The notes below the pieces were generated by a model. It was not told the DNA's origin and ran no database searches. It worked only from the letters and a program-made list of their open reading frames with translations. A stretch of 64,000 bases of DNA from positions 434,001 to 498,000 of the forward strand of contig NZ_CP094380.1 in assembly GCF_022809775.1 (NCBI RefSeq), in the 5' to 3' direction. Of this stretch, positions 1 to 64,000 are shown piece after piece. The translations under genes were made by a program, and so were the position numbers. This DNA comes from Pseudodesulfovibrio tunisiensis. Its GTDB lineage: Bacteria > Desulfobacterota > Desulfovibrionia > Desulfovibrionales > Desulfovibrionaceae. Within the stretch, counting starts at the first letter, position 1, and every line of letters starts with the position of its first letter.

Positions 1-1
1 T

Positions 2-154
2 CGCCGCGACGACGGCAAGGCCGAAATCATGTTCGCCCTGGTCAAGGACGTACGCAAGGTCAAGGGTTATGATCACGGACAGGTTGCCGTGGACAAGGTG
101 GCCGGGACCGTGCTGGCCGTGCTTGACCCCGAGGTCGAGGAACGTCTGCAGTAA
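2..154 (+). CDS. C-terminal fragment of an unidentified protein
   Basis: An open frame enters from the left edge in frame 2 and stops with TAA at 152-154. About 50 residues are visible, rich in Val, Asp and Glu, and they end in DPEVEERLQ. I do not recognise the family from this piece. It ends 20 bp before the convergent stop of the oxidoreductase gene on the other strand. Codon use matches the neighbouring real genes. It is probably the end of a larger gene that starts outside the window. Confidence 0.5.
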   Translation, partial: RRDDGKAEIMFALVKDVRKVKGYDHGQVAVDKVAGTVLAVLDPEVEERLQ

Positions 155-173
155 TCTGCCGGACGGTTCGCCT

Positions 174-1517
174 TTATTCTCCCTGTACCATGAATTTCAG
201 ATAGTAGCCGCTGGTGGGATAGGCCCAAAGAGTGTCCCGCACTGCGGAAAGCGGCACGATCTGCCGGATGATCAGGGCAAACTGGTTGGCGATTTCCTCG
301 GCATGGTGCCCAAGGATGTGCGCGCCCAGCACACGGTCTTCCTTTTCGTTCAGCAGGACGCGGCTGTATCCGAATTTTTCTCCCAGTCGTTTCCACGGAA
401 ATCCCTTGTCCAGATCATATTCCTTGAGAGTGAAGGGAATTCCTTTTTCCTCGGCCTCTTCAATGCCGAGTCCCACTGCGGCAATCGGCGGGATGGTAAA
501 CGCCACTCTGGGGATGCCCGTGTAGTTCGCATGGGCGCTGCGCGGGGAAAGAATGTTGGCTGCGGCGACCGCACCTTCATGGCTGGCCGTGGGCGTGAGC
601 GGATAGGGCGTTTCCGCCACGTCTCCGATGGCATAGACTTTGGGGTTGGTTACGGACTGCATCTGATGGTTGACCGTGATTCCTCTCGGTGTGTGGTCCA
701 CTTCGGCCCGGGACAACCCCAACCCTTCCAGCGCGGGCTTTCTGCCTGTGCAGTTCACCACCATGTCGGCGTCGAGTGATCTGCCCGAGGACAGATGCAG
801 GCGCAGCCCCTCATGAATTCGTTCCACGGATTGCGGTGAAGTGTTCAGTCGAACGTCGATTCCGGCCTCGCGGGTCGCGTCGACAAGCATGCCGGTCAGG
901 ACCGGATCGAACGAGCGGAGCACGCGTTCCGATCTGTTGAGCAGGGTCACGTCCGTACCGGCTCGCACCGCAATGTGCGCCAGTTCCAGAGCGATGTAGC
1001 CGCCGCCTATGAAGGCGATGCGGTTCGGCAGGGTGTCGAGCGCAAGGAAATCGTCACTGGTGGACAGCAGTTCCGCGCCCGGAATCTGCAGGGGATGGGG
1101 GGTCTGTCCCACGCAAATGCAGAAGTGTTCGGCCGTGAATGTTTCGCCGCCGGCTTCAACCGTATCCGGAGAAGTGAAACGGGCAAAGCCGTGATACGTG
1201 TCAATGCCTTCGGATCGGTATGCCTGTTCCGCGCGTTCGGGAACCGGAAGGACAAAACCGTCCCGGAATGCGGCCAGTGCCGACCAGTCGATGTCGGGAA
1301 TTCCGGTCACGCCGTTGCCGACCATGTGCCTTGCCCTGGCCACGGTTTCGGCCGCCGCAAGCAGTACTTTCTTGGGGTTGCATCCTCGGAGCGGACATAC
1401 GCCCCCGAACCCGTCTGCTTCGATCATGGCGACTTTTTTCCCGGCTTCGGCCAGAGGACTGGCTACCGCGCCGCCCGCCGGGCCTGCGCCGATCACAACC
1501 ACGTCATATTCTTTCAT
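174..1517 (-). CDS. FAD-dependent pyridine nucleotide-disulfide oxidoreductase (glutathione/mercuric reductase-like)
   Basis: 447-residue class I flavin disulfide reductase-like protein, probably cytoplasmic, expected to bind FAD and NAD(P)H. Visible motifs are the N-terminal FAD Rossmann motif VIGAGPAGGA (about residue 8), the redox pair in CPLRGCNPKK (CX4C spacing, as in the family), a second Rossmann motif IGGGYIALELA near 170, and the FAD motif YAIGDVAETP near 295. The family's C-terminal HPT...E acid-base motif is not conserved; the matching stretch reads AYPTSG. The substrate is therefore uncertain, and this is not a proven glutathione or mercuric reductase. I chose the ATG at 1517 because a GAGGA ribosome site precedes it; the frame stays open 26 codons further upstream. 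Confidence 0.85.
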   Translation of the reverse strand: MKEYDVVVIGAGPAGGAVASPLAEAGKKVAMIEADGFGGVCPLRGCNPKKVLLAAAETVARARHMVGNGVTGIPDIDWSALAAFRDGFVLPVPERAEQAYRSEGIDTYHGFARFTSPDTVEAGGETFTAEHFCICVGQTPHPLQIPGAELLSTSDDFLALDTLPNRIAFIGGGYIALELAHIAVRAGTDVTLLNRSERVLRSFDPVLTGMLVDATREAGIDVRLNTSPQSVERIHEGLRLHLSSGRSLDADMVVNCTGRKPALEGLGLSRAEVDHTPRGITVNHQMQSVTNPKVYAIGDVAETPYPLTPTASHEGAVAAANILSPRSAHANYTGIPRVAFTIPPIAAVGLGIEEAEEKGIPFTLKEYDLDKGFPWKRLGEKFGYSRVLLNEKEDRVLGAHILGHHAEEIANQFALIIRQIVPLSAVRDTLWAYPTSGYYLKFMVQGE

Positions 1518-1578
1518 TGGGGAATCCTCGTTTTTGGAACGGTACGTCAAATTTCCGCAAAAGGGTAGGATGATCGGG

Positions 1579-2445
1579 TTATCCGAAGGCAGCAATGCAC
1601 ATTGCCCCGGCCGTCATGATTGCCGTGCCGAGCAGGCGGCAGCGGATGTTTGCCTCCCGGAACCAGAGCCAGCCATAGCCTACCGCGAAGATGCCGGCCA
1701 GCCGCTTGATGGCAACCATGTAGGCGGCATGGACAAGGGAGATCGCCAGATGATGCGCGATGATTTCCGTGACCACCACGACTCCGGCGACAATGCCCTT
1801 GGCCGGTTTGCGGCAGAGTTGTTTCAAGGTTGTTCTGCGTGTCAGGAGGAGCATGCCGACAAGCGCAATGTCGAAGATCAGGAAAAAGAAGATGCCCGCA
1901 AACCAGGGCGAGGAGCGGAGAATCAGCATTTTCCCGCCCACGGCGCACAGGCCGTACAGGCTGGCGGCAACGAGCATGTACAGGGAGCCGGGTTCGTTGC
2001 CGATGGCCTTTATCGGGGCGAGCCAGCCACTTGAAGTGCTGTCCAGATTGAGCACGTAGCCGCCGGCCATGACCAGCAGAATGCCGCCGATGCCCTGAAT
2101 GCCGAGGGTTTCTCCGAGAAGCACATGCCCGGTGATGATCACGAAGACCGGGGTGAATGCGAGAAACGGCATGGTCAGGGACAGAGGGGAGCTGTAGATG
2201 GCCCGGAAATGAAAGACCACGGCAATCATGGTGAGCGGTAAAACCCATGCGAAGATGGGCCAGTAGCCGGGCTGAAGCACCGGGATTTCCACGAAAGCAA
2301 GGCCGATGGCGTAAAAGGGCAGGGAATAGAAAAAGGGAATGGCACACATGTCCCAGGGACCGAGGTCCGAGAACCAGCGTTTGAGCAGGGCGGCTTCCGT
2401 TGCCAGTGCGAAAGCCGTGTACAGGGAAAGCAGGAACCAGTTCAC
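1579..2445 (-). CDS. EamA/DMT-family membrane transporter
   Basis: About 288 residues with roughly ten hydrophobic segments and short loops, typical of the drug/metabolite transporter (EamA) superfamily in the inner membrane. The substrate cannot be told. Lys and Arg sit at loop edges, for example LLTRRTTLKQL. I favour the GTG at 2445 because it forms a GTGA overlap with the stop of the upstream gene (2442-2444), the coupling seen repeatedly in this genome. An ATG at 2499 in the same frame would overlap that gene by 58 bp. The gene probably forms an operon with the YdjM-like gene before it. Confidence 0.75.
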   Translation of the reverse strand: MNWFLLSLYTAFALATEAALLKRWFSDLGPWDMCAIPFFYSLPFYAIGLAFVEIPVLQPGYWPIFAWVLPLTMIAVVFHFRAIYSSPLSLTMPFLAFTPVFVIITGHVLLGETLGIQGIGGILLVMAGGYVLNLDSTSSGWLAPIKAIGNEPGSLYMLVAASLYGLCAVGGKMLILRSSPWFAGIFFFLIFDIALVGMLLLTRRTTLKQLCRKPAKGIVAGVVVVTEIIAHHLAISLVHAAYMVAIKRLAGIFAVGYGWLWFREANIRCRLLGTAIMTAGAMCIAAFG

Positions 2446-3446
2446 GGCAGGTCGCCGATCCTGCGGCTGAACGTGCTGCGCGAACGATGAAAGTGCCATT
2501 CGAGCAGGGTGCCGTCCGGCGCGATGACGGCCTCCAGAGTGAAGGGGGGCTTCCGGTTTTCCATGAGCCGGGCCAGCACGGGGTTCGTGCTGATGAAGCG
2601 GACGTCCCCGAAAGTGACAAGCGTGTTCTCGTTCCGGGGCTGCTGGTCGCGAAAAGGCCAGCGGGCAAACCAGGCAAATGTGTTGAACATGGATTCCTGC
2701 TTGCCGAGATGTTCAAGTTCCTCGCTGGATGCCCGGTTGAAATGCATGTCCGGATATTCGCGATCCTCGTCCAGCAGGTTCAGGGTGGTGAGGCTGTAGC
2801 CGTCACCGTTTTCCCGGATGATCTTCCAGTAGATCGGGGAAAGTGCATCCGGCAGTACATGCAACCTGTCATAGGTTTCGCCGTGCCATGCCAGTTCCCG
2901 ACTCAGTCGTTTGTGGATGCGTTCCGCCGTGGCCATGTTCCAGAGCGGATAGGCCACGATCCAGATCAGGCCGAGCATGCCCAGAATCTTCCGGTTCGTC
3001 TGCCAGAATGCTCCGACAATGATGCAGAGCAGCATGACTCCCGTATAAAAGGGGTCAATGATGAATACGCCGTCCAGAGTGAAGCGCTGGGTGGAAAACG
3101 GCGCGAGAAGCTGGGTGCCGTATGAAGTGATCAGGTCCAGCCAGATGTGCAGCAGGATGACGAACAGGGCCAGAACCAGTATTTTGCCGTAGGATGCGCT
3201 GCGGGTGAACGGCTTGTACAGGGCGGACAGTATCATGGCCATGATGGGCCATCCGAAAAGCGATGTGGATACGCCCCGGTGGTAGAGCAGATTGTGTTCC
3301 GGGTTCGAATTGGTGAACAGTACGTCCGCATCTGGAAGCAGAGCTGCCGCAATGCAGAATGCATACAACAGCGGTTCCCGTGAAAACCATCGACGGGCCG
3401 CCTGTGCACCAAGTATTCCGGAAGCGAGATGTGTGACAGGGTCCAT
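2442..3446 (-). CDS. YdjM/DUF457-type membrane-bound metal-dependent hydrolase
   Basis: 334 residues. The N-terminus MDPVTHLASG and the following LLPDADVLF segment, with its His and Asp residues, are hallmarks of the LexA-regulated YdjM/DUF457 family of inner-membrane putative metal hydrolases. About four to five hydrophobic segments lie between residues 50 and 190, followed by a soluble C-terminal half of about 140 residues. The enzymatic activity of the family is poorly defined, so the role is open. The ATG at 3446 is preferred because MDPVTHL is where the family begins; the longer frame upstream is low-complexity. It is divergent from psd across 100 bp, so both promoters must lie at 3447-3546. 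Confidence 0.75.
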   Translation of the reverse strand: MDPVTHLASGILGAQAARRWFSREPLLYAFCIAAALLPDADVLFTNSNPEHNLLYHRGVSTSLFGWPIMAMILSALYKPFTRSASYGKILVLALFVILLHIWLDLITSYGTQLLAPFSTQRFTLDGVFIIDPFYTGVMLLCIIVGAFWQTNRKILGMLGLIWIVAYPLWNMATAERIHKRLSRELAWHGETYDRLHVLPDALSPIYWKIIRENGDGYSLTTLNLLDEDREYPDMHFNRASSEELEHLGKQESMFNTFAWFARWPFRDQQPRNENTLVTFGDVRFISTNPVLARLMENRKPPFTLEAVIAPDGTLLEWHFHRSRSTFSRRIGDLP

Positions 3447-3546
3447 GATATTCCGTATACGATCATCAATGGTAAATGTAAAAACAAAACTTGCGGTTTG
3501 GCCTGTGTCCGGGTACAGACCATTAAAAAAGAAGGAGATTCGGAAC

Positions 3547-4191
3547 ATGCGTACTCCGTCCGTCGGCGTGTCTCTTGAGGGCCTGCCTTATATCGTCATT
3601 GCTGCGTTCACCACCCTGATTTTCGCTGTGCTTGACTGCTGGTTCATGGCCCTTGTCGGCCTGTGTGCCACAGCGTTCATCGGTCATTTCTTTCGTGATC
3701 CCGAGCGCGTGGCTCCCGAGGATGCCGAAGCCGTGGTTTCCCCGGCCGATGGCAAGATTTGCAAGATCGCCCGCGAGGAGGACCCCCTGACCGGCGAAAC
3801 CCGTCAGGTCGTGTGCGTGTTCATGAACGTGTTCAACGTGCATGTGAACCGGATGCCGGTTTCCGGCAAGGTCGAACGTATCCGTTACATTCCGGGCAAA
3901 TTCTTCAATGCTTCCCTGGACAAGGCCAGCAAGGACAACGAGCGTTGCCTGCTGGAAATCGTGGGCAAGGGCAACCAGCGGTTCACCGTGGTGCAGATTG
4001 CGGGGCTCATCGCTCGTCGCATCGTGTGCTGGGCCGAGCCCGGCGACAAGCTCAAGAGGGCCGACCGGTTTGGTCTTATTAAGTTCGGCTCGCGAGTTGA
4101 CCTTTACCTGCCGGATGGATATGCTCCGAACGTCTTCATGGGCCAGGAAGTCGTGGCCGGTGAGACCACACTTGCCGTGAAGCGCAAGTAA
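3547..4191 (+). CDS. psd: Phosphatidylserine decarboxylase proenzyme
   Basis: 214-residue short-type (archaeal-like) phosphatidylserine decarboxylase, which converts phosphatidylserine to phosphatidylethanolamine at the inner membrane. Two hydrophobic stretches near the N-terminus (residues 10-45) anchor it. The conserved core is visible: FRDPERVAP, VVSPADGKI, FMNVFNVHVNRMP. The C-terminal FGSRVDLYLP holds the Gly-Ser bond where the proenzyme self-cleaves to form the pyruvoyl group. The ATG at 3547 has an AAGAAGGAG ribosome site. It lies 30 bp before pssA, the preceding step of the same pathway, so the two are almost surely co-transcribed. Confidence 0.93.
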   Translation: MRTPSVGVSLEGLPYIVIAAFTTLIFAVLDCWFMALVGLCATAFIGHFFRDPERVAPEDAEAVVSPADGKICKIAREEDPLTGETRQVVCVFMNVFNVHVNRMPVSGKVERIRYIPGKFFNASLDKASKDNERCLLEIVGKGNQRFTVVQIAGLIARRIVCWAEPGDKLKRADRFGLIKFGSRVDLYLPDGYAPNVFMGQEVVAGETTLAVKRK

Positions 4192-4221
4192 CGCATTCGA
4201 AAACAAAGAAGATATCAGGTC

Positions 4222-4983
4222 ATGGAAAAAAAGCTGCCCCCGCACAAGAGCGTATACATACTGCCGAATCTGCTTACCACCGCAAGCCTGTTCACGGGCT
4301 TCGTGGGCTTGCTGTCGGCTATTGGAGGCGATTTCGTCACCTGCGCCCTGTGCATTCTGGTCAGCTGCGTTTTCGATGGTTTGGACGGCAAGGTGGCCCG
4401 GCTTACCCGGACCACCAGCGAGTTCGGGGTGCAACTCGACTCGCTGGCCGATCTCGTGGCTTTCGGCGTGGTGCCCGCCACCATGGTCTATCTCTGGCAG
4501 CTCGAAAGCTTCGGCAGGCTCGGCATGATGGCCGCGTTCCTGTTCATTGCCTGCGGTGCGCTTCGGCTCGCCCGGTTCAATGTGCAGGCGGCCTCCAGCT
4601 CCAAGAAGCATTTCGTGGGCTTGCCGATTCCTGCGGGTGCGTGCACCCTTGCCACACTGGTTCTGTTCCACGAGTATATTCCCCAGTCCATGGAGTCGCT
4701 GTTGCCTGTGGCGACTCTGGTACTGGTCTATGTGCTGTCCTTTTTCCTGGTCAGCACCATTCGTTTCTACTCCTTCAAGGAATTCAGCACGTTCAAGGCG
4801 CATCCCTTCAGCTCCATGGTGACCGTCATTCTTGTGTTCGTGCTGGTGGCCTCCCGGCCCAAGCTCCTTGGTTTCGTCTTTTTTCTGGGCTACCTGATTT
4901 CCGGCCCGATCTACACCCTATTTATTCTATCCCGTCGAGGAAGCCGACTGCTAAGGGATAAGAATAAAGAAGAGCTAAGCTAG
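4222..4983 (+). CDS. pssA: CDP-diacylglycerol-serine O-phosphatidyltransferase
   Basis: 253-residue integral membrane enzyme making phosphatidylserine from CDP-diacylglycerol and serine, the substrate of Psd just upstream. The CDP-alcohol phosphotransferase signature DGX2ARX8GX3DX3D is seen as FDGLDGKVAR followed by GVQLDSLAD (about residues 52-75). Six or more hydrophobic helices follow. The N-terminal stretch PPHKSVYILPNLLTTASLF is typical of type II PssA. The ATG at 4222 follows an AAGAAG-type weak ribosome site. The C-terminal tail is basic (RRGSRLLRDKNKEE). The leucine genes follow after 138 bp. Confidence 0.93.
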   Translation: MEKKLPPHKSVYILPNLLTTASLFTGFVGLLSAIGGDFVTCALCILVSCVFDGLDGKVARLTRTTSEFGVQLDSLADLVAFGVVPATMVYLWQLESFGRLGMMAAFLFIACGALRLARFNVQAASSSKKHFVGLPIPAGACTLATLVLFHEYIPQSMESLLPVATLVLVYVLSFFLVSTIRFYSFKEFSTFKAHPFSSMVTVILVFVLVASRPKLLGFVFFLGYLISGPIYTLFILSRRGSRLLRDKNKEELS

Positions 4984-5042
4984 CTCCTCCCCCCGACACA
5001 TCTCATCCCGCTCAGAGTCGAGCGACCGTCCCTGGCCTGCAG

Positions 5043-5091
5043 CCGAACGCAAATGCGTCCGGTTGCTTCGTTGTATAGTATTACCGTATAC
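5043..5091. promoter_or_regulatory. Inverted repeats upstream of leuA (possible operator/promoter region)
   Basis: Two short dyads lie in the 138-bp gap before leuA. The first is CCGAACGCA/TGCGTCCGG (5043-5051 and 5054-5062, one mismatch). The second is GTATA/TATAC (5073-5077 and 5087-5091). A TATAGT sequence at 5074 could serve as a -10 element, but no good -35 sits at the right distance. I see no leader peptide or T-box-like structure. The role is inferred from position only. Confidence 0.25.
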
Positions 5092-5121
5092 ACAAGACTC
5101 AAGGACTCCTTGGAGGAAACC

Positions 5122-6657
5122 ATGTCTGACCGCGTATTTGTTTTCGACACCACCCTGCGTGACGGAGAACAGTCCCCCGGCGCCACCATGAATCTGGATG
5201 AAAAAATCCGTATGGCCCGGCAACTGGAAACGCTTGGCGTGGACATTATCGAGGCCGGATTCCCCATTGCCAGTCAGGGCGATTTCGAGGCCGTGCAGGC
5301 GATTTGCAAGGCCGTGGGCGATGTGCAGGTCGCCGGGCTGTGCCGGACCGTGATCAAGGACATCGATCGATGCTGGCAGGCCGTGAAGGAAGCGCGCAAT
5401 CCGCGGATTCACACCTTTGTCGCCACCAGCGACATCCACATGAAGTACAAGCTGAACAAAAGTCCGGAACAGGTGCTGGACATGGCGGCCAAGGCCGTGA
5501 GCCATGCTGCGCAATACACGTCCAATGTGGAGTTCTCCGCAGAGGATGCGTCCCGTTCCGACTGGGATTTTCTGGTCAAGGTCTTCGAGACCGCCATTGC
5601 GGCCGGAGCCACCACCTGCAATGTGCCGGATACCGTGGGCTATACCCAGCCTTTTGAATATTACGAAATGATTCAGTACCTGCTGGGGAACATACCCAAT
5701 GCCGGGAAAGCCATCTTCAGCGTGCATTGCCATAATGATCTGGGGCTGGCCGTGGCCAACAGTCTGGCTGCGATTCAGGCCGGGGCAAGGCAGGTGGAAT
5801 GCACGGTCTCCGGCATTGGCGAGCGTGCAGGCAATGCCGCTTTGGAAGAAGTGGTCATGGCCATCAATACGCGCAAGGAATTGTACAACGTGGAGACCCG
5901 GATCGACACCGAGCAGATTTATCCGTCCTGCCGCAGGTTGTCCCAGATCATTGGTCAGCCCATTCCGCCGTACAAGGCCATCGTGGGCACGAATGCATTC
6001 GCCCATGAATCCGGCGTGCATCAGGACGGCGTGATCAAGAATCGGTTGACCTACGAGATCATGACTCCGGCTTCCATTGGCAGGACCGGTACCGACATTG
6101 TCATCGGCAAGCATTCCGGCAGCCATGCCGTGAAGAAGAAGGCCGAGGAACTCGGGTACGAGCTGGATGATGAACATCTGGCAATGCTGTTCAGTGCGGT
6201 CAAGGAACTGGCCGACAAGAAGGAACAGATTTACGATGAGGACGTGGAAGCCATGATTCTGGAAAAGGTCTACCGTCGCCGCGACAAGTTCCGGCTGGTG
6301 GACATGAGCGTGTTTTCCGGAACCGGCGACGTGCCGCCGCATGCCGCCGTGGTCATGGAATTCGGCAGTCTGGGCGGGGAAGTGGACATTCGTCGGATCA
6401 GTTCCTTTGGGGAAGGGTCCATCGATGCCGTGTTCAAGGCCATTTACGGGCTGGTCGGCGTTCCCGCCAAACTGGAAAGATACTCGGTCAACGCCGTGAC
6501 TCAGGGATCGGACGCTTTGGGCAGTGTCGCCGTTCGCATCGAGCATGAAGGGATCAAGGCCGTGGGCCGCGCAACCGATGCCGACGTGGTTCGGGCCAGC
6601 GCGCTTGCCATGATCAATGCCCTGAACCGTTTGGAAAAAACCAGAGAGGAGAAATGA
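5122..6657 (+). CDS. leuA: 2-isopropylmalate synthase
   Basis: 511-residue LeuA, condensing acetyl-CoA with 2-oxoisovalerate as the first committed step of leucine synthesis. The N-terminal HMGL-like TIM barrel starts with FDTTLRDGEQSPGATM. Metal- and substrate-binding motifs VHCHNDLGLAVAN and GIGERAGNAALEE follow at about 200-240. The C-terminal leucine-binding regulatory domain (residues about 390-511) is present, which suggests feedback inhibition. The ATG at 5122 has a strong GGAGG ribosome site; the frame is open 23 codons upstream, but that part is not LeuA-like. leuC begins 3 bp after the stop, in an operon leuA-leuC-leuD-leuB. Confidence 0.96.
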   Translation: MSDRVFVFDTTLRDGEQSPGATMNLDEKIRMARQLETLGVDIIEAGFPIASQGDFEAVQAICKAVGDVQVAGLCRTVIKDIDRCWQAVKEARNPRIHTFVATSDIHMKYKLNKSPEQVLDMAAKAVSHAAQYTSNVEFSAEDASRSDWDFLVKVFETAIAAGATTCNVPDTVGYTQPFEYYEMIQYLLGNIPNAGKAIFSVHCHNDLGLAVANSLAAIQAGARQVECTVSGIGERAGNAALEEVVMAINTRKELYNVETRIDTEQIYPSCRRLSQIIGQPIPPYKAIVGTNAFAHESGVHQDGVIKNRLTYEIMTPASIGRTGTDIVIGKHSGSHAVKKKAEELGYELDDEHLAMLFSAVKELADKKEQIYDEDVEAMILEKVYRRRDKFRLVDMSVFSGTGDVPPHAAVVMEFGSLGGEVDIRRISSFGEGSIDAVFKAIYGLVGVPAKLERYSVNAVTQGSDALGSVAVRIEHEGIKAVGRATDADVVRASALAMINALNRLEKTREEK

Positions 6658-6660
6658 CGC

Positions 6661-7920
6661 ATGGCCCAGACCTTAGCTGAGAAAATCTTGCAGAGGCACA
6701 CGGACCAGGAGGTTGCCGGTCCCGGACAGATCGTGCAGTGCCGGGTATCCCTGGTGCTGGCGAACGACATCACTGCGCCTCTTGCCATCAAGTCGTTTCG
6801 GGCCATGGGCGCGGAAAAGGTCTTTGATCGGGATCGGGTTGCCCTTGTGTGCGATCATTTCACCCCGAACAAGGACATCGATTCTGCGGAGCAGGTCAAG
6901 GTGGTCCGGGATTTTGCCCGAGAAATGGGGGTGACCCATTACTACGAAGGGGGCGAGGTCGGCGTGGAACACGCGCTGCTGCCGGAAAGGGGGCTGGTCG
7001 GTCCCGGGGATGTGGTCATCGGCGCGGACAGCCATACCTGCACCTACGGCGGACTTGGCGCATTTGCCACGGGCATGGGGTCCACGGACGTGGGCGCGGC
7101 CATGGCCCTTGGCGAAACATGGTTCAAGGTGCCGCCCACCATTCGGGTGGATATATCGGGTACGCCCGAGGCGCATGTCGGAGCCAAGGACTACATGCTC
7201 AACCTCATCGGCAGGATCGGCGTGGCCGGAGCCTTGTACAAGGCCTTGGAATTCGGTGGTTCGGCAGTGGACGCGCTGAGCGTGGAAGGCCGCATGACCA
7301 TGGCGAACATGGCAATCGAGGCCGGGGGCAAGGTCGGCCTGTTTGCGGTGGACGAAAAGACCCTGACGTACACTGCTGCCGCCGGGCGAAGCGGAGATGC
7401 CCGGATGGAGCCGGATCTGGGAGCGGAATACGAGCGCGTCGTGACCATCGACGTGACCGGCATGGCTCCGCAGATCGCATGCCCGCATCTGCCGGACAAC
7501 GTGAAGCCCGTGAACGAGGTGGCCGGACTTCAGGTGCATCAGGCCGTGATCGGTTCCTGCACCAATGGCCGCATCGAGGACATGCGTGAGGCCGCTGCCG
7601 TGCTCAGGGGGCGCAAGGTTGATTCCCGGGTGCGCTGCATCGTGCTGCCTGCCACGCCGTCCATCTGGAAACAGGCGCTTGCCGAAGGGCTCATGGAAGT
7701 GTTCATGGATGCGGGCTGCATCGTTGGACCGCCGACCTGCGGGCCGTGTCTGGGCGGGCACATGGGCATTCTTGCCGGCGGGGAACGGGCCATTGCCACG
7801 ACCAACCGCAATTTCAAGGGCCGCATGGGCAGTCTGGAAAGTGAAGTCTACCTGTCCAATCCGGCTGTTGCCGCAGCCAGTGCCATTGCCGGGGAAATCG
7901 TGCATCCGGCGGACCTGTAG
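6661..7920 (+). CDS. leuC: 3-isopropylmalate dehydratase large subunit
   Basis: 419 residues, aconitase-superfamily large subunit that isomerises 2- to 3-isopropylmalate together with LeuD. The [4Fe-4S] ligands appear as GSCTNGR (about residue 298) and CGPCLGGHMG (about 360). DSHTCTYGG and GMGSTD motifs are in place. The length fits the shorter HacA/archaeal-type LeuC rather than the 465-residue enterobacterial form. The start follows a GAGGAG ribosome site that overlaps the end of leuA. Homoaconitase-type activity cannot be excluded from sequence, but leuA, leuD and leuB next to it support leucine synthesis. Confidence 0.95.
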   Translation: MAQTLAEKILQRHTDQEVAGPGQIVQCRVSLVLANDITAPLAIKSFRAMGAEKVFDRDRVALVCDHFTPNKDIDSAEQVKVVRDFAREMGVTHYYEGGEVGVEHALLPERGLVGPGDVVIGADSHTCTYGGLGAFATGMGSTDVGAAMALGETWFKVPPTIRVDISGTPEAHVGAKDYMLNLIGRIGVAGALYKALEFGGSAVDALSVEGRMTMANMAIEAGGKVGLFAVDEKTLTYTAAAGRSGDARMEPDLGAEYERVVTIDVTGMAPQIACPHLPDNVKPVNEVAGLQVHQAVIGSCTNGRIEDMREAAAVLRGRKVDSRVRCIVLPATPSIWKQALAEGLMEVFMDAGCIVGPPTCGPCLGGHMGILAGGERAIATTNRNFKGRMGSLESEVYLSNPAVAAASAIAGEIVHPADL

Positions 7921-7953
7921 TCCGGAAGAACCGTAATTTTCAAGGAGTTCGAC

Positions 7954-8445
7954 ATGAAAGTGACCGGAACCTCCCACAAAGTGGGTGATCACATAGACAC
8001 CGATGCCATCATTCCGGCCCGTTTTCTGGTGACCACGGACCCGGCCGAGTTGGGGGCCAACTGCATGGAAGGATTGGAAGCCGGATGGATCAGGCGTGTC
8101 AAGCCGAACGACATCATGGTTGCCGGGGAGAACTTCGGCTGCGGGTCTTCCCGCGAGCATGCCCCCATTTCCATTCTCGGTGCGGGAATTCCTGTTGTCA
8201 TTGCCCGGAGTTTTGCTCGCATCTTCTATCGCAACAGCTACAACATGGGGCTGGTGCTCATGGAAGTGGGCGATGATATCGAAAAGATTCATGACGGTGA
8301 CGAGTTGGAGGTGGATACCGCTTCCGGCCTGATCGTCAACAGGACCACCGGGGACAGGATGCAATGTGCGCCAGTCCCGCCGTTCATGCAGGAGATTCTG
8401 GATGCGGGCGGTCTGGTCGAATACGCCAAGCGCAAACTTGCCTGA
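7954..8445 (+). CDS. leuD: 3-isopropylmalate dehydratase small subunit
   Basis: 163 residues, the swivelling small subunit that pairs with LeuC. It begins with the typical [14 protein letters not shown] and carries the conserved [11 protein letters not shown] loop near residue 65. The length is right for the short LeuD that partners the 419-residue LeuC type. The ATG at 7954 follows AAGGAG with 7-nt spacing. It lies 33 bp after leuC and 55 bp before leuB. Confidence 0.95.
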
Positions 8446-8500
8446 TTGACCGGGACTGGCTGCAACTTCATGGAATAACGAATTCTTGATCGGAGAGAGT

Positions 8501-9571
8501 ATGAAAATATGTGTCATTCCCGGCGACGGGATCGGTACCGAAATCGTGGAACAGGCTCTTCGGGTGCTGGAGGCCGTGGGCGACCGGTTCGGCAGGAAGT
8601 TCGACACGGTTGAAGCACGTATCGGCGGCATTGCCATTGATACGGACGGCGTTCCCCTGCCCGAGGAAACCGTGGAGAAATGCAAGGCTTCGGACGCGGT
8701 GCTGCTTGGTGCCGTGGGCGGGCCCAAATGGGATACCATCGATCCGGCCATTCGTCCGGAAAAGGGGCTGCTCGGCATTCGCAAGGCCTTGGGCCTGTTC
8801 GCCAATGTGCGGCCCGCAACCCTGTTTCCCCAGCTTGCCCATTCCTGCTATCTGCGGCCGGACATCGTGGCCGGAGGGCTGGATGTCATGGTGGTGCGGG
8901 AACTGACCGGCGGCATCTATTTCGGCGAGCCGCGCGAAGACGGGGAAAGCAATGGTGAGCGCTACGGCTTCAATACCATGGTCTATTACGAGCATGAAAT
9001 CCGGCGCATTGCCCGGGTTGCGTTCGAGGCCGCGCGCAAGCGTTCCGGCCGGGTCTGTTCCGTGGACAAGGCCAACGTGCTCGACGTGTCCCGCGTCTGG
9101 CGCGAGATCGTGATCGACGAGCATCAATCCGGCTATTCCGATGTCGAGCTGACACATCTGTACGTGGACAATGCAGCCATGCAGCTTGTGCGTGATCCGT
9201 CCCAGTTCGATGTGATCGTGACCGGCAACCTGTTCGGCGACATTCTTTCGGACGAGGCAGCGGCAATCACGGGATCGATCGGCATGCTGCCGTCCGCGTC
9301 CCTCGGGGAAGGCAATCCCGGACTGTACGAGCCCATTCACGGCTCAGCTCCGGATATTGCTGGACAGGACAAGGCCAATCCGCTGGCAACGATTCTCTCC
9401 ATTTCCATGATGCTGCGCCACTCCTTCGACATGACAGAGGAGGCAGATTGCATCGACAGGGCGGTCGCGGCCACTCTGGAGCAGGGATTCCGCACCGGGG
9501 ACATCATGCAGGGGGGAGCCCGTCTGGTCGGTTGCAGGGCCATGGGGCAGGCCGTGCTGGACAATATCTAG
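8501..9571 (+). CDS. leuB: 3-isopropylmalate dehydrogenase
   Basis: 356-residue NAD-dependent dehydrogenase that oxidises and decarboxylates 3-isopropylmalate. It starts [15 protein letters not shown] and shows the substrate motif REDGESNG region after [14 protein letters not shown]. Further family motifs are SVDKANVLD, the metal-binding [11 protein letters not shown] (about residue 243), and the NAD site [14 protein letters not shown]. The ATG at 8501 has a CGGAGAGAG ribosome site; an in-frame TTG at 8486 lies before it and is less likely. It is the last gene of the leu operon and is followed by a strong hairpin. Confidence 0.96.
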
Positions 9572-9584
9572 TCGGACTCAACGA

Positions 9585-9624
9585 AAGGAAGGCCGCGGGA
9601 TGCAAAAAATCCGCGGCCTTCCTT
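9585..9624. terminator. Hairpin terminator between leuB and the convergent 9637 gene
   Basis: A GC-rich stem of about 15 bp (9585-9600 with 9609-9624), loop A-rich, lies between two convergent genes and most likely ends both transcripts. The arms read AAGGAAGGCCGCGGGA and TCCGCGGCCTTCCTT with one unpaired base. There is no long T run on the plus side, so efficiency there is uncertain. Confidence 0.65.
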
Positions 9625-9636
9625 CGGTGCTGAAAA

Positions 9637-10113
9637 CTATTTCGAGACGGACAGGGAATGCTGGGCGACCTTGTTGGCCTTGAGTGTCTGCTTGGCTGTT
9701 TTCAGGTCGATGAAGCCCAGGGTCAGGGAAACGCCGATGTAGTCCATTTGCAGGACAGACATCTTGTCCAGCACCTTCTGATGCTGTTCCAGCGTGATCT
9801 TCCCCTGCTGGATGAGATAGCGGCTTATCTTGTCGTTGGCGTCTTCCTCGTCGTCGGTGGCGCCCAAATCCCCGGCCGAGATGGTTCTGATGCCTTCCTG
9901 ACTGTTCTGCAGGGTTTGGAGTCTGTTTTCCTTTTCCCTGATTTCCGCTCCCAGACTGCGTTTTCGCGATGCGAGGAAACGGTACTTTTCCTCTATGTTC
10001 CTTTCGCGTTTATCCAGAGTCGACAGCTCGATATTCCGGCTTTGGGACACGACACGGTAAAGCAGGCAGAATGCGATGAAGAGTATGAGTATGAGCGTGA
10101 GCGGCAACCACAT
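9637..10113 (-). CDS. Membrane-anchored coiled-coil protein of unknown function
   Basis: 158 residues, not recognised. One N-terminal hydrophobic helix (LPLTLILILFIAFCLLY, residues 3-19) is followed by a charged heptad-like region (about 30-70, rich in Arg, Glu and Lys). A C-terminal soluble part has an acidic patch (DDEEDANDK) and a helical ISRYLIQQGKITLEQHQ stretch, which resembles the short segment found before type II/IV secretion ATPase-like domains. It lies 3 bp after the 76-residue gene upstream, which has the same layout, so the pair probably works together at the inner membrane. Confidence 0.7.
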   Translation of the reverse strand: MWLPLTLILILFIAFCLLYRVVSQSRNIELSTLDKRERNIEEKYRFLASRKRSLGAEIREKENRLQTLQNSQEGIRTISAGDLGATDDEEDANDKISRYLIQQGKITLEQHQKVLDKMSVLQMDYIGVSLTLGFIDLKTAKQTLKANKVAQHSLSVSK

Positions 10114-10116
10114 GGA

Positions 10117-10347
10117 TCAGTTCCTGTATGACTCTATTTCCGCATCGATTTCGTCCAGCTTGACCTCAAGGGCTGCATTTTCCTGTTCAAGTACGTCGTT
10201 CTTCTTGTTCAGGAGAGCTTCCTTGCCTGCAACCTGACGTTGTCTGCGTTTGACTTCCTCGCTGCAGTTGTAGTGATGGATGAGCAGAACTGCCACCAGC
10301 ACGAAGCTGAGCATGGCGAGAAGCAGATAGAGTGTGCTTGTATCCAT
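10117..10347 (-). CDS. Small membrane-anchored coiled-coil protein of unknown function
   Basis: 76 residues. A hydrophobic N-terminal helix (LYLLLAMLSFVLVAVLLIHH, residues 6-25) is followed by a strongly charged helix predicted to coil (residues 29-72, with regular Glu/Lys/Leu spacing). The topology mirrors the gene immediately downstream, which starts 3 bp after this stop, so they form a two-gene unit. The family is not recognised. Size and layout recall FtsB/FtsL-like small bitopic proteins, but nothing here supports a division role. Confidence 0.65.
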   Translation of the reverse strand: MDTSTLYLLLAMLSFVLVAVLLIHHYNCSEEVKRRQRQVAGKEALLNKKNDVLEQENAALEVKLDEIDAEIESYRN

Positions 10348-10441
10348 GGTTTGCCGTGGGTTGAGGGTGCCGAAATACGGAACCCCGCAAGTCTACCTTG
10401 GGAAGTGCGCCTTGGCAAGGGATGCGGATGCCGTTCCCGAT

Positions 10442-10714
10442 TCAACCGTTCGTGTCTGCCAGCATTGCAAGCCGGGCCAGCTTTTCCCGGCGCGGGAGCT
10501 TCTTGATGGCTGCCTCCATGCGAAGGGCCGTGCTTTTGTCGGCCACTCGGGCGCATGCGGCCATGACGACGGGGCGTCTGGAGCGTGTGTATTTGGATGC
10601 GGTTCCGGCGTTGTGCTGGGAGAGCCTGCGGTCCGGGTCGACTGTCACGCCGCAGTAGAGCGTTTCGTCCGCGCAGCGGAGCAGGTAGACATACCAGTCC
10701 TTTTTGGGGGTCAC
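10442..10714 (-). CDS. GIY-YIG domain protein (YhbQ/UPF0213-like)
   Basis: 90 residues covering a single GIY-YIG nuclease fold. WYVYLLRCADETLYCGVT provides the GIY/YIG-type pair in its YhbQ form (YVY...YCG). The catalytic Arg follows in DPDRRLSQHN, with the conserved Glu in RMEAAIKKL. Standalone proteins of this family are widespread, and their cellular role is unclear (possibly DNA repair or recombination). I chose the GTG at 10714 because GGAG lies 10 nt before it and the domain starts there; the frame is open to 10780, which would add 22 basic residues. Confidence 0.75.
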   Translation of the reverse strand: MTPKKDWYVYLLRCADETLYCGVTVDPDRRLSQHNAGTASKYTRSRRPVVMAACARVADKSTALRMEAAIKKLPRREKLARLAMLADTNG

Positions 10715-10850
10715 GATTTGTGGTCTCCGGGGTTGAAATCGGCCTCTTTCCTTGCGTTTCGAGCTTTCCGCATATATCACCCTTGGCTGTCCATCGAAAA
10801 AAAACTACTTGTGGCCGGATTTCGGCCGTCAGGTCAAGCAGATACATGAT

Positions 10851-12824
10851 ATGTCGAGAATAACTGTTCAATCACTGGAAAAATCCTATGGCGGTGACGC
10901 CGTGTTCACCGACCTCTCCTTTGAAATCGGTCCGGGCATGCGTCTGGCCTTTACCGGGCCGAACGGTTGCGGCAAGAGTACGCTGCTCAAGATTCTGGCC
11001 GAAGTCACCGAACCCGATGCCGGACAGGTCAGCGTGACCAGAGGGGCGCAGGTCGGTTATGTGGCACAGGAATTCGGGGATCGGGATTTGGAGACCCAGC
11101 TTCTGGCATGGGTGCTTTCGGCCCTGCCTTCATGGAACGAGTTCTGGGAGGAGTGGGAAAAGGCCGTTGCCGATCGGGATCAGGCCCGGATCGAGCGGCT
11201 TTCGCACAGACAGGCCGAATTCGAGCAGAAGTTCGGATACAACCCTGATCACAAGGCCCGTGCCATTCTTTCCGGTCTCGGATTTTCCGAGGAGGATTTC
11301 CACAAGAACCTCTCCGGCCTTTCCGGCGGCTGGCGGGAAAGGGCCAAGCTGGCGCGCGTGCTTTTTCAGGGCGCGGACGTGCTGCTTCTGGACGAACCCA
11401 CCAACCATCTCGATCTTGAGGCCGTGGAATGGCTTGAAGACTACCTGCTTAACTACAAGGGTGCGCTTGCATTCGTGGCGCATGATCGCATCTTTCTGAA
11501 TCGCGTGGGTACGCATGTGCTGTTTCTGGGCGGGGGCAAGCCTGTTCTTCGCAAGGGAACCTTTGACGAATTTCTGGATTGGGACGCGGAAAATGCCCGG
11601 CTCCGAGAAAAGGAAGCAGCCAAGCTCTCTGCTAAAATAGAAAATGAATACAGCTATATCCGTCGGTTTCGCGTCAAGGCACGCAAGGCGGCTCAGGCGC
11701 AGAGCAAGCTGAGGAAGGTGGAAAAGCTGGAAACCGAGCTTTCCCGCCTCAAACAGTCGCAAATGACCACCCGGCGGGGGCGGAGCCTGAGCTTCAGCCT
11801 GCCCGAGCCGCATCGCGGGGACAAGGTCGCGCTGTCCGCTGTTGATCTGGAGTTTGCCTACAACGGAAAGTCCGTGTGGCCTCGGCTGAATTTTCAGGTG
11901 TTTCGCGGCAAGAAGATTGCTCTGGCCGCGCCCAATGGTGCAGGCAAGACCACCTTGCTCAAGCTGATTGTGGGTCAGCTTGCGCCTTCGCACGGGCATG
12001 TCTCCGTGGGCACCAATACTCGGATTGGCTATTTCAGCCAGCATCAGGCCGAAATTCTGAATCTCGAAGGCTCGGTCATCGGTGAAATCCGCAGGCTGTC
12101 CGATCCCAATCTGACCGAGGAACAGCTCATGAGCGTGCTCGGTCTGTTCCTGTTGGGCGAACCGTTCTTCGAGCGCAGGGTCAAGGGGCTTTCCGGCGGT
12201 GAAAAGAGCCGTCTGCTGCTTGCCACGCTTTTTCTGGCGCGGGCCAACTTCCTCATTCTCGACGAACCTACCAACCATCTGGACATCGAGACACGGGAAG
12301 GGCTGGTCAGTGCGCTCAAGGATTACGAAGGTACGCTGTTCTTCGTGGCGCATGACCGCTACCTGCTCAACGAGGTCGCCGAAGAGGTGTGGACCCTGAA
12401 CGAGAACGGCCTGTCCCAGTACATGGGCGGGTTCAAGGAGTACCATGCCAAGGAGAAGCAGGCCGCGCTCGAGGCCGAGCGCCCTGCCGAAGTCGTGCCT
12501 CAGAAGCGCAAGTTGACCCGGGAGGAAAAGCGGCGGCAGGCCGAGATTCGCAACGAGCTGTACAAGGAACTTCGTCCCCTGAAAAAGGAATATGACAAGC
12601 TCGAGGTTGATCTGGAAAAATCCCTTGAGGAACAGAGTTCCCTTGAGGAACAGCTCAATGACCCGACCCTGTATGAAAAGCCGGATCAGGCCCTGAAGCT
12701 GAACAACGCCTATCGCGAGGTCTCGGAGTGGGCCGAGCATCTCATGGAACGCATGGCCGAATTGGAGGAGTCCATCGAAGCCGTGAACAGGCGCAAGTCC
12801 GAACTGCTTGGGGAGGACGAATGA
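10851..12824 (+). CDS. ABC-F family ATPase (Uup/YheS-like, ribosome-associated)
   Basis: 657 residues with two tandem ABC ATPase domains and no membrane segments, the ABC-F layout. The first domain has Walker A GPNGCGKST, signature LSGGWRERAK and Walker B LLLDEPTNHLD. The second has APNGAGKTT, LSGGEKSRLL and LILDEPTNHLD. A linker of about 80 charged residues between them (around 250-330) matches the P-site tRNA-interaction motif region. A C-terminal coiled coil (about 540-650) is like Uup/YheS. ABC-F proteins act on stalled ribosomes; the exact subtype is not clear. The start codon has no clear ribosome site. mutT overlaps its stop (ATGA). Confidence 0.88.
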   Translation: MSRITVQSLEKSYGGDAVFTDLSFEIGPGMRLAFTGPNGCGKSTLLKILAEVTEPDAGQVSVTRGAQVGYVAQEFGDRDLETQLLAWVLSALPSWNEFWEEWEKAVADRDQARIERLSHRQAEFEQKFGYNPDHKARAILSGLGFSEEDFHKNLSGLSGGWRERAKLARVLFQGADVLLLDEPTNHLDLEAVEWLEDYLLNYKGALAFVAHDRIFLNRVGTHVLFLGGGKPVLRKGTFDEFLDWDAENARLREKEAAKLSAKIENEYSYIRRFRVKARKAAQAQSKLRKVEKLETELSRLKQSQMTTRRGRSLSFSLPEPHRGDKVALSAVDLEFAYNGKSVWPRLNFQVFRGKKIALAAPNGAGKTTLLKLIVGQLAPSHGHVSVGTNTRIGYFSQHQAEILNLEGSVIGEIRRLSDPNLTEEQLMSVLGLFLLGEPFFERRVKGLSGGEKSRLLLATLFLARANFLILDEPTNHLDIETREGLVSALKDYEGTLFFVAHDRYLLNEVAEEVWTLNENGLSQYMGGFKEYHAKEKQAALEAERPAEVVPQKRKLTREEKRRQAEIRNELYKELRPLKKEYDKLEVDLEKSLEEQSSLEEQLNDPTLYEKPDQALKLNNAYREVSEWAEHLMERMAELEESIEAVNRRKSELLGEDE

Positions 12825-13213
12825 AACCAACTCTGGACGTAGTGGCGGGCATCATCTGGCGCAACGGCTGGTATCTGGCCGTGGAGCGGCCCGAGGGCAT
12901 GCGCATGGCCGGCTGGTGGGAGTTTCCCGGTGGCAAGGTCGATCCCGGAGAAACCCCGGAGCAGGCCGTGGTGCGGGAACTTCAGGAAGAGTTGGGTGTG
13001 ACGGCCGTGGACTGCGAGTTCTGGCGTGAGCTTGTCCATGAATATGAAGACTTTTTTGTCCGTCTGCGTTTTTATCATGTCCGGGATTTTACCGGCACGC
13101 TGACTGCGTGCGAAGGGCAGGACATGGTCTGGGTGGACCCGGCGCATCCCGAGGGCGTGAAATTTCTGCCCGCGGACATTCGTATCGTCGATGATCTGCG
13201 GACCCTTGGCTGA
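12821..13213 (+). CDS. mutT: NUDIX hydrolase, MutT-like (8-oxo-dGTP diphosphatase)
   Basis: 130 residues. The full Nudix box is visible from GGKVDPGETPEQA through VVRELQEELGV (about residues 35-58), including the REXXEE metal-binding core. A MutT-type N-terminal strand pair (VVAGIIWRNGWYLAVERPEG) precedes it. MutT sanitises oxidised nucleotides. The NUDIX substrate is not certain from motifs alone, but length and the WWEFPGGKV motif fit MutT best. It begins inside the last codons of the ABC-F gene, so translation is likely coupled. Confidence 0.85.
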   Translation: MKPTLDVVAGIIWRNGWYLAVERPEGMRMAGWWEFPGGKVDPGETPEQAVVRELQEELGVTAVDCEFWRELVHEYEDFFVRLRFYHVRDFTGTLTACEGQDMVWVDPAHPEGVKFLPADIRIVDDLRTLG

Positions 13214-13335
13214 CGCTGACTGGCGCGGACGTTCAGGGAAATTCGGGATTGAAGGACGCGGAGATACGGAGTATATGTTGGAACTTGCCCGTTTTGCGGG
13301 GGCGGGCGCGAATGTAGAGAGAAAGGAGAGAGTCA

Positions 13336-14208
13336 TTGCGCATCAGTGAACTGATCAGGAGCAAATCCCCCTTTATTTCCTTGGAATTCTTTCCTCCCAA
13401 GGAACAGGAGGCGTGGCCTGCGTTTTTTGACGTCGTGGACAAGCTCAAGTCGCTCGACCCCCTGTTCGCTTCCGTGACCTACGGAGCTGGCGGCGGCACG
13501 CAGGATAATACATTGGAAATCGCCACGCGCATCAAGCGCGACCACGGTCTGGAACCGTTGACGCATCTCACCAGCGTGGGAGCCTCCTCGGAAAAACTGG
13601 AGAATTTTCTGTCCAGCCTTCAGGATGCGGAGATTGAAAACGTGCTCGCCCTGCGTGGCGATCCGCCTCGCGGTTGCGACAATTTCGATTTCGGCTCCCA
13701 GGAATTCCAGCATGCCACGGATCTGATTTCCTTCATCAGAAAACGTTTTCCGGACATGTGCGTGGGCGGAGCCGCCTATCCCGAGCCGCATCCCGAATCC
13801 CCCTCCATTCAGGCCGATCTGGACATGGTGGGGCTCAAGGTCAGGGAAGGAGCCGAGTTTCTCGTGACCCAGCTCTTTTTCGACAACAGGCTCTATTTCG
13901 ACTATGTGGCTCGGCTCAAGGCCATGGGCAGCGACGTGCCGGTGATTCCGGGCGTGCTTCCCATCATGAGCCTGAAATCCGCGAAATTCATTCTGTCCCT
14001 GTGCGGGGCCGCGATTCCCGGCAAATTCCTCAGCGCACTGGAAAAGGCGCATGAGAAGGGTGGGGACGATGCCGTCTACGAACTCGGCATGGACTATGCC
14101 GTGAGGCAGGCACAGGAACTTGTCGACGGTGGCGCTCCGGGCGTGCACCTCTATACGCTGAACCGGGCCGAAGCCTGCCTGGAAATCGGCGGCAAACTCA
14201 AGATCTAG
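13336..14208 (+). CDS. metF: 5,10-methylenetetrahydrofolate reductase
   Basis: 290 residues, flavoprotein TIM barrel that reduces methylene-tetrahydrofolate to methyl-tetrahydrofolate for methionine synthesis. Recognisable segments are SLEFFPPK (residue 15), SVTYGAGGGTQD, LALRGDPP and GGAAYPEPHPES, then FLVTQLFFDN and IPGVLPIMS. The likely start is a TTG at 13336, preceded by AAAGGAGAG at good spacing; no ATG fits as well. asd follows after 20 bp, so methionine and aspartate-family genes are grouped here. Confidence 0.92.
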   Translation: MRISELIRSKSPFISLEFFPPKEQEAWPAFFDVVDKLKSLDPLFASVTYGAGGGTQDNTLEIATRIKRDHGLEPLTHLTSVGASSEKLENFLSSLQDAEIENVLALRGDPPRGCDNFDFGSQEFQHATDLISFIRKRFPDMCVGGAAYPEPHPESPSIQADLDMVGLKVREGAEFLVTQLFFDNRLYFDYVARLKAMGSDVPVIPGVLPIMSLKSAKFILSLCGAAIPGKFLSALEKAHEKGGDDAVYELGMDYAVRQAQELVDGGAPGVHLYTLNRAEACLEIGGKLKI

Positions 14209-14228
14209 ATCGTTTGGGGGAAGATAAC

Positions 14229-15257
<1,029 letters not shown>

Positions 15258-15274
15258 GCACGGAAGCAATTGTG

Positions 15275-15309
15275 TCCGGCAGGCGGCTCGGCCCCTGCCG
15301 GATTTTTTT
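15275..15309 (+). terminator. Rho-independent terminator after asd
   Basis: Perfect 9-bp stem TCCGGCAGG/CCTGCCGGA (15275-15283 and 15294-15302) followed by seven T residues. Confidence 0.85.
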
Positions 15310-15348
15310 ATCCAATACAGCCCGATTGCCGAAACACAAGGAAAGAAC

Positions 15349-16290
15349 ATGGTGAAGACAGCGGACGGCGAGGCTTACCTCAAGGCCATGCTTGAGGCCA
15401 AACGGCCCGGCATCTCGGAGATTCAGGCATTTTACGAACACCGTGTGGGCTTGATCTGCACCGACCCCGGAATGATGCTCATGCCCTGGGACGACCACCT
15501 CGTGCATCGCGGGGACGGCGTGTTCGAAACCATGAAATTCATCGGCGGCAAGCTGTATCAGCTCGAGCCGCACATGGAACGCCTCCAGCGTTCCAGTGAG
15601 GCCATCTACCTCAAGCCGCCGTGTTCCTGGGATCATATCCGGGAAGTCATTCAGGACGTGTGTCGGGCCGGTGGGCAGAAGGACGGACTGGTGCGCGTGC
15701 TCATGGGACGCGGTCCCGGCAGTTTCGGCATCGATGCCCGGGAATGCCCGGAAGCGAGTCTTTATGTGGTCGCCTACAACTTCCATCCCAAGCCCGAGCG
15801 TTTTTACACCGAGGGCGCAAGCGCATTCAAGACGTCCATTCCGGCCAAGCAGGCGTATCTTGCGACCATCAAGTCCATCGACTACCTGCCCAACGTGCTC
15901 ATGAAGCGCGAGGCCGTGGAAAAGGGACACGATTTTCCGTTCTGCTTTGACAAGCACGGTCTGCTGGCCGAAGGCGCAACCGAGAATGTGTGCATCGTGG
16001 ATCAGGACGACAAGCTCCATATCCCGGAATTCACCAATGCCCTTGCCGGGACCACGCTCATGCGGGCCGTGGACCTGATCAAGCACGAGATTCCCATCAT
16101 TTTCCGCGGCATTTCCGAGGATGAAATTCTGGATGCAAAGGAAGTGATTCTCGTGGGAACCAGCGGTGACGCCATTTCGGTTGTCCGCTTCAACGGAATT
16201 CCCATTCACGATGTGCGTCCCGGCCCGGTGGCCAAACGCATCCGCGAATTGTTGATCAGGGATCTGGAGGAGAACGGGCTGCCCTTGTAG
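15349..16290 (+). CDS. Class IV PLP aminotransferase (branched-chain aminotransferase / aminodeoxychorismate lyase-like)
   Basis: 313 residues of the fold type IV aminotransferase family. The catalytic lysine is probably K175 in TIKSIDYLPN. The EGATENVCIV motif and the phosphate-binding GTTLMRAVD and VGTSGDAIS segments are in place. The family covers BCAT (IlvE), D-amino acid aminotransferase and PabC. The unusually hydrophilic N-terminal 30 residues and the divergent sequence do not settle which. The nearby leucine operon makes a branched-chain role plausible but not proven. The ATG at 15349 follows AAGGAAAG. It is monocistronic between two terminators. Confidence 0.8.
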   Translation: MVKTADGEAYLKAMLEAKRPGISEIQAFYEHRVGLICTDPGMMLMPWDDHLVHRGDGVFETMKFIGGKLYQLEPHMERLQRSSEAIYLKPPCSWDHIREVIQDVCRAGGQKDGLVRVLMGRGPGSFGIDARECPEASLYVVAYNFHPKPERFYTEGASAFKTSIPAKQAYLATIKSIDYLPNVLMKREAVEKGHDFPFCFDKHGLLAEGATENVCIVDQDDKLHIPEFTNALAGTTLMRAVDLIKHEIPIIFRGISEDEILDAKEVILVGTSGDAISVVRFNGIPIHDVRPGPVAKRIRELLIRDLEENGLPL

Positions 16291-16318
16291 TGCGTTCTTT
16301 TGGCGCAGACTCTTTTGG

Positions 16319-16344
16319 GCCGCCTCATTCGAGGCGGCTTTTTT
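16319..16344 (+). terminator. Rho-independent terminator after the class IV aminotransferase gene
   Basis: Perfect 8-bp stem GCCGCCTC/GAGGCGGC with an ATTC loop and six T residues. It lies between convergent genes. Confidence 0.85.
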
Positions 16345-16347
16345 CGT

Positions 16348-17241
16348 TCAGAGGTGCGCGACGGAGGATTCGAACTGCCGAATGGCATTTTGCGTTGTGC
16401 GGTGTGCCCCGATTCTGTGAAGAATGTGGTCGTTGAACTGTCTGGTCACATCCAGGGGCCCGGGGATCACCCCCAGCGCATGCGGTGTTGCCCAGGTTTC
16501 GCCACGAAGGTGGCACAGGGCCCAGCGCACGGTGTGGGGGTGAAAGAAGCTCTGGTTGTTGATGACGAGCAGTGCCTTGTTTCGTCCGTCTTCGGCCCGA
16601 GCCTTGAACGACGGCTTGCCCTGTTCGGCGGTGACAAGAGGATAGGGGATGTGGAAAAAGGAGGCTCCGGTCAGTGTCACCTGCACGTGGTAGTCCCATT
16701 CGCGGTATGTGGTGTTGGCGCGAAATCGGATGTCCTGCTCCCATACCGTTCGGCGATAGCAGACTGCCGGGCCGAGAATGTTGCGGGATTGCAATGCCGA
16801 CACCGAGAAACCCGGCAGCTGCACGAATCCCGATTCCGCTGACGATGCATCACGAACAAGGCGGATATAGTCGGAATATACAGCATCAATTTCCGGATTC
16901 TCATCGAAAACCGGCAGAATCGATGTCAGAAACTTGGGGTCGAGACGGGTCTCGGGAGCAAGAAAAAGAAGGTATTGGCTGGACGCCTGCATACCGCCCA
17001 GATTCAGTTGTTCCGAGACCGAAGCCGTTTGCTCGGTTTCCACCAGAGTGACGTTTCGACAGCCGGAAATCTCCTGCCACAGGGAAGACGTGAATCGCGG
17101 GAATGCTGTCGAGGATACCGCAACCACTTCGGTCCGGCTTCGCCCTTCGGATTGTCTTGCCAGGGAGGCGAGCAGTCTGGGCGGTCCGGCCGTGTTTTCC
17201 GTCATAGCGAATATGACCGATAGCAACGTGTTGCGGTTCAT
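16348..17241 (-). CDS. Glycosyltransferase family 2-like protein
   Basis: 297 residues. The N-terminal strand LLSVIFAMTE, the LNLGGMQASSQYLLFL segment with acidic positions after it (APETRLDPKF), and the later EIDAVYSDYIRL fit a GT-A (family 2) glycosyltransferase-like fold. The usual DXD motif is poorly preserved (SDY), so activity is uncertain. The C-terminal part contains YREWDYHVQVTLTGASF, which is typical of the acceptor-side region in this family. The ATG at 17241 follows AAGGAAGG; the frame is open 16 codons upstream. It may belong with surface polysaccharide synthesis, given rfbB/rfbD 3 kb away. Confidence 0.6.
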   Translation of the reverse strand: MNRNTLLSVIFAMTENTAGPPRLLASLARQSEGRSRTEVVAVSSTAFPRFTSSLWQEISGCRNVTLVETEQTASVSEQLNLGGMQASSQYLLFLAPETRLDPKFLTSILPVFDENPEIDAVYSDYIRLVRDASSAESGFVQLPGFSVSALQSRNILGPAVCYRRTVWEQDIRFRANTTYREWDYHVQVTLTGASFFHIPYPLVTAEQGKPSFKARAEDGRNKALLVINNQSFFHPHTVRWALCHLRGETWATPHALGVIPGPLDVTRQFNDHILHRIGAHRTTQNAIRQFESSVAHL

Positions 17242-17503
17242 GTGCAGCCCTTCCTTGGGATTCGGTCTCGTGAAAAGGGGGGATGGCACGATCCGTGTGC
17301 ACTATTCCGGCCCTTCGTAGTCGTTTTATCGGCGGATTAATCGAATTCTTTAGGGCATTGGATTTTTTTCTTGCGCGCCGGCTCAGGTCCCGGCTTGCAC
17401 AGGCTGCATCCTTCACGTATGTTTCGTAAAAAGACGTGTACTGTCGGGATGGTTGTATTTCATGGCCCGGAAACGGATATTTTGTGACCTCTGGTGGTGA
17501 ACC

Positions 17504-20107
17504 GTGGCGATTTTCAAATGCGGACAATGTGGATACGAACGCAAAGTTCCCGACAAGCTTGCCGGTAGAAAGGCCAAGTGCCCGGAATGCGGCGTGGCTG
17601 TGGAAATTGTGGAGGCTGCCGATGCTGTCGAGGCGGAAGAACCGGAGGAGTCCGGCGAGGATTCGGTTTGCAGCGAGTGCGGCCATGTGATGGGCGACGG
17701 TGTGGACACATGTCCGAATTGCGGCAGGCCGGTGCTGCCTGCCGAGGAGATTCCCGAACCATCCGAAGAGGACTTGGACCTGAGCGATCTGGCCGAGGAT
17801 GCGGAAAATCCTGTCTGGGATGCCGCGTTTCAGGGGGGCGATGCCGTTGCGTCTCCGGGCGTCGACAGGCCGGTAGGGCAGAACGGCAGATTTTTTCAGG
17901 GCAGTCTGATTCTCAACATCTATTCCGGGGTCGTGTCCGGACTTGTCTGTTTTGTGGTGGCCTTGGCCTTTGCCCTGCTCGCCACATCCCAGCCCGGGGT
18001 TCGGGAATTCCTGCCGCAGGTGCTGGCAATGGCGCTGACCGCCTCGGTGGTTGGCGGGTTCGTGTATGCCTCCCGTGCCGGGATTCCGTTTGCCCTTGCC
18101 GGTCCCGAGGCCGTGATTTCCGCTGTCCTGTTCCTGTTTCTTGGTTCGATCCAGCGCAGCATGGAGGGGCTGTATCCCGAAGGCCATCTGTTCGCAACGA
18201 TGGTGGCCGGACTGACCGTTGCCGCCTTGTGCGCCGGATTGGCACTGTACCTGATGGGGCGTTTCCGCGTCGGAGAAATGGTGCGGTACATTCCCGTGCA
18301 GATCATCGGCGGGGTCATCGGCGGGGTCGGCATTTTCGTGCTGCTCGGTGCGCTTGATTCCATGAGCGGGCTGGACATCGACTGGACGAGTCCCGTCAGC
18401 GCGTTTGTGAACAGCATGATGCATCTCAAGCTGAGCTATTTCCTGTTCAGCATGGGGCCCGGAGTCGTGTTCGGCCTGTTGGTATTCCTTTGTCTGGGCA
18501 GGTCTGGAAATTCCCTGCTGGTCCTGCTGCTCATTGTCGCGGGGGCCGCTGCCGGCTTTTCCGCAGGCATATGGGGGGAAACCGAGGACGTCCGATCTCT
18601 GGCTGCAGTGCTGCCATTGCCCGAGGGCGCGTCGGTCCGTAGCGTGCTGCTCGGCGTGGATGCCAATTTTCTGGACAGCATCCAGTGGGGAGTGCTCAAG
18701 TCGAACAGCCCGTATCTCGGCGCCATATCCATCCTTGCCGTGCTCACGACCATGTATCGCATCACCAAGCTGGAAATGCTTCAGGAAAGGGAAATCGACC
18801 TGAGTCGCGAGTATTCGTCGCTGGGACTTGCCAATCTGTTTTCCGGATTGACTGGCGGCGGTCCTGTTTCCCTGCTTTACAGCCAGAGCGCGGGCAACTA
18901 CCTCGTGGGGGCGCGCGGCGCGGTTTCCGGATTGGTGGCGGCATTTGTCTGCGGTGCACTGTTCTGGTTTGCCGACGACATCCTGTTGTATCTGCCACGA
19001 TTCGTACCTGAAGGATTCATCGTATACATCGGCCTGGAGATTCTGCGCAACTGGTTGTTCCAGACGAGGAGCGCGTTTACCCGAAGTGACGATACGGCCA
19101 TGCTGTGGATCACTTTTCTGTTTACCGTGTTTTTCGGAATTCTCGAAGGCATTGGGTTCGGAATCGCTCTGGCTATGCTCGCCACGGTTCGTCGCTACAG
19201 CAGGGGCGGGGTTGTCCGGAACGTGCTTTCCGGCGTGAATCATCACAGCAATGTGGACAGGGCTCCGGCGCAGCAGCGCATTCTTGCGGAATACGGGGAT
19301 CATATCTTCATCCTGCGCTTGCAGGGGTTTCTGTTTCTGGGGTCCATGCAGCGTCTGCTTCAGGACATCGGAAGTCGGTTGGAGAACCGAAATCTGCTTC
19401 CCGTGGAATATCTGATTCTGGATTTCCGGCTGGTCACGGGATTGGCTTCGGCTGCGGGCATCGGGTTTGCCAAGCTCAGGACGCTTGCCGAAACCTTCGG
19501 CTTCGAGGTGATCATCACCAGCGCTCCGCTGGAGCTGGAGGAACATCTGGAAAAGAGCGGCTACACCGGTGATGAGGGGGGCTTCAAGGTCTTTCACAAT
19601 CTGGATTTCGCCATGGAATGGTGCGAAAACGAAGTGCTGGACCGGGAAAACCTGCGGGACATGCAGCATTTGTCCCTGACCAAGCTGTTGGAGCCGGTTT
19701 TTCCCGAACCCAGATACATTCCGGTGCTCATGAAGCTGCTCAGGAAGGAATACGTGAAAAAGGGCGATGTGGTCTTTCGTCAGGGCGACGCGTCCGATGC
19801 CATGTATTTCGTGGAGTCCGGCAGGCTGGATGTGGAGCTTGAACTTGAGGGCGGAAAGATTCTGCGCATCAAGAAGGTCGGTCCCGGAGCCGTGTTCGGA
19901 GAGATGGGCATTTACACGGATGCGCCGAGGTCGGCCACGATTCGCGCCGCGGAAAAATGCGTCGTGTACAAGATGACGCGGGAAAAGCTTGATGCCGTGG
20001 AAAAGCGTGCACCCGTGCTGGTTACCAGCATCAACCGTTTTCTGGTCAACATGCTTTCCGAGCGGCTGGGAGCCGCCAACATCAAGATACGCGACCTCAT
20101 GGTCTAG
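17504..20107 (+). CDS. SulP-family anion transporter with N-terminal zinc ribbons, STAS and cyclic-nucleotide-binding domains
   Basis: 867-residue fusion. Residues 1-35 carry a CXXC...CXXC zinc ribbon (CGQCGY, CPECGV). A second pair lies at about 55-80 (CSECGH, CPNCGR). An acidic linker and about ten to twelve hydrophobic segments (about 135-560) form the SulP transporter core. A STAS domain follows (about 590-700, LILDFRLVTGLASA). A cNMP-binding domain (about 735-850) shows KGDVVFRQGDASD and GAVFGEMGIYTDAPRSATI. It likely moves an anion such as sulfate or bicarbonate, gated by a nucleotide or by partners. The start is a GTG with a weak ribosome site. SulP-STAS-cNMP chains are known; the double zinc ribbon in front is unusual. 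Confidence 0.85.
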   Translation: MAIFKCGQCGYERKVPDKLAGRKAKCPECGVAVEIVEAADAVEAEEPEESGEDSVCSECGHVMGDGVDTCPNCGRPVLPAEEIPEPSEEDLDLSDLAEDAENPVWDAAFQGGDAVASPGVDRPVGQNGRFFQGSLILNIYSGVVSGLVCFVVALAFALLATSQPGVREFLPQVLAMALTASVVGGFVYASRAGIPFALAGPEAVISAVLFLFLGSIQRSMEGLYPEGHLFATMVAGLTVAALCAGLALYLMGRFRVGEMVRYIPVQIIGGVIGGVGIFVLLGALDSMSGLDIDWTSPVSAFVNSMMHLKLSYFLFSMGPGVVFGLLVFLCLGRSGNSLLVLLLIVAGAAAGFSAGIWGETEDVRSLAAVLPLPEGASVRSVLLGVDANFLDSIQWGVLKSNSPYLGAISILAVLTTMYRITKLEMLQEREIDLSREYSSLGLANLFSGLTGGGPVSLLYSQSAGNYLVGARGAVSGLVAAFVCGALFWFADDILLYLPRFVPEGFIVYIGLEILRNWLFQTRSAFTRSDDTAMLWITFLFTVFFGILEGIGFGIALAMLATVRRYSRGGVVRNVLSGVNHHSNVDRAPAQQRILAEYGDHIFILRLQGFLFLGSMQRLLQDIGSRLENRNLLPVEYLILDFRLVTGLASAAGIGFAKLRTLAETFGFEVIITSAPLELEEHLEKSGYTGDEGGFKVFHNLDFAMEWCENEVLDRENLRDMQHLSLTKLLEPVFPEPRYIPVLMKLLRKEYVKKGDVVFRQGDASDAMYFVESGRLDVELELEGGKILRIKKVGPGAVFGEMGIYTDAPRSATIRAAEKCVVYKMTREKLDAVEKRAPVLVTSINRFLVNMLSERLGAANIKIRDLMV

Positions 20108-20114
20108 TTGTCTG

Positions 20115-20153
20115 AAAAAAAAGCGGGCCGGATCAGAGACTGATCCGGCCCGC
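20115..20153. terminator. Strong hairpin terminator between convergent SulP and rfbD genes
   Basis: Perfect 14-bp stem GCGGGCCGGATCAG/CTGATCCGGCCCGC (20123-20136 and 20140-20153) with an AGA loop. The eight A residues at 20115-20122 become a T run on the minus strand, so it ends the rfbD transcript well and may also stop the SulP transcript. Confidence 0.8.
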
Positions 20154-20174
20154 TTGCATTTGGCGTTTGTTCTT

Positions 20175-21056
20175 TCAGTTCGAGGCGTTGTAGCCCAGTT
20201 CATTTTGCACATATTCCCGAAGCGCTTCCTCCCACGGCCGGGGGTTCGCGTTTGTGGCGGTCCGATATCGGGACAGGTCGAGAACCGAGTATTTGGGGCG
20301 TATTGCCTTGGTGGGATAGGCCGATGTGGGAACAGGGGCCACCTCGCAATTCAGTCCGGCCAGTTCAACGGCAGCCGAGGCCAGACCGTGCCATGTTGTC
20401 TGACCGGAATTGCTGAGATGGAAAAGGCCTCGGGCATCGTTGCGAATCAGTTCCAACGTGCCGTCGGCCACGTCCGGCGCATATGACGGTGACCCGGTCT
20501 GGTCGTTCACTACGGTGAGTCTGTCGCGTTCAGCGGCCAGCGACAGGATTTTTTCCACGAAATTGATTTTGCCCGGGCCGAACAGCCACGAGATGCGGAT
20601 GATCAGGGTGTCGGGGTATCCAAGCTTGAGGAGTCCCTGTTCGCCGTCGTTTTTGCTGATTCCGTAGACGGACATCGCGCCGGGGGCGTCATTTTCCGTA
20701 TAGGGCTCGGTCTTGTCTCCCCGGAAGACGAAATCCGTGGAGTAATGGATGAACAGGGCGCCGATTCTCGCGGCTTGTGCAGCCAGCAGTGGCGGCACCG
20801 TGGCATTGAGTGTAAATGCGAGTTCTTCCTGATCCTCGGCCAGATCAACTTGCGTATAGGCCGTGGCATTGATCACGACGTCCGGAGAATGCTCGACCAG
20901 CAGTTTCTGCACCTGTATCTGGTCGATCACGTCCCCATCCTTGCTGGACAGGGCGATCACGTTGGCTCCTGCCTTGGCAAAGGTCTTGGTCAGCGCCTGT
21001 CCGAGCAGTCCGGTCCTGCCACCGAAGATCAGGATGGTTTTGCCTGCCGGTTCCAT
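20175..21056 (-). CDS. rfbD: dTDP-4-dehydrorhamnose reductase
   Basis: 293 residues, NADPH-dependent SDR enzyme for the last step of dTDP-L-rhamnose synthesis. GGRTGLLGQAL is the nucleotide-binding loop, NATAYTQVDLAEDQ the conserved RmlD motif, and YSTDFVFRGD plus YGISKNDGE carry the catalytic Ser/Thr-Tyr-Lys set. The ATG at 21056 overlaps the stop of rfbB in an ATGA junction; the longer frame upstream is ignored for that reason. rfbA and rfbC are not in this window, so the pathway must be completed elsewhere. Confidence 0.93.
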   Translation of the reverse strand: MEPAGKTILIFGGRTGLLGQALTKTFAKAGANVIALSSKDGDVIDQIQVQKLLVEHSPDVVINATAYTQVDLAEDQEELAFTLNATVPPLLAAQAARIGALFIHYSTDFVFRGDKTEPYTENDAPGAMSVYGISKNDGEQGLLKLGYPDTLIIRISWLFGPGKINFVEKILSLAAERDRLTVVNDQTGSPSYAPDVADGTLELIRNDARGLFHLSNSGQTTWHGLASAAVELAGLNCEVAPVPTSAYPTKAIRPKYSVLDLSRYRTATNANPRPWEEALREYVQNELGYNASN

Positions 21057-22066
21057 CAGCGTTCCTCGTACCAGGATGTCATGAAGGTGCGGTATTCGCC
21101 GCTTTGCACTTTTTTCAGCCATTCTGGATTGTCCTGATACCACTGGATGGTTCTCTGCATTCCATGGGTGAAGTCCAGAGAGGGAGCAAAGCCGAGTTCG
21201 CGGCGCGCATGGGAAAAGTCCATGGCATAGCGCAGATCGTGGCCGGGTCGATCCTTGACAAAGGAAATCAGGGATTCGGGTTTGCCCAACTGGGCGAGCA
21301 CGGTTTTGACCACTTCCAGATTGGTCTTTTCCGCATCGCCGCCGAAGTTGTACACGTCGCCTTCCAGTCCCTTTGTCAGGGCAAGTTCCACGCCCGTGCA
21401 GTGGTCATCCACGTAAATCCAGTCGCGAACGTTCATGCCGTTGCCGTACACGGGCAGCGGCTTGTCCGCGCAGGCATTGAGAAACATGAGGGGGATCAGT
21501 TTTTCCGGGAACTGGTACGGGCCGTAGTTGTTGGAACACCGGGTCACGACCACGGGGAAACCATAGGTTTCGAAATAGGCGCGGGCCATGAGGTCGGCTC
21601 CGGCCTTGCTTGCGGAATAGGGGCTGTTTGGGGCCAGAGGCGTTCGTTCCGTGAATTTTCCGTCTCGGCCCAGCGTACCGTACACCTCGTCGGTGGAAAC
21701 GTGGACAAAGCGGCCGATCCTGCGCTGCCGGGCGCATTCCATCATGTTCTGTGCGCCGCCCACGTTGGTGTCCACAAACGGGGACGGGTCGTTGATGGAG
21801 CGGTCCACATGGGACTCGGCCGCAAAATTGACCACGGCATCCACGCTGGAGTCCAGCAGGTCCAGAACCAGTTCCCGGTCCCGGATGTCTCCCTGAACAA
21901 AGGTGTAGCGAGATTCGTTTTCCTCAAGATCGGCCAGATTCAGCCTGTTGCCGGCATAGGTGAGCAGGTCGAGGTTGACTATGGACCAGTCCGGGTGCTT
22001 TGCGAGCATGAGGCGGATGAAGTTGCTGCCGATAAAGCCGCATCCGCCGGTGACGAGTAGTTTCAT
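21056..22066 (-). CDS. rfbB: dTDP-glucose 4,6-dehydratase
   Basis: 336 residues, extended SDR that converts dTDP-glucose to the 4-keto-6-deoxy sugar. TGGCGFIGSNFIR binds NAD. FAAESHVDRSINDP and HVSTDEVYGTL hold the catalytic Thr-Asp-Glu set, and YSASKAGADLM holds the Tyr-Lys pair. NNYGPYQFPEKLIPLM is diagnostic for RmlB. The ATG at 22066 is chosen because family members start MKLLVTGG; no strong ribosome site is visible. It is coupled to rfbD by a 4-bp overlap. Confidence 0.95.
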   Translation of the reverse strand: MKLLVTGGCGFIGSNFIRLMLAKHPDWSIVNLDLLTYAGNRLNLADLEENESRYTFVQGDIRDRELVLDLLDSSVDAVVNFAAESHVDRSINDPSPFVDTNVGGAQNMMECARQRRIGRFVHVSTDEVYGTLGRDGKFTERTPLAPNSPYSASKAGADLMARAYFETYGFPVVVTRCSNNYGPYQFPEKLIPLMFLNACADKPLPVYGNGMNVRDWIYVDDHCTGVELALTKGLEGDVYNFGGDAEKTNLEVVKTVLAQLGKPESLISFVKDRPGHDLRYAMDFSHARRELGFAPSLDFTHGMQRTIQWYQDNPEWLKKVQSGEYRTFMTSWYEER

Positions 22067-22138
22067 GGGTATATTTCGTGGTTGAAGGTTTGTCTCTATT
22101 TGAATGGTAATACAGGTTGATGGGTTGGAATACAACCG

Positions 22139-22591
22139 TCACCTGGGGAGTTTTCCGGTTTGACGAAGGGATTCGTAGAGCAGAATGCCTGCGGATGTGG
22201 ACAGGTTCAGGCTGCGCACTTCGCCCCAGATGGGGATGCGCACATGGTCCGGGTGGCTATCCAGCAGATCGTCGGGCAGGCCTCGGGTTTCCGGGCCGAG
22301 CACGATGCAATCGGTTTCGCGAAAGTCGAAGCAATGATGTGCGACGCCGGTTCGTGCCGAGGCCATGACAAGCCGTTCCGGTTGGACCGACTGCATGAAT
22401 TCGTTCCAGTCGGGGTGGATGTGCACGTCCACGTGAGGCCAGTAGTCCAGCCCTGCGCGTTTGAGATGCTTGTCATCCACCTTGAAGCCGAGCGGCTCGA
22501 TGAGGTGCAGCCGGGTTTTCGTTGCTGCGCACAGGCGCGCGATGTTGCCGGTATTCGGGGGAATTTCCGGCTCAAAGAGAACTATTTGCAT
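22139..22591 (-). CDS. trmL: tRNA (cytidine/uridine-34 2'-O)-methyltransferase
   Basis: 150 residues, SPOUT-class methyltransferase that modifies the wobble base of tRNA-Leu isoacceptors. The N-terminal IVLFEPEIPPNTGNIARLC is nearly invariant in TrmL. The knot motifs CIVLGPETRGLP (about residue 95) and VRIPIWGEVRSLNLSTSAG (about 115-135) hold the AdoMet site. The length is normal. It is followed by no clear terminator and lies 72 bp downstream of rfbB's start on the same strand, so linkage is possible. Confidence 0.93.
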   Translation of the reverse strand: MQIVLFEPEIPPNTGNIARLCAATKTRLHLIEPLGFKVDDKHLKRAGLDYWPHVDVHIHPDWNEFMQSVQPERLVMASARTGVAHHCFDFRETDCIVLGPETRGLPDDLLDSHPDHVRIPIWGEVRSLNLSTSAGILLYESLRQTGKLPR

Positions 22592-22629
22592 CTGGGTGGA
22601 GTAGCCTTGATCCCTGCGGTTGGCAAGTT

Positions 22630-23337
22630 TTATACATCCAGGGAAATGGTCGCCTTGCCCGGGGCATAGCCCTTGAGCGTGCGGAGCATTTCACGCACGG
22701 ACGCGGCAATGATGTTTTCCACAAAGGGCTTCATGCCGATGGAAGCGCCGTTGATGTCCACCTTGATGGAATTGTGCATGGCAAGGCATGCCTCCGGACC
22801 GACCTTGCCCGTCACGATATCCCTTGCCAGTCCCTTGCAATTCTCGCGGCCGCAGGTGGAACAGTCCAGCCCGGGAAGCAGGAACGCCTTGTTCATGACC
22901 AGCTTGGCCAGCTCCTCAACGGAGTCGAAGGCCGGTATGGAGGCAAGTGTGTGTTCGCCCCAGGTCGCGATGGCCAGATCGGGTTCCAGCCAGTCCGTGC
23001 CGTCCTTCAGGTCGCCGTTCAGGCACAGGACGCGCGGGGTCAGGCCGATGGTCTTGCCGCCTTCCACGATCAGCACATCCGCGGAAAGCAGAGGAAAGAG
23101 GTCCGGGAAAAAATTGTGCTTGTCCCAGCGGACAAAGGTTTCGGACGGGCCGAGTCCGGCCACGGTGTCACAGACCTTGGCGTATTCGGTCGTGTCCGCA
23201 TCCTGCCAGTCGAATCCGTGATGGGAAAACTTGGCTGCGGCCACGGTCTGGCCCATGTCCTTGAGCGCTTCGGCAAGTTGCAGACCGAGCGTGGTCTTGC
23301 CGGAATTCTTGGGGCCGATGATGGATATGGCTTTCAT
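22630..23337 (-). CDS. MobB-like P-loop protein with C-terminal cysteine cluster
   Basis: 235 residues. The N-terminal half resembles MobB, the GTPase helper in molybdopterin guanine dinucleotide synthesis: Walker A IIGPKNSGKTTL (residue 6), the KFSHHGFD switch region and ADVLIVEGGKT. The C-terminal half (about 155-200) contains CSTCGRENC plus EACLAM, a cysteine set that could hold an Fe-S cluster or zinc. It is last in the minus-strand run after tupABC, so a role in making tungsten- or molybdenum-pterin cofactors is inferred. It is not a standard short MobB, so I leave the symbol empty. Confidence 0.7.
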   Translation of the reverse strand: MKAISIIGPKNSGKTTLGLQLAEALKDMGQTVAAAKFSHHGFDWQDADTTEYAKVCDTVAGLGPSETFVRWDKHNFFPDLFPLLSADVLIVEGGKTIGLTPRVLCLNGDLKDGTDWLEPDLAIATWGEHTLASIPAFDSVEELAKLVMNKAFLLPGLDCSTCGRENCKGLARDIVTGKVGPEACLAMHNSIKVDINGASIGMKPFVENIIAASVREMLRTLKGYAPGKATISLDV

Positions 23338-23355
23338 TTGTGTCCTCCGGGGAAA

Positions 23356-24012
23356 TCATGTGCGGTCCGCAATGCGGCCGTCTTGCAGAAAGAGTATGGT
23401 GTCGCAGACCTCATTCAACCACGTCATGTCGTGGCTGGCAATCACCAGAGTGGTGCCCTGATCGGTCCGTGCGGACAGGGCGGCCGTGCGAATGCGTGTT
23501 GCGCTGGTCGTGTCCAGACTGGCCGTGGGTTCGTCCATGAGCAGCGCCTTGGGCCGCAGGATCAACCGTGCGGCAAGGGCCACTCGCTGGCATTCCCCTC
23601 CTGAGAGTTCGAACCAGGAACGTTTGGCGAATTCCTTGAAATCCAGACCGACCTGCTCCAGAGCCTCGGCGACTTTGGGCGTGATGTCGGTTTCCCCCCG
23701 GACCTTGAGCCCGTAGGCCACGTTGGCAAACACGGAGCGCTTGAGCAGGTAGGGCTCCTGCACCAGCAGCGTGACATGGCGGTGCACGCCACCCGGGCCG
23801 ATGGATTCCGGCTGTCCTTCAAAGCAGACCTGACCCGAGGCCGGGGCTTCGAGAAATGCGAGCAGCCGGAGCAGGGTGGATTTGCCGCTGCCGTTTGGTC
23901 CGGCCAGTCCGACTATGGTTCCGGGCTGGATGTCCAGCGCGGGAATTTCCAGAACGGTTCTTCCGCCGTATTGCTGGCGAATGTTTTTCAGGGAAATGAG
24001 TGGAGCGGTCAT
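23356..24012 (-). CDS. tupC: Tungstate ABC transporter, ATP-binding subunit
   Basis: 218 residues, a single ABC ATPase domain. Walker A is GLAGPNGSGKST (about residue 37), the signature ELSGGECQRVALA, Walker B ALLMDEPTASLD, and the switch His lies in VIASHDMTW. There is no C-terminal TOBE domain, which fits the short TupC type rather than ModC. The start at 24012 overlaps the tupB stop (ATGA). A longer frame reaching 24159 is out of register with tupB and ignored. It energises uptake of tungstate bound by TupA. Confidence 0.88.
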   Translation of the reverse strand: MTAPLISLKNIRQQYGGRTVLEIPALDIQPGTIVGLAGPNGSGKSTLLRLLAFLEAPASGQVCFEGQPESIGPGGVHRHVTLLVQEPYLLKRSVFANVAYGLKVRGETDITPKVAEALEQVGLDFKEFAKRSWFELSGGECQRVALAARLILRPKALLMDEPTASLDTTSATRIRTAALSARTDQGTTLVIASHDMTWLNEVCDTILFLQDGRIADRT

Positions 24013-24704
24013 TGAGTGGCCCTTTTGCGCAGAGTCGCGGCGCTGATGTTCACGGCAAAGGCCACGGCGAGCAGGACGATGCCGAGCGCGATGCCCATCT
24101 CGAATTCCCCCTTGCCGGTTTCCAGTGCAATGGCCGTGGTGATGGTTCGGGTGTGCCATTTGATGTTGCCGCCCACCATCATGGAGATGCCCACTTCGGA
24201 CACGATGCGGCCATATGCGGCCATGGCGGCCAGCATGATCGAGAAGCGCGCTTCCAGCACGGTGTCACGGAGGATGCGCCGCTTGTCCGCACCCAGTGTT
24301 ATCAGGGTCGGGGCCAGCCGTTTGTCCATGGTTTCCACGGCATTCGCGGTCATGGCGATGATGATGGGCAGACCCAGTATGGTCTGGCCCACGGCCACGC
24401 CGGGCACGGTAAAGAGCAGTCCCATGTTGCCGAGCGGGCCGCTTCGGGAAAGAAAGGCGTAGACAAGCAGGCCGATGACCACGGTGGGAAAGGAAAGCAG
24501 CGTGTCCACCACGGTACGTACGGCCCGTTTGCCGGGAAATTCGTTGAATCCGAGGGAAAACCCCAGTGGAACGCCGATGAGCATGCTGCAGCAGATGGAC
24601 GTGGTGGAAACCGCCACAGTGGTCCAGACTGCGGAATAGGTCTCCGGGTCGCCTTGAAACAGCAGCACGAAGGCGTGCAGAAATCCTTGAAGCAGATAAT
24701 CCAT
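24009..24704 (-). CDS. tupB: Tungstate ABC transporter, permease
   Basis: 231 residues with about five to six hydrophobic helices. The cytoplasmic EAA-type loop reads TLGADKRRILRDTVLEAR (about residue 140), the contact site for TupC. It fits the TupB family in length and sequence. The ATG at 24704 is the family-like start; the frame runs 17 codons further into the palindrome upstream, which is unlikely to be coding. It is flanked by tupA and tupC in the usual order tupA-tupB-tupC. Confidence 0.88.
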   Translation of the reverse strand: MDYLLQGFLHAFVLLFQGDPETYSAVWTTVAVSTTSICCSMLIGVPLGFSLGFNEFPGKRAVRTVVDTLLSFPTVVIGLLVYAFLSRSGPLGNMGLLFTVPGVAVGQTILGLPIIIAMTANAVETMDKRLAPTLITLGADKRRILRDTVLEARFSIMLAAMAAYGRIVSEVGISMMVGGNIKWHTRTITTAIALETGKGEFEMGIALGIVLLAVAFAVNISAATLRKRATQ

Positions 24705-24720
24705 AGTTTGCTGGTATGAA

Positions 24721-24755
24721 ATGGCCGGAAGGAAACACGGTTTCCTTCCGGCCAT
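24721..24755 (-). repeat. 16-bp perfect palindrome in the tupA-tupB gap
   Basis: ATGGCCGGAAGGAAAC (24721-24736) pairs perfectly with 24740-24755 around a 3-nt loop. No T run follows on the minus strand, so it is less a terminator than an RNA-stability or partial-termination element. Such hairpins often let a binding-protein gene (tupA) be expressed above its permease. Confidence 0.6.
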
Positions 24756-24767
24756 GGTGTTGTCGGG

Positions 24768-25592
24768 TTATTGGGCGTTGGGCGTGAACAGGGGCTTGCC
24801 GAGCAGCTTGAAGTCGCCGATGGCCTTCTGGGTCTCGGGCCTGGCCATCCAGGCAATGAACTCCTTGGCAAGATCGTACTTGGCGTTCTTGTGCATTTTC
24901 GGGTTCACGGCCAGAGCGCTGTACTGATTGAACAGCACGGGATCGCCTTCCACCAGCACCTTGAGCGGCGGATTGCCGTCCTTGTTGGCGGAATACTTGA
25001 TGTAAGTGCCCCGGTCGGTCATGGTGTACGCGCCTTTTTCCTCGGCAACCGTGATGGTGGAGATCATGCCCTGTCCGGTCTGCACGTACCAGGCTTCCTT
25101 GTCCGGGACCTGCATGTCGGCGGCCTTCCACAGGGAGATTTCCTTCTTGTTGGTGCCGGAGTTGTCGCCGCGGCTGGCAAAGACGGCCTGCTTGGCGGCA
25201 ATGGCGTTGAGCGCCTTGGCCGGAGTCATGCCCTTGATGCCTGCGGGATCGCTGTCCGGGCCGATGATCACGAAATCGTTGTACATGAGCTGGGTGCGGT
25301 CGATGAGCACACCCTTGTCCACGTAGACCTTTTCCGCAGCCGGGGCATGGACCAGAACCACGTCCACGTCGCCGTTTTCCGCCATTTTCAGGGCCTTGCC
25401 CGTGCCAACCGCGATGAACTTGATCTCGATGCCCGTGTCCTTCTTGAACTGGGGCACGATCAGGTCATCGAGCAGGCCCGTGTTGGCCGTACTGGTGGTG
25501 GTCGCCATGAGCAGCGTCCTTGCGGCAAAGGCCGGGACCGCCAGCAGGGCTGTCAGCAGCAGCGTGCAAAGGGACAGAGTAATCCGTTTCAT
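24768..25592 (-). CDS. tupA: Tungstate-binding periplasmic protein
   Basis: 274 residues with a Sec signal peptide (about residues 1-23, cut after PAFA). The mature N-terminus has the TTTSTANTGLLDD motif, diagnostic of TupA-type oxyanion receptors. SRGDNSGTNKKE supplies further ligand-binding residues. It delivers tungstate to TupB/TupC. The ATG at 25592 has a GGAGG site. A 279-nt open frame upstream runs into the regulator gene and is not part of it. The nearby aor gene explains the need for tungsten. Confidence 0.92.
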   Translation of the reverse strand: MKRITLSLCTLLLTALLAVPAFAARTLLMATTTSTANTGLLDDLIVPQFKKDTGIEIKFIAVGTGKALKMAENGDVDVVLVHAPAAEKVYVDKGVLIDRTQLMYNDFVIIGPDSDPAGIKGMTPAKALNAIAAKQAVFASRGDNSGTNKKEISLWKAADMQVPDKEAWYVQTGQGMISTITVAEEKGAYTMTDRGTYIKYSANKDGNPPLKVLVEGDPVLFNQYSALAVNPKMHKNAKYDLAKEFIAWMARPETQKAIGDFKLLGKPLFTPNAQ

Positions 25593-25645
25593 CCTATCCT
25601 CCGAATATGGTTGTATATCCCTAATCCCCGGAATGGGGATTCCCT

Positions 25646-26035
25646 CTATTCCATGTCGTCCCGGTAGAATTCTCCGGAACTGCGTACATTCATGCCGAGA
25701 ATTTCCCCGGCTCGCTGGGCAGCGTATTTTTCGACATCCAGATAAAAGGCGAGGAAAAGATCCATCATTTCCTTGCCTCGGGAGGTGAGATTGAACTTCT
25801 GGCCCATGCCCCGGGTTTTTTCCACCAGAGGGAAGCCGAGGCGTTTTTCGGTCTTCTTGAGCTTGCCCCATGCTCGGCGATAGGACATGCCCAGTGCTTC
25901 CGCTGCCTGACGCAGGGAACCACGCTGCTCGATCTGCTGGAGGAGAAGCGTGCTGCCGATGCCTATGTAAAGTTCATTATCCTGTTCGATCCATACCCGC
26001 AGCCGAAGCGTGGCGTCCTGATTCTTCGCTATCAT
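25646..26035 (-). CDS. ModE-type winged-helix regulator of the tup genes
   Basis: 129 residues, matching the N-terminal DNA-binding half of ModE: LLLQQIEQRGSLRQAAEALG is the helix-turn-helix, followed by YRRAWGKLKKTEKRLGFPLV and RGMGQKFNLTSRG. The C-terminal molybdate-binding (TOBE/MOP) domains of full ModE are missing. It therefore either senses the metal in another way or only responds to level. It lies 53 bp before tupA on the same strand and probably controls the operon and itself. Confidence 0.8.
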   Translation of the reverse strand: MIAKNQDATLRLRVWIEQDNELYIGIGSTLLLQQIEQRGSLRQAAEALGMSYRRAWGKLKKTEKRLGFPLVEKTRGMGQKFNLTSRGKEMMDLFLAFYLDVEKYAAQRAGEILGMNVRSSGEFYRDDME

Positions 26036-26069
26036 GATTCACTCTGCGCGTTTTGTTGAAATGGAAAAC

Positions 26070-26088
26070 CTATCGTATCCTACCGTAG
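26070..26088. promoter_or_regulatory. Dyad-symmetric candidate operator upstream of the ModE-type regulator
   Basis: The 19-bp site reads CTATCGTATCCTACCGTAG. It has symmetric triplets CTA-2-GTA-3-TAC-2-TAG on the minus strand, with centre about 45 bp upstream of the regulator's ATG. A TTGACT hexamer lies further upstream on the minus strand. Autoregulation by the winged-helix protein is inferred, not shown. Confidence 0.35.
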
Positions 26089-26173
26089 TTTCATGCATGA
26101 CCGAGGGTATTAAGTCAACCGCAGCACAATGGCGCACAGTTGGACACCGGCAGGGAAAAGCAGGTTTTGGCGG

Positions 26174-27016
26174 TTACAGGGAAACGGTTTCAAAGGACAT
26201 GGATTGCAGGTCCATGAGGAGCATTTTTCCGGCAAGGCGGGGCTGTGCCCCGGAAAGAATGGCGATGATTTCCGCAGCCATGATCGAGGCCACGACGGTG
26301 ACTGTGGGAGCCGGGCAGCCGAGAGTTTCCTCGGCAGCGTTGTCCGTGCCCATGAAATCCGCAGGGCCGGGCGAGCCGGGCAGGACCACGGCGGCATAGC
26401 CGGTCCAGCCTGCAAGCGCGCCCGTGACAAGCGGGATGCCCGCTTCGGCAGCCGTTCGCCGGAGCAGGGGACGGCAATCCAGACCGCCAAGGGCATCCAC
26501 GGCAACATCGGCCCCTTGCAGAAATTCGGGCATGGTCTTTGCGTCGAGAAACGTGTTTGCGGCTTCCATTTCCACGGATGGATTGATTTTTCCGCTTCTG
26601 TCCCGGGCTGCTTCAGCCTTGGGGCGGTTCAGGAACCCCATGGTCGAAAGCATCTGGCGGTTGAGGTTGGTTTCCTCGAAAACATCTCCGTCCGCGCATC
26701 GAATTCTGCCCACGCCGGATCGAACGAGCATTTCCAGAAGATTGCCGCCCAGTCCGCCGAGGCCGACCTGCGCCACTCGGGAACGCAGCAACCGTGCCTG
26801 CTGGTCCGCAGCAATGGCATTCCTGCTCCGCGAATATCGTTTGGGGATGACGCCGCTATCCAGAGCCAGTGCCTCGACTTCCCAGCCGGGCGCGTCAAAG
26901 GTGGCTGCCATGTCTGCGACGGCTTGCGTACCGAGGAACAGCCCGGTGTCGCCGGATGGCAGCAGGCCGGGTTCGGCGGCATGGCAAATGGCTTGGGACA
27001 GGGAAAGGGGATGCAC
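26174..27016 (-). CDS. ThiF/MoeB-like adenylyltransferase (E1-like)
   Basis: 280 residues. The adenylylation fold is visible: VGLGGLGGNLLEMLVRSGVG (ATP loop, about residue 82), CADGDVFEETNLNRQ (Asp and Arg of the active site), and DALGGLDCRPLLRR. An N-terminal extension of about 70 residues precedes the usual start. The CXXC zinc pairs of MoeB are absent. E1-like proteins of this type activate the C-terminal Gly-Gly of a small ubiquitin-like sulfur carrier; such a protein is encoded 2 bp upstream. Together they probably supply dithiolene sulfur for a pterin cofactor. Confidence 0.82.
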   Translation of the reverse strand: MHPLSLSQAICHAAEPGLLPSGDTGLFLGTQAVADMAATFDAPGWEVEALALDSGVIPKRYSRSRNAIAADQQARLLRSRVAQVGLGGLGGNLLEMLVRSGVGRIRCADGDVFEETNLNRQMLSTMGFLNRPKAEAARDRSGKINPSVEMEAANTFLDAKTMPEFLQGADVAVDALGGLDCRPLLRRTAAEAGIPLVTGALAGWTGYAAVVLPGSPGPADFMGTDNAAEETLGCPAPTVTVVASIMAAEIIAILSGAQPRLAGKMLLMDLQSMSFETVSL

Positions 27017-27018
27017 GT

Positions 27019-27246
27019 CTAGCCTCCACCCACGGCCGGAAACAGGCCGAGTCTGTCGCCGTCCTTGAGTTCCGTATGCAGAAACGCCCGATTGGCGTTG
27101 ACAAAGATCAGGTTCACTTCCTTGGTCGGAATTCCCAGCCTGTCGAGAATGGACTCCACGGTGTCACCCGCCTGAATCGGGTGGTCGTCGCTGTTTTCGG
27201 GCAGGAACCGGGACAGCGTGGCAAAGCATTTGATTTCAATTCCCAT
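27019..27246 (-). CDS. MoaD/ThiS-family sulfur-carrier protein
   Basis: 75 residues with a beta-grasp pattern and the required C-terminal Gly-Gly (FPAVGGG; the last two Gly residues end the chain). IFVNANRAFLHTELKDGDRLGLFP is the typical MoaD/ThiS core. It is followed after 2 bp by the E1-like gene, its likely activator. Its place between aor and the tungstate importer argues for service to the tungstopterin cofactor of Aor rather than thiamine. Confidence 0.85.
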   Translation of the reverse strand: MGIEIKCFATLSRFLPENSDDHPIQAGDTVESILDRLGIPTKEVNLIFVNANRAFLHTELKDGDRLGLFPAVGGG

Positions 27247-27301
27247 GAAAATAACCTAGCCGCGAGCCGGGCGGCGGTCAATGGTTGCAAGGGCATGCTG
27301 A

Positions 27302-27333
27302 TGCAAAAAGGGCCGGGAATCGCTTCCCGGCCC
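27302..27333 (-). terminator. Terminator after aor
   Basis: 10-bp perfect stem GGGCCGGGAA/TTCCCGGCCC (27310-27319 and 27324-27333), loop TCGC, with a short T run on the minus strand. It separates aor from the moaD-like gene, so readthrough or a second promoter must serve the latter. Confidence 0.75.
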
Positions 27334-27360
27334 CTGTCTTTTGGTTCATGCGGCAGGAAG

Positions 27361-29088
27361 CTACGCCTTGGCGCCCTGCAGTTCGTCTTCGCTCAGGTCC
27401 CAGACCACGTTGTGGGGCGGCAGGGGCTCGGTGCGGAAGAAACGGGGCAGCTGGTCGTCCTTCTTGGTGAAACCGGCGCGCTGGTTGAAGTCCTGCTCGT
27501 CCTTCATGCAGTTGACGCCAAGATTGACCAGATCGTCAATGCTGAAGGAATTGCCGGTCCAGGACTGAACCAGATCGGCCATGGCCTGAACGCCGTTTTC
27601 CGCGTCCAGAACGGCAAAGGCCGCGAACAGGCAGAAGCCCATGGAGTCGATGGCTGCGGTGGCCACCTGAAGATTCTTGGAAATCTCCACGTTGCCGTCC
27701 TTCTTGAGACCGTCCACATCGCCACCCACCTTGAGGATGTTCTGGCAGACGCCGTAGCCTGCGGTGTGGTCCGCGCCCATGGCCGTGGTGGCGTAGGTCA
27801 CGCCTACGCCCTTGACCGCGCGCGGGTCATAGGCGGGCATGGACTGGCCCTTCACGGTGGGAACGCGTTCCACGCCGAACGCCTTGGCCGCGAACTCCAC
27901 GCCGTTGCCCATGATTTGCGCCAGAGCATCGGAAGTGCCGACCTTGCGCATCAGTTCGATGGCGGTTTTGCCGTCGCCCCAGGGAATGACGCCGCCATCC
28001 ATGGCAATGGCCAGAGCATTGCCAGCTTCGATGGTGTCCATGCCCTTTTCGTCGCAGATGCGGTCCAGCGTGGCGATGTCGTCCAGATCCTTGATCAGGG
28101 CGTTGGCGCCGTATGCCCAGATGGTTTCGTACTCGAAGCCGGAGGTCAGGTAGTTGCCGTCCTTGTCGTTGTACTGCTGGGAGCACTGGATGATGCAGCC
28201 GGTATGACAGGGTTCCTTGACCTTGCCGCCGCGGGCTTCAATCAGTTCGGCCATTTTTTCGCCGGAAATTTCGGCGGCGTGATCGCACTGGCCGTAGCGG
28301 AAGTTCTTGGTGGGCATGGCCCCGGCTTCGTTGACCACGTTCACCAGAATGGCGGTGCCGTATGCGGGCAGGCCCTGACTGGTGACGGGATGGCCCTGAA
28401 GAATGTCGACCCAGGTCTTGCGGGCGGTCTTGAACGCATCGTTGTCAGCAGGCTTGACCGGGGCATTGGAGGCGGGATCAAGTACGATGGCCTTGATCTT
28501 TTTGGAGCCGAGTACCGCACCGGTGCCGCCGCGACCTGCCGAGCGGGCCGGACGCTTGTAGGGATCGGTGAACTGGATGGTTGCGGTTTGGCGCAGGGTT
28601 TCGCCTGCCGGGCCGACCAGCGCCACAATGGCCTTGTCACCGTATTCGGCAAGCAGTTTGTCATGAGCCGGATAGTTGTCCATGCCCACGATTTCGCCCG
28701 CGTCCTTGAATTCCACCTTGTCCGTGCTGATGACCAGCGTCTGGAACGGCGCGTCGGATTCGGGCTTGTCCTCGAACACGATGGCATGGATGTCCATCTT
28801 GGGAAGTTTGTGCGCAAACAGGCCGCCGGAGTTGGATTCCTTGATGCCGCCGGTAAGCGGAGACTTGGCGCCTACGGACAGGCGGCCGGAGTTGGCTGCC
28901 GTGGAACCGGCAAGCAGACCGCCAGCCATCACCAGCTTGTTCTCGGCGGACAGGGGATGACAGTCCGCCGGGACTTCCGTGTTGATGAGCCGGGAAGTCA
29001 GAGCGCGACCTCCAAGATTGGCGTACTGGCCCAATTCTTCAAACCGATATTCTTTGGTCCGGGTGTTGATTCTGAGAATTCTCGGCAT
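27361..29088 (-). CDS. aor: Aldehyde:ferredoxin oxidoreductase (tungsten-pterin enzyme)
   Basis: 575 residues, slightly shorter than the 600-620 typical of AOR. It oxidises aldehydes to acids with ferredoxin, using a tungsten bis-pterin and one [4Fe-4S] cluster. The N-terminal domain shows GGRALTSRLI and SGRLSVGAKSPLTGGIKESN. Cluster cysteines are C-X3-C-X3-C in PCHTGCIIQC (about residue 295), one residue longer than the usual C-X2-C-X3-C. The fourth is in LGVNCMKDEQDFNQRAG (about 515). GADHTAGYGV is a pterin-binding motif. The start MPRILRINT is standard. It is divergent from the unknown gene at 29275 and the centre of the tungsten module. Confidence 0.93.
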   Translation of the reverse strand: MPRILRINTRTKEYRFEELGQYANLGGRALTSRLINTEVPADCHPLSAENKLVMAGGLLAGSTAANSGRLSVGAKSPLTGGIKESNSGGLFAHKLPKMDIHAIVFEDKPESDAPFQTLVISTDKVEFKDAGEIVGMDNYPAHDKLLAEYGDKAIVALVGPAGETLRQTATIQFTDPYKRPARSAGRGGTGAVLGSKKIKAIVLDPASNAPVKPADNDAFKTARKTWVDILQGHPVTSQGLPAYGTAILVNVVNEAGAMPTKNFRYGQCDHAAEISGEKMAELIEARGGKVKEPCHTGCIIQCSQQYNDKDGNYLTSGFEYETIWAYGANALIKDLDDIATLDRICDEKGMDTIEAGNALAIAMDGGVIPWGDGKTAIELMRKVGTSDALAQIMGNGVEFAAKAFGVERVPTVKGQSMPAYDPRAVKGVGVTYATTAMGADHTAGYGVCQNILKVGGDVDGLKKDGNVEISKNLQVATAAIDSMGFCLFAAFAVLDAENGVQAMADLVQSWTGNSFSIDDLVNLGVNCMKDEQDFNQRAGFTKKDDQLPRFFRTEPLPPHNVVWDLSEDELQGAKA

Positions 29089-29274
29089 AACTACCTCGAA
29101 TTTTGATGGTTAGACGCCATTGGACGGCGCGTTCAAACGTGCGTTTGCCTACTTTGCTCTTCATGATATGCTGACTGTGAAAAAAATGTCAAAGAAAACA
29201 ATATATTGTGCCCAGTTGAGCATAATGATGGATGGGGAATCCCATGATATGAAGCAGTTGAGGGAGGTTTTTTC

Positions 29275-29841
29275 ATGGAAATTGCTATGCAAGAAATTCA
29301 CGTAGCTGCGAGCCGATCATCCCGGAAAAGCTGGTATTATCTTCTGCAAAAGGGCTTTTTTCTGGAGACCGTGCAAGGATGGAGCATCCGGGATTTTCTG
29401 GAAAGCGGTCTTGGGCTGGAACGTGATTTCGTGAACGCGCGAATTCGCACAATCTTCCTGAATTCCAGTCCGGTGGACGAAATCGGCTCTGCCCGGATCA
29501 AGCAGGGGGATATTCTGGCTCTTGGCGGCGCCATGCCCGGGCTGGTGGGCATCTGTCTGGGGCGGGAGAGTCCGTTCCGATCTTTTCGGCAGGATCTGGA
29601 TGCAAGGCCGGACTCGGTGGCTGCATCACCGGACACTGTTCTGGTGACAGTCAAGATTTTCAGCACGTTGGCCGAGGATATCGGAGATGAACTGCTGAAG
29701 CGGGGAGTCCTGCTTTCCGCTTCGGATTTGTCGGGATTTCTGCGTGCGCAGGAGCCCCATCTGCTTGCCCCGGTTACCGATCCGGTTTTGCTGGAATCGA
29801 TTTCCGAGGATCTGGTCAGACTTTTCGTGGAACTGCGTTAG
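29275..29841 (+). CDS. Conserved-looking protein of unknown function, divergent from aor
   Basis: 188 residues, no signal peptide and no membrane segment. Not recognised. Residues 40-95 (FLESGLGLERDFVNARIRTI, then IFLNSSPVDEIGSA, then IKQGDILALGGAMPGLVGI) have a beta-grasp-like rhythm, with a hydrophobic GGAMPGLVGICL turn. The second half is helical and ends LVRLFVELR. The ATG at 29275 follows GGGAGG at somewhat wide spacing. It shares a 186-bp divergent promoter region with aor and is followed by a terminator, so a link to aldehyde or tungsten metabolism is possible but unproven. Confidence 0.65.
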   Translation: MEIAMQEIHVAASRSSRKSWYYLLQKGFFLETVQGWSIRDFLESGLGLERDFVNARIRTIFLNSSPVDEIGSARIKQGDILALGGAMPGLVGICLGRESPFRSFRQDLDARPDSVAASPDTVLVTVKIFSTLAEDIGDELLKRGVLLSASDLSGFLRAQEPHLLAPVTDPVLLESISEDLVRLFVELR

Positions 29842-29867
29842 GCGATGTTTGTCTTTTGTCAGGAACG

Positions 29868-29902
29868 GGCCCGCCCCGCGAATTCGCGGAGCAGGCCGTT
29901 TT
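29868..29902 (+). terminator. Terminator after the 29275 gene
   Basis: Imperfect GC-rich stem 29868-29880 with 29885-29897 (core CCGCG/CGCGG around AATT), then a run of five T. It lies between convergent genes (torA ends at 29935). Confidence 0.6.
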
Positions 29903-29934
29903 TCTGCTTTCCCGTGGTCGTGGAATGGAGCGTG

Positions 29935-32388
29935 TTACATTGCGGCCTTGGGCGCGTCGAACACGGTGATCTCAGGCAGCTTGCCCGTGTACTTCTCGAC
30001 CTGCACCAGACTGGTGTTGCCGTTCACGGCCTGAGCCAGCTTGGAGCTGCCGATGTCCAGAGTCAGGACGTTGGCGCTGCCGTAGGCGCACAGGGAGCCG
30101 GGCTTGCCCGGTTCGACCGGATCGTACCAGCCGCCTTCGCACAGGCGTACCACGCCGGGACGCAGGTTTTCGGAAACCTGTGCACCGGCCAGCACCTCGC
30201 CGCGATCATTGAACACGCGCACAACGTCGCCGTCCTTGATGCCACGAGCCTTGGCGTCTTCCTTGCTGATCCAGACCGGTTCGCGATCCTGCACGGTGTA
30301 GAGCTTGCGCAGCGCCTTGACGTGGTTGCACTGGGAGTGCAGACGATGGCGCGGATGCGAGGTCAGCATGTGCAGGGGGTAGGTCTTGGCCTTTTCGCAA
30401 CCCAGCCATTCGGTCGGCTCGATCCAGGAAGGATGGGCCTTGCAATCGTCATATCCCATCTTCTCGATGTCTCTGGAGAAGATTTCGATCTTGCCGGTGG
30501 GCGTTCCCAGAGGCTCGAGCAGCGGATCTTCGCGGTAGTCGCTGTAGCGGACCCAATTGTTGTTCGCTTCCGGGACCTTGAATTCGAGAACTTCGCCCTT
30601 GTCCCAGAATTCCTTGAAGGTGGGCATGGTCAGGCCCTTGCGCTTGGCATCGGCCACGGCCTGATTGTAGAAGGACTCCAGCCACTGCATGCCGGTCTTG
30701 CCTTCGGTGAACCCGTTGCCAACGCCGAGTTTGTCCGCGATGAACGCGAATGCATCGTAGGTGGGCTTGGATTCGTACATGGGCTCGATGGCAGGTTTCA
30801 TCGGGATGATGAAACGGCCGTCCTCACTGGTGGTCATGTCGGCCCATTCGGCGGGAGAGGAGATGGGCAGCACGATGTCGGCCATGCGCGCGGTCGGGGT
30901 CCAGAAGATTTCGTGAACCACGACGCACTCGGGCTTCTGCCAGGCGCGGATCGCGGATTCGCGTTGCGGCTGGCGGGTATGGGAGTTGGCGAATCCGTTG
31001 TAGATCATCTTGATCTCGGGATACTTCACCTTGCGTCCGTTGTAGTCGATGATCTTGCCCGGGTTCAGGATCATGTCGATGTTGCGGGCCGTGGGGATCG
31101 GAGCCGGAGCGCCTTCGGGCGTCTTGCCGCCGGACATGCCGGGAACGCTGGGCGCGTTGGCAGCCGGTGTGCCCTGATTGGAATAGAGGTGGCCGATGCT
31201 GAAGCCGCCGCCGGGCAGACCGATCTGGCCGAGCATGCATGCCAGAGTCACCAGCATCCAGTGGGGCTGCTCGCCGTGCTCGGCGCGCTGGATGCCCCAG
31301 CCGCTCATCAGGATGGTGCGGTTCTTGGCAAAGATTTCCGCCAGCTCGCGGATGGTCCTGGCAGGCACGCCGCAGACGGATTCCGCCCATTCCGGGGTCT
31401 TGGGCTGACCGTCGGATTCACCGAGCAGATAGGGCAGGAACTTGTCGAATCCGCTGGTGTATTCGTCGATGAATTCCTGATTGGTCAATCCCTTTTCATG
31501 GATGGCATGGGCCACGCCGAGCATCATGGCAACGTCGGTGTTCGGACGGGGAGCGATCCATTCCGCGCCGAGTTCCTGAATGGATTCGTTGCGGGTCGGG
31601 TCGATGAAGATCATGCGCTTGCCGCGCTTCTTCAGCTCCCTGAAGTTTTCGATGCCCTTGTGCGTGGGCGCGGGCCACGAGATGCGCAGGGTATTCATGG
31701 GGTTGCCGCCCCATACGACCACCACGTCGGAGTTCTCGACGATGACGGGCCAGGAAGTCTGCTGGCTGTATACTTCCATGTTGCCGACCACGTACGGCAT
31801 GATGACCTGCGACGCGCCGGTGGAGTAGTCGCCCACGGCACGGACGAAGCCGCCCATCAGGTTGGAGAGACGGCTGGTGCAGGCGCCGGCCGCATTGACC
31901 TTGCCCAGCAGATACCAGCCGCTGGGCGTGGCATAGATCGCGTCATTGCCATAGGTCTTGATGATGCGCTTCATGTTGTCGGCTATGAGTTCGGCGGCCT
32001 TGTCCCAGCTCACGCGCACGAATTCGCCCTTGCCGCGTTCCTTGGGGTCGGACTTGTATCCGTCCTTGAGGAAGCCCTTGCGGACCATGGGGTACTTGAT
32101 GCGCGCGGGGGAGTGCACGTAGCCGGGCATGTTGGTGGTCATCTCGTTGACAGAGCTGTCCTTGGCAAAGGGCTCGGCCTTGACGATGCGGCCATTCTCG
32201 GCCTTGAGCTTGCAGATGCCCCAGAAAGTGGCGCAGGAGCCGGCGGTGTTTTGCGGAGCGGCCATGGCCGACCCGAGCATGGAGGGACCCAGCAGCGTGG
32301 TGAAGGCACCGGCTGCCGCGGTGTAGCCCATGAACTGGCGGCGACTCATTCCCGTTGCTGTGTTCTGATTTGACTTTGTCACAAGCAT
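29935..32388 (-). CDS. torA: Periplasmic trimethylamine-N-oxide reductase, molybdopterin subunit
   Basis: 817 residues of the DMSO reductase family. The N-terminus has a twin-arginine signal (SRRQFMGYTAAAG, residues 15-27), so the folded enzyme is exported. The molybdenum ligand is predicted as the Ser in GDYSTGA (about residue 189), as in TorA and DmsA-type enzymes. There is no N-terminal Fe-S cysteine motif. Strong TorA-like segments include QQTSWPVIVENSDVVV and SHPRHRLHSQ. It reduces TMAO (or a related N- or S-oxide) using electrons from TorC. The ATG at 32388 has a GAGGAG site. It is the last gene of torC-torD-torA. Confidence 0.92.
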   Translation of the reverse strand: MLVTKSNQNTATGMSRRQFMGYTAAAGAFTTLLGPSMLGSAMAAPQNTAGSCATFWGICKLKAENGRIVKAEPFAKDSSVNEMTTNMPGYVHSPARIKYPMVRKGFLKDGYKSDPKERGKGEFVRVSWDKAAELIADNMKRIIKTYGNDAIYATPSGWYLLGKVNAAGACTSRLSNLMGGFVRAVGDYSTGASQVIMPYVVGNMEVYSQQTSWPVIVENSDVVVVWGGNPMNTLRISWPAPTHKGIENFRELKKRGKRMIFIDPTRNESIQELGAEWIAPRPNTDVAMMLGVAHAIHEKGLTNQEFIDEYTSGFDKFLPYLLGESDGQPKTPEWAESVCGVPARTIRELAEIFAKNRTILMSGWGIQRAEHGEQPHWMLVTLACMLGQIGLPGGGFSIGHLYSNQGTPAANAPSVPGMSGGKTPEGAPAPIPTARNIDMILNPGKIIDYNGRKVKYPEIKMIYNGFANSHTRQPQRESAIRAWQKPECVVVHEIFWTPTARMADIVLPISSPAEWADMTTSEDGRFIIPMKPAIEPMYESKPTYDAFAFIADKLGVGNGFTEGKTGMQWLESFYNQAVADAKRKGLTMPTFKEFWDKGEVLEFKVPEANNNWVRYSDYREDPLLEPLGTPTGKIEIFSRDIEKMGYDDCKAHPSWIEPTEWLGCEKAKTYPLHMLTSHPRHRLHSQCNHVKALRKLYTVQDREPVWISKEDAKARGIKDGDVVRVFNDRGEVLAGAQVSENLRPGVVRLCEGGWYDPVEPGKPGSLCAYGSANVLTLDIGSSKLAQAVNGNTSLVQVEKYTGKLPEITVFDAPKAAM

Positions 32389-32434
32389 TTCTCCTCGGAC
32401 ATGTGGTTGATCAGCAATTGCTGAAAAGTGGTAT

Positions 32435-33061
32435 CTAGTTCCGGCATTCGGGCAGCACCTGACGGGTCAGGCGGGCCAGCGTCGAATACAGGCCGTTGCG
32501 ATCGTTGCGTTCGCAGGCTTCCAGAAAATGGGGAAGCCATGGTTGAACATGTTCCCGGAGCAGTCTGGCGCGATATTCGTCCCAGGGACCGTCGGCTTCG
32601 GAAACGGATTTTTCTTCGAGAAACCCGAGGAACTCGAGCTGCGTGCTGACATGGTCGGCGGATTCTCCGCTTTCTTGAGAAGGACCAATGCCGCAGGCTG
32701 CCATGAGCTGTTCGCATTGGGCCACGCAACGCATTTGCGTGCCGTCGGAATCCTCGGACCAGTCGTGCTGATGCGTGGGGGCGGCTTTGGGCCCGCCCAC
32801 GCCGTGGAATAGCCAGGAAAACGCGCTGGCGAATTCCAGAGCGGCATCCTCGGGCGTTTCCGGGCCGTTCAGCTTCTTTTCGAGCCGGGCAAGTTCATCG
32901 GCCTCGGGCATGGTGTCGTGCCACGCGTCGAGGAATGCCTTGCCCTGACCAGAGCGGTAGCTCCTGATGTCCTCGGGGGTGAGTTCCCGGGCGAACATGG
33001 CCGAAAGCCAGCGGAGCATGAGCGGCTTGTTCACGGATGTTGAATGTTGCGTGTTGGACAT
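32435..33061 (-). CDS. torD: TorD-family chaperone for TorA
   Basis: 208 residues, mostly helical, no signal peptide, cytoplasmic. It matches the TorD family of redox-enzyme maturation proteins: PLMLRWLSAMFARELTPED at the N-terminus, the EFASAFSWLFHGVG segment and HVSTQLEFLGFLEEK around residue 140. It binds the TorA signal and guards cofactor insertion before Tat export. The ATG at 33061 follows AAAGGAACG. It sits between torC (13 bp) and torA (46 bp); in E. coli the order is torC-torA-torD. Confidence 0.9.
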   Translation of the reverse strand: MSNTQHSTSVNKPLMLRWLSAMFARELTPEDIRSYRSGQGKAFLDAWHDTMPEADELARLEKKLNGPETPEDAALEFASAFSWLFHGVGGPKAAPTHQHDWSEDSDGTQMRCVAQCEQLMAACGIGPSQESGESADHVSTQLEFLGFLEEKSVSEADGPWDEYRARLLREHVQPWLPHFLEACERNDRNGLYSTLARLTRQVLPECRN

Positions 33062-33074
33062 GGAACGTTCCTTT

Positions 33075-34232
33075 TTATGAATGGCTTTCATCCACCACGT
33101 CAGAGGCGCGGAGTTGCAGGTATTTGAGCAGAAAACGATAATTCGTCTTTTCGAGCTTGACCCGGGTGCCCATGGACTTGATGCCGCCGATCCACTGGTT
33201 GGCCTTGAAGTGGGCGGCCGGGGTCTGGGCATGACAGCCGCCGCAGGTGGCCGCATGCAGTTCGCTGCCGTAGTTGTTCAGCCTGTCGATGTCGGCAAGG
33301 TAGTCGCCGGTCCTGATCCAGCAGTCGAATTCGGCGGGACGCCAGGAAAGGCCGGTATCGGGATCAAGTTCGGGCTTGCCTGCCTTGACGCTGTCCACGG
33401 CTTTCTTGCTCAGGGCTGCGGAAAAGATGCGTCTGCCGGGCATTTCGCAGATCACGCGCTCCGCGCCGATCTGCTGCCAGCCGCGAACGCGGACCTTGGC
33501 CCAGTCACCGGACGTATCCAGAACTTCGAGTCTGGTCAGGGGCAGAAGACGGCCGGCCTTGGCTCCGTCCCTTTCCATGTAGCAGGCAGCCACGCGGACC
33601 GGATACACGGCGTCGGCCTTGAAATTGGCACCCTTGGCATCATTGCTGATTTCCTCGTACATCATGCGGAATCCGGCCGAGAGGTCGGGCATGGTGTGGG
33701 CGATGCCCTTGTGGCAGTCGATGCAGGTCTGACCTTCCTCAAGTCCCTTCTTCATGGTTTTCACGGATTCGGGCTTCTTGAACGAAGCGAAGTCGAACGC
33801 ATCGGCATTGTGGCAGGATTTGCATTCGCGGGAATCGGACGCCTTGAAATCGGCCCATACGCTCTTGGCAAGGCGCAGTCTGTTCCTGTCGAACTTTTCA
33901 GGGGTATCGATGGTGCCGCGCATCCAGCCGATCACTTCGGACACCGAGGCGACCTTTCGCTTGATCATGGGGGCGAGCTCCTGGGGCACGTGGCACGAGG
34001 AGCATTTTGCGCGAACGCCTGAGGGGTTTGTGAAGTGTGTGGTCTTCCTGAATTCCTGAAACACGGTTTGTTCCATGACGTGACAGGAAAGGCACAGCCC
34101 GTTTCCGTCCCGTTCCGAGCTTTTGGAACCCGCCCAGACAGCGGTGAAGATCGCCAGACATCCGAACAGGCCCAGGCTGGCAAGCACGATCCTTTTGGCT
34201 TTGCCCGGGCGAGTTTTCGATTCTTTTACCAT
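33075..34232 (-). CDS. torC: Membrane-anchored pentahaem c-type cytochrome TorC
   Basis: 385 residues. One N-terminal transmembrane helix (IVLASLGLFGCLAIFTAVWA, about 15-34) anchors it. Five CXXCH haem sites are visible: CLSCH, CSSCH, CKSCH and CIDCH in the NapC/NirT-like domain (residues 45-180), and CGGCH in the C-terminal domain (about 335). Four-plus-one haems is the TorC layout. It passes electrons from the quinone pool to periplasmic TorA. The ATG at 34232 is followed closely by basic residues as expected for a positive-inside anchor. A sigma-54 promoter match lies 57 bp upstream. Confidence 0.93.
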   Translation of the reverse strand: MVKESKTRPGKAKRIVLASLGLFGCLAIFTAVWAGSKSSERDGNGLCLSCHVMEQTVFQEFRKTTHFTNPSGVRAKCSSCHVPQELAPMIKRKVASVSEVIGWMRGTIDTPEKFDRNRLRLAKSVWADFKASDSRECKSCHNADAFDFASFKKPESVKTMKKGLEEGQTCIDCHKGIAHTMPDLSAGFRMMYEEISNDAKGANFKADAVYPVRVAACYMERDGAKAGRLLPLTRLEVLDTSGDWAKVRVRGWQQIGAERVICEMPGRRIFSAALSKKAVDSVKAGKPELDPDTGLSWRPAEFDCWIRTGDYLADIDRLNNYGSELHAATCGGCHAQTPAAHFKANQWIGGIKSMGTRVKLEKTNYRFLLKYLQLRASDVVDESHS

Positions 34233-34288
34233 TAATGCTTCCTTTCAAAGTGTTTATCGGGATGTGACGTGTCCGACGTTTTGAAAAG

Positions 34289-34304
34289 AGCAAGATGGAT
34301 GCCA
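34289..34304 (-). promoter_or_regulatory. Sigma-54 promoter match upstream of torC
   Basis: Minus-strand TGGCATCCATCTTGCT has the invariant GG and GC exactly 10 nt apart, matching the -24/-12 consensus TGGCAC-N5-TTGC with one difference. The expected start site is about 45 nt before the torC ATG. No enhancer-binding protein gene is near in this window. Confidence 0.55.
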
Positions 34305-34451
34305 CGCATGTGAATAAAATTACAATTTTTATTTCAGTAGGTTATGAAAAGTTAATCCCTTTTGGAACGCCTTTGCATATCGGCTGTTCCGGGAAAAGCG
34401 GATGACTGTTCCGAAAGATGTGGAATTATCGGCTGGCTGGTATCCGCTGGC

Positions 34452-34488
34452 AAAAAAAGAAGGCCTCCCGGCATTGCCGGGAGGCCTT
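34452..34488 (-). terminator. Terminator after the amino-acid ABC operon
   Basis: Stem of 12-14 bp, AAGGCCTCCCGGCA (34460-34473) with 34475-34488, and seven T residues on the minus strand (34452-34458). The rest of the 281-bp gap between torC and this operon holds the torC promoter and AT-rich DNA with no gene. Confidence 0.85.
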
Positions 34489-34513
34489 TGGAAGCGTCGC
34501 AAAAAAAGCGAAG

Positions 34514-35278
34514 CTAGAAGATGCGGTCGATGAAGCTTTGGATGCGCGGGTCCTCGCAGTGCTTTCCGAAGAATTCGTCCGGGGCGCCTTTTGCGAGGAA
34601 TGAACCGTTTTCCATGAATACCACCTGATCCGCGATTTCCCGGGCAAAGCCCATGTTGTGGGTCACGATGATCATGGTCATGCCTTCGTCCGCAAGCTGC
34701 TTGATGGTGGCGAATACCTCGCCTACCAGTTCCGGGTCGAGTGCGGAGGTGGGTTCGTCGAACAGCATGAGCTTGGGCCGCATGGACAGGGCGCGGGCTA
34801 TGGCGGCCCGCTGTTTCTGTCCGCCGGAAAGGGCAGCGGGGTAGCGATCGGCGAATTCGCCCATGCCCACCTTTTCGAGCATGCTCATGGCCACGTCGCG
34901 CGCCTTCGACTTGGGCGAGCCAAGTACGGTCACCTGTCCTTCCATGGCGTTTTGCAGCACGGTCATGTGCGGGAACAGGTTGAAGTGCTGGAACACCATG
35001 CCGATCTGGGTGCGCAGCTTGCAGATGTTTCTGGGCTTGTCCGGGGTCAGCTTGCCCTTGATCATGCTGTAGCCCACGTTGCGGCCTTCGAAGAGGATTT
35101 CTCCGGAATCGATGGTTTCCAGAAGATTCACGGTGCGCAGCAGGGTGGATTTGCCGGACCCGGACGGGCCGATGATCACGGTCTTTTCCCCCGGGGTGAG
35201 GGAAAGATTGATGCTGTCCACGGCCCGGTGCGAGCCGAAGCATTTGACGATATTCCTGAGTTCCAGAAGCTGTTGCAT
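34514..35278 (-). CDS. Polar amino-acid ABC transporter, ATP-binding subunit (GlnQ/HisP type)
   Basis: 254 residues. Walker A is IIGPSGSGKST, the signature LSGGQKQRAAIARAL, Walker B LMLFDEPTSALDPE, and the switch His is in IIVTHNMGFA. It belongs to the PAAT subfamily, energising uptake of glutamine, histidine, arginine or a similar amino acid. The ATG at 35278 overlaps the permease stop (ATGA). It is the last gene of an operon made of binding protein, permease and ATPase. Confidence 0.9.
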   Translation of the reverse strand: MQQLLELRNIVKCFGSHRAVDSINLSLTPGEKTVIIGPSGSGKSTLLRTVNLLETIDSGEILFEGRNVGYSMIKGKLTPDKPRNICKLRTQIGMVFQHFNLFPHMTVLQNAMEGQVTVLGSPKSKARDVAMSMLEKVGMGEFADRYPAALSGGQKQRAAIARALSMRPKLMLFDEPTSALDPELVGEVFATIKQLADEGMTMIIVTHNMGFAREIADQVVFMENGSFLAKGAPDEFFGKHCEDPRIQSFIDRIF

Positions 35279-36321
35279 CAGCGTTTCTCGTATGCGCCCG
35301 CGCGTGCCTCGAGTTTTTCGAAGGCAAAGGTGAACACGGTGGTGAAGGCAAGGTAGATCACGGCGGCAAGGCCCAGCACCGTGATATTGAACGACGCGTT
35401 GAAGAGCTGGTCTGCCGTGCGCATCAGTTCGACCATGGCGATGGTGGAAACCAGGGCCGTATCCTTGATCAGCGCGATGAATTCATTGCCCACGGGTGGC
35501 AGGATCACGCGGAAGGTTTGGGGAATGATGACCCGGCGCATGGCCTGCCAGTAGGACATGCCTATGGCCTCGGCCGCCTCCATCTGTCCCTGGTCGATGG
35601 AGATGATGCCACTGCGGATGATCTCCGCGAGGTAGGCAGAATAGTTCAGGCCCAACCCGATGAGTGCCGCCGGAATCGGTTTCAGGGTGATGCCGATGGC
35701 GGGCAGGCCGTAGTAGATGAAAAAGAGTTGAAGCAGAAGGGGCGTTCCGCGAAACAGCCAGATCACGAACCAGCAGAAGCGGCTGATCGCCTTGAGCTTG
35801 CTGATGCGCCCCAGCGCGATGAGCAGGCCGCCGAATGGCGAAATCACCATGGTGAAAACCACCAGCAGCAGGGTCATGAGACTGCCCTTGAGCAGGTGCG
35901 GCACGAATTTGACCGTGTCCCGCATCAGCCTCTGCCACTGGGGCATCAAGGCTTCCTTGACGGCCTCGCGAAATTTGAGGGCTTCGATGTTTTCCGGATA
36001 GACCGAGAGCAGCTCGTCCATGACGGCCAGAGCTGCGGAAAAATCCTTGGCTGCGAACTCAAGGCGGGCGGCCTGCATGCGGCTGGAAACGAACTGGCCC
36101 TGATCGCCGTCCGGGCCGGGTTTGGGGATTTGCAGGTAGATTTCGACGGCGCCCTTGAGGTCGCCGGTGACCATGATGTTGTTGGCCTTGCGCATCAGGG
36201 CGTCGGCATCCGCAGTCTGTGCGGACGCGTTGGCAGCCTGAATGCCCGGGCCGAGCAGGGAAAGCATGAGGAGCGCCGCCATGACGACGCTCCTCGAGAT
36301 TGCATCAATTCGATTCTTCAC
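35278..36321 (-). CDS. Polar amino-acid ABC permease with N-terminal signal and TPR-like domain
   Basis: 347 residues; normal HisM/GlnP-type permeases have about 220. The C-terminal part (from about residue 130) is a standard permease with hydrophobic helices and the EAA loop GQMEAAEAIGMSYWQAMRRV. The extra N-terminal 125 residues carry a signal-like hydrophobic segment (about 10-30) and helical repeats with TPR-like spacing: ADALMRKANNIMVTGDLKGA and ARLEFAAKDFSAALAVMDEL. This part is presumably periplasmic. The gene lies 9 bp after the binding-protein gene. The start could be internal, but the frame shows real coding bias throughout and the N-terminus has a plausible signal. Confidence 0.85.
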   Translation of the reverse strand: MKNRIDAISRSVVMAALLMLSLLGPGIQAANASAQTADADALMRKANNIMVTGDLKGAVEIYLQIPKPGPDGDQGQFVSSRMQAARLEFAAKDFSAALAVMDELLSVYPENIEALKFREAVKEALMPQWQRLMRDTVKFVPHLLKGSLMTLLLVVFTMVISPFGGLLIALGRISKLKAISRFCWFVIWLFRGTPLLLQLFFIYYGLPAIGITLKPIPAALIGLGLNYSAYLAEIIRSGIISIDQGQMEAAEAIGMSYWQAMRRVIIPQTFRVILPPVGNEFIALIKDTALVSTIAMVELMRTADQLFNASFNITVLGLAAVIYLAFTTVFTFAFEKLEARAGAYEKR

Positions 36322-36330
36322 GATTCTGGA

Positions 36331-37122
36331 TTACCATTTGGCCGGGTTGGTGACGTCCTCGCCGAACCATTTGCGGGAGATTTTGCCCATGGTGCCGTCC
36401 GCGACCATGGCATCAATGGCTTGCTGAACCTTGCCGCGAAGGGCTGCGTCTTCCATGCGGAAGGCGATGCCGAACGCTTCCTTGGTGATGTAGCCGGGCA
36501 GGGCGCGGAACTGACCGGGCCGGGAAGCCATGTAGTAGCGGCCGGTTACGTTGTCAACGACCACGGAGTCCAGACGGTCGGCTTCCAGATCGAGGAAGGC
36601 CTTGGGGTTGGTGTCATATTCACGGATTTCGGCAGCGGCCTTGGGCAGCTTCTGGGCGGCCTGAAGCGCCGGGGAACCGGCCTGCACGCCGACCTTCCTG
36701 TCGCCAAGAGCCTCAAGCGTGTTGATTGCCTTTTCGTCCATGCGCACGGTCGCGATCTGTCCGTCGATCAGGTACGGCTTGGAAAACGCCACTTTCTTCT
36801 GGCGTTCCGGGGTAATGGTCATGCCATTCCAGATGCAGTCGAATTTCTTGGCATACAGGGAATTCATGACGCCCTTCCATTCGGTGGGCTGCCAGACGAT
36901 CCTGATGTCGAGCCGTTTGCCGACTTCCTCGGCCGCATCCACGTCAAAACCCACGAGTTTGCCGCTGTCGTCACGGAATCCCATGGGCGGGAATGCGTCA
37001 TCCAGTCCGATGACCAGTTTGCCGGATTTTTTCACGGTATCCCAGGAAGTGTCGCCAGCAAAGGCGGAAGCGGCACAGAAACACAGTGCCAGAGCCAGAA
37101 AGACAGTAAGTAGACGTTTCAT
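36331..37122 (-). CDS. Polar amino-acid ABC transporter, periplasmic binding protein
   Basis: 263 residues with a Sec signal peptide (MKRLLTVFLALALCFCAAS, cleaved near AFAG). The family 3 solute-binding fold shows GKLVIGLDDAFPPMGF, LVGFDVDAAEEVGKRL, WNGMTITPERQKKVAFSKPY and the QAGSPAL and VVVDNVTGRYY ligand regions. The Arg/Asp pair expected to bind the amino acid is present, but specificity cannot be read. The ATG at 37122 is preferred; an ATG five codons upstream lacks support. It is the first gene of its operon. Confidence 0.9.
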   Translation of the reverse strand: MKRLLTVFLALALCFCAASAFAGDTSWDTVKKSGKLVIGLDDAFPPMGFRDDSGKLVGFDVDAAEEVGKRLDIRIVWQPTEWKGVMNSLYAKKFDCIWNGMTITPERQKKVAFSKPYLIDGQIATVRMDEKAINTLEALGDRKVGVQAGSPALQAAQKLPKAAAEIREYDTNPKAFLDLEADRLDSVVVDNVTGRYYMASRPGQFRALPGYITKEAFGIAFRMEDAALRGKVQQAIDAMVADGTMGKISRKWFGEDVTNPAKW

Positions 37123-37219
37123 CCCAAATCCTCTCATGTGTTCAAAAAGTGAAATGCCTCAAGAAGTTAGGCAACTACAGTATTCGGGAAGAGGTTGCAA
37201 ATGCAAATAAAAATAATGT

Positions 37220-37237
37220 ATTTCAGTATGTTGAAAT
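37220..37237. promoter_or_regulatory. Inverted repeat upstream of the amino-acid ABC operon
   Basis: ATTTCA-N6-TGAAAT, a perfect 6-bp dyad about 100 bp before the binding-protein start; a further GTTTCAAT half-site follows at about 37251. It may be a regulator site. The remainder of 37123-37356 shows no gene. Confidence 0.3.
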
Positions 37238-37356
37238 GCCTTTTTGGGGTGTTTCAATGTATAGACATTTCGGACTTTGGCTGTTCGTCCAAAATTCGGA
37301 AAAGGTGGAAGGGGAAGAGGACTTGTCCAGAAATACCACGTGATCCAGAAGAAAAT

Positions 37357-38300
37357 CGGTTCATCCCAGCGCATACGGGGAACACTTGTTCAGTAGGCTT
37401 CTTTTCGTTTTCAAGAACGGTTCATCCCCGCGCATACGGGGAACACTATCAAGCAGCAGGCCTCAAATGGGCCAGCACCGGTTCATCCCCGCGCATACGG
37501 GGAACACTTGTTCAGTAGGCTTCTTTTCGTTTTCAAGAACGGTTCATCCCCGCGCATACGGGGAACACATCCCCTCCAAATCGGCAAAGTCATTGCGCGC
37601 CGGTTCATCCCCGCGCATACGGGGAACACTTGAAAGCGAACGCGTCGCGGAACTGGAAAGCCGGTTCATCCCCGCGCATACGGGGAACACCAAGCTCCAG
37701 AAAGGCAAGGGCGACGAAGTTACGGTTCATCCCCGCGCATACGGGGAACACATATTGCGCTCCACCATGCGGGCCGCAGCCATCGGTTCATCCCCGCGCA
37801 TACGGGGAACACCGGCTGGCTCGTGTTGATGTTCACGGTGCCGACGGTTCATCCCCGCGCATACGGGGAACACTAGCGGGCATAACGTTCGGGGAAGTCC
37901 GGGAACGGTTCATCCCCGCGCATACGGGGAACACATTACCTTATCCATGCCTGAGACGTGCAGTGACGGTTCATCCCCGCGCATACGGGGAACACTGTTC
38001 ATTTCCACCATGTCCGATCCTCAAACCCGGTTCATCCCCGCGCATACGGGGAACACTCCCTATCAAGGGCGCGTCGATCCGCGCCGGACGGTTCATCCCC
38101 GCGCATACGGGGAACACTTCGCCATCGGCCACACGGTCAAGCCATCCACCGGTTCATCCCCGCGCATACGGGGAACACCGGAGATACACGACATGATAAT
38201 GGCCTCGCGCCGGTTCATCCCCGCGCATACGGGGAACACCCGGGTTAAGCCAAAGACATTCCGTTCTGGGACGGTTCATCCCCGCGCATACGGGGAACAC
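37357..38300 (-). CRISPR. Type I-E CRISPR array, 16 repeats and 15 spacers
   Basis: Sixteen 29-nt repeats alternate with fifteen 32-nt spacers, an exact 61-bp period. On the plus strand the repeat starts CGGTTCATCCCCGCG and ends CATACGGGGAACAC. In crRNA orientation it begins GTGTTCCCCG and ends CGCGGGGATGAACCG, matching the E. coli type I-E form. Transcription is therefore on the minus strand, with the leader next to cas2. The repeat at 37357-37385 has one change (C to A at position 12), as expected for the old trailer end; I saw no change in the others. Spacers at 37386-37417 and 37508-37539 are identical. Expected 5' handle: ATGAACCG. Confidence 0.98.
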
Positions 38301-38386
38301 CCTTGCTGGAGTTGGTTGCATTTCATGAACTTTTTTGTCTGTTCAAAAAATGCCAACTTGAATTCGTTTTTTTGGATTGATATTTG
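38301..38386 (-). promoter_or_regulatory. CRISPR leader
   Basis: The 86-bp AT-rich stretch between cas2 and the first (leader-side) repeat is where new spacers should enter and the array promoter should lie. It contains several A/T runs. On the minus strand TATCAA near the cas2 end could be half an IHF-type site, but the full consensus is not met. Confidence 0.65.
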
Positions 38387-39571
<1,185 letters not shown>

Positions 39572-39572
<1 letters not shown>

Positions 39573-40216
39573 CAGGCCCGCCTCACCAGAAGAAGCCCGA
39601 AGCCGAATCCCTTGGCGCAGCCCACGCCGGAAAAGAGCGCGTGGCACAACGCATCCGGGTCGGACACCTTGGCAAAGCCACGTGCATCGATACGGGAAAG
39701 TACCACTCTTCCGGCGTTGCCCTTCTTGCTGAATCGCTGCTGGTCATACGATTCCGCCATGATCACGTTTTCCAGACGCAGTCCGAGGGATTCCTGCCGT
39801 TTGGCAAGCCATTCCCTTGCTACTCCCTGCGCTATTTCGGCTCGCGTCGGAAGTTTGCGTCCGGGGAGGCCTTGATTCAGAAGCCGTTTCCGTTCGTCCT
39901 GCACCATGTCAACGCGTATCTGCCGGTTGTTCTGCCGTCGTTTCACCACGGGATTGAAGCGCAGGGAAAACAGCACGCGGTCACCGGTCGCCAGCTTGGG
40001 GGCGTAGGGCTTGATGTCCAGCCTGCGGACGAAATCAAGCTGTTCCGGTTCCCGTGCGGACACGGTCAGGAACGTGGTTGCATCCAGACTGCGGTACAGG
40101 AAATCCCGCTGCCTGTCCGGATTGTCGGAAAACAGCTTCCACAGCGCCTGATGCGTTTCGTAGACCTGATTGCGAGCCAGTATGCGGGCGTCCAGCGTGA
40201 TTCTACTCATGTACAT
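39572..40216 (-). CDS. cas6e: CRISPR RNA endonuclease Cas6e
   Basis: 214 residues, the RAMP family CasE. The N-terminus MYMSRITLDARILA contains the Tyr and Arg of the start motif. The catalytic-type His appears in YETHQALWKLF (about residue 22). The C-terminal glycine-rich loop GVGCAKGFGFGLLLVRR is diagnostic. It cuts the repeat hairpin to give 8-nt 5' handles. It overlaps cas5e by 14 bp. Confidence 0.96.
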
Positions 40217-40955
40217 GGTCGGCCTCCTCGGTCTCGGGCAGGCTGAGATGGATCTCGGTTCGCGTGTCGAACTGGCGTTTCCGCGCGTTGGTCAATACAT
40301 CGCGTGTGGAAAACGTCATGATCGCGGGCTGGTCGCCGTACCCCTCGTCAGTCCAGACCTGTGTGCCGGGTCGGGTGTCCCATTCCGGCACCTGTTCGCG
40401 CATTGCATCATAGACATGGAATGCGGCAATGGCATCCTCGGCTTCCAGAACCTCTGGCAGCAGGGGAAACCCGAGAGGGCAGGACTTGCGGCCCAGATAC
40501 AGGGTCAGCCCGGGATGGCGCAGCGCCTCGCGCATGTCATCCAGATCATGGCCCGCATCACTTTCCAGCCAGATGCAGGCCGTGAACGCGGCCCCGGCCA
40601 GATATTCCCGTCGGGAAAGGATGGTGGCCGGTTTTTCGTCCTGCTCCAGCATGGAGACCAGTTCGTCGCGTCGGGTGCGATAGACTCGTTTCTTCGTGCC
40701 GGGCGGCACCTGAACCGTGTGATAGTCCACCATGCGGTCGCCGGGCCTGTCCATGCGCACGGCGAGTCGGCTTGCCTGATGCAGCCGGACCAGTTCGTCG
40801 GGCTGGCTGCGTCGGATGCCCAGTGCCGCCGCCACAAGACCCATCACCCCGGAACGGCTCGGGTGATTGGCCGTGGAGCGCACTTCGCCCACGGCTGCGG
40901 ATGTGCCCCAGCTTTGCATGGGGCCCTTGAGCGTAAAGACGAGATATCGGGTCAT
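40203..40955 (-). CDS. cas5e: Cascade subunit Cas5e
   Basis: 250 residues, RAMP protein CasD, which caps the crRNA 5' handle. Family motifs: YLVFTLKGPMQSWGTSA at the N-terminus, TANHPSRSGVMGLVAAALG, and LYLGRKSCPLGFPLLP (about residue 155). It starts 3 bp after cas7e and overlaps cas6e at its end. Confidence 0.96.
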   Translation of the reverse strand: MTRYLVFTLKGPMQSWGTSAAVGEVRSTANHPSRSGVMGLVAAALGIRRSQPDELVRLHQASRLAVRMDRPGDRMVDYHTVQVPPGTKKRVYRTRRDELVSMLEQDEKPATILSRREYLAGAAFTACIWLESDAGHDLDDMREALRHPGLTLYLGRKSCPLGFPLLPEVLEAEDAIAAFHVYDAMREQVPEWDTRPGTQVWTDEGYGDQPAIMTFSTRDVLTNARKRQFDTRTEIHLSLPETEEADHVHE

Positions 40956-40958
40956 GAC

Positions 40959-42080
40959 CTACTCCGTGATGAAGTCGCAGACCTCTTTCAGGGTTCCGGC
41001 CTCGTGGCTGAAGAAACGGAATTCCGGCGCGGCTCCGAAGATGCGGTTGAAGCTGTCCCGCCTGGTTTCAATGGCTGCCATGGCCGTGTGCAGCAGGTCC
41101 TCGCTGTCCTTCATGGGAGAGAGGAACGCCTCGGCCAGAGTGCGCGGCTGTTCGTCGCCCTTTTCCGCGAGGCAGTAGGATGCGGCCGCGCGCGAGGCAA
41201 AGCTGTTCTGCTTGCCAGTGGGGCTGACAGTGCAGACCGAGCTGACCAGTGCTCTGAGTGCGTGGTTGGCAAGTTCGGTGTCATTGCCCAGATTTTCCAC
41301 GAGCAGGTTGCGGTCAATGCATAGATAGAGGTAGAACAGACCTGCGCCGAATTCGGCCACACCCATGTGTCCGGCCCCGGCATCCTCGGTATTCAGGTCG
41401 TCCACGGCCGTGAAGAAATCATCCTCCACAGTGGCCTTGTGCACGGTCATGGCATGCGCGACCTGAGCCGCGGCTTCCACATTGAAGCTGGGGTTGGCCG
41501 CCAGCATTCTGCCGAACAGGGCCACGTCCACGGCGGTCGCGTCCTTGCGCAGCAGATTCAGGTCGTCCTTGTCCGGCTCCTTGCCGGTTTCGCGGCAGGC
41601 CTCGACCAGCTGTGCGACTCCGTCGAGCTCCGCGGGGCTGACATGCGCCATCTGTTCGGTTTCCAGAGATTCCAGAAACTTTTTCGAACTGAATTCCTCG
41701 TCCTTTTTGGGCTTGTAGTCGGCTTTCATCTTGGCAAACACATTGCCGATGGTTCTGGCGATCTTGACCGCCGGGGACTGCTTGAGTGTCTTCAGGCTGC
41801 CCGTGGCCTTGGGATCGGCCATGACTTCGGCAAAGGTCGCGCCGCTGGTCAGGGCGTGGTACACGTATTTCCCGATTTCCTTGGTGCGGGTGCCGATGTG
41901 TCCGGCGAGCGCCTGCGAAAACGGTTCCGAGATGCGCCATGCACGCTTGAGGCTCTGGGACGATACGCGGAGTCGTTGGGTGTTGCCCATGATCACGGTC
42001 TTGGGGCGCCCCAGATCGTCGCGGTTCAGGTTGCTGGCGGGATACGTGGTCAGGACATGAAGCTGGATGAATTTGGACAT
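40959..42080 (-). CDS. cas7e: Cascade backbone subunit Cas7e
   Basis: 373 residues, CasC. FIQLHVLTTYPASNLNRDDLG and the following RVSSQSLKRAWR are family signatures. Six copies form the crRNA-binding backbone of Cascade. It has a good ribosome site (AGGAG) 7 nt before the ATG. It sits 22 bp after cse2. Confidence 0.97.
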   Translation of the reverse strand: MSKFIQLHVLTTYPASNLNRDDLGRPKTVIMGNTQRLRVSSQSLKRAWRISEPFSQALAGHIGTRTKEIGKYVYHALTSGATFAEVMADPKATGSLKTLKQSPAVKIARTIGNVFAKMKADYKPKKDEEFSSKKFLESLETEQMAHVSPAELDGVAQLVEACRETGKEPDKDDLNLLRKDATAVDVALFGRMLAANPSFNVEAAAQVAHAMTVHKATVEDDFFTAVDDLNTEDAGAGHMGVAEFGAGLFYLYLCIDRNLLVENLGNDTELANHALRALVSSVCTVSPTGKQNSFASRAAASYCLAEKGDEQPRTLAEAFLSPMKDSEDLLHTAMAAIETRRDSFNRIFGAAPEFRFFSHEAGTLKEVCDFITE

Positions 42081-42102
42081 GCTGTTTCTCCTGTAGAAAA
42101 AA

Positions 42103-42624
42103 TCAGTTTGTGCGGTGAGTGTAGTACTGCCGGGCCCATTCGCGCTTGGTGACGTCGTTCCACCAGATGCCGCCCTTGATCAGGCCGTTCAGCGTGGCTG
42201 TGTCGTCGGTCAGGCGGACCATGCGGACGAGTATGCGGAAGAGTTCGTCCCGGTTTTCGTCCATGCCATCCGTATTGTCATTGGCAATGGCAAGCAGCCT
42301 GCGAAAGCGGACATCGCGCATGGCCGGGCTGCCTTTGCCTCGGGTGCCGAACAGGGCCGCGAAATGGGACCCGGATGTCAGGTTGCGGACCCGGGCCAGC
42401 ACGCCGATCGGAAGGGCGAGTCGTTCCAGTTCCGATTCCGTGAGGGCGAATTGCGTGAGGTTGCGGACAATGCCGTCCCGATAAGCCGGCGAGATGTAGA
42501 CTTCCGCCGGAGTCTTGGCCCGCCGCAATTCCGCGCGCTGGCCTCTGTCATCATCAAGGGAGTGCCACCATACGGCGATGATTTTCCAGAATTTTTCATC
42601 GCTCAGGGCGTTATGCAGGCTCAT
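42103..42624 (-). CDS. cse2: Cascade small subunit Cse2 (Cas11e)
   Basis: 173 residues, helical, CasB. FWKIIAVWWHSLDDDRGQRAELRRA at the N-terminus (residues about 11-35) and LPIGVLARVRNL are characteristic. Two copies stabilise the target strand in Cascade. The ATG at 42624 overlaps the cse1 stop (ATGA), so the longer frame reaching 42795 is not used. Confidence 0.94.
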   Translation of the reverse strand: MSLHNALSDEKFWKIIAVWWHSLDDDRGQRAELRRAKTPAEVYISPAYRDGIVRNLTQFALTESELERLALPIGVLARVRNLTSGSHFAALFGTRGKGSPAMRDVRFRRLLAIANDNTDGMDENRDELFRILVRMVRLTDDTATLNGLIKGGIWWNDVTKREWARQYYTHRTN

Positions 42625-44204
42625 GCCGCCTCCTTTTGCGGGTACATGTTGAATGTGCGCAGCTTTTTCACGTTGAAACCGACCATTTTGTCCCGGGCCA
42701 GAACAAAGCGTTCCATGCGTTCCACCGGGATGCCGAATCCCCCGGCGCATTTGTCGAACAGGACCATGCTCTTGTGCAGCAGGTGGCTGCCCCATTCGAG
42801 CATGAGTTCGTCGGTTCGAGCGAGTGCCTCGTCCGAGTCGGGCAGGGCGGCCAGTTTTTCCATCAGGGAGTAGAACATGGATTCGGTTTCGCTCCAGAAT
42901 GCGGTTCCGGCATTGTCGAAGATCGTCATGTCGATTTTTGCCTGATTCTTTCCGGCCTCGTGCACCATGGCGTCCTTGAGCGCGCCCACAAGGTTGCGGC
43001 GAACCTGATCCGCTGCCTGAACCATGTCGCGGACAGTTGTTCGGAAATCAGTGAGGTTGCCCTCCACGACATAGACAGGGAATGCGTGTTCGCACCATTC
43101 CTGGGCTTTGGCATTGTCCATGTCGTATCCGGCCACATTGACTTGTCCGTGGAGTCTTCGGGGCAGGCTTTTGATGCACAGGGCGCGGCCCACGCGGTTT
43201 TCCCCGGCCTTGCCCGAAATCTCGGGTTCGCCGTACACAAGCCCGAGCCAGTTGCTGTATGCCTCGATGTCCGCGCGTCCCTTTATGGACAGGGGTGGAG
43301 TGCTCATGCGGTACGGAGTGAGCGGGTGCAGCCAGTACGAACTGTAATTGCAGCCGTTTGGCCGGGTCAGATAGGTGCGGACCGCAACCGGATGTTCCAT
43401 TCCGCAGATGTCGCACGGCCCGGTTGCTTCGCACTCTTCCAGAACGATGCGCCGGGGCATGCCCCAGTAGGCATGCAGGGGGTGCATTGCCTCGGGCGTG
43501 ACCTCTTCGCCTTTTTCGCTGGTATGCGTGGGGCTCATCCAGGCGTAGACGCCTTTTTCCAGCTCATCCGGTCCGGATGCCGAAGGCAGCTTGACATTGT
43601 CCGAAGGAATCACGTTCAGCCAGACGCTTTCCCAGAGCGTTCTGCCCGGGATCAGCGTGGAGAGGGGGCCGCCGCCGCGCATGGACGTGCGGTGCCCCTT
43701 GCCACCGGCTGGCGCAAATGCCTGAAGCGTGTACAGGGCGGCGGCTGCACAGGCCGGGCACAGGGTCTCCACCTGTCCGCGCTTGATGAAAACGTCCTTG
43801 TTCGTGGTCAGGGTGTTGCCGCTCGGCTGTTCGATGAACAGGGAGGCCACGCCAACGCGTGCAGGCTTGTCCTTTTCCTTCATGGTCAGGTCCTGCAGGA
43901 ATCGGGGGCGTTCGCCGAGCAGGTTGAAGTACGGTTCGTGCGGCGCAAACGCCTGTTGCAGTTGTTCCGGCGACGGCGGTTCGGCAAGTCGTGCCTTCCA
44001 TTCCTTCCGGTTGGCCGGGGCAAACGCGGTCTGCGTCAGCCCGACGAGGAACTCCAGCAACGCGGCATTGAAGTCGGGCCGGGGCGAATTCGGAGCCAGA
44101 GGGGCCAGCCCTTGGCTCGTCATTTCCCACGGCGCGATCCTGCGCATCGTGTTGTCCTCGCACCGAACCGGAAGCCAGTGTTCGGTCAGAAGATTGAATT
44201 TCAT
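42621..44204 (-). CDS. cse1: Cascade large subunit Cse1 (Cas8e)
   Basis: 527 residues, CasA, which reads the PAM and recruits Cas3. FNLLTEHWLPVRCEDN is the typical N-terminus. CPACAAAALYTLQAFAPAGGKG and CDICGMEHP form the cysteine region, likely a zinc site. QDLTMKEKDKP lies before the L1 region. The ATG at 44204 has GGAG 8 nt before it. It is the first gene of the Cascade-cas1-cas2 operon; a structured non-coding leader precedes it. Confidence 0.96.
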   Translation of the reverse strand: MKFNLLTEHWLPVRCEDNTMRRIAPWEMTSQGLAPLAPNSPRPDFNAALLEFLVGLTQTAFAPANRKEWKARLAEPPSPEQLQQAFAPHEPYFNLLGERPRFLQDLTMKEKDKPARVGVASLFIEQPSGNTLTTNKDVFIKRGQVETLCPACAAAALYTLQAFAPAGGKGHRTSMRGGGPLSTLIPGRTLWESVWLNVIPSDNVKLPSASGPDELEKGVYAWMSPTHTSEKGEEVTPEAMHPLHAYWGMPRRIVLEECEATGPCDICGMEHPVAVRTYLTRPNGCNYSSYWLHPLTPYRMSTPPLSIKGRADIEAYSNWLGLVYGEPEISGKAGENRVGRALCIKSLPRRLHGQVNVAGYDMDNAKAQEWCEHAFPVYVVEGNLTDFRTTVRDMVQAADQVRRNLVGALKDAMVHEAGKNQAKIDMTIFDNAGTAFWSETESMFYSLMEKLAALPDSDEALARTDELMLEWGSHLLHKSMVLFDKCAGGFGIPVERMERFVLARDKMVGFNVKKLRTFNMYPQKEAA

Positions 44205-44243
44205 TTCAACTCCGTAAGTATAAGTGTATCGATAGTGTGTCGC

Positions 44244-44283
44244 AAAAAAGGGGCGCACAGTTGCCCCTCTGACAACTGTGCGC
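44244..44283 (-). terminator. Intrinsic terminator 40 nt before cse1 (possible attenuator)
   Basis: Perfect 11-bp stem GCGCACAGTTG/CAACTGTGCGC (44253-44263 and 44273-44283) with a 9-nt loop. On the minus strand it is followed by CCC and six T residues. It lies between the promoter at 44467-44495 and the cse1 start, so RNA made there must pass it to reach the cas genes. Its loop, TCAGAGGGG on the minus strand, can pair with CCCTCTGA at 44350-44357. Confidence 0.75.
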
Positions 44284-44291
44284 CGGGTCGG

Positions 44292-44342
44292 TTATTTGGG
44301 TAATAAGAATTCACACGTATGAAAGAAAAGCAGTGTGTGCAT
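44292..44342 (-). CDS. Candidate 16-residue leader peptide or toxin-like mini-ORF
   Basis: An ATG at 44342 with GAAGG six bases before it opens a 16-codon frame, MHTLLFFHTCEFLLPK, ending in TAA. It is hydrophobic, Leu/Phe-rich, and uses TTA TTA, codons that should be rare in so GC-rich a genome. Its ribosome site and start can be sequestered by the hairpin 44341-44387. It could be an attenuation leader peptide, a CreT-like mini-ORF, or chance. Only ribosome profiling or a fusion test would decide. Confidence 0.3.
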   Translation of the reverse strand: MHTLLFFHTCEFLLPK

Positions 44343-44387
44343 ATTACCTTCAGAGGGATTGTGTTTTTTCCTCGTGGCAGGTAATAT
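44341..44387 (-). ncRNA. Leader RNA hairpin that can hide the mini-ORF start
   Basis: ATATTACCT and AGGTAATAT (44341-44349 and 44379-44387) form a perfect 9-bp stem with a 29-nt loop. The strand nearer cse1 contains the AGG and the AT of the mini-ORF start. The loop contains CCCTCTGA, which is complementary to the loop of the terminator hairpin (8 bp), so a kissing contact is possible. Confidence 0.45.
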
Positions 44388-44432
44388 GATTTTGTACGTA
44401 TCCTTTACCTGTCATGGGGAAGGGAATCTTTT

Positions 44433-44459
44433 AATCGCCCCATTCCGTGTGGGGCGATT
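44433..44459 (-). ncRNA. 5' stem-loop of the predicted cse1 leader RNA
   Basis: Perfect 10-bp stem AATCGCCCCA/TGGGGCGATT with a 7-nt loop. It begins just where transcription from the promoter at 44467-44495 should start (about 44460), so it would cap the RNA 5' end. On the plus strand a T run follows, so a plus-strand terminator is an alternative reading, but no plus-strand gene lies upstream. Confidence 0.5.
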
Positions 44460-44466
44460 TGTTTTT

Positions 44467-44495
44467 TTATATTTGGTGGCAATTTTTTTTGTCAA
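44467..44495 (-). promoter_or_regulatory. Near-consensus sigma-70 promoter for the cse1 operon leader
   Basis: Minus-strand TTGACA (44490-44495), 17-bp spacer, ATATAA (44467-44472); TATAAA one base further is an alternative -10. It directs RNA toward cse1, giving a leader of about 256 nt. The strongest promoter match I found in the window. Confidence 0.7.
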
Positions 44496-44508
44496 TAATG
44501 AACTTTAA

Positions 44509-44564
44509 AAATTTTAACAAATTCATATTTAGATTTTGCTTAAATTTTAACAAATTCATATTTA
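44509..44564. repeat. Two 23-bp direct repeats abutting the cse1 promoter
   Basis: Identical 23-bp AT-rich sequences at 44509-44531 and 44542-44564, 33 bp apart start to start, just upstream of the -35 element. On the minus strand each contains TATGAATTTGTTAAAATTT, which resembles the first 19 nt of the mini-CRISPR guide. They may be Cascade target sites or operators for a protein. Confidence 0.75.
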
Positions 44565-44575
44565 ACTATTTGACA

Positions 44576-44669
44576 TATAAAAATCCCCGCAGTGCGGGGA
44601 ACATAATAATTTTTTGCCATATTTTGGCAAACTCATACGGTTCATCCCCGCCCGAGCGGGGATGAACCG
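44576..44669 (-). ncRNA. One-spacer mini-CRISPR (CreR/CreA-like guide RNA) between cas3 and cse1
   Basis: In the cas direction, a first pseudo-repeat (44638-44669) ends in the exact 14 nt GCGGGGATGAACCG of the real repeat, so it can give the normal 5' handle. Its other half is the inverse of this, making a perfect 14-bp palindrome. A 33-nt spacer (44605-44637) follows. The second pseudo-repeat (44576-44604) keeps TGTTCCCCG and GCGGGGAT of the repeat with a one-base-shorter loop, and then runs into TTTTT, so it can also terminate. The spacer begins TATGAGTTTGCCAAAAT. It matches the two repeats beside the cse1 promoter at 14 of the first 17 positions; one of the mismatches is at position 6 and one at 12, which type I-E Cascade flips out. 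Confidence 0.65.
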
Positions 44670-44670
44670 T

Positions 44671-44700
44671 TCAATACAACGGTTTTTCGAATTCAGTCAA
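44671..44700 (-). promoter_or_regulatory. Possible promoter for the mini-CRISPR
   Basis: Minus-strand TTGACT (44695-44700), 18-bp spacer, TATTGA (44671-44676). It overlaps the cas3 stop codon and would start RNA close to the first pseudo-repeat. The -10 is poor, so this is tentative. Confidence 0.3.
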
Positions 44701-47311
44701 TCTGCAATCCCGATGTTTCGGAATACCTCACTGTCACTTCCTGGCCCCTGCCGTTTTTGGCCTTGCCTTTCCATATGCCCGGGGCTGTTTCCCGAACAGG
44801 GAGGCAGACACACCACTTGCCCTTGTCCGGCATGGCGGCCACGAGATCGTCAAAGGCCCGGGGCGAGGTCGGCGGCGGGACGGCTTCCGTGACTCGGCTC
44901 TGCATGACGCGGATTTCCGAACGCAGGCAGGTGGGCATGGTCGGGCCGGAACCGGTGTCGGCCCAGAGGCGGGCCGTGCCGTTCTCCATACGGATCAGAC
45001 GAAGGCCGTGGGACGGTTCGCCCAGACGTGTGGGCGCGGTGATTTCCGGTCCCCATGGATTGCTGTCCGCCAGATACCCGCAGTCGAATTGCAGCTTCAC
45101 GAAATTGGCGGCGGCGCGGTCGCTCAACTGTTTCGCAAGGGCCTTGGTCTGTTCCTCAAGAGCCTGTGGCGTGCGAATCTCCCGGTTGCCATAGGCGCCC
45201 TCCACCAGTTCGCGCGCATCCTCGGGCAGGCGCAGGCATCCCTTGTCGCAGAGCAGGCGTGCCGTACGCCACAGCAGGGCCGGGTCGGGGTACACATATT
45301 GTCCCTTGGCAAAGAAGTCGGCGTACCATGTCCCGGCAACATCCGGTGCCGGATTCGGCATGAGCACATGCATCACGGCCTGCTCGTAGCCGGGCGGTCT
45401 TTGGCGTTCATGACGATGGCATCGTCCGGCGCGCTGGATCAGCAGTTCCATGGGCGCGAGATCCGAAAGGAGCAGGTCGAAATCCAAGTCGAGAGATTGT
45501 TCAACTACCTGAGATGCAAGGAGAATTTTTTTGCGCCTGTCCTTCGCGCAACTCTGTTTGCCGAAGCGGGCGAGAACTTTTCTTTCAATGGCTGCCCTGT
45601 CGCAGCCCGTGAACGCGGCATGAAAAATCAGCACGTCCTCGGTAGGCAGGCCGTATTCTTCAGTCAGGACACGAGCGGCTTCCAATACATCATATACGGT
45701 GTTGCGTACCCAGCAGGCGCAGGCGCCGTCCCGGTGCGCCCGGCACAGCGTCTCGAACATGGCGGACTCGTCGTGTTCCGGGAGCACGGTCACGTTCAGG
45801 GCGCGATTCGTGTCCACCGGCTGTTCCATGGTCCTGCCGTCGGCCACGCGCGTCATGAGCGGGAAGTGTTCTTCCTTTGCGGTAAAAGGTTCGCAGGGGG
45901 CATCGGCAAGCTCGCGTCCCTTTGTCCATGCCGCGACCAGTCCCTGTCGCAGGCTCCGGGGCAGGGTGGCGGACAGCAGTATTGCGCTGCCGCTCATGGC
46001 AGCATGAAAGGTGAGCAGATTCTTCAGAAGTGTCCCCGTGTATTCGTCATAGGCGTGCACCTCGTCCGCCACGAGCACGGAACGGCACAGGCCGAGCAGT
46101 CGGAGCGACTGGTGCCGCGCTCCCAGCACGCTCAGCAGGGCCTGATCAATGGTTCCGGCTCCGCAGGGCGCGAGCAGGGATTTCTTGCGATTGTCCGCAA
46201 GCCACGCGGAGCACGTGGCGCGTCCGTCGCTTCTGCCATTGTCGCAAGCCGTGTCGTGCGTGAGGCTGGCAATGAAGTCGTTGTTCAGCACGGTTCCGCC
46301 GTGTGCCAGAACCAGCGACGCGTCCGGGGTGTCGAACAGGGCGTGGTAGGATTCGGAAAGTCTGTCGTACATGGCGTTGGCCGTGGCCATGGTGGGCAGT
46401 CCCACGAATATGCCGGATGCCAATCCGTGGCGCATGAGCCGATGTGCAGCCAGAATCGCGGCCTCGGTCTTGCCTCCGCCGGTCAGGTCTTCCAGAATCA
46501 GCAGTTCGGGGCCGGACGGTTCGGGAAGGTTCATGACCGCCGTTTGCATGAGGCCGGGAGTGGCGTTTTGCGGAAGGTGAGGCAGCAGGGTGTGAAATGC
46601 CGAATTCGGACTTGGCGGAACTTCCTTCAGATGCAGGTCTGCCACGGCCCGTGAGGCCTTTTCCTGAGCCTTTGGCCAGTATGCCGAGGTCCCGCGCCAT
46701 TGGCTGTCCGGTCCGAACCAGTGTTCGTTGGAGCCGATCCAGTCCGCAAGGATGGTCAGGCCCGCTGCAAGCCATGACAAGTGGGTGAAATCCGGATCAT
46801 CGCCAAATGGAGCGAGAGGAAAGAGCGCGGCGACCTCCAGCAGATATTCCCGGGCGTCTTCTGTTGTTGATCGAGGAATGTCCCGCCGGGAAAGTTCCCG
46901 GAATGCTTCGGGAGTGCCGTGGTGACACAGGGTCGCAACAAGAAGCGGCTTCAACAGGTCTTCCTCAGGCAGTTCGAGATCAACGCCTGGACGGACGATG
47001 TTCCAGAGATTGAGCCCCAGCACCGTGTGATGCGGGCCGCCCCTTGCCGGATGGCCGAGGCGTTTCCCCAGAGCCGGATCAAGGTTCTGAAATGCCGGAA
47101 GCAGTTTTCCCAGATCATGGCAGGCGATCAGGAACAGAAGAAGGTTTTCCGTTTGCGTTTCCGTGGCCGGAGAGAGCAAAGCCATGACCGTGCGCCATCG
47201 GGGATTGGCTCGCAGCAGGGCCTGCGCAACGGCTGCCACATCCAGACAATGGTGGCATGCATGATGCCACTCCCCGTTGGAAAAGGTCTTTCCCCAGTAG
47301 TCGAATTGCAT
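44693..47311 (-). CDS. cas3: CRISPR-associated helicase-nuclease Cas3
   Basis: 872 residues. The N-terminal HD nuclease has WHHACHHCLDVAAV and LIACHDLGKLLPAFQ. The superfamily 2 helicase has EDLTGGGKTEAAI (motif I), VADEVHAYD (motif II, DEVH), LLSATLP (motif III) and IQRAGRCHRH (motif VI). It degrades DNA bound by Cascade. I chose the ATG at 47311 because it precedes the HD domain as in the family and has a purine-rich ribosome site. The upstream terminator of the barrel gene ends only about 20 bp before it, leaving almost no room for a promoter. Confidence 0.96.
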   Translation of the reverse strand: MQFDYWGKTFSNGEWHHACHHCLDVAAVAQALLRANPRWRTVMALLSPATETQTENLLLFLIACHDLGKLLPAFQNLDPALGKRLGHPARGGPHHTVLGLNLWNIVRPGVDLELPEEDLLKPLLVATLCHHGTPEAFRELSRRDIPRSTTEDAREYLLEVAALFPLAPFGDDPDFTHLSWLAAGLTILADWIGSNEHWFGPDSQWRGTSAYWPKAQEKASRAVADLHLKEVPPSPNSAFHTLLPHLPQNATPGLMQTAVMNLPEPSGPELLILEDLTGGGKTEAAILAAHRLMRHGLASGIFVGLPTMATANAMYDRLSESYHALFDTPDASLVLAHGGTVLNNDFIASLTHDTACDNGRSDGRATCSAWLADNRKKSLLAPCGAGTIDQALLSVLGARHQSLRLLGLCRSVLVADEVHAYDEYTGTLLKNLLTFHAAMSGSAILLSATLPRSLRQGLVAAWTKGRELADAPCEPFTAKEEHFPLMTRVADGRTMEQPVDTNRALNVTVLPEHDESAMFETLCRAHRDGACACWVRNTVYDVLEAARVLTEEYGLPTEDVLIFHAAFTGCDRAAIERKVLARFGKQSCAKDRRKKILLASQVVEQSLDLDFDLLLSDLAPMELLIQRAGRCHRHERQRPPGYEQAVMHVLMPNPAPDVAGTWYADFFAKGQYVYPDPALLWRTARLLCDKGCLRLPEDARELVEGAYGNREIRTPQALEEQTKALAKQLSDRAAANFVKLQFDCGYLADSNPWGPEITAPTRLGEPSHGLRLIRMENGTARLWADTGSGPTMPTCLRSEIRVMQSRVTEAVPPPTSPRAFDDLVAAMPDKGKWCVCLPVRETAPGIWKGKAKNGRGQEVTVRYSETSGLQID

Positions 47312-47332
47312 GGTGTCCCCTCTCCGGAGGGT

Positions 47333-47367
47333 AAAAAAAAAGCCCCGCCAATCATGGTCGGGGCTTT
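47333..47367 (-). terminator. Terminator after the beta-barrel gene
   Basis: 9-bp stem AAAGCCCCG/CGGGGCTTT (47339-47347 and 47359-47367), extended by CCA/TGG inside, with a long T run on the minus strand. It lies directly upstream of cas3. Confidence 0.85.
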
Positions 47368-47379
47368 GAGGCAAGGTAC

Positions 47380-47976
47380 CTAGAAATTGTATCGCAGGCC
47401 CAGACCGAGTCTGTGGGCGTCGAAATCGCCCTTTACCCCGTCATAATCCAGCGTATCCAGACCGAACGTGTACTTGTAGTCCAGATTCATGGATATGTTT
47501 TCCGTCAGGTGGTAGCCGACACCGAGGATGGGTTGCATCAGGGGAACGCTATCCGAGGCATGGTCGCCGTACACTTCGCCCTTGGACCAGCCGTAGCCGC
47601 CGCCAAGGCCGAGGTAGGCAAACCACTGGCTGCTGTTTTCGAATTCCCAAAGCGCGTTGACCATGATGGCCTTCATGTCGACGGAGCCGTCGGGGTGGGC
47701 ACTGGCGCCGCCAGCCTTGACCTTGTCGATGTCCGATTTGAAATAGCTGCCTTCCAGCTCCAGACGCAGTCCGATGGGCCAGTGATAGCCTGCATATGCA
47801 GTGACACCGAAACCCGGGTCGAAGGTGACGTCCAGACCTGTGGCAGATACGTCCGTTTCCTGCAGTTGCTGTCCGGAGAGCAGCATGCCGACATAGGGAC
47901 CGTATTCGGTCTTTGCTGCCATCGCGGTGGAAGCGAGGACAAGGACAAGCATTATGGCAAAAGCAATTTTCTTCAT
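47380..47976 (-). CDS. Outer-membrane beta-barrel protein (OmpW/opacity-like)
   Basis: 198 residues with a signal peptide (about 1-20, cut near AMAA). The mature chain shows alternating strands with aromatic belts (TAYAGYHWPIGLRLELEGSYF, WFAYLGLGGGYG, ISMNLDYKYTFG) and ends in Phe (LGLRYNF), as outer-membrane barrels do. About eight strands are expected. The function is unknown; small pores or surface adhesins share this fold. The ATG at 47976 follows CGGAGGAAA. It is monogenic, with its own terminator. Confidence 0.85.
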   Translation of the reverse strand: MKKIAFAIMLVLVLASTAMAAKTEYGPYVGMLLSGQQLQETDVSATGLDVTFDPGFGVTAYAGYHWPIGLRLELEGSYFKSDIDKVKAGGASAHPDGSVDMKAIMVNALWEFENSSQWFAYLGLGGGYGWSKGEVYGDHASDSVPLMQPILGVGYHLTENISMNLDYKYTFGLDTLDYDGVKGDFDAHRLGLGLRYNF

Positions 47977-48056
47977 GAATTTCCTCCGAATTTGAACGAT
48001 AATTAAATATACGTTCGAAGAGATTCCTTCGCAAGTCTCTTTTTCGGAAAAAACAC

Positions 48057-48091
48057 ACAAAAAAAGGCCTTGCGATTTCTCGCAAAGCCTT
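48057..48091 (-). terminator. Terminator after tRNA-Pro
   Basis: 12-bp stem with one wobble (48064-48075 and 48080-48091), loop TTTC, T run on the minus strand at 48057-48063. Confidence 0.75.
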
Positions 48092-48099
48092 GATTTATC

Positions 48100-48176
48100 T
48101 GGTCGGGATGGAGTGATTTGAACACTCGATCTCTGCGTCCCGAACGCAGCGCTCTACCAGACTGAGCCACATCCCG
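48100..48176 (-). tRNA. tRNA-Pro (anticodon CGG)
   Basis: 77 nt including an encoded CCA. Acceptor CGGGATG pairs with CATCCCG. The D arm is GCTC...GAGC, the anticodon arm CTGCG-TTCGGGA-CGCAG (anticodon CGG), and the T arm GAGTG-TTCAAAT-CACTC. All arms pair fully. Confidence 0.97.
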
Positions 48177-48189
48177 TCGTGCGGAAAAA

Positions 48190-48218
48190 GGTCTAGCCAA
48201 ACCGAAAACAAAAGGCAA
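48190..48218 (-). promoter_or_regulatory. Candidate promoter for tRNA-Pro
   Basis: Minus-strand TTGCCT (48213-48218), 17-bp spacer, TAGACC (48190-48195), about 14 bp before the tRNA 5' end. The rest of 48219-48411 holds no gene. Confidence 0.4.
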
Positions 48219-48411
48219 GACAAAATTTCATCTTTTTCTTGGCGATAGACAAACATAATAATTGAGCCTATTGTTTACGGCATTGAAATTGAAGTGACGG
48301 ATGCCCGGGGGCAATAGCTTTCGCGCCGAAGTTCCCCTTTGTTTTTTCTTGTCCTGTGCCGAGCGTGGCGAAGATTTTCGTTGCGCGGATTATGAATTCA
48401 AGGAGCGAATC

Positions 48412-49461
48412 GTGATAAAAGTGCTTGTCGTGGATGATTCCGCCTTCATGCGGAAGGCGATCAGCACGATGCTGGATAAAGATCCCGGAATCAGGGTTGT
48501 GGGAACCGCCCGCAACGGTGAGGAAGGGCTCGACATGGTGAGAAAGCTCGATCCGGATGTGGTCACCATGGACATTGAGATGCCGAAGATGGACGGTCTG
48601 ACCGCACTTCGGCATATCATGATGGAATCTCCAAGGCCCGTGCTCATGGTCAGTTCCCTGACCACGGAGGGGGCCGAGTCCACGCTCAAGGCCATGGAAC
48701 TTGGGGCCGTGGATTTCATTCCCAAGCAATTGTCCAAGGTGTCTCTTGATATCGTCAAGATCGAGCGAGACCTTCGGGAAAAGGTCAAGACCGTTGCCAT
48801 GCGCAAGATGCGCCATGCACTGGTGCGGCGTGCGCCGCGTCCCAAGGCCACGCTCAAGCGCCCGACCACAGTGCGCGGTTCCCGGCTGGTGCGGGATGTG
48901 GTCGCGATTGGCGTGTCCACCGGCGGACCGCCTGCCGTGCAGAAGGTCCTGTCCGCACTTCCCGAGGATTTCCCGGCCAGTATCGTCATTGCCCAACATA
49001 TGCCTGCGGCCTTTACCGGCCCTTTTGCCAAGCGGCTCGACAGCGTGAGCCGGATTTCCGTCAAGGAGGCGGAGCCCGGTGACGTGCTTCGTCCCGGACA
49101 TGCCTTCGTGGCCCCGGGTGGCAAGCATATCGTGCTGGATCAGAAGATCAGCCGCGTCGATGTTGTCGTCAGTGAAGAACCGCGCGACGCCTTGTACAAG
49201 CCTTCCGCCAACGTGCTCATCAATTCCGTAGCCGAGGCCGTGGGACACAGAGGGCTCGGCGTGATCCTGACCGGAATGGGCAACGATGGCATGGAGGGCG
49301 TTCAGGCCCTCAAGCAGAAAGGCGGAAGGGCATTGGCCCAGAGCGATTCCTCCTGTGTGGTCTATGGCATGCCCAAGGCCATTGTTGATGCGAATCTGGC
49401 GGATGAAATCATTGACCTCGACGACATGGCCGAGGCTATCTTTGCGAATCTGTACAAGTAG
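48412..49461 (+). CDS. cheB: Chemotaxis response regulator / protein-glutamate methylesterase CheB
   Basis: 349 residues. The N-terminal receiver domain has VLVVDDSAFMRK and the phospho-acceptor Asp in VVTMDIEMPKMDG (about residue 53). A linker of about 40 basic residues is followed by the methylesterase domain: AIGVSTGGPPAV (Ser), VIAQHMPAAFTGPFA (His), and GVILTGMGNDGMEG (Asp). It demethylates or deamidates receptors. The start is probably GTG at 48412, with AAGGAG nine nt before it; the open frame before it is not CheB-like. Confidence 0.93.
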   Translation: MIKVLVVDDSAFMRKAISTMLDKDPGIRVVGTARNGEEGLDMVRKLDPDVVTMDIEMPKMDGLTALRHIMMESPRPVLMVSSLTTEGAESTLKAMELGAVDFIPKQLSKVSLDIVKIERDLREKVKTVAMRKMRHALVRRAPRPKATLKRPTTVRGSRLVRDVVAIGVSTGGPPAVQKVLSALPEDFPASIVIAQHMPAAFTGPFAKRLDSVSRISVKEAEPGDVLRPGHAFVAPGGKHIVLDQKISRVDVVVSEEPRDALYKPSANVLINSVAEAVGHRGLGVILTGMGNDGMEGVQALKQKGGRALAQSDSSCVVYGMPKAIVDANLADEIIDLDDMAEAIFANLYK

Positions 49462-49502
49462 GTCCGGTGCAATCAACATAAACTCCAAGGGGGATCCTCC
49501 AG

Positions 49503-51440
49503 ATGGCGGAATGCAAGGAGTTCCTGCGACTGCTGAAAAGCGACGACAAGGAAATTGTGCGCGAAGGGGCGTTTCGCGCTGGCGAGCATGATTGCATCGA
49601 GGCCGTGCCGCTTTTGGCCGAACTGCTGACAACCAATCACCTCGGCATTCAGGAGGCGGCGGACAGTTCCCTGCGCAAGATCGGCGGCAAGGCCACGGTT
49701 CAGGCCGTCCTGCCCCTGCTGCGATCGGATGATGCTCCGGTCCGCAATCTTGCCATGGACATCCTGCGCGAGGTCGGCAATCAGGATATCGGATCGCTGA
49801 CCAGGCTCATTCATGATGAAGACCCGGACATTCGCATTTTCGTGGCTGACATTCTTGGTTCCACAGCGAACTCGCTTGCCGTGGAACCGCTTTGCGATGC
49901 GCTTTTGAAGGACCCGGAAGTGAATGTCCGGTATCAGGCCGCCGTGAGTCTCGGCGAACTCGGGATGGAAGAGGCTGCCCCCTGTCTGAACAAGGCCATG
50001 AAGGACGAGGAGTGGGTTCAGTATTCCGTGATCGAGGCATTGACCAAGATCGGGCATTCCAGCTCGGTCGATGCATTGGTTCGGGCCTTGGACGGCGCCT
50101 CCGACCTTGTGGCGTCCATGATCATCGATGCGCTCGGCGAGATGGGAAACGTCAAGGCCGTGACCATGCTGCTTCGCCGCATGGACGATTCCGCGACAGC
50201 GCTTCGGAACAAGATCGTCAAGGCCGTGGTCAGGATTCTCGGTGGCAAGTCCCTGACCTTGCTCAGCGAGGACGAGCGCGAGAAATTTCGTCAGTACCTT
50301 CTGGTCGCGCTCAAGGACGAGGACGTGGATATTCAGGATGCCGCGATTCAGGGGCTGGCCTATGTCGGCGGGGAAAAGGCATCCCGGGGGATTCTCCAGA
50401 TTGCCGGAGCTCTGGATCAGGATCGGGATCAGGAACGGCTTGCCGTCATTCTCGCCTTTCTGGCCCAGATCGGGCTGACCGATGCGCTCAAGGCTGGCGT
50501 ACTGGATGAAAATCCCGAGGTGGCGCGCGTCGCGGTGCAGACCGTTGCCCAGATCGGCGGTGATGCCTGTGACGAGAACGGCTTGATCTGCGGGGTGCTC
50601 AAGGAGGCTTTCTGGCAGGTCGGCTTGTACATCCAGCGGCAGATAATCAGCGTTCTGGCTGCCCGGGCCTCGGTGGAGGAAAAGGATTTCTTCATCAGGG
50701 TACTGGAGGAGCACAAGGACGGGACCGTGCTCAAAAGCGTGGTCTACATGCTGGGCGAGCGTTTTCGTCTGGCCGAAGTCGTGGACAGGGTGTTCCCTCT
50801 GCTCGACCATCAGTACGACGATGTGAAGGAAGCGGCTCTTGAGGCGCTTATTGCCATTGACGGTCCGGAAGTCCATGAACGCTTTGCTGCAATGTTTGCG
50901 AGCGAGAACCCCGTGGACAGGCTCATGTCCACATATGCCCTCGGCAAGATGGGACCAGGCAGTCATGGGGGAATTCTCGCGGCGGCTCTTGAGGACGAGA
51001 TTCCGGATATCCGCAAGGTCGCTGTGGAAGCGCTGGCCTCTGCCGCAGAGGATGTCGAGGACTGGAAGTCGCTGCTGCTGACCCGATTGGGGGATGAGAA
51101 CAAGGACGTCCGGCTTACCGTGATCGAAATCATGGGCAGGATTTACGACGACAGTTTCATTCCGTATCTGATCGAAGCTCTGGGTGATCATGATGATTGG
51201 GTGCGGATTCGCGCTGTGGATGCGCTCGGCGAACACCAGGAGGCCTCGGCGGTTCCCGAACTGATCGGTCTGCTGGAAAGCCAGAACAATTTCGTGGTGA
51301 TGAAGGCCATGGAGGCGTTGAGCCAGATCGGCGGAACTTCTGCATTCAGGGCGCTTCTGGAAATAACGAACAGCGATGAATACGAATTGGCCAGTGCCGC
51401 GGAAGAGGCTATTGCCAGAATTCAGGAATCACAGGAGTAG
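49503..51440 (+). CDS. HEAT-repeat (PBS lyase-type) scaffold protein in the chemosensory cluster
   Basis: 645 residues made of about eighteen to twenty degenerate HEAT/PBS-lyase repeats, each about 31 residues and two helices: for example AVPLLAELLTTNHLGIQEAA, PYLIEALGDHDDWVRIRA and AVPELIGLLESQNNFVVMKA. No catalytic motif or membrane segment is visible. It probably forms a curved solenoid that binds a partner. It lies between cheB (41 bp) and cheR (9 bp), so it is co-transcribed and likely part of this signalling complex. It is not a usual Che component. Confidence 0.85.
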   Translation: MAECKEFLRLLKSDDKEIVREGAFRAGEHDCIEAVPLLAELLTTNHLGIQEAADSSLRKIGGKATVQAVLPLLRSDDAPVRNLAMDILREVGNQDIGSLTRLIHDEDPDIRIFVADILGSTANSLAVEPLCDALLKDPEVNVRYQAAVSLGELGMEEAAPCLNKAMKDEEWVQYSVIEALTKIGHSSSVDALVRALDGASDLVASMIIDALGEMGNVKAVTMLLRRMDDSATALRNKIVKAVVRILGGKSLTLLSEDEREKFRQYLLVALKDEDVDIQDAAIQGLAYVGGEKASRGILQIAGALDQDRDQERLAVILAFLAQIGLTDALKAGVLDENPEVARVAVQTVAQIGGDACDENGLICGVLKEAFWQVGLYIQRQIISVLAARASVEEKDFFIRVLEEHKDGTVLKSVVYMLGERFRLAEVVDRVFPLLDHQYDDVKEAALEALIAIDGPEVHERFAAMFASENPVDRLMSTYALGKMGPGSHGGILAAALEDEIPDIRKVAVEALASAAEDVEDWKSLLLTRLGDENKDVRLTVIEIMGRIYDDSFIPYLIEALGDHDDWVRIRAVDALGEHQEASAVPELIGLLESQNNFVVMKAMEALSQIGGTSAFRALLEITNSDEYELASAAEEAIARIQESQE

Positions 51441-51449
51441 CCGTTCCAA

Positions 51450-52325
51450 ATGGCATCGTTATTTTCCAAGACCATCAGCCTGGGAAAGGAGCTGAAGATT
51501 TCCGACGAGGAGTTCGTGAATCTTCGCGGGTTCATTTACGAGCAGTGCGGGATTTATATTGCGGACAACCGGAAATATCTTCTTGAAAACAGGCTCGGCA
51601 ATCGTCTCAAGAAATTGAACCTCAAGGATTTCGAGGAATATTACTACTACCTTCGGTATGATCCGGGCAAGGCTTCGGAATTGAAGAAGCTGTTCGAGGT
51701 CATTACGACCAATGAAACGAGCTTTTATCGCAACCCTCCGCAGTTGCAGGTCTTTCAGGAAAAGGTCCTGACCGATGTTTTGAAAGTCGCTCGTTCCAAG
51801 GGAAAAAAGCTCCGCATCTGGTCGGCTGGCTGTTCCACGGGCGAGGAACCATACACTGTTTCCATCATTGTTCACGAATTGCTGAAGTCCGAAGTCGGTG
51901 CCTGGGATATTCGCATCACGGCCAATGACCTTTCCGATCGGGTGCTGGAATCGGCGCGAAAGGGCGTTTACAACGACTATACGTTGCGCACCACGCCCCG
52001 GGAGATCGTGAGTCGGTATTTCGATGCCGAGGACAAGACGTTCCGCATTCGGCCCGAGGTGAAGAAGCTGGTCAGCTTCGGGCAGATCAACCTGAATGAC
52101 AGGACGCAGATGCGACGGGTGGAGCGTTCGCAGATCATTTTCTGCCGCAACGTGATCATCTACTTCGACGATGACATGAAACGACGTGTGATCAGCGCCT
52201 TTTATGACAATCTGCTGCCCGGCGGATACCTCATCATCGGCCATTCCGAGTCTCTGCACAATATTTCCAGGGCGTTCAAGCCGATTCATTTCCCCGGGGC
52301 CATTATCTACAAGAAGGAAGAGTAA
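51450..52325 (+). CDS. cheR: Chemotaxis protein methyltransferase CheR
   Basis: 291 residues. The N-terminal helical domain is followed by VITTNETSFYRNPPQLQVF and the AdoMet site LRIWSAGCSTGEEPYT (about residue 123). Asp ligand regions are RITANDLSDRVL and IIFCRNVIIYFD, both CheR hallmarks. It methylates receptor glutamates, opposing CheB. It starts 9 bp after the HEAT-repeat gene. No receptor gene is in the window. Confidence 0.95.
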   Translation: MASLFSKTISLGKELKISDEEFVNLRGFIYEQCGIYIADNRKYLLENRLGNRLKKLNLKDFEEYYYYLRYDPGKASELKKLFEVITTNETSFYRNPPQLQVFQEKVLTDVLKVARSKGKKLRIWSAGCSTGEEPYTVSIIVHELLKSEVGAWDIRITANDLSDRVLESARKGVYNDYTLRTTPREIVSRYFDAEDKTFRIRPEVKKLVSFGQINLNDRTQMRRVERSQIIFCRNVIIYFDDDMKRRVISAFYDNLLPGGYLIIGHSESLHNISRAFKPIHFPGAIIYKKEE

Positions 52326-52441
52326 TGGTTCGGGTGTCTGCAACCATGATGCATTGCTGTCGGTCCGGTCGCACAGCCGTACCGGGAGAATCCTGTTGAA
52401 ACTCCGCGACGCGCCGTGCTAAATCCGATAGGGGGAGATTT

Positions 52442-52810
52442 ATGGCCAAACATATTCTCATAGTGGACGATTCAAAGACCGTGCGGAATCTGGTCGCTTT
52501 CATCATGAAGAAGGAAGGGTTCAAGGTGACCACGGCCGAAGACGGACTCGACGGGTTGGAAAAACTCTACAGTGCGTCCGAGGTCGACCTGATCGTTTCG
52601 GACATCAACATGCCGCGCATGGACGGCCTGACCTTCATCAAGACTTTGCGGGAACAGCAGACGTACCGTGATATTCCAATTGTGGTTTTGTCCACGGAAG
52701 GGCAGGATAGGGACATCGAAACCGGGTTGACCGTGGGAGCCAATCTCTACATGGTCAAACCCGCTCAGCCCGAAAAGCTGGTTCGCAACGTGAAGATGCT
52801 GCTCGGGTAG
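52442..52810 (+). CDS. CheY-like single-domain response regulator
   Basis: 122 residues, a lone receiver domain. ILIVDDSKTVRNLVAF gives the acidic pair; the phospho-acceptor Asp is in LIVSDINMPRMDG (about residue 56); the conserved Thr/Ser lies in VVLSTEGQD and the Lys in MVKPAQPEKL. It is the likely target of the CheA kinase next door. The ATG at 52442 follows AGGGGGAGA. The 116-bp gap from cheR shows no gene. Confidence 0.92.
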   Translation: MAKHILIVDDSKTVRNLVAFIMKKEGFKVTTAEDGLDGLEKLYSASEVDLIVSDINMPRMDGLTFIKTLREQQTYRDIPIVVLSTEGQDRDIETGLTVGANLYMVKPAQPEKLVRNVKMLLG

Positions 52811-52878
52811 GTTGGTGATTTGCATTCTGATGGCTGGTGCCAGGGCGACACCATAACGCGACAACCAGGGGTGGTTGG

Positions 52879-55857
52879 ATGAGTCAGGACTTTCTCGATC
52901 CGGAAATCCTTGCCGATTTTTTCATTGAAGCCAAGGAACATCTGGAAACCATAGAGCCGAACCTGCTTGAACTGGAGAAAAGCCCGGACAATCTCGGGCT
53001 GCTCAATGAAATTTTCAGGCCCATGCACTCTCTCAAGGGGGCGTCGGGATTTCTCGGTTTGAACAAGATCAACGGTCTTGCCCACAAATCGGAAAACATT
53101 CTGGATGAACTCAGACAGGGAGCCATGCAGGTAACCAGTCAGATCATGGATCTGATTCTGTCCGCCACCGATGCCCTGCGTACCATGGTGGACAACCTCG
53201 AAACCAGCGGTGTGGAAGGCGATGTGGACACAGCGCCGATCATTGCCAGGATCGAGGCGGCTCTTGCCGGGGAAATGGTCGAGGAAGCCGAATCGCCGTC
53301 CGCTTCCGAGGGCGATGCGGATATTGTTCCCGAAAACATTGCTGTTGAACCTGATGTCGTCGTCCCGTTGCTCGTTGAACCTGATTCCGCGCCAGACGCG
53401 GCCGAAACAGGAACAGAAACCATGACTTCCGCGTTTCATCCCGAACCCGATCCGGATTTCGATGCCACTCCATATCCCCTGACAACCGTGGGCGAAGGGC
53501 ATCTCGCCGATTTTCTTGAAGAAGCCCATGAGATCATCGAGAATCTCAACCGTTGTCTGCTTGCGCTTGAGGGCGAGCCCGAGGGCAACGAAGAGCTCAT
53601 CAATGACACTTTCCGGTATTTTCACAACCTCAAGGGCAATAGCGGGATAATCGGTTTCAAGGAGCTCAATTCCCTGACCCATGAAGCCGAAACCCTGCTC
53701 AACAAGGTCCGCAAGGATGAAATGGCCTCCAGTCAGGAACTCATTGATCTGCTGCTGGGTGCCGTGGACCTGATCGAGGCTCTGGTCGGCAAGGTGGATG
53801 TGGAGTCCGGCAAGGTCGATCCGCTGGACACTTCCGTCATGGTGCAGATTCTGCGCAAGGTGACTGAAGACGGCGGTTTTTCCGGTGTGCTCGGCGTGCT
53901 GCCTCAGAGCGGCGCGCGCAAGGGGGAAGCCAAAGGAGGCGAGTCCGGGCCTGTTGCGGATGTTTCGGAATCTTCGGAGCCGCAGCCTGTTGACGAGACG
54001 CTTTCCGCGGATGCCTATGATCCCGAGGACGTGCAACTTTTTCGCGGAACCATCGAGCAGCAGCTTGAAGCCGCACGCGTGGCCCTGTCCATGCTTCGCA
54101 GGGACGCGGGACAGACCGACATCGTGGACGGCCTGTTCCGTACGTTTCAGACCATCCAGAATTCCGCCGGATACATGGGGCTCGACGAGATCAAGACCTA
54201 TGCGGGCAGAACCGTGGGGCTCGTGGATCAGGGCCGAAAGACGGACATGGATTTTTCCCTGATGCTGGATATTCTTGAACAGGAATTTGCCATTCTCAAG
54301 GACATGCTGCTCAAGGCCTTGAGCGAACTCCTTGGCGAACCGGTCGAAGACCCGACCCGAAAGGCCGCATCCGTTCCCGAGACGACGCCGACTGTTGCCG
54401 AGGCCTCTGCTCCGGTTGCCCCGAAGCCCGCAGCCGAGCCGGTTCCCTCTCCCGAACCCGAGGCCCCGGCCAAGCCTGCGGCCAAACCTGTTCCCGAGGC
54501 GGCTGTTCCGGCTCCGAAGCCGTCATCCAAACCCGCTCCGAAACCTGCGGCGCGTCCGGTTGCACAGAATGCCGCTTCGTCGGCCAAGGGGGGGGGAACG
54601 CCTCCGCCCAAGCCCAAGGTGTCGACCACGATTCGCGTTGATCACCACAAGCTGGACCACCTCATGAACCTGATCGGCGAGCTGATCATCAACCGCAACC
54701 GGTACGCCATGCTTGCCCGGGCTCTGGAAGAGGGGCAGGAGGAAGTTCAGGTCGTGGCGCAGCAGCTCACTGAAACCACCTATGCCATGGCTCGCATTTC
54801 CGATGATCTGCAGGACACCATCATGAAGGTCAGGATGGTGCCGGTGCAGACCGTGTTTTCCCGTTTTCCCAGATTGGTACGCGACCTCAGCCGCAAGAGC
54901 GGCAAGCAGGTCGAGCTGATCATGGAAGGTGAAGAGACCGAGCTCGACAAGAGCGTGGTCGAGGAGATCGGCGATCCTCTGGTCCATCTGGTGCGCAATG
55001 CCGTGGATCACGGGCTCGAAGATGAAGCGACCCGCATTGCCGAGGACAAGAAGGCCAAGGGGCATGTCTGGCTCAGGGCGTATCACAAGGGCAACTCCGT
55101 CGCCATTGAGGTCGAGGACGACGGACGCGGCATGGATCCGGAAAAGCTCAAGCAGGTGGCGGTGCGCAAGGGCATCATCACGCAGGACGAAGCCAATTCC
55201 ATGGACGAGCGCGAGGCGCTGGACCTGATTTTTGCGCCGGGATTCTCCTCAGCCGAAAAGGTCACGGACATTTCCGGGCGTGGCGTGGGCATGGACGTGG
55301 TCAAGACCAACATCAAGAATCTCAAGGGCAGCGTTCATATCCAGTCCGAGGTGGGCAAGGGGACCAAATTGACCCTGACTTTGCCGCTGACCCTCGCGAT
55401 CATTGACGCGCTCATGGTTCAGGTGGCCGGGGAAACCTTTGCCATTCCACTGGATGCGGTGTCCGAAACCACCAAGATCGAGATGTCCAAGCTGTCCGAC
55501 GTGAATAACCGCAAGGCCGTGACGCTGCGGGGCGAAGTGCTGGGCATTATCGAGCTGGCCGAGCTGCTTGATCTGGACACCAATGCGGAAAAGCGCGACG
55601 TGTTGCCCATCGTGGTCATTCACGACAATGACCGGCGTCTGGGCCTTGTGGTGGACAGACTGCTGGAGCGTCAGGAGATCGTGATCAAGCCGCTCGGGCA
55701 GTACCTGAACAACTTCAGCCTCAAGGGATTGTCCGGCGCGACCATCATGGGAGACGGTTCGGTTGTCCTGATTCTTGACCCGCATGAGATTTATTCCCTT
55801 TCCACGTCCCTCGGGCGGAGACAGGAAGTGCAATCCGGGGCCGTGGCCGTCAAATAG
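52879..55857 (+). CDS. cheA: Multi-Hpt chemotaxis histidine kinase CheA
   Basis: 992 residues, long for CheA (about 650-700). Three Hpt-like domains come first. The first has phospho-His H50 (MHSLKGASGF), the second H249 (YFHNLKGNSG). The third, around residue 424, reads FQTIQNSAGY and lacks both His and Lys, so it should be inactive. A Pro/Ala-rich linker (about 490-580) is followed by the dimerisation domain (LDHLMNLIGELIINRNRY), the ATPase (LVHLVRNAVDHGLE, VEDDGRGMD, ISGRGVGMDVV) and a CheW-like domain. The ATG at 52879 is chosen by family alignment. It closes the cheB-HEAT-cheR-cheY-cheA cluster; no cheW or receptor is seen. Confidence 0.94.
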   Translation: MSQDFLDPEILADFFIEAKEHLETIEPNLLELEKSPDNLGLLNEIFRPMHSLKGASGFLGLNKINGLAHKSENILDELRQGAMQVTSQIMDLILSATDALRTMVDNLETSGVEGDVDTAPIIARIEAALAGEMVEEAESPSASEGDADIVPENIAVEPDVVVPLLVEPDSAPDAAETGTETMTSAFHPEPDPDFDATPYPLTTVGEGHLADFLEEAHEIIENLNRCLLALEGEPEGNEELINDTFRYFHNLKGNSGIIGFKELNSLTHEAETLLNKVRKDEMASSQELIDLLLGAVDLIEALVGKVDVESGKVDPLDTSVMVQILRKVTEDGGFSGVLGVLPQSGARKGEAKGGESGPVADVSESSEPQPVDETLSADAYDPEDVQLFRGTIEQQLEAARVALSMLRRDAGQTDIVDGLFRTFQTIQNSAGYMGLDEIKTYAGRTVGLVDQGRKTDMDFSLMLDILEQEFAILKDMLLKALSELLGEPVEDPTRKAASVPETTPTVAEASAPVAPKPAAEPVPSPEPEAPAKPAAKPVPEAAVPAPKPSSKPAPKPAARPVAQNAASSAKGGGTPPPKPKVSTTIRVDHHKLDHLMNLIGELIINRNRYAMLARALEEGQEEVQVVAQQLTETTYAMARISDDLQDTIMKVRMVPVQTVFSRFPRLVRDLSRKSGKQVELIMEGEETELDKSVVEEIGDPLVHLVRNAVDHGLEDEATRIAEDKKAKGHVWLRAYHKGNSVAIEVEDDGRGMDPEKLKQVAVRKGIITQDEANSMDEREALDLIFAPGFSSAEKVTDISGRGVGMDVVKTNIKNLKGSVHIQSEVGKGTKLTLTLPLTLAIIDALMVQVAGETFAIPLDAVSETTKIEMSKLSDVNNRKAVTLRGEVLGIIELAELLDLDTNAEKRDVLPIVVIHDNDRRLGLVVDRLLERQEIVIKPLGQYLNNFSLKGLSGATIMGDGSVVLILDPHEIYSLSTSLGRRQEVQSGAVAVK

Positions 55858-55879
55858 GCGGTTTCTGCAATGAAAAGGA

Positions 55880-55919
55880 AAGGCGGCCGGGAAGCGTTTG
55901 CTTCCCGGCCGCCTTTTTC
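55880..55919. terminator. Terminator after cheA
   Basis: Perfect 16-bp stem AAGGCGGCCGGGAAGC (55880-55895) with 55900-55915, loop GTTT, then T residues. It also serves the convergent gene ending at 55938. Confidence 0.9.
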
Positions 55920-55937
55920 TTGCGAAAGAGGCGATGT

Positions 55938-56879
55938 TTACAGCATGGACATCAGATTGACGAATACGGTGGCATCGCAGGCATGGGCCAGCCAGAGCAG
56001 AACCGCGGCCACGAAGGTCATTCCCTTGAGGCGGAGCGGAGCCTGACTTTTGGCGATCACGGCCCAGAGGATGATGCAGATGAGCGGCAGGATTGCGGCG
56101 GCAGCCCATGCCGCACCAAGAGGCGTGCTCAGGATCAGGGTACGTGTGGTCTCCGGGAGCAGGGCGAACAGCCAGCCCTGACAGGCGATCTGGCCGATCA
56201 TGGGGATGATGGCCCAGCGAGCCGCAAGTTTCAGGGAAAACCTGTAATAATCGCGTCCGAAGTCGTCCTTGTTGCGCCGCAGCACCAGATAGGTGCAGCT
56301 CAACCCGGCGGCCAGAGCCGTGTCGAGCAGGATGTACTGGGATGCCATGGGCCAGAGCAGGGAAGTGCCATCAAGAGGCAGTTCCGCCATTGTCAGAGGC
56401 GTGGTGTCTCTGGACGTGGTCAGCGCCAGCACGAGCAACGCGGCCACCGCCAGAAGAATCGAGGCAGCCCCGGAAATGGCCGCCCCCAGTCCCAGAGCCA
56501 TGTGCGCAACTTTTGCGTTGCGCATTTTCTTCCATGCCAGGGCATAGGGCAGGGAAAGGACAATGAAGGCTCCGACCGCGATGTACAACTTGATGAACGG
56601 AGATTGCGGGTGGGTCAGCCATTGCATGAGCCAGGGAAAGCGGGACGCGGCCATGGCTGCGGATGCGCCCACCGCGGCAAGCGTGACCACAAGCAGCATG
56701 AATCCCATGGCTGCGGTTTGCTGGCCGTATTTGTCGTAGAACACGCGTTGTTTCGTCTTGGCTGCGATCTGCCCGGCAATGGCGATGAGGACCGCGCCGA
56801 GGGCGGCCAGACCGAGCATGTCGAAAAATGCCGGGGCCAACAGGTTGGCGGTCATTTGCAAACATTCGGCAAGGTTCAT
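55938..56879 (-). CDS. Multi-pass inner-membrane protein of unknown function
   Basis: 313 residues with about eight hydrophobic helices. Not recognised. Conserved-looking points are a charged loop TKQRVFYDKYGQQ after the first helix, KKMRNAKVAH between helices, and RRNKDDFGRDYYRFSLK. A few His and Met residues lie in or near helices (for example the last helix, LLWLAHACDATVF), which could bind haem; that would fit a respiratory membrane subunit, but there is no firm signature. It is divergent from cpoB across 196 bp and has no operon partner. Confidence 0.7.
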   Translation of the reverse strand: MNLAECLQMTANLLAPAFFDMLGLAALGAVLIAIAGQIAAKTKQRVFYDKYGQQTAAMGFMLLVVTLAAVGASAAMAASRFPWLMQWLTHPQSPFIKLYIAVGAFIVLSLPYALAWKKMRNAKVAHMALGLGAAISGAASILLAVAALLVLALTTSRDTTPLTMAELPLDGTSLLWPMASQYILLDTALAAGLSCTYLVLRRNKDDFGRDYYRFSLKLAARWAIIPMIGQIACQGWLFALLPETTRTLILSTPLGAAWAAAAILPLICIILWAVIAKSQAPLRLKGMTFVAAVLLWLAHACDATVFVNLMSML

Positions 56880-57075
56880 ATGTATATGGTCTCCGTTTCG
56901 AAGTGGGAACTGCGCAATCGCGTTGCGTCCGAGGGATATTTGCCTGAAAATCGGCCCGGGCGCAAGGCGGCGGAATACGGAAGAAGCTTGCTATGCGTAA
57001 CGATTCCTTGCAAAAAAGGAGCATATCGCCTATTTCCAAGGAATCGCCGAAACGTGTGAACCGGGAGAATTCTGC

Positions 57076-57963
57076 ATGAAACGCCTCGTCATGACCCTGC
57101 TTGTACTTGCCAGCACCGGGCTTGGTGCCTGTACTGCCGTTAAGCAGCAGGCGGCAACCACGGAGGCAAGCACGGAATGGAGGCTCAAGAGCCTTGAGGA
57201 AAGCTTTCTCAATTTTCGCGAGACGCAGCGTCAGATGAAGGATGAGGATCGGGAACGGAACGAAGCCCTGGAAAGCCGGCTCAGGATGTTGGAAGAACGT
57301 CTTGATGCCATGACCGTTCGTCCCGAATCGCAGGATTCCGCAGCTTCGGCCGGGGATCAGGGCTGGGTCACGGACCTGTCTCCGGAACAGGGGGGCTGGA
57401 TCGAGGGGCAGGCCAAGGAGGCTCGGCCCGGCGTCGTGGAGAGCGGAGAGGAAAAGCCGTGGGCCGAAGTGCCCGGCGGCACACCTGCCGCAAAAGCGGT
57501 CCCGGTTCCCGCAGTCAAGCCTGCGAACATTCCCGAACCCAAGGTGTTGCCCAGACCCAAGCCCGTGGCAAAATCCGCGGCAGTCATGTCTTCGCAAAGC
57601 ATGTATGACAAGGCTCTTGGGTTGTACCGGGCCGATGATTTCGAGGGCGCACGCGGGGCATTCGATGAATTTCTCGCCAAGTTTCCCAAGGATTCCCTGA
57701 TTCCCAACGCGTTGTACTGGAAGGGCGAGACCTATTACAGCCAGAAGGACTATGCTCAGGCCATCCTTGCGTTCAAGGATGTGACCGCCCGTTTCCCCAA
57801 GCATCACAAGGCCGCTTCGGCTTTGCTGAAGATCGGCATGGCCTATGAGCTGAGTGGCGACAAGGATAATGCCCGTTTTTATCTGCGCGCGCTGGTCGAG
57901 GATTTCCCCAAGTCCGAGCCTGCCCGCATGGGACGGAAGCGTCTGGCCGCATTGGGCGGCTGA
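57076..57963 (+). CDS. ybgF: Tol-Pal-associated lipoprotein-like TPR protein (CpoB/YbgF)
   Basis: 295 residues. The signal ends in a lipobox, STGLGAC, with the lipid Cys at about residue 19, so it is probably a lipoprotein; E. coli CpoB is soluble periplasmic. A coiled coil (about 35-75) matches the trimerisation helix of YbgF. A Pro-rich linker follows. Then come TPR repeats (about 180-290: MYDKALGLYRADDFEGARGA, NALYWKGETYYSQKDYAQA, AYELSGDKDNARFYLRAL). It should coordinate peptidoglycan and outer-membrane invagination. No tol or pal gene is in the window. Confidence 0.85.
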   Translation: MKRLVMTLLVLASTGLGACTAVKQQAATTEASTEWRLKSLEESFLNFRETQRQMKDEDRERNEALESRLRMLEERLDAMTVRPESQDSAASAGDQGWVTDLSPEQGGWIEGQAKEARPGVVESGEEKPWAEVPGGTPAAKAVPVPAVKPANIPEPKVLPRPKPVAKSAAVMSSQSMYDKALGLYRADDFEGARGAFDEFLAKFPKDSLIPNALYWKGETYYSQKDYAQAILAFKDVTARFPKHHKAASALLKIGMAYELSGDKDNARFYLRALVEDFPKSEPARMGRKRLAALGG

Positions 57964-57979
57964 TTCGAGTCATACTTTT

Positions 57980-58011
57980 GGCCGTGGCATCATGCCCTCG
58001 GCCTTTTTTTT
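57980..58011 (+). terminator. Terminator after ybgF
   Basis: Compound hairpin: outer GGCCG/CGGCC and inner GGCAT/ATGCC, followed by eight T residues. dprA begins only 4 bp later, so some readthrough or an upstream promoter must serve it. Confidence 0.7.
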
Positions 58012-58014
58012 GCC

Positions 58015-59253
58015 GTGCTTGATCAGAAAACCGAATTTTTTGCCTGTCTGGCGTTAAAGCATACGCCGTATCTCGGCCCGAAAACCTGGAAGCAGATTCT
58101 CGAGCAGTACGCTTCGGCTTACGAAGCCGTGCGGGATGCACGCAACTGGCCGGGGTGCCGTCTTGCCAATGCGCGGCAGGCGGAGAATTGTGCGCGGGAA
58201 AAATGGCGGCAGGCAGCCGAAGATGAATTTTTTCTCGCAAAACGGCGCAATTTCAACGTGCTGACGTGGTTTGATCCTGCATATCCCGAGCCCCTCAAGC
58301 AGATTTCCGATCCTCCTGTCTGCCTGTATTATGACGGCGACCTGTCCCTGCTGCGCAATCCCGGTGTGGCGGTTGTCGGGGCAAGGGCTTGCACCGAGGC
58401 CGGACTTTCCGTCACGCTGCACATTTGTTCTGAGCTTGCTGCGGCCGGGATCACCGTTGTTTCGGGCATGGCTCTGGGGATAGACCGGCAGGCGCATGTG
58501 GGAGGTCTGTCTGGTGTCGGTTCATCCATTGCGGTCATGGGAACCGGATTGGATGTGCTGTATCCGATGAAAAACAAGGACTTGCGGGAGAGATTGGGGC
58601 GAAAGGGGCTGGTGGTCACGGAATTCGGTCCTGGCGTCAAGGCCGAGTCTTCGCATTTTCCGCTCAGGAATCGGATCATCAGCGGCCTGTCCCTTGGCGT
58701 GCTGGTGGCCGAGGCCGGAGAGCGGAGCGGCAGCCTCATCACAGCCCGACTGGCTGCGGATCAGGGACGGGAAGTGTTTGCCCTGCCGGGCCCGATCGGT
58801 CAGTCCACCTTTGCCGGATGTCATAAGCTCATCAAGCAGGGTGCCACACTGGTTGAAAGTGCGGACGACATTCTTTGCTCCCTGAGCTATGCATGTCCGC
58901 ATGCGCTGCAGCCACTGTCCAAGCCGGGTTCGGAGCGGCCGAGTCCCGAAAGGTTCGCTGCTTCGGAGAGCTGCGTCAGGCAGGAGCCGGGAGGAAGCGC
59001 TACGGTTTCGGAAGAAGCCGCTTCGGACTCTTCCTGGGCCATTGGCATGCGTCAACGCACCCTGTTCGGCGTGACCGACGAGGAAAAGGAACTCCTTGGA
59101 TTGCTTGACGAGACCGGCAGGATGCACATAGACACCTTGGGACGGACGCTTGGTTGGACAAGCTCCCGTGTCAGCCGCGTTCTTCTGGTGCTGGAAATGC
59201 GTGGCATCGTGCAGCAGCTCCCGGGTATGTGGTACATTGCCAAGGAGAACTGA
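58015..59253 (+). CDS. dprA: DNA processing protein DprA/Smf
   Basis: 412 residues. The N-terminal SAM-like region is followed by the Rossmann-type DprA core: VAVVGARACTEAG, GITVVSGMALGIDRQAHVGG, VMGTGLDVLYP, FPLRNRIISGLSLGVLVAEAGERSGSL (quoted in part) and FALPGPI. A C-terminal winged helix (about 345-410, HIDTLGRTLGWTSSRVSRVL) is present, as in many long DprA proteins. It loads RecA on incoming single strands during natural transformation. The start is taken as GTG at 58015, inside the T-rich end of the terminator and without a clear ribosome site, so a slightly later start is possible. Confidence 0.93.
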   Translation: MLDQKTEFFACLALKHTPYLGPKTWKQILEQYASAYEAVRDARNWPGCRLANARQAENCAREKWRQAAEDEFFLAKRRNFNVLTWFDPAYPEPLKQISDPPVCLYYDGDLSLLRNPGVAVVGARACTEAGLSVTLHICSELAAAGITVVSGMALGIDRQAHVGGLSGVGSSIAVMGTGLDVLYPMKNKDLRERLGRKGLVVTEFGPGVKAESSHFPLRNRIISGLSLGVLVAEAGERSGSLITARLAADQGREVFALPGPIGQSTFAGCHKLIKQGATLVESADDILCSLSYACPHALQPLSKPGSERPSPERFAASESCVRQEPGGSATVSEEAASDSSWAIGMRQRTLFGVTDEEKELLGLLDETGRMHIDTLGRTLGWTSSRVSRVLLVLEMRGIVQQLPGMWYIAKEN

Positions 59254-59300
59254 TTCTCTGCTGTCGAATCTCAAGCCTTCAGGAAAGTTCGAGGAATTTC

Positions 59301-59573
59301 ATGGATTGGAAATTGCTGGCCACCACGTTCGGCACTCTGTTCGTTGCCGAACTCGGCGACAAGACGCAGCTTGCCTGCATGCTCATGACTGCCAAGACGC
59401 AGAAACCCTGGACTGTTTTTCTGGGTTCGTCTTTGGCCCTTGTTCTGGTAAGCCTGCTGGGCGTGCTTTTCGCCCAGTTCATTTGCCAGTATGTGCCGGC
59501 CAGCATCATCAAGAAGGTTGCGGCGGCCCTGTTCGTGGTCATGGGCGTATTGATCTTTTTTGACAAGATATGA
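59301..59573 (+). CDS. Half-size TMEM165/GDT1 (UPF0016) family protein
   Basis: 90 residues with three hydrophobic helices. The family's E-X-G-D-K-T/S motif is in the first helix (VAELGDKTQLACML, about residue 15). Most GDT1 proteins carry two such halves in one chain; this one has a single copy and probably works as a dimer. Relatives move manganese or calcium. The ATG at 59301 follows a GAGG site; the open frame runs 49 codons upstream through the dprA end and is not used. Confidence 0.85.
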   Translation: MDWKLLATTFGTLFVAELGDKTQLACMLMTAKTQKPWTVFLGSSLALVLVSLLGVLFAQFICQYVPASIIKKVAAALFVVMGVLIFFDKI

Positions 59574-59655
59574 CGACCGGAGAGCTTGAGCGTCCGACGG
59601 CCTGCGTGTAGGCTGACGTTCTCCTTTTCCTGTTCAGCAGGTACGGAATCGCATT

Positions 59656-60048
59656 ATGCAGAAGATACCACTTGATCTTGCCCAGCCCGGAATGAAACTT
59701 GCCAAGCCCGTTACCAACGACGGTGGCATGACCATCATGGGCGAGGGTATGGAGCTGACCGAATCCCTCATTGGCCGTCTGGAATCCATGAATGTGGACC
59801 GGATCACGGTCCAGGGTTCGCCCGTGGACGTGGGTGGGGCCGGAGCCGGGACACGCTACGCCGAACGTGTTGAACGTATGGACCATCTGTTTCGCCATTA
59901 TGCGTCGGACATGTGGATGATCAAGGTGAAGAATCGGCTGAAGCAGTATTTTCAGCTCAAGGCCGCAGCTCAGGAGGCCCGGCTCAAGGCCTTGCAGGAG
60001 CTGGAGGCAGCAGGTGAGGACGACAACGGCAACGGGGAAGAGGCATAA
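59656..60048 (+). CDS. Short regulator-like protein before the HDOD gene (unknown function)
   Basis: 130 residues. The first 55 (PLDLAQPGMKLAKPVTNDGG, then MGEGMELTESLIGRLESM, then NVDRITVQG) match the small beta-rich segment that often precedes HD-GYP or HDOD domains in signalling proteins. The rest is helical and charged, ending in an acidic tail. It stops 3 bp before the HDOD gene, so the pair probably acts as one unit split into two chains. Confidence 0.65.
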   Translation: MQKIPLDLAQPGMKLAKPVTNDGGMTIMGEGMELTESLIGRLESMNVDRITVQGSPVDVGGAGAGTRYAERVERMDHLFRHYASDMWMIKVKNRLKQYFQLKAAAQEARLKALQELEAAGEDDNGNGEEA

Positions 60049-60051
60049 GGT

Positions 60052-60888
60052 ATGGAAGAGGATCTCAAGACCAGTATTCGGGGCGAGGTGCTGTCGGTCA
60101 AGGACCTGCCCACCCTGCCGGATGTCCTGACCGAGGTCAGCAAGCTGGTGGAGGACCCGGATGCATCCACGGAAGCCATTGCCAAGGTCATTTCCCGTGA
60201 TCAGGTGCTGTCTGCCAAGGTACTCAAGATGGTCAACTCCCCGATCTACGGGTTCCCGGGCCGCATCAGCTCCATTCAGCATGCTCTGGTCCTGCTCGGG
60301 TTCAACGTGATTCGGGGCATCATCATTTCCACGTCCGTGTTCGACATGATGGAGCAGGCCATGAAGGGGCTGTGGGAACATAGTCTCGGGTGCGCCACGG
60401 CCTGCACGATCATTGCCCAGCGGGCCGGATTCGAGGATCCCGAGGAATACGCCGTGGCCGGTTTGCTGCACGATCTCGGCAAGGTTGTGACCGCTGTTCA
60501 GCTGCCCGATCTGCACCAGCAGATCGTGGAAACGGTCCAGGCCAGGGATATCACGTATTTTCAGGCGGAAAAGGCGGTCATGGGCTTTGGCCATGACCGC
60601 ATCAATGCCTGGCTTGCCCGACACTGGGGGCTTCCTGCCAACATTCGCGAATCCATGAGCCGCCATCATGCGCCGCAGCTTGCCGAGTTCTACAAGCCCA
60701 TGAGCTGCGTGGTGCATCTCGGCGATTTTCTGATTCGGCTTTTCGAGTTCGGCACCAGTGGGGATGATCAGACTGCGTTTCTGCGTCCCGAGGCCATGAA
60801 GGAACTCGGCTTTCGCATGAGCGATCTGGATCGCATCATGGACAGTCTGGCTGATCAGCTCATGGAAGTGTCGGACGTGCGGTTCTAG
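60052..60888 (+). CDS. HDOD-domain signalling protein
   Basis: 278 residues. The HDOD fold is visible from LPTLPDVLTEVSKLVEDP through VISRDQVLSAKVLKMVNSP and YGFPGRISSIQHALVLLG. GLLHDLGKVV keeps an HD pair (about residue 137) that many HDOD proteins lose, so weak hydrolase activity cannot be excluded. Such proteins act in c-di-GMP or stress signalling. It follows the 130-residue partner and precedes a GGDEF gene by 58 bp. Confidence 0.88.
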   Translation: MEEDLKTSIRGEVLSVKDLPTLPDVLTEVSKLVEDPDASTEAIAKVISRDQVLSAKVLKMVNSPIYGFPGRISSIQHALVLLGFNVIRGIIISTSVFDMMEQAMKGLWEHSLGCATACTIIAQRAGFEDPEEYAVAGLLHDLGKVVTAVQLPDLHQQIVETVQARDITYFQAEKAVMGFGHDRINAWLARHWGLPANIRESMSRHHAPQLAEFYKPMSCVVHLGDFLIRLFEFGTSGDDQTAFLRPEAMKELGFRMSDLDRIMDSLADQLMEVSDVRF

Positions 60889-60946
60889 CGGCCGCCAAAC
60901 CCTTGTTCTCTTTGACGCCCCATGCGGGCGATGCTAGATTCCGGGA

Positions 60947-61909
60947 ATGAATCAATCCGTGCCGGACTCTCTCTTCTATCGCAAGCAGCAGGCGTTTCTC
61001 CTGTCTCCGGACCCGGAGCTGGCCGCCTTGCTGCAATCCCTCTGGCCTGTCGAGGAAATGGAATTCCGCGTGTTCGACAAGGGCAGGCGGGCCATTGAAT
61101 TCCTGTTCACCGAGCCGCCGGATCTGCTGGTTGTGGACGGCCGTCTGGACGACATCTCGGCAAGCGATGTGGCCGGGCTGGTCAAGAGCGAGAACGTGTA
61201 CCGCCAGCTTCCGGTGGTGCTGTGTCTGGATGCAGCGGATTTGCAACGGGAATGGGACTGGAACCGGGTCGAGGTGGATGATTTCGTGCTTCGTCCGTTT
61301 TCCCCGGAGGAAGTCCGGGCGCGCATCAATCTGACCCTGTGTCGCGCCATGCGTGCTCTGGATGCCAATCCGCTCTCCAAGTTGCCGGGCAATACCAGCA
61401 TCATTCAGCGCATTCAGCAGCTCATGGATCAGGAGCAGGATTTTGCTCTGGCCTATTGCGATCTCGACTATTTCAAGTCCTACAACGATCGGTACGGCTT
61501 TTCCCGGGGCGACGAGATTCTGATGATGACCGCGCGACTCATCGTCAACACCATCAAGGGCTTTGCCGGGGTGCAGAGTTTCGTGGGCCATGTGGGCGGC
61601 GATGATTTCGTGTTCATTCTGCCCGTGGACAAGGTCGAGGAAGCCTGCAAGCGCATCATTGCGGCCTTTGATGATATCGTGCCGCATTTCTACGATCCCG
61701 AGGACAGACGGCGCGGTCATATCCGGTCCACGGACCGGGAAGGCAATGTTCGGACTTTCCCGCTCATGGCCGTGTCCATTGCCGTGGTCCTGAACGAGCA
61801 GGCCCGGCTCAAGCATTACGGCGAGGCTTCGGCCATTGCCATGGCCCTGAAGAAGAAGGCCAAGGAAAACCCCAAGAGCTGTTATGTCATCGACAGGCGG
61901 AAGGACTGA
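60947..61909 (+). CDS. Receiver-like/GGDEF protein (putative diguanylate cyclase)
   Basis: 320 residues. The N-terminal half is receiver-like (DLLVVDGRLDDISASDVAG holds a possible phospho-Asp, about residue 63). The C-terminal half is a GGDEF domain: ALAYCDLDYFKSYNDRYGF, RGDEILMMTARLI and HVGGDDFVFILP. The active-site motif reads GGDDF instead of GGDEF/GGEEF, so synthesis of c-di-GMP may be reduced or lost. Its stop overlaps the xer gene start by 26 bp. Confidence 0.82.
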   Translation: MNQSVPDSLFYRKQQAFLLSPDPELAALLQSLWPVEEMEFRVFDKGRRAIEFLFTEPPDLLVVDGRLDDISASDVAGLVKSENVYRQLPVVLCLDAADLQREWDWNRVEVDDFVLRPFSPEEVRARINLTLCRAMRALDANPLSKLPGNTSIIQRIQQLMDQEQDFALAYCDLDYFKSYNDRYGFSRGDEILMMTARLIVNTIKGFAGVQSFVGHVGGDDFVFILPVDKVEEACKRIIAAFDDIVPHFYDPEDRRRGHIRSTDREGNVRTFPLMAVSIAVVLNEQARLKHYGEASAIAMALKKKAKENPKSCYVIDRRKD

Positions 61910-62834
61910 TCGTCTCGGGGAACTGGCGCAGGGATTTCTGGCGTATCTTGCCGTGGAAAAGGGATATTCCGATGCCACGGTGCGCGCCTACGCCACGGAT
62001 CTGGAGCAGTTCGACGATTTTTTGCGTCCGAAGCGGCGTTCGCTGGCTCGCCCGGAGCGGGTGACCCGGGATCATGTGCGTGCTTTCCTGGCCGAGCTGC
62101 ACCGCAGGCGGCTGGCAAAGACGAGCATGGGCCGCAAGCTGTCCAGTTTGCGCACCTTTTTCAAATATCTTCGCAAGCACGAAATCGTACTCAAGGACCC
62201 GACCGCCGGAGTGCGCAATCCCAAACAGGATCAGCGGCAGCCGCAGGTTCTGAACGTGGATCAGGCTGTGGCCATGATGGAGGCGGCTGTGGAACCCTCC
62301 CCGGAGGGGCTTCGCGACCTTGCTCTGGCCGAATTGCTCTATGGCTCTGGGCTGCGCATTACCGAGGCCGTATCGCTTGATCTCAACGACGTGGATACCG
62401 ATCTGGTCCGGGTGCAGGGCAAGGGCTCCAAGGAGCGCATCGTGCCCCTGTCCGACGCGTCCGTGAAGCGGATTCGGCGATACATCGAACAGCGACACGC
62501 CCTGCTGGAGGATTATGCCGAGCAGGCGCTTTTCGTTGGCGTGCGTGGCAGGCGCCTGAATCGCCGGGAAGCGAATCGCATTGTCGCCCGTCTGGCGCAT
62601 TGTGCCGGGCTGCCCAAGGAAGTGCATCCGCACATGCTTCGCCATTCCTTTGCCACGCACCTGCTGGAAGCCGGGGCCGACCTGCGCAGTGTGCAGGAAC
62701 TTCTGGGCCACGAACGTCTTTCCACGACACAACGATACACGCATCTGGACATGCAGCGCATCATGCGGGTATATGACAGCGCGCATCCGCGCTCCGGAGT
62801 GACAAAGGCGGATCGCGATCCCGAAGAAGACTGA
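61884..62834 (+). CDS. Tyrosine recombinase XerC/XerD
   Basis: 316 residues. The N-terminal SAM-like core-binding domain (FLAYLAVEKGYSDATVRAYA) is followed by the catalytic domain. The active set is the Arg in YGSGLRITEAVSL (about 157), Lys in GKGSKERIVPL, His-X-X-Arg in HMLRHSFATHLL, His in LLGHERLSTTQ, and Tyr in RYTHLD. No phage or integron genes adjoin, so it is most likely the chromosome-dimer resolvase. C versus D cannot be told here. It overlaps the GGDEF gene in another frame. Confidence 0.9.
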   Translation: MSSTGGRTDRLGELAQGFLAYLAVEKGYSDATVRAYATDLEQFDDFLRPKRRSLARPERVTRDHVRAFLAELHRRRLAKTSMGRKLSSLRTFFKYLRKHEIVLKDPTAGVRNPKQDQRQPQVLNVDQAVAMMEAAVEPSPEGLRDLALAELLYGSGLRITEAVSLDLNDVDTDLVRVQGKGSKERIVPLSDASVKRIRRYIEQRHALLEDYAEQALFVGVRGRRLNRREANRIVARLAHCAGLPKEVHPHMLRHSFATHLLEAGADLRSVQELLGHERLSTTQRYTHLDMQRIMRVYDSAHPRSGVTKADRDPEED

Positions 62835-62856
62835 AAATCAATGCATGGAGATGATG

Positions 62857-63366
62857 ATGGATAACCCCATGGTCCTTCTGGAAACCCCGGAAGGCGAAAT
62901 TCTGATTGAACTGTTTCCGGACAAGGCTCCCAAGACCGTGGAGAATTTTCTTCAGTACGTGGACGACGAATTCTACGACGGAACCCTGTTTCATCGAGTG
63001 ATCAGGAAATTCATGGTTCAGGGCGGCGGGCTGACCTTTTCCATGGAGGAGAAGGAAACCCGTGCTCCCATCGAGAACGAGGCGACCAACGGACTGAAAA
63101 ATCTGGAAGGCACGGTTGCCATGGCCCGCGCACCTGAGGCGCACAGCGCTGCGGCCCAGTTTTTCATCAATGTTGCCGACAATCCCGATCTTGACCATGT
63201 GGACGACACGGACGATGGCTTCGGCTACTGCGTGTTCGGTCAGGTCGTGGACGGAATGGAAACCGCGCTCAAGATCAGCAAGACCCGTACCCGTGATTTT
63301 CAGGGGTATGCGGATGTGCCGACCGACCCGATTTCCATCATTTCGGCCCGGCGTTTCGAGCTGTAG
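62857..63366 (+). CDS. Cyclophilin-type peptidyl-prolyl cis-trans isomerase
   Basis: About 169 residues. FPDKAPKTVENFLQYVDDEFYDGTLFHRV (quoted here for position, about residues 22-50; catalytic Arg in FHRV) and KFMVQGGGLTF, then AMARAPEAHSAAAQFFIN and FGQVVDGME, are cyclophilin motifs. No signal peptide is seen, so it is cytoplasmic. Several ATG codons follow one another (62845, 62851, 62854, 62857). I prefer 62857 because GGAG at 62847 then stands at the right distance. Confidence 0.9.
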   Translation: MDNPMVLLETPEGEILIELFPDKAPKTVENFLQYVDDEFYDGTLFHRVIRKFMVQGGGLTFSMEEKETRAPIENEATNGLKNLEGTVAMARAPEAHSAAAQFFINVADNPDLDHVDDTDDGFGYCVFGQVVDGMETALKISKTRTRDFQGYADVPTDPISIISARRFEL

Positions 63367-63388
63367 CCAAATAGTGTTTCAACATGAG

Positions 63389-63424
63389 AAAACCGAGGAA
63401 GGCAGTGTCTTCCTCGGTTTTTTT
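63389..63424 (+). terminator. Terminator after the cyclophilin gene
   Basis: 13-bp stem AAAACCGAGGAAG/CTTCCTCGGTTTT with a 7-nt loop and a T run. It also lies at the end of the convergent permease gene. Confidence 0.88.
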
Positions 63425-63448
63425 CGTTTGGTTTCGGGGTGCTTCCGC

Positions 63449-64000
63449 CTACATCTCCAGTCGGACTTTTTCCGGGCTGAGCTTGTGCTCCAGATATTTG
63501 GAATACAGGCTCATGAGATAGCAGCAGACGAAATACATCACCGCGATGGTGGTGTATATCTCGAACGGGTAGAGCATGAGGCGGTTGTTGATGGAGTAGG
63601 CTGCCGTGGTGAGTTCGGGCACACCGATGATGTAGGCCAGCGAGGTGTCCTTGAAGGCCGCGATGAACATGCCCACGATGGCGGGCAGCATTTGCTTCAG
63701 AGCCTGGGGAAGGACGACCTTGCGCATGGTCTGGAGGTAGGACAGGCCGGTCGACTTGGCTGCTTCGGTCTGGCCCGGCGGGATGTTCTCGATGCCGCCG
63801 CGTACGATTTCCGCTATGTAGGCGCCGAAGAAGATGGTCATGGCCCAGGTCGCGCTCCAGAACACGTCGAGGTCGATTCCGAAGATGACCGGGAAGAAGA
63901 AGTACATCCAGAAGATGACGATGATCAGGGGGTTGCCGCGGATCAGTTCGATGTACAGGGTGCAGGGCACCTTGATCGCCCGGTTCTTCGAGGTCCGGCC
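63449..64000 (-). CDS. Polar amino-acid ABC permease, N-terminus cut by the window edge
   Basis: At least 183 residues; the frame stays open to the right edge. It is a HisM/GlnP-type permease: YIELIRGNPLIIVIFWMYF, the EAA loop GQTEAAKSTGLSYLQTMRKVV (about 20 residues) and several helices after it. The C-terminus (YLEHKLSPEKVRLEM) is complete. It is a different paralogue from the one at 35278. Its ATPase and binding protein are probably outside the window. Confidence 0.88.
   Translation of the reverse strand, partial: GRTSKNRAIKVPCTLYIELIRGNPLIIVIFWMYFFFPVIFGIDLDVFWSATWAMTIFFGAYIAEIVRGGIENIPPGQTEAAKSTGLSYLQTMRKVVLPQALKQMLPAIVGMFIAAFKDTSLAYIIGVPELTTAAYSINNRLMLYPFEIYTTIAVMYFVCCYLMSLYSKYLEHKLSPEKVRLEM

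Follow-up and report, generated by a model that had tools for sequence, protein, structure and literature searches.

A CreA/CreR-type mini-CRISPR between cas3 and cse1 of a type I-E locus, its coevolving target sites and a possible CreT-like toxin

What a CRISPR element with one spacer and degenerate repeats does between the cas3 and cse1 genes of a type I-E locus is the question raised by the 64,000-nucleotide stretch of DNA analysed here, referred to as the window. The genome carrying it measures 3.6 Mb in a single contig, and the minus strand of the window holds the I-E locus in the order cas3, a 488-base gap, cse1, cse2, cas7, cas5, cas6e, cas1, a putative cas2-like ORF and the array. The identities of cse2, cas7, cas5, cas6 and cas1 were confirmed with NCBIfam. 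The first-pass annotation of this DNA had placed a mini-CRISPR with degenerate repeats in the gap and had proposed that its RNA loads into Cascade and represses the cse1-operon promoter.

44693 to 47374, minus strand: cas3 (NCBIfam TIGR01587, TIGR01596)
42621 to 44204, minus strand: cse1/casA (NCBIfam TIGR02547, 7e-79)
37400 to 38300, extending below 37400, minus strand: canonical CRISPR array, repeat GTGTTCCCCGTATGCGCGGGGATGAACCG

The mini-CRISPR is real and occupies 44576-44669 on the minus strand. The details given of it also hold, namely a single 33-nt spacer delimited by psiR1 and psiR2 at 44637-44605, pseudo-repeats that keep both handle and hairpin, and a distance of 6 kb from the real array, whose leader-side repeat begins at 38300, 6.3 kb off.

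44673 to 44700, minus strand: candidate creA promoter, TTGACT (44700-44695), 16 nt, TGTATT (9/12, consensus match only)
44638 to 44669, minus strand: psiR1, CGGTTCATCCCCGCTCGGGCGGGGATGAACCG, a degenerate I-E repeat with a perfect 14-bp inverted repeat, source of the 5' handle
44605 to 44637, minus strand: guide (spacer), 33 nt
44576 to 44604, minus strand: psiR2, ATGTTCCCCGCACTGCGGGGATTTTTATA, Cas6e-type hairpin CCCCGC-ACT-GCGGGG, then a T-run

The TTGACT box of the candidate creA promoter touches the cas3 stop. The 3' end of psiR1 is an 8-nt handle, ATGAACCG, identical to that of the array repeat, and psiR2 was scored as an intrinsic terminator, which makes it repeat and terminator in one. 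This hybrid pattern was present in 3/285 genomes in a pattern search, the matches being psiR2 of a related element (L006), the last repeat of the own genome's second ordinary array and one unexplained case. With one spacer, divergent repeats and no phage record covering 80% of the spacer (the best reached 79% coverage at 92% identity, E 0.03), the element is unlike an immune CRISPR array, and its position outside the array together with degenerate repeats that retain the handle and the Cas6 hairpin is that of a CreA/CreR-type guide. No Rfam family matched 37000-48000 at gathering scores.

Downstream of the guide, the start of the spacer matches two tandem sites next to a promoter, at the places and with the fit that the annotation had given, 14/17 over the first 17 spacer bases at each, with mismatches at 6, 11 and 12.

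44528 to 44560, minus strand: target site 1, PAM AAA (44563-44561)
44495 to 44527, minus strand: target site 2, a tandem copy at 33-base spacing, PAM AAA (44530-44528)
44466 to 44495, minus strand: putative repressed promoter, TTGACA (44495-44490), 18 nt, TATAAA (44471-44466) (11/12)

Nine of the ten seed positions match at both sites, the PAM being AAA and not AAG, and over the full 33 bases the guide has 21 matches with site 1 and 19 with site 2. The last base of site 2 is also the first of TTGACA, the -35 box. Thus a partial seed match with a PAM lies at a nearby promoter, as in elements of the CreA/CreR type, at a PAM of AAA and a promoter of 11/12 that is absent from the list of a stricter promoter scan. 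Genome-wide (3.6 Mb), the pattern TATGANTTTGNNAAAA has three occurrences, one in the guide and one in each site. The window contains a third 14/17 match, within cas7 at 41744, with GGC as an unusable PAM. Tandem sites recur in one relative, L008, which has three, all preceded by AAG, where the two of the window are preceded by AAA.

Such a match could be an accident, the element being a relic, that is, a decayed two-repeat array whose spacer happens to resemble the local AT-rich DNA. When the 371-nt region was shuffled 2000 times with dinucleotides preserved, 1 shuffle reached the 14/17 match and 25 the 9/10 seed match; the latter figure by itself speaks for chance. The relatives supply the evidence on the other side. 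A DNA search with the cas3-cse1 gap in 60 relatives matched the own genome only, and the comparison was therefore made via Cse1, found in 22/288 genomes of the family and 26/348 of the order. A mini-CRISPR is present upstream of cse1 in 16/26 of these Desulfovibrionales loci, window included (curated by reading), and none was seen there in L002, L003, L005, L007, L009, L010, L012, L013, L019 and L026. In L007 and L009 a full CRISPR array stands upstream of cse1 in place of the module. Seven further elements outside the 26 (L038, L044, L072, L109, L080, L112 and L114) give a total of 23 examined with a guide. Of 361 named loci, 80 were taken and all 80 scanned automatically, by a scan that misses degenerate handles; 7 of the 80 were read by eye, and 6 (L037, L039-L043) are loci already in the set and were not recounted. 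A phylum search added 8 new loci (L029-L036), in which no mini-CRISPR was seen by eye in the ~650 bases before cse1. Two of the outside elements lie on contigs binned as Spirochaetia (L044) and Rhodocyclaceae (L038), with cse1 44% and 52% identical, respectively, to that of the window, a closeness that reflects either horizontal transfer or misbinning.

Guides and targets in these loci change together. With the seed defined as positions 1-5 and 7-11 and a threshold of at least 9/10, 15/16 guides have a match downstream in their own gap, against 6/240 guide-by-foreign-gap matches counted PAM-free on both strands; for the sixteenth guide (L028) the target is upstream instead, close to its own promoter. 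The accepted PAMs are AAG, AGG, GAG, ATG and AAA. When one of these and the same strand were required in 20 loci, a match of 9 or 10/10 in the home locus was obtained for 19/20 guides, and one in a foreign locus in 0/380 swapped tests. The guide of L072 (Dethiosulfatarculus sandiegensis) has a 10/10 match on the opposite strand, and those of L080, L112 and L114 have 10/10 matches too, the guides of L080 and L112 being AT-rich; the nearest swap control for these four is the PAM-free two-strand count of 6/240. A PAM-flanked seed match upstream of the own cse1 is found in 23/23 elements examined. Independent variation of guide and promoter among relatives had been named in advance as the finding that would speak against a regulatory guide, and the opposite is seen, the pairing being retained through sequence change as in CreA/CreR-type elements. 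The seeds of the 19 same-strand guides are all different, so the pairing has probably been renewed many times, although these tests count loci, which are related, and not independent events.

The pattern of the mismatches is equally regular. Across the 19 aligned pairs, guide and target are identical at positions 1-5 in 19, 18, 18, 19 and 19 cases, at 6 in 6, at 7-11 in 19, 19, 16, 18 and 13, at 12 in 4, at 13-17 in 15, 17, 11, 11 and 15 and at 18 in 4. Positions 6, 12 and 18 are thus at chance level, 14/57 against 247/285 for the other positions of 1-17. Positions 12, 13-17 and 18 played no part in finding the sites, and there the difference is 8/38 at 12 and 18 against 69/95 at 13-17 (p = 6e-8). 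In Cascade structures position 18 is unread, like 6 and 12. From position 21 onward identity is 0.08-0.44, which fits Cascade binding without cleavage. The PAM is AAG in 17/19 pairs, GAG in L021 and AAA in the window, and in 10/15 loci with a downstream target the distance from the target start to the first base of a TTGAC-type -35 box is 13-34 nt, the L004 box in this count being a second-ranked site. With mismatches placed at 6, 12 and 18 and every one of the 23 mini-CRISPRs provided with a target of its own, against no target in 380 same-strand swaps, a decayed array with a fortuitous match is extremely improbable.

As far as sequence can tell, it is close to certain that a CreA/CreR-type guide directs Cascade binding at these sites. 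Cas6e would cut the mini-CRISPR transcript at psiR1, and at psiR2 the transcript would be cut again or simply end, yielding a crRNA-like guide; the resulting crRNA-sized RNA, starting ATGAACCG-TATGAGTTTG, would load into Cascade. Seed pairing through positions 1-5 and 7-10 would then bind Cascade at the two tandem sites, by a pairing that is probably too partial for Cas3 cleavage, and bound Cascade would cover the -35 box of the strong promoter and turn it off. The part of the original proposal in which a Cascade-loaded partial guide represses a promoter by the cas operon accords with the coevolving guides and targets.

What this promoter expresses is less direct than the proposal assumed. From the promoter at 44466-44495 an RNA of ~215 nt is predicted, with a mini-ORF and a strong terminator ahead of cse1.

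44433 to 44459, minus strand: 10-bp hairpin at the 5' end of the predicted transcript (start site guessed from the -10 box)
44380 to 44388, minus strand: CATATTACC, predicted pairing partner of GGTAATATG, the mini-ORF's SD/start region (mean paired probability 0.92)
44292 to 44342, minus strand: mini-ORF MHTLLFFHTCEFLLPK, 16 aa, SD AAGG, tandem TTA TTA, putative function
44252 to 44284, minus strand: strong intrinsic terminator with a 14-bp stem and T6, between mini-ORF and cse1
44217 to 44245, minus strand: candidate cse1-proximal promoter, TTGCGA-17-TATACT (9/12, consensus match only)

The predicted fold is much stabler than that of shuffled sequences (z -5.6). The 10-bp hairpin at 44433-44459 reads as a terminator on the plus strand too, the SD and start of the mini-ORF sit inside a 10-bp stem formed with CATATTACC, and the terminator at 44284-44252 ends 47 bases ahead of cse1. 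Repression of a cse1-operon promoter is less likely to be the sole role in this arrangement, in which hairpin and mini-ORF intervene; that part of the proposal is supported in part, and a weak promoter-like site (9/12) also sits just before cse1, the end of its -10 box being 12 nt from the ATG. Judged by the relatives, this ~215-nt RNA, made up of a 5' hairpin, a mini-ORF with its start folded away, two TTA codons and the terminator, most likely acts as a CreT-like toxin. If Cascade were lost or blocked, the promoter would fire and the cell would be harmed, and so would depend on keeping its CRISPR. Transcription running on into cse1 may add cas autoregulation. The preferred reading, a creA/creR-type guide that represses the promoter of a CreT-like toxin and possibly also tunes cas, is held as somewhat probable.

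Its weakest point is the window's own mini-ORF, which is not conserved. Being short, with a modest SD, no homologue and no profile match, it could be of chance origin. The comparison with relatives turns on the slot between guide target and cse1, where mini-ORFs of 12-36 residues occur in L004, L006, L008, L011, L014-L018, L022 and L025 and, outside the 26, in L044. They were read by eye in 11 of the 15 other Desulfovibrionales elements, in a reading that was not blind, and L020, L021, L027 and L028, which have the guide, are without such a mini-ORF. Six (L006, L011, L014, L015, L018 and L025) follow SDs that range from AGGAGG to AGGAGGTGA. The peptides are mostly basic and then hydrophobic, as in MTCYRHDRSLFIVVLVVDDLYLIVLLIISPD, with L018 (12 residues) an exception and L022 a partial fit. 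In the four that are alike (L014, L015, L017 and L044), pS exceeds pN in 6/6 pairs, a coding-type substitution pattern. The relatives' peptide profile leaves the window mini-ORF unmatched, likewise those of L004, L006, L008, L018 and L022. In 285 family genomes this profile (A3, built from seven peptides) gave matches with E no higher than 1 in 74, but with E < 0.01 only to five of its own rows, with no copies elsewhere at that sensitivity. Five mini-ORF peptides gave no match in Pfam and, in NCBIfam, one match far under its cut-off. The L004 mini-ORF has lost its stop and apparently runs in frame into cse1. In L020 the slot is taken by an ORF of 98 aa whose matches are weak and of YafQ/RelE type (E 0.02, below cut-offs); it may encode a protein toxin repressed by Cascade. 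Sequestration of the SD was considered as a common feature and set aside, the values in 12 other folded mini-ORFs (0.47-0.80) being weaker than in the window.

How closely mini-ORF and guide go together depends on how the ORF is called. By the non-blind reading it accompanies 12/16 guide-bearing (creA+) loci and 0/10 guide-less (creA-) ones, window included (p = 2e-4), the first count being 11/16 without L004. Under a mechanical rule (SD, 10-70 aa and a hydrophobicity threshold just below the value of the window ORF) the association is weak, 10/16 against 2/10 (L007 and L019; p = 0.05), and is confounded by six of the ten creA- gaps being 34-150 nt, with small room for an ORF. Guide-less L007 has a 62-aa hydrophobic, SD-led ORF upstream of cse1 and guide-less L019 a 27-aa ORF with a GTG start, and by eye L003, L005 and L012 show ORF remnants without a guide.

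Because the co-occurrence fell to p = 0.05 under the mechanical rule, confidence in the toxin is slightly reduced and part of it passes to a rival reading, namely that the guide sends Cascade against the cse1 operon itself, as CreR does, and that the ~215-nt leader is a leaky attenuator or spacer RNA with no toxin. In L027, L038 and L109 no mini-ORF was seen and cse1 follows directly upon guide, target and promoter; in L008, L015, L018, L022, L025 and L044 the hairpin after the ORF has no run of at least 4 T, which would permit transcription to continue into cse1; and CreR is known for type I-E (PMC13131331). Opposed to it are the T6 terminator with its 14-bp stem that intervenes in the window, the mini-ORF read in the slot of most other elements of the order, and L002, L003 and L005, of the same genus or family, which retain cse1 without this promoter. 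A guide acting on cas alone is possible for the window, though doubtful. Judged by sequence, two output forms would exist, a CreR design in L027, L038 and L109 and a CreTA design in the window and in the 11 of 15 others with a mini-ORF by reading; cas autorepression is the natural reading only for the former three, in which promoter and cse1 are adjacent.

The tandem TTA of the mini-ORF admits a further explanation, attenuation by a leader peptide, in which a ribosome stalled at TTA TTA would set the terminator, so that Cascade would answer to tRNA-Leu(UAA) and the guide would form a second layer. TTA is the rarest of the 61 sense codons in the window (9/16532 codons in 37 ORFs, none with a tandem pair), and here the pair adjoins a terminator; in 13 mini-ORFs, 13/15 TTA codons fall within the last 8 codons (p = 5e-6). 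No exact upstream stretch of at least 5 bases complements the 5' arm of the terminator, and so no antiterminator is seen, and conservation among the four related ORFs is at the peptide level, both of which argue against attenuation and make it highly unlikely. TTA makes up 14/51 Leu codons in 12 mini-ORFs against 3/541 in cse1 of the same genomes (p = 1e-13), and ATA is not enriched (7/57 in mini-ORFs against 19/155). In a frame control over 13 mini-ORFs, TTA was counted 15 times in frame, 12 times in the +1 frame and 4 times in the +2 frame; composition therefore explains part of the excess, and selection for TTA codons, another candidate, is weakened by the 15 against 12.

CreR is reportedly the subject, as cas-regulating RNAs, of Liu et al. 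2023 in Cell Host Microbe. Three sources report for type I-E a mini-CRISPR in the cas locus with limited pairing to a cas-region promoter (PMC13131331, PMC12948488, PMC12737573), features that the window shares. Unlike CreR as described there, the window has a promoter parted from cse1 by terminator and mini-ORF, two tandem target sites and a psiR2 that is a terminator. The closest counterpart of the putative toxin module is the I-E CreTA of Citrobacter rodentium. Its 96-bp ORF, situated in the cas3-casA gap, causes growth arrest once it is translated, and a Cascade mutant is rescued by deletion of a gap segment (PMC12055562). Compared by description, both modules lie in the cas3-casA gap and have a PAM-flanked partial target by a promoter and a short ORF with an RBS, whereas the Citrobacter creA is on the opposite strand, not in the same direction as in the window, and its ORF is without rare codons, unlike the tandem TTA here (PMC12055562). 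In haloarchaeal I-B CreA, seed positions 1-5 and 7-11 are essential and 6 and 12 unpaired (PMC8501985). The window resembles the I-B CreTA of H. hispanica and H. hubeiense in its degenerate repeats (two in H. hubeiense), in leaving 6 and 12 free and in a mini-ORF that has two rare codons in a row and is followed by a stem-loop, but the I-B rare codons are AGA or AUA near the ORF start and those of the window are TTA near the end (PMC8501985). With Acinetobacter I-F CreTA, in the cas3-csy1 gap, it shares a mini-ORF after an SD and the order psiR1-psiS-psiR2, while that module is divergent and reportedly owes its toxicity to RNA and not to a peptide (PMC10097628). CrePA likewise uses a Cascade guide to repress a toxin promoter; its toxin is a KilA-N type protein, and here only L020 was noticed with a protein-sized slot ORF (PMC12737573). 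Among the matches listed from the open-licence PMC literature, no paper dealt with such modules in Desulfovibrio or Desulfovibrionales. While the mechanism itself has been described (CreR 2023; Citrobacter I-E CreT 2025), the Desulfovibrionales set appears to be a further variant of it.

A bolder reading would make Cascade-repressed toxins of Desulfovibrionales I-E loci a lineage-wide family of translated peptides of ~30 residues, basic and then hydrophobic, with TTA near the end. The window would keep a remnant, a 16-codon mini-ORF with TTA TTA close to its end that acts mainly by tying up tRNA-Leu(UAA), and promoter leak into cse1 would both guard and dose the immune complex; this is rather unlikely. 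The wild guide-promoter pairs, diverging together with chance identity at 6, 12 and 18, offer an evolutionary readout of the important Cascade contacts. If the toxin part of the preferred reading is true, genes for CRISPR addiction lie hidden in the cas3-cse1 gap of a group of environmental bacteria; this would help to explain the persistence of I-E systems, would affect deletion or transfer of such loci and would provide toxin-repression pairs ready for anti-CRISPR screens.

Two minor observations concern the ordinary arrays. In the window array, at 37400-37540, the first 18 bases (TTCTTGAAAACGAAAAGA) are shared by two spacers, a possible spacer duplication. A second I-E array of the own genome, L139, lies outside the window near 3411685 with the repeat GTGTTCCCCACGTGTGTGGGGATGAACCG; a run of T follows the final repeat of this array, so the terminal repeat may double as a terminator.
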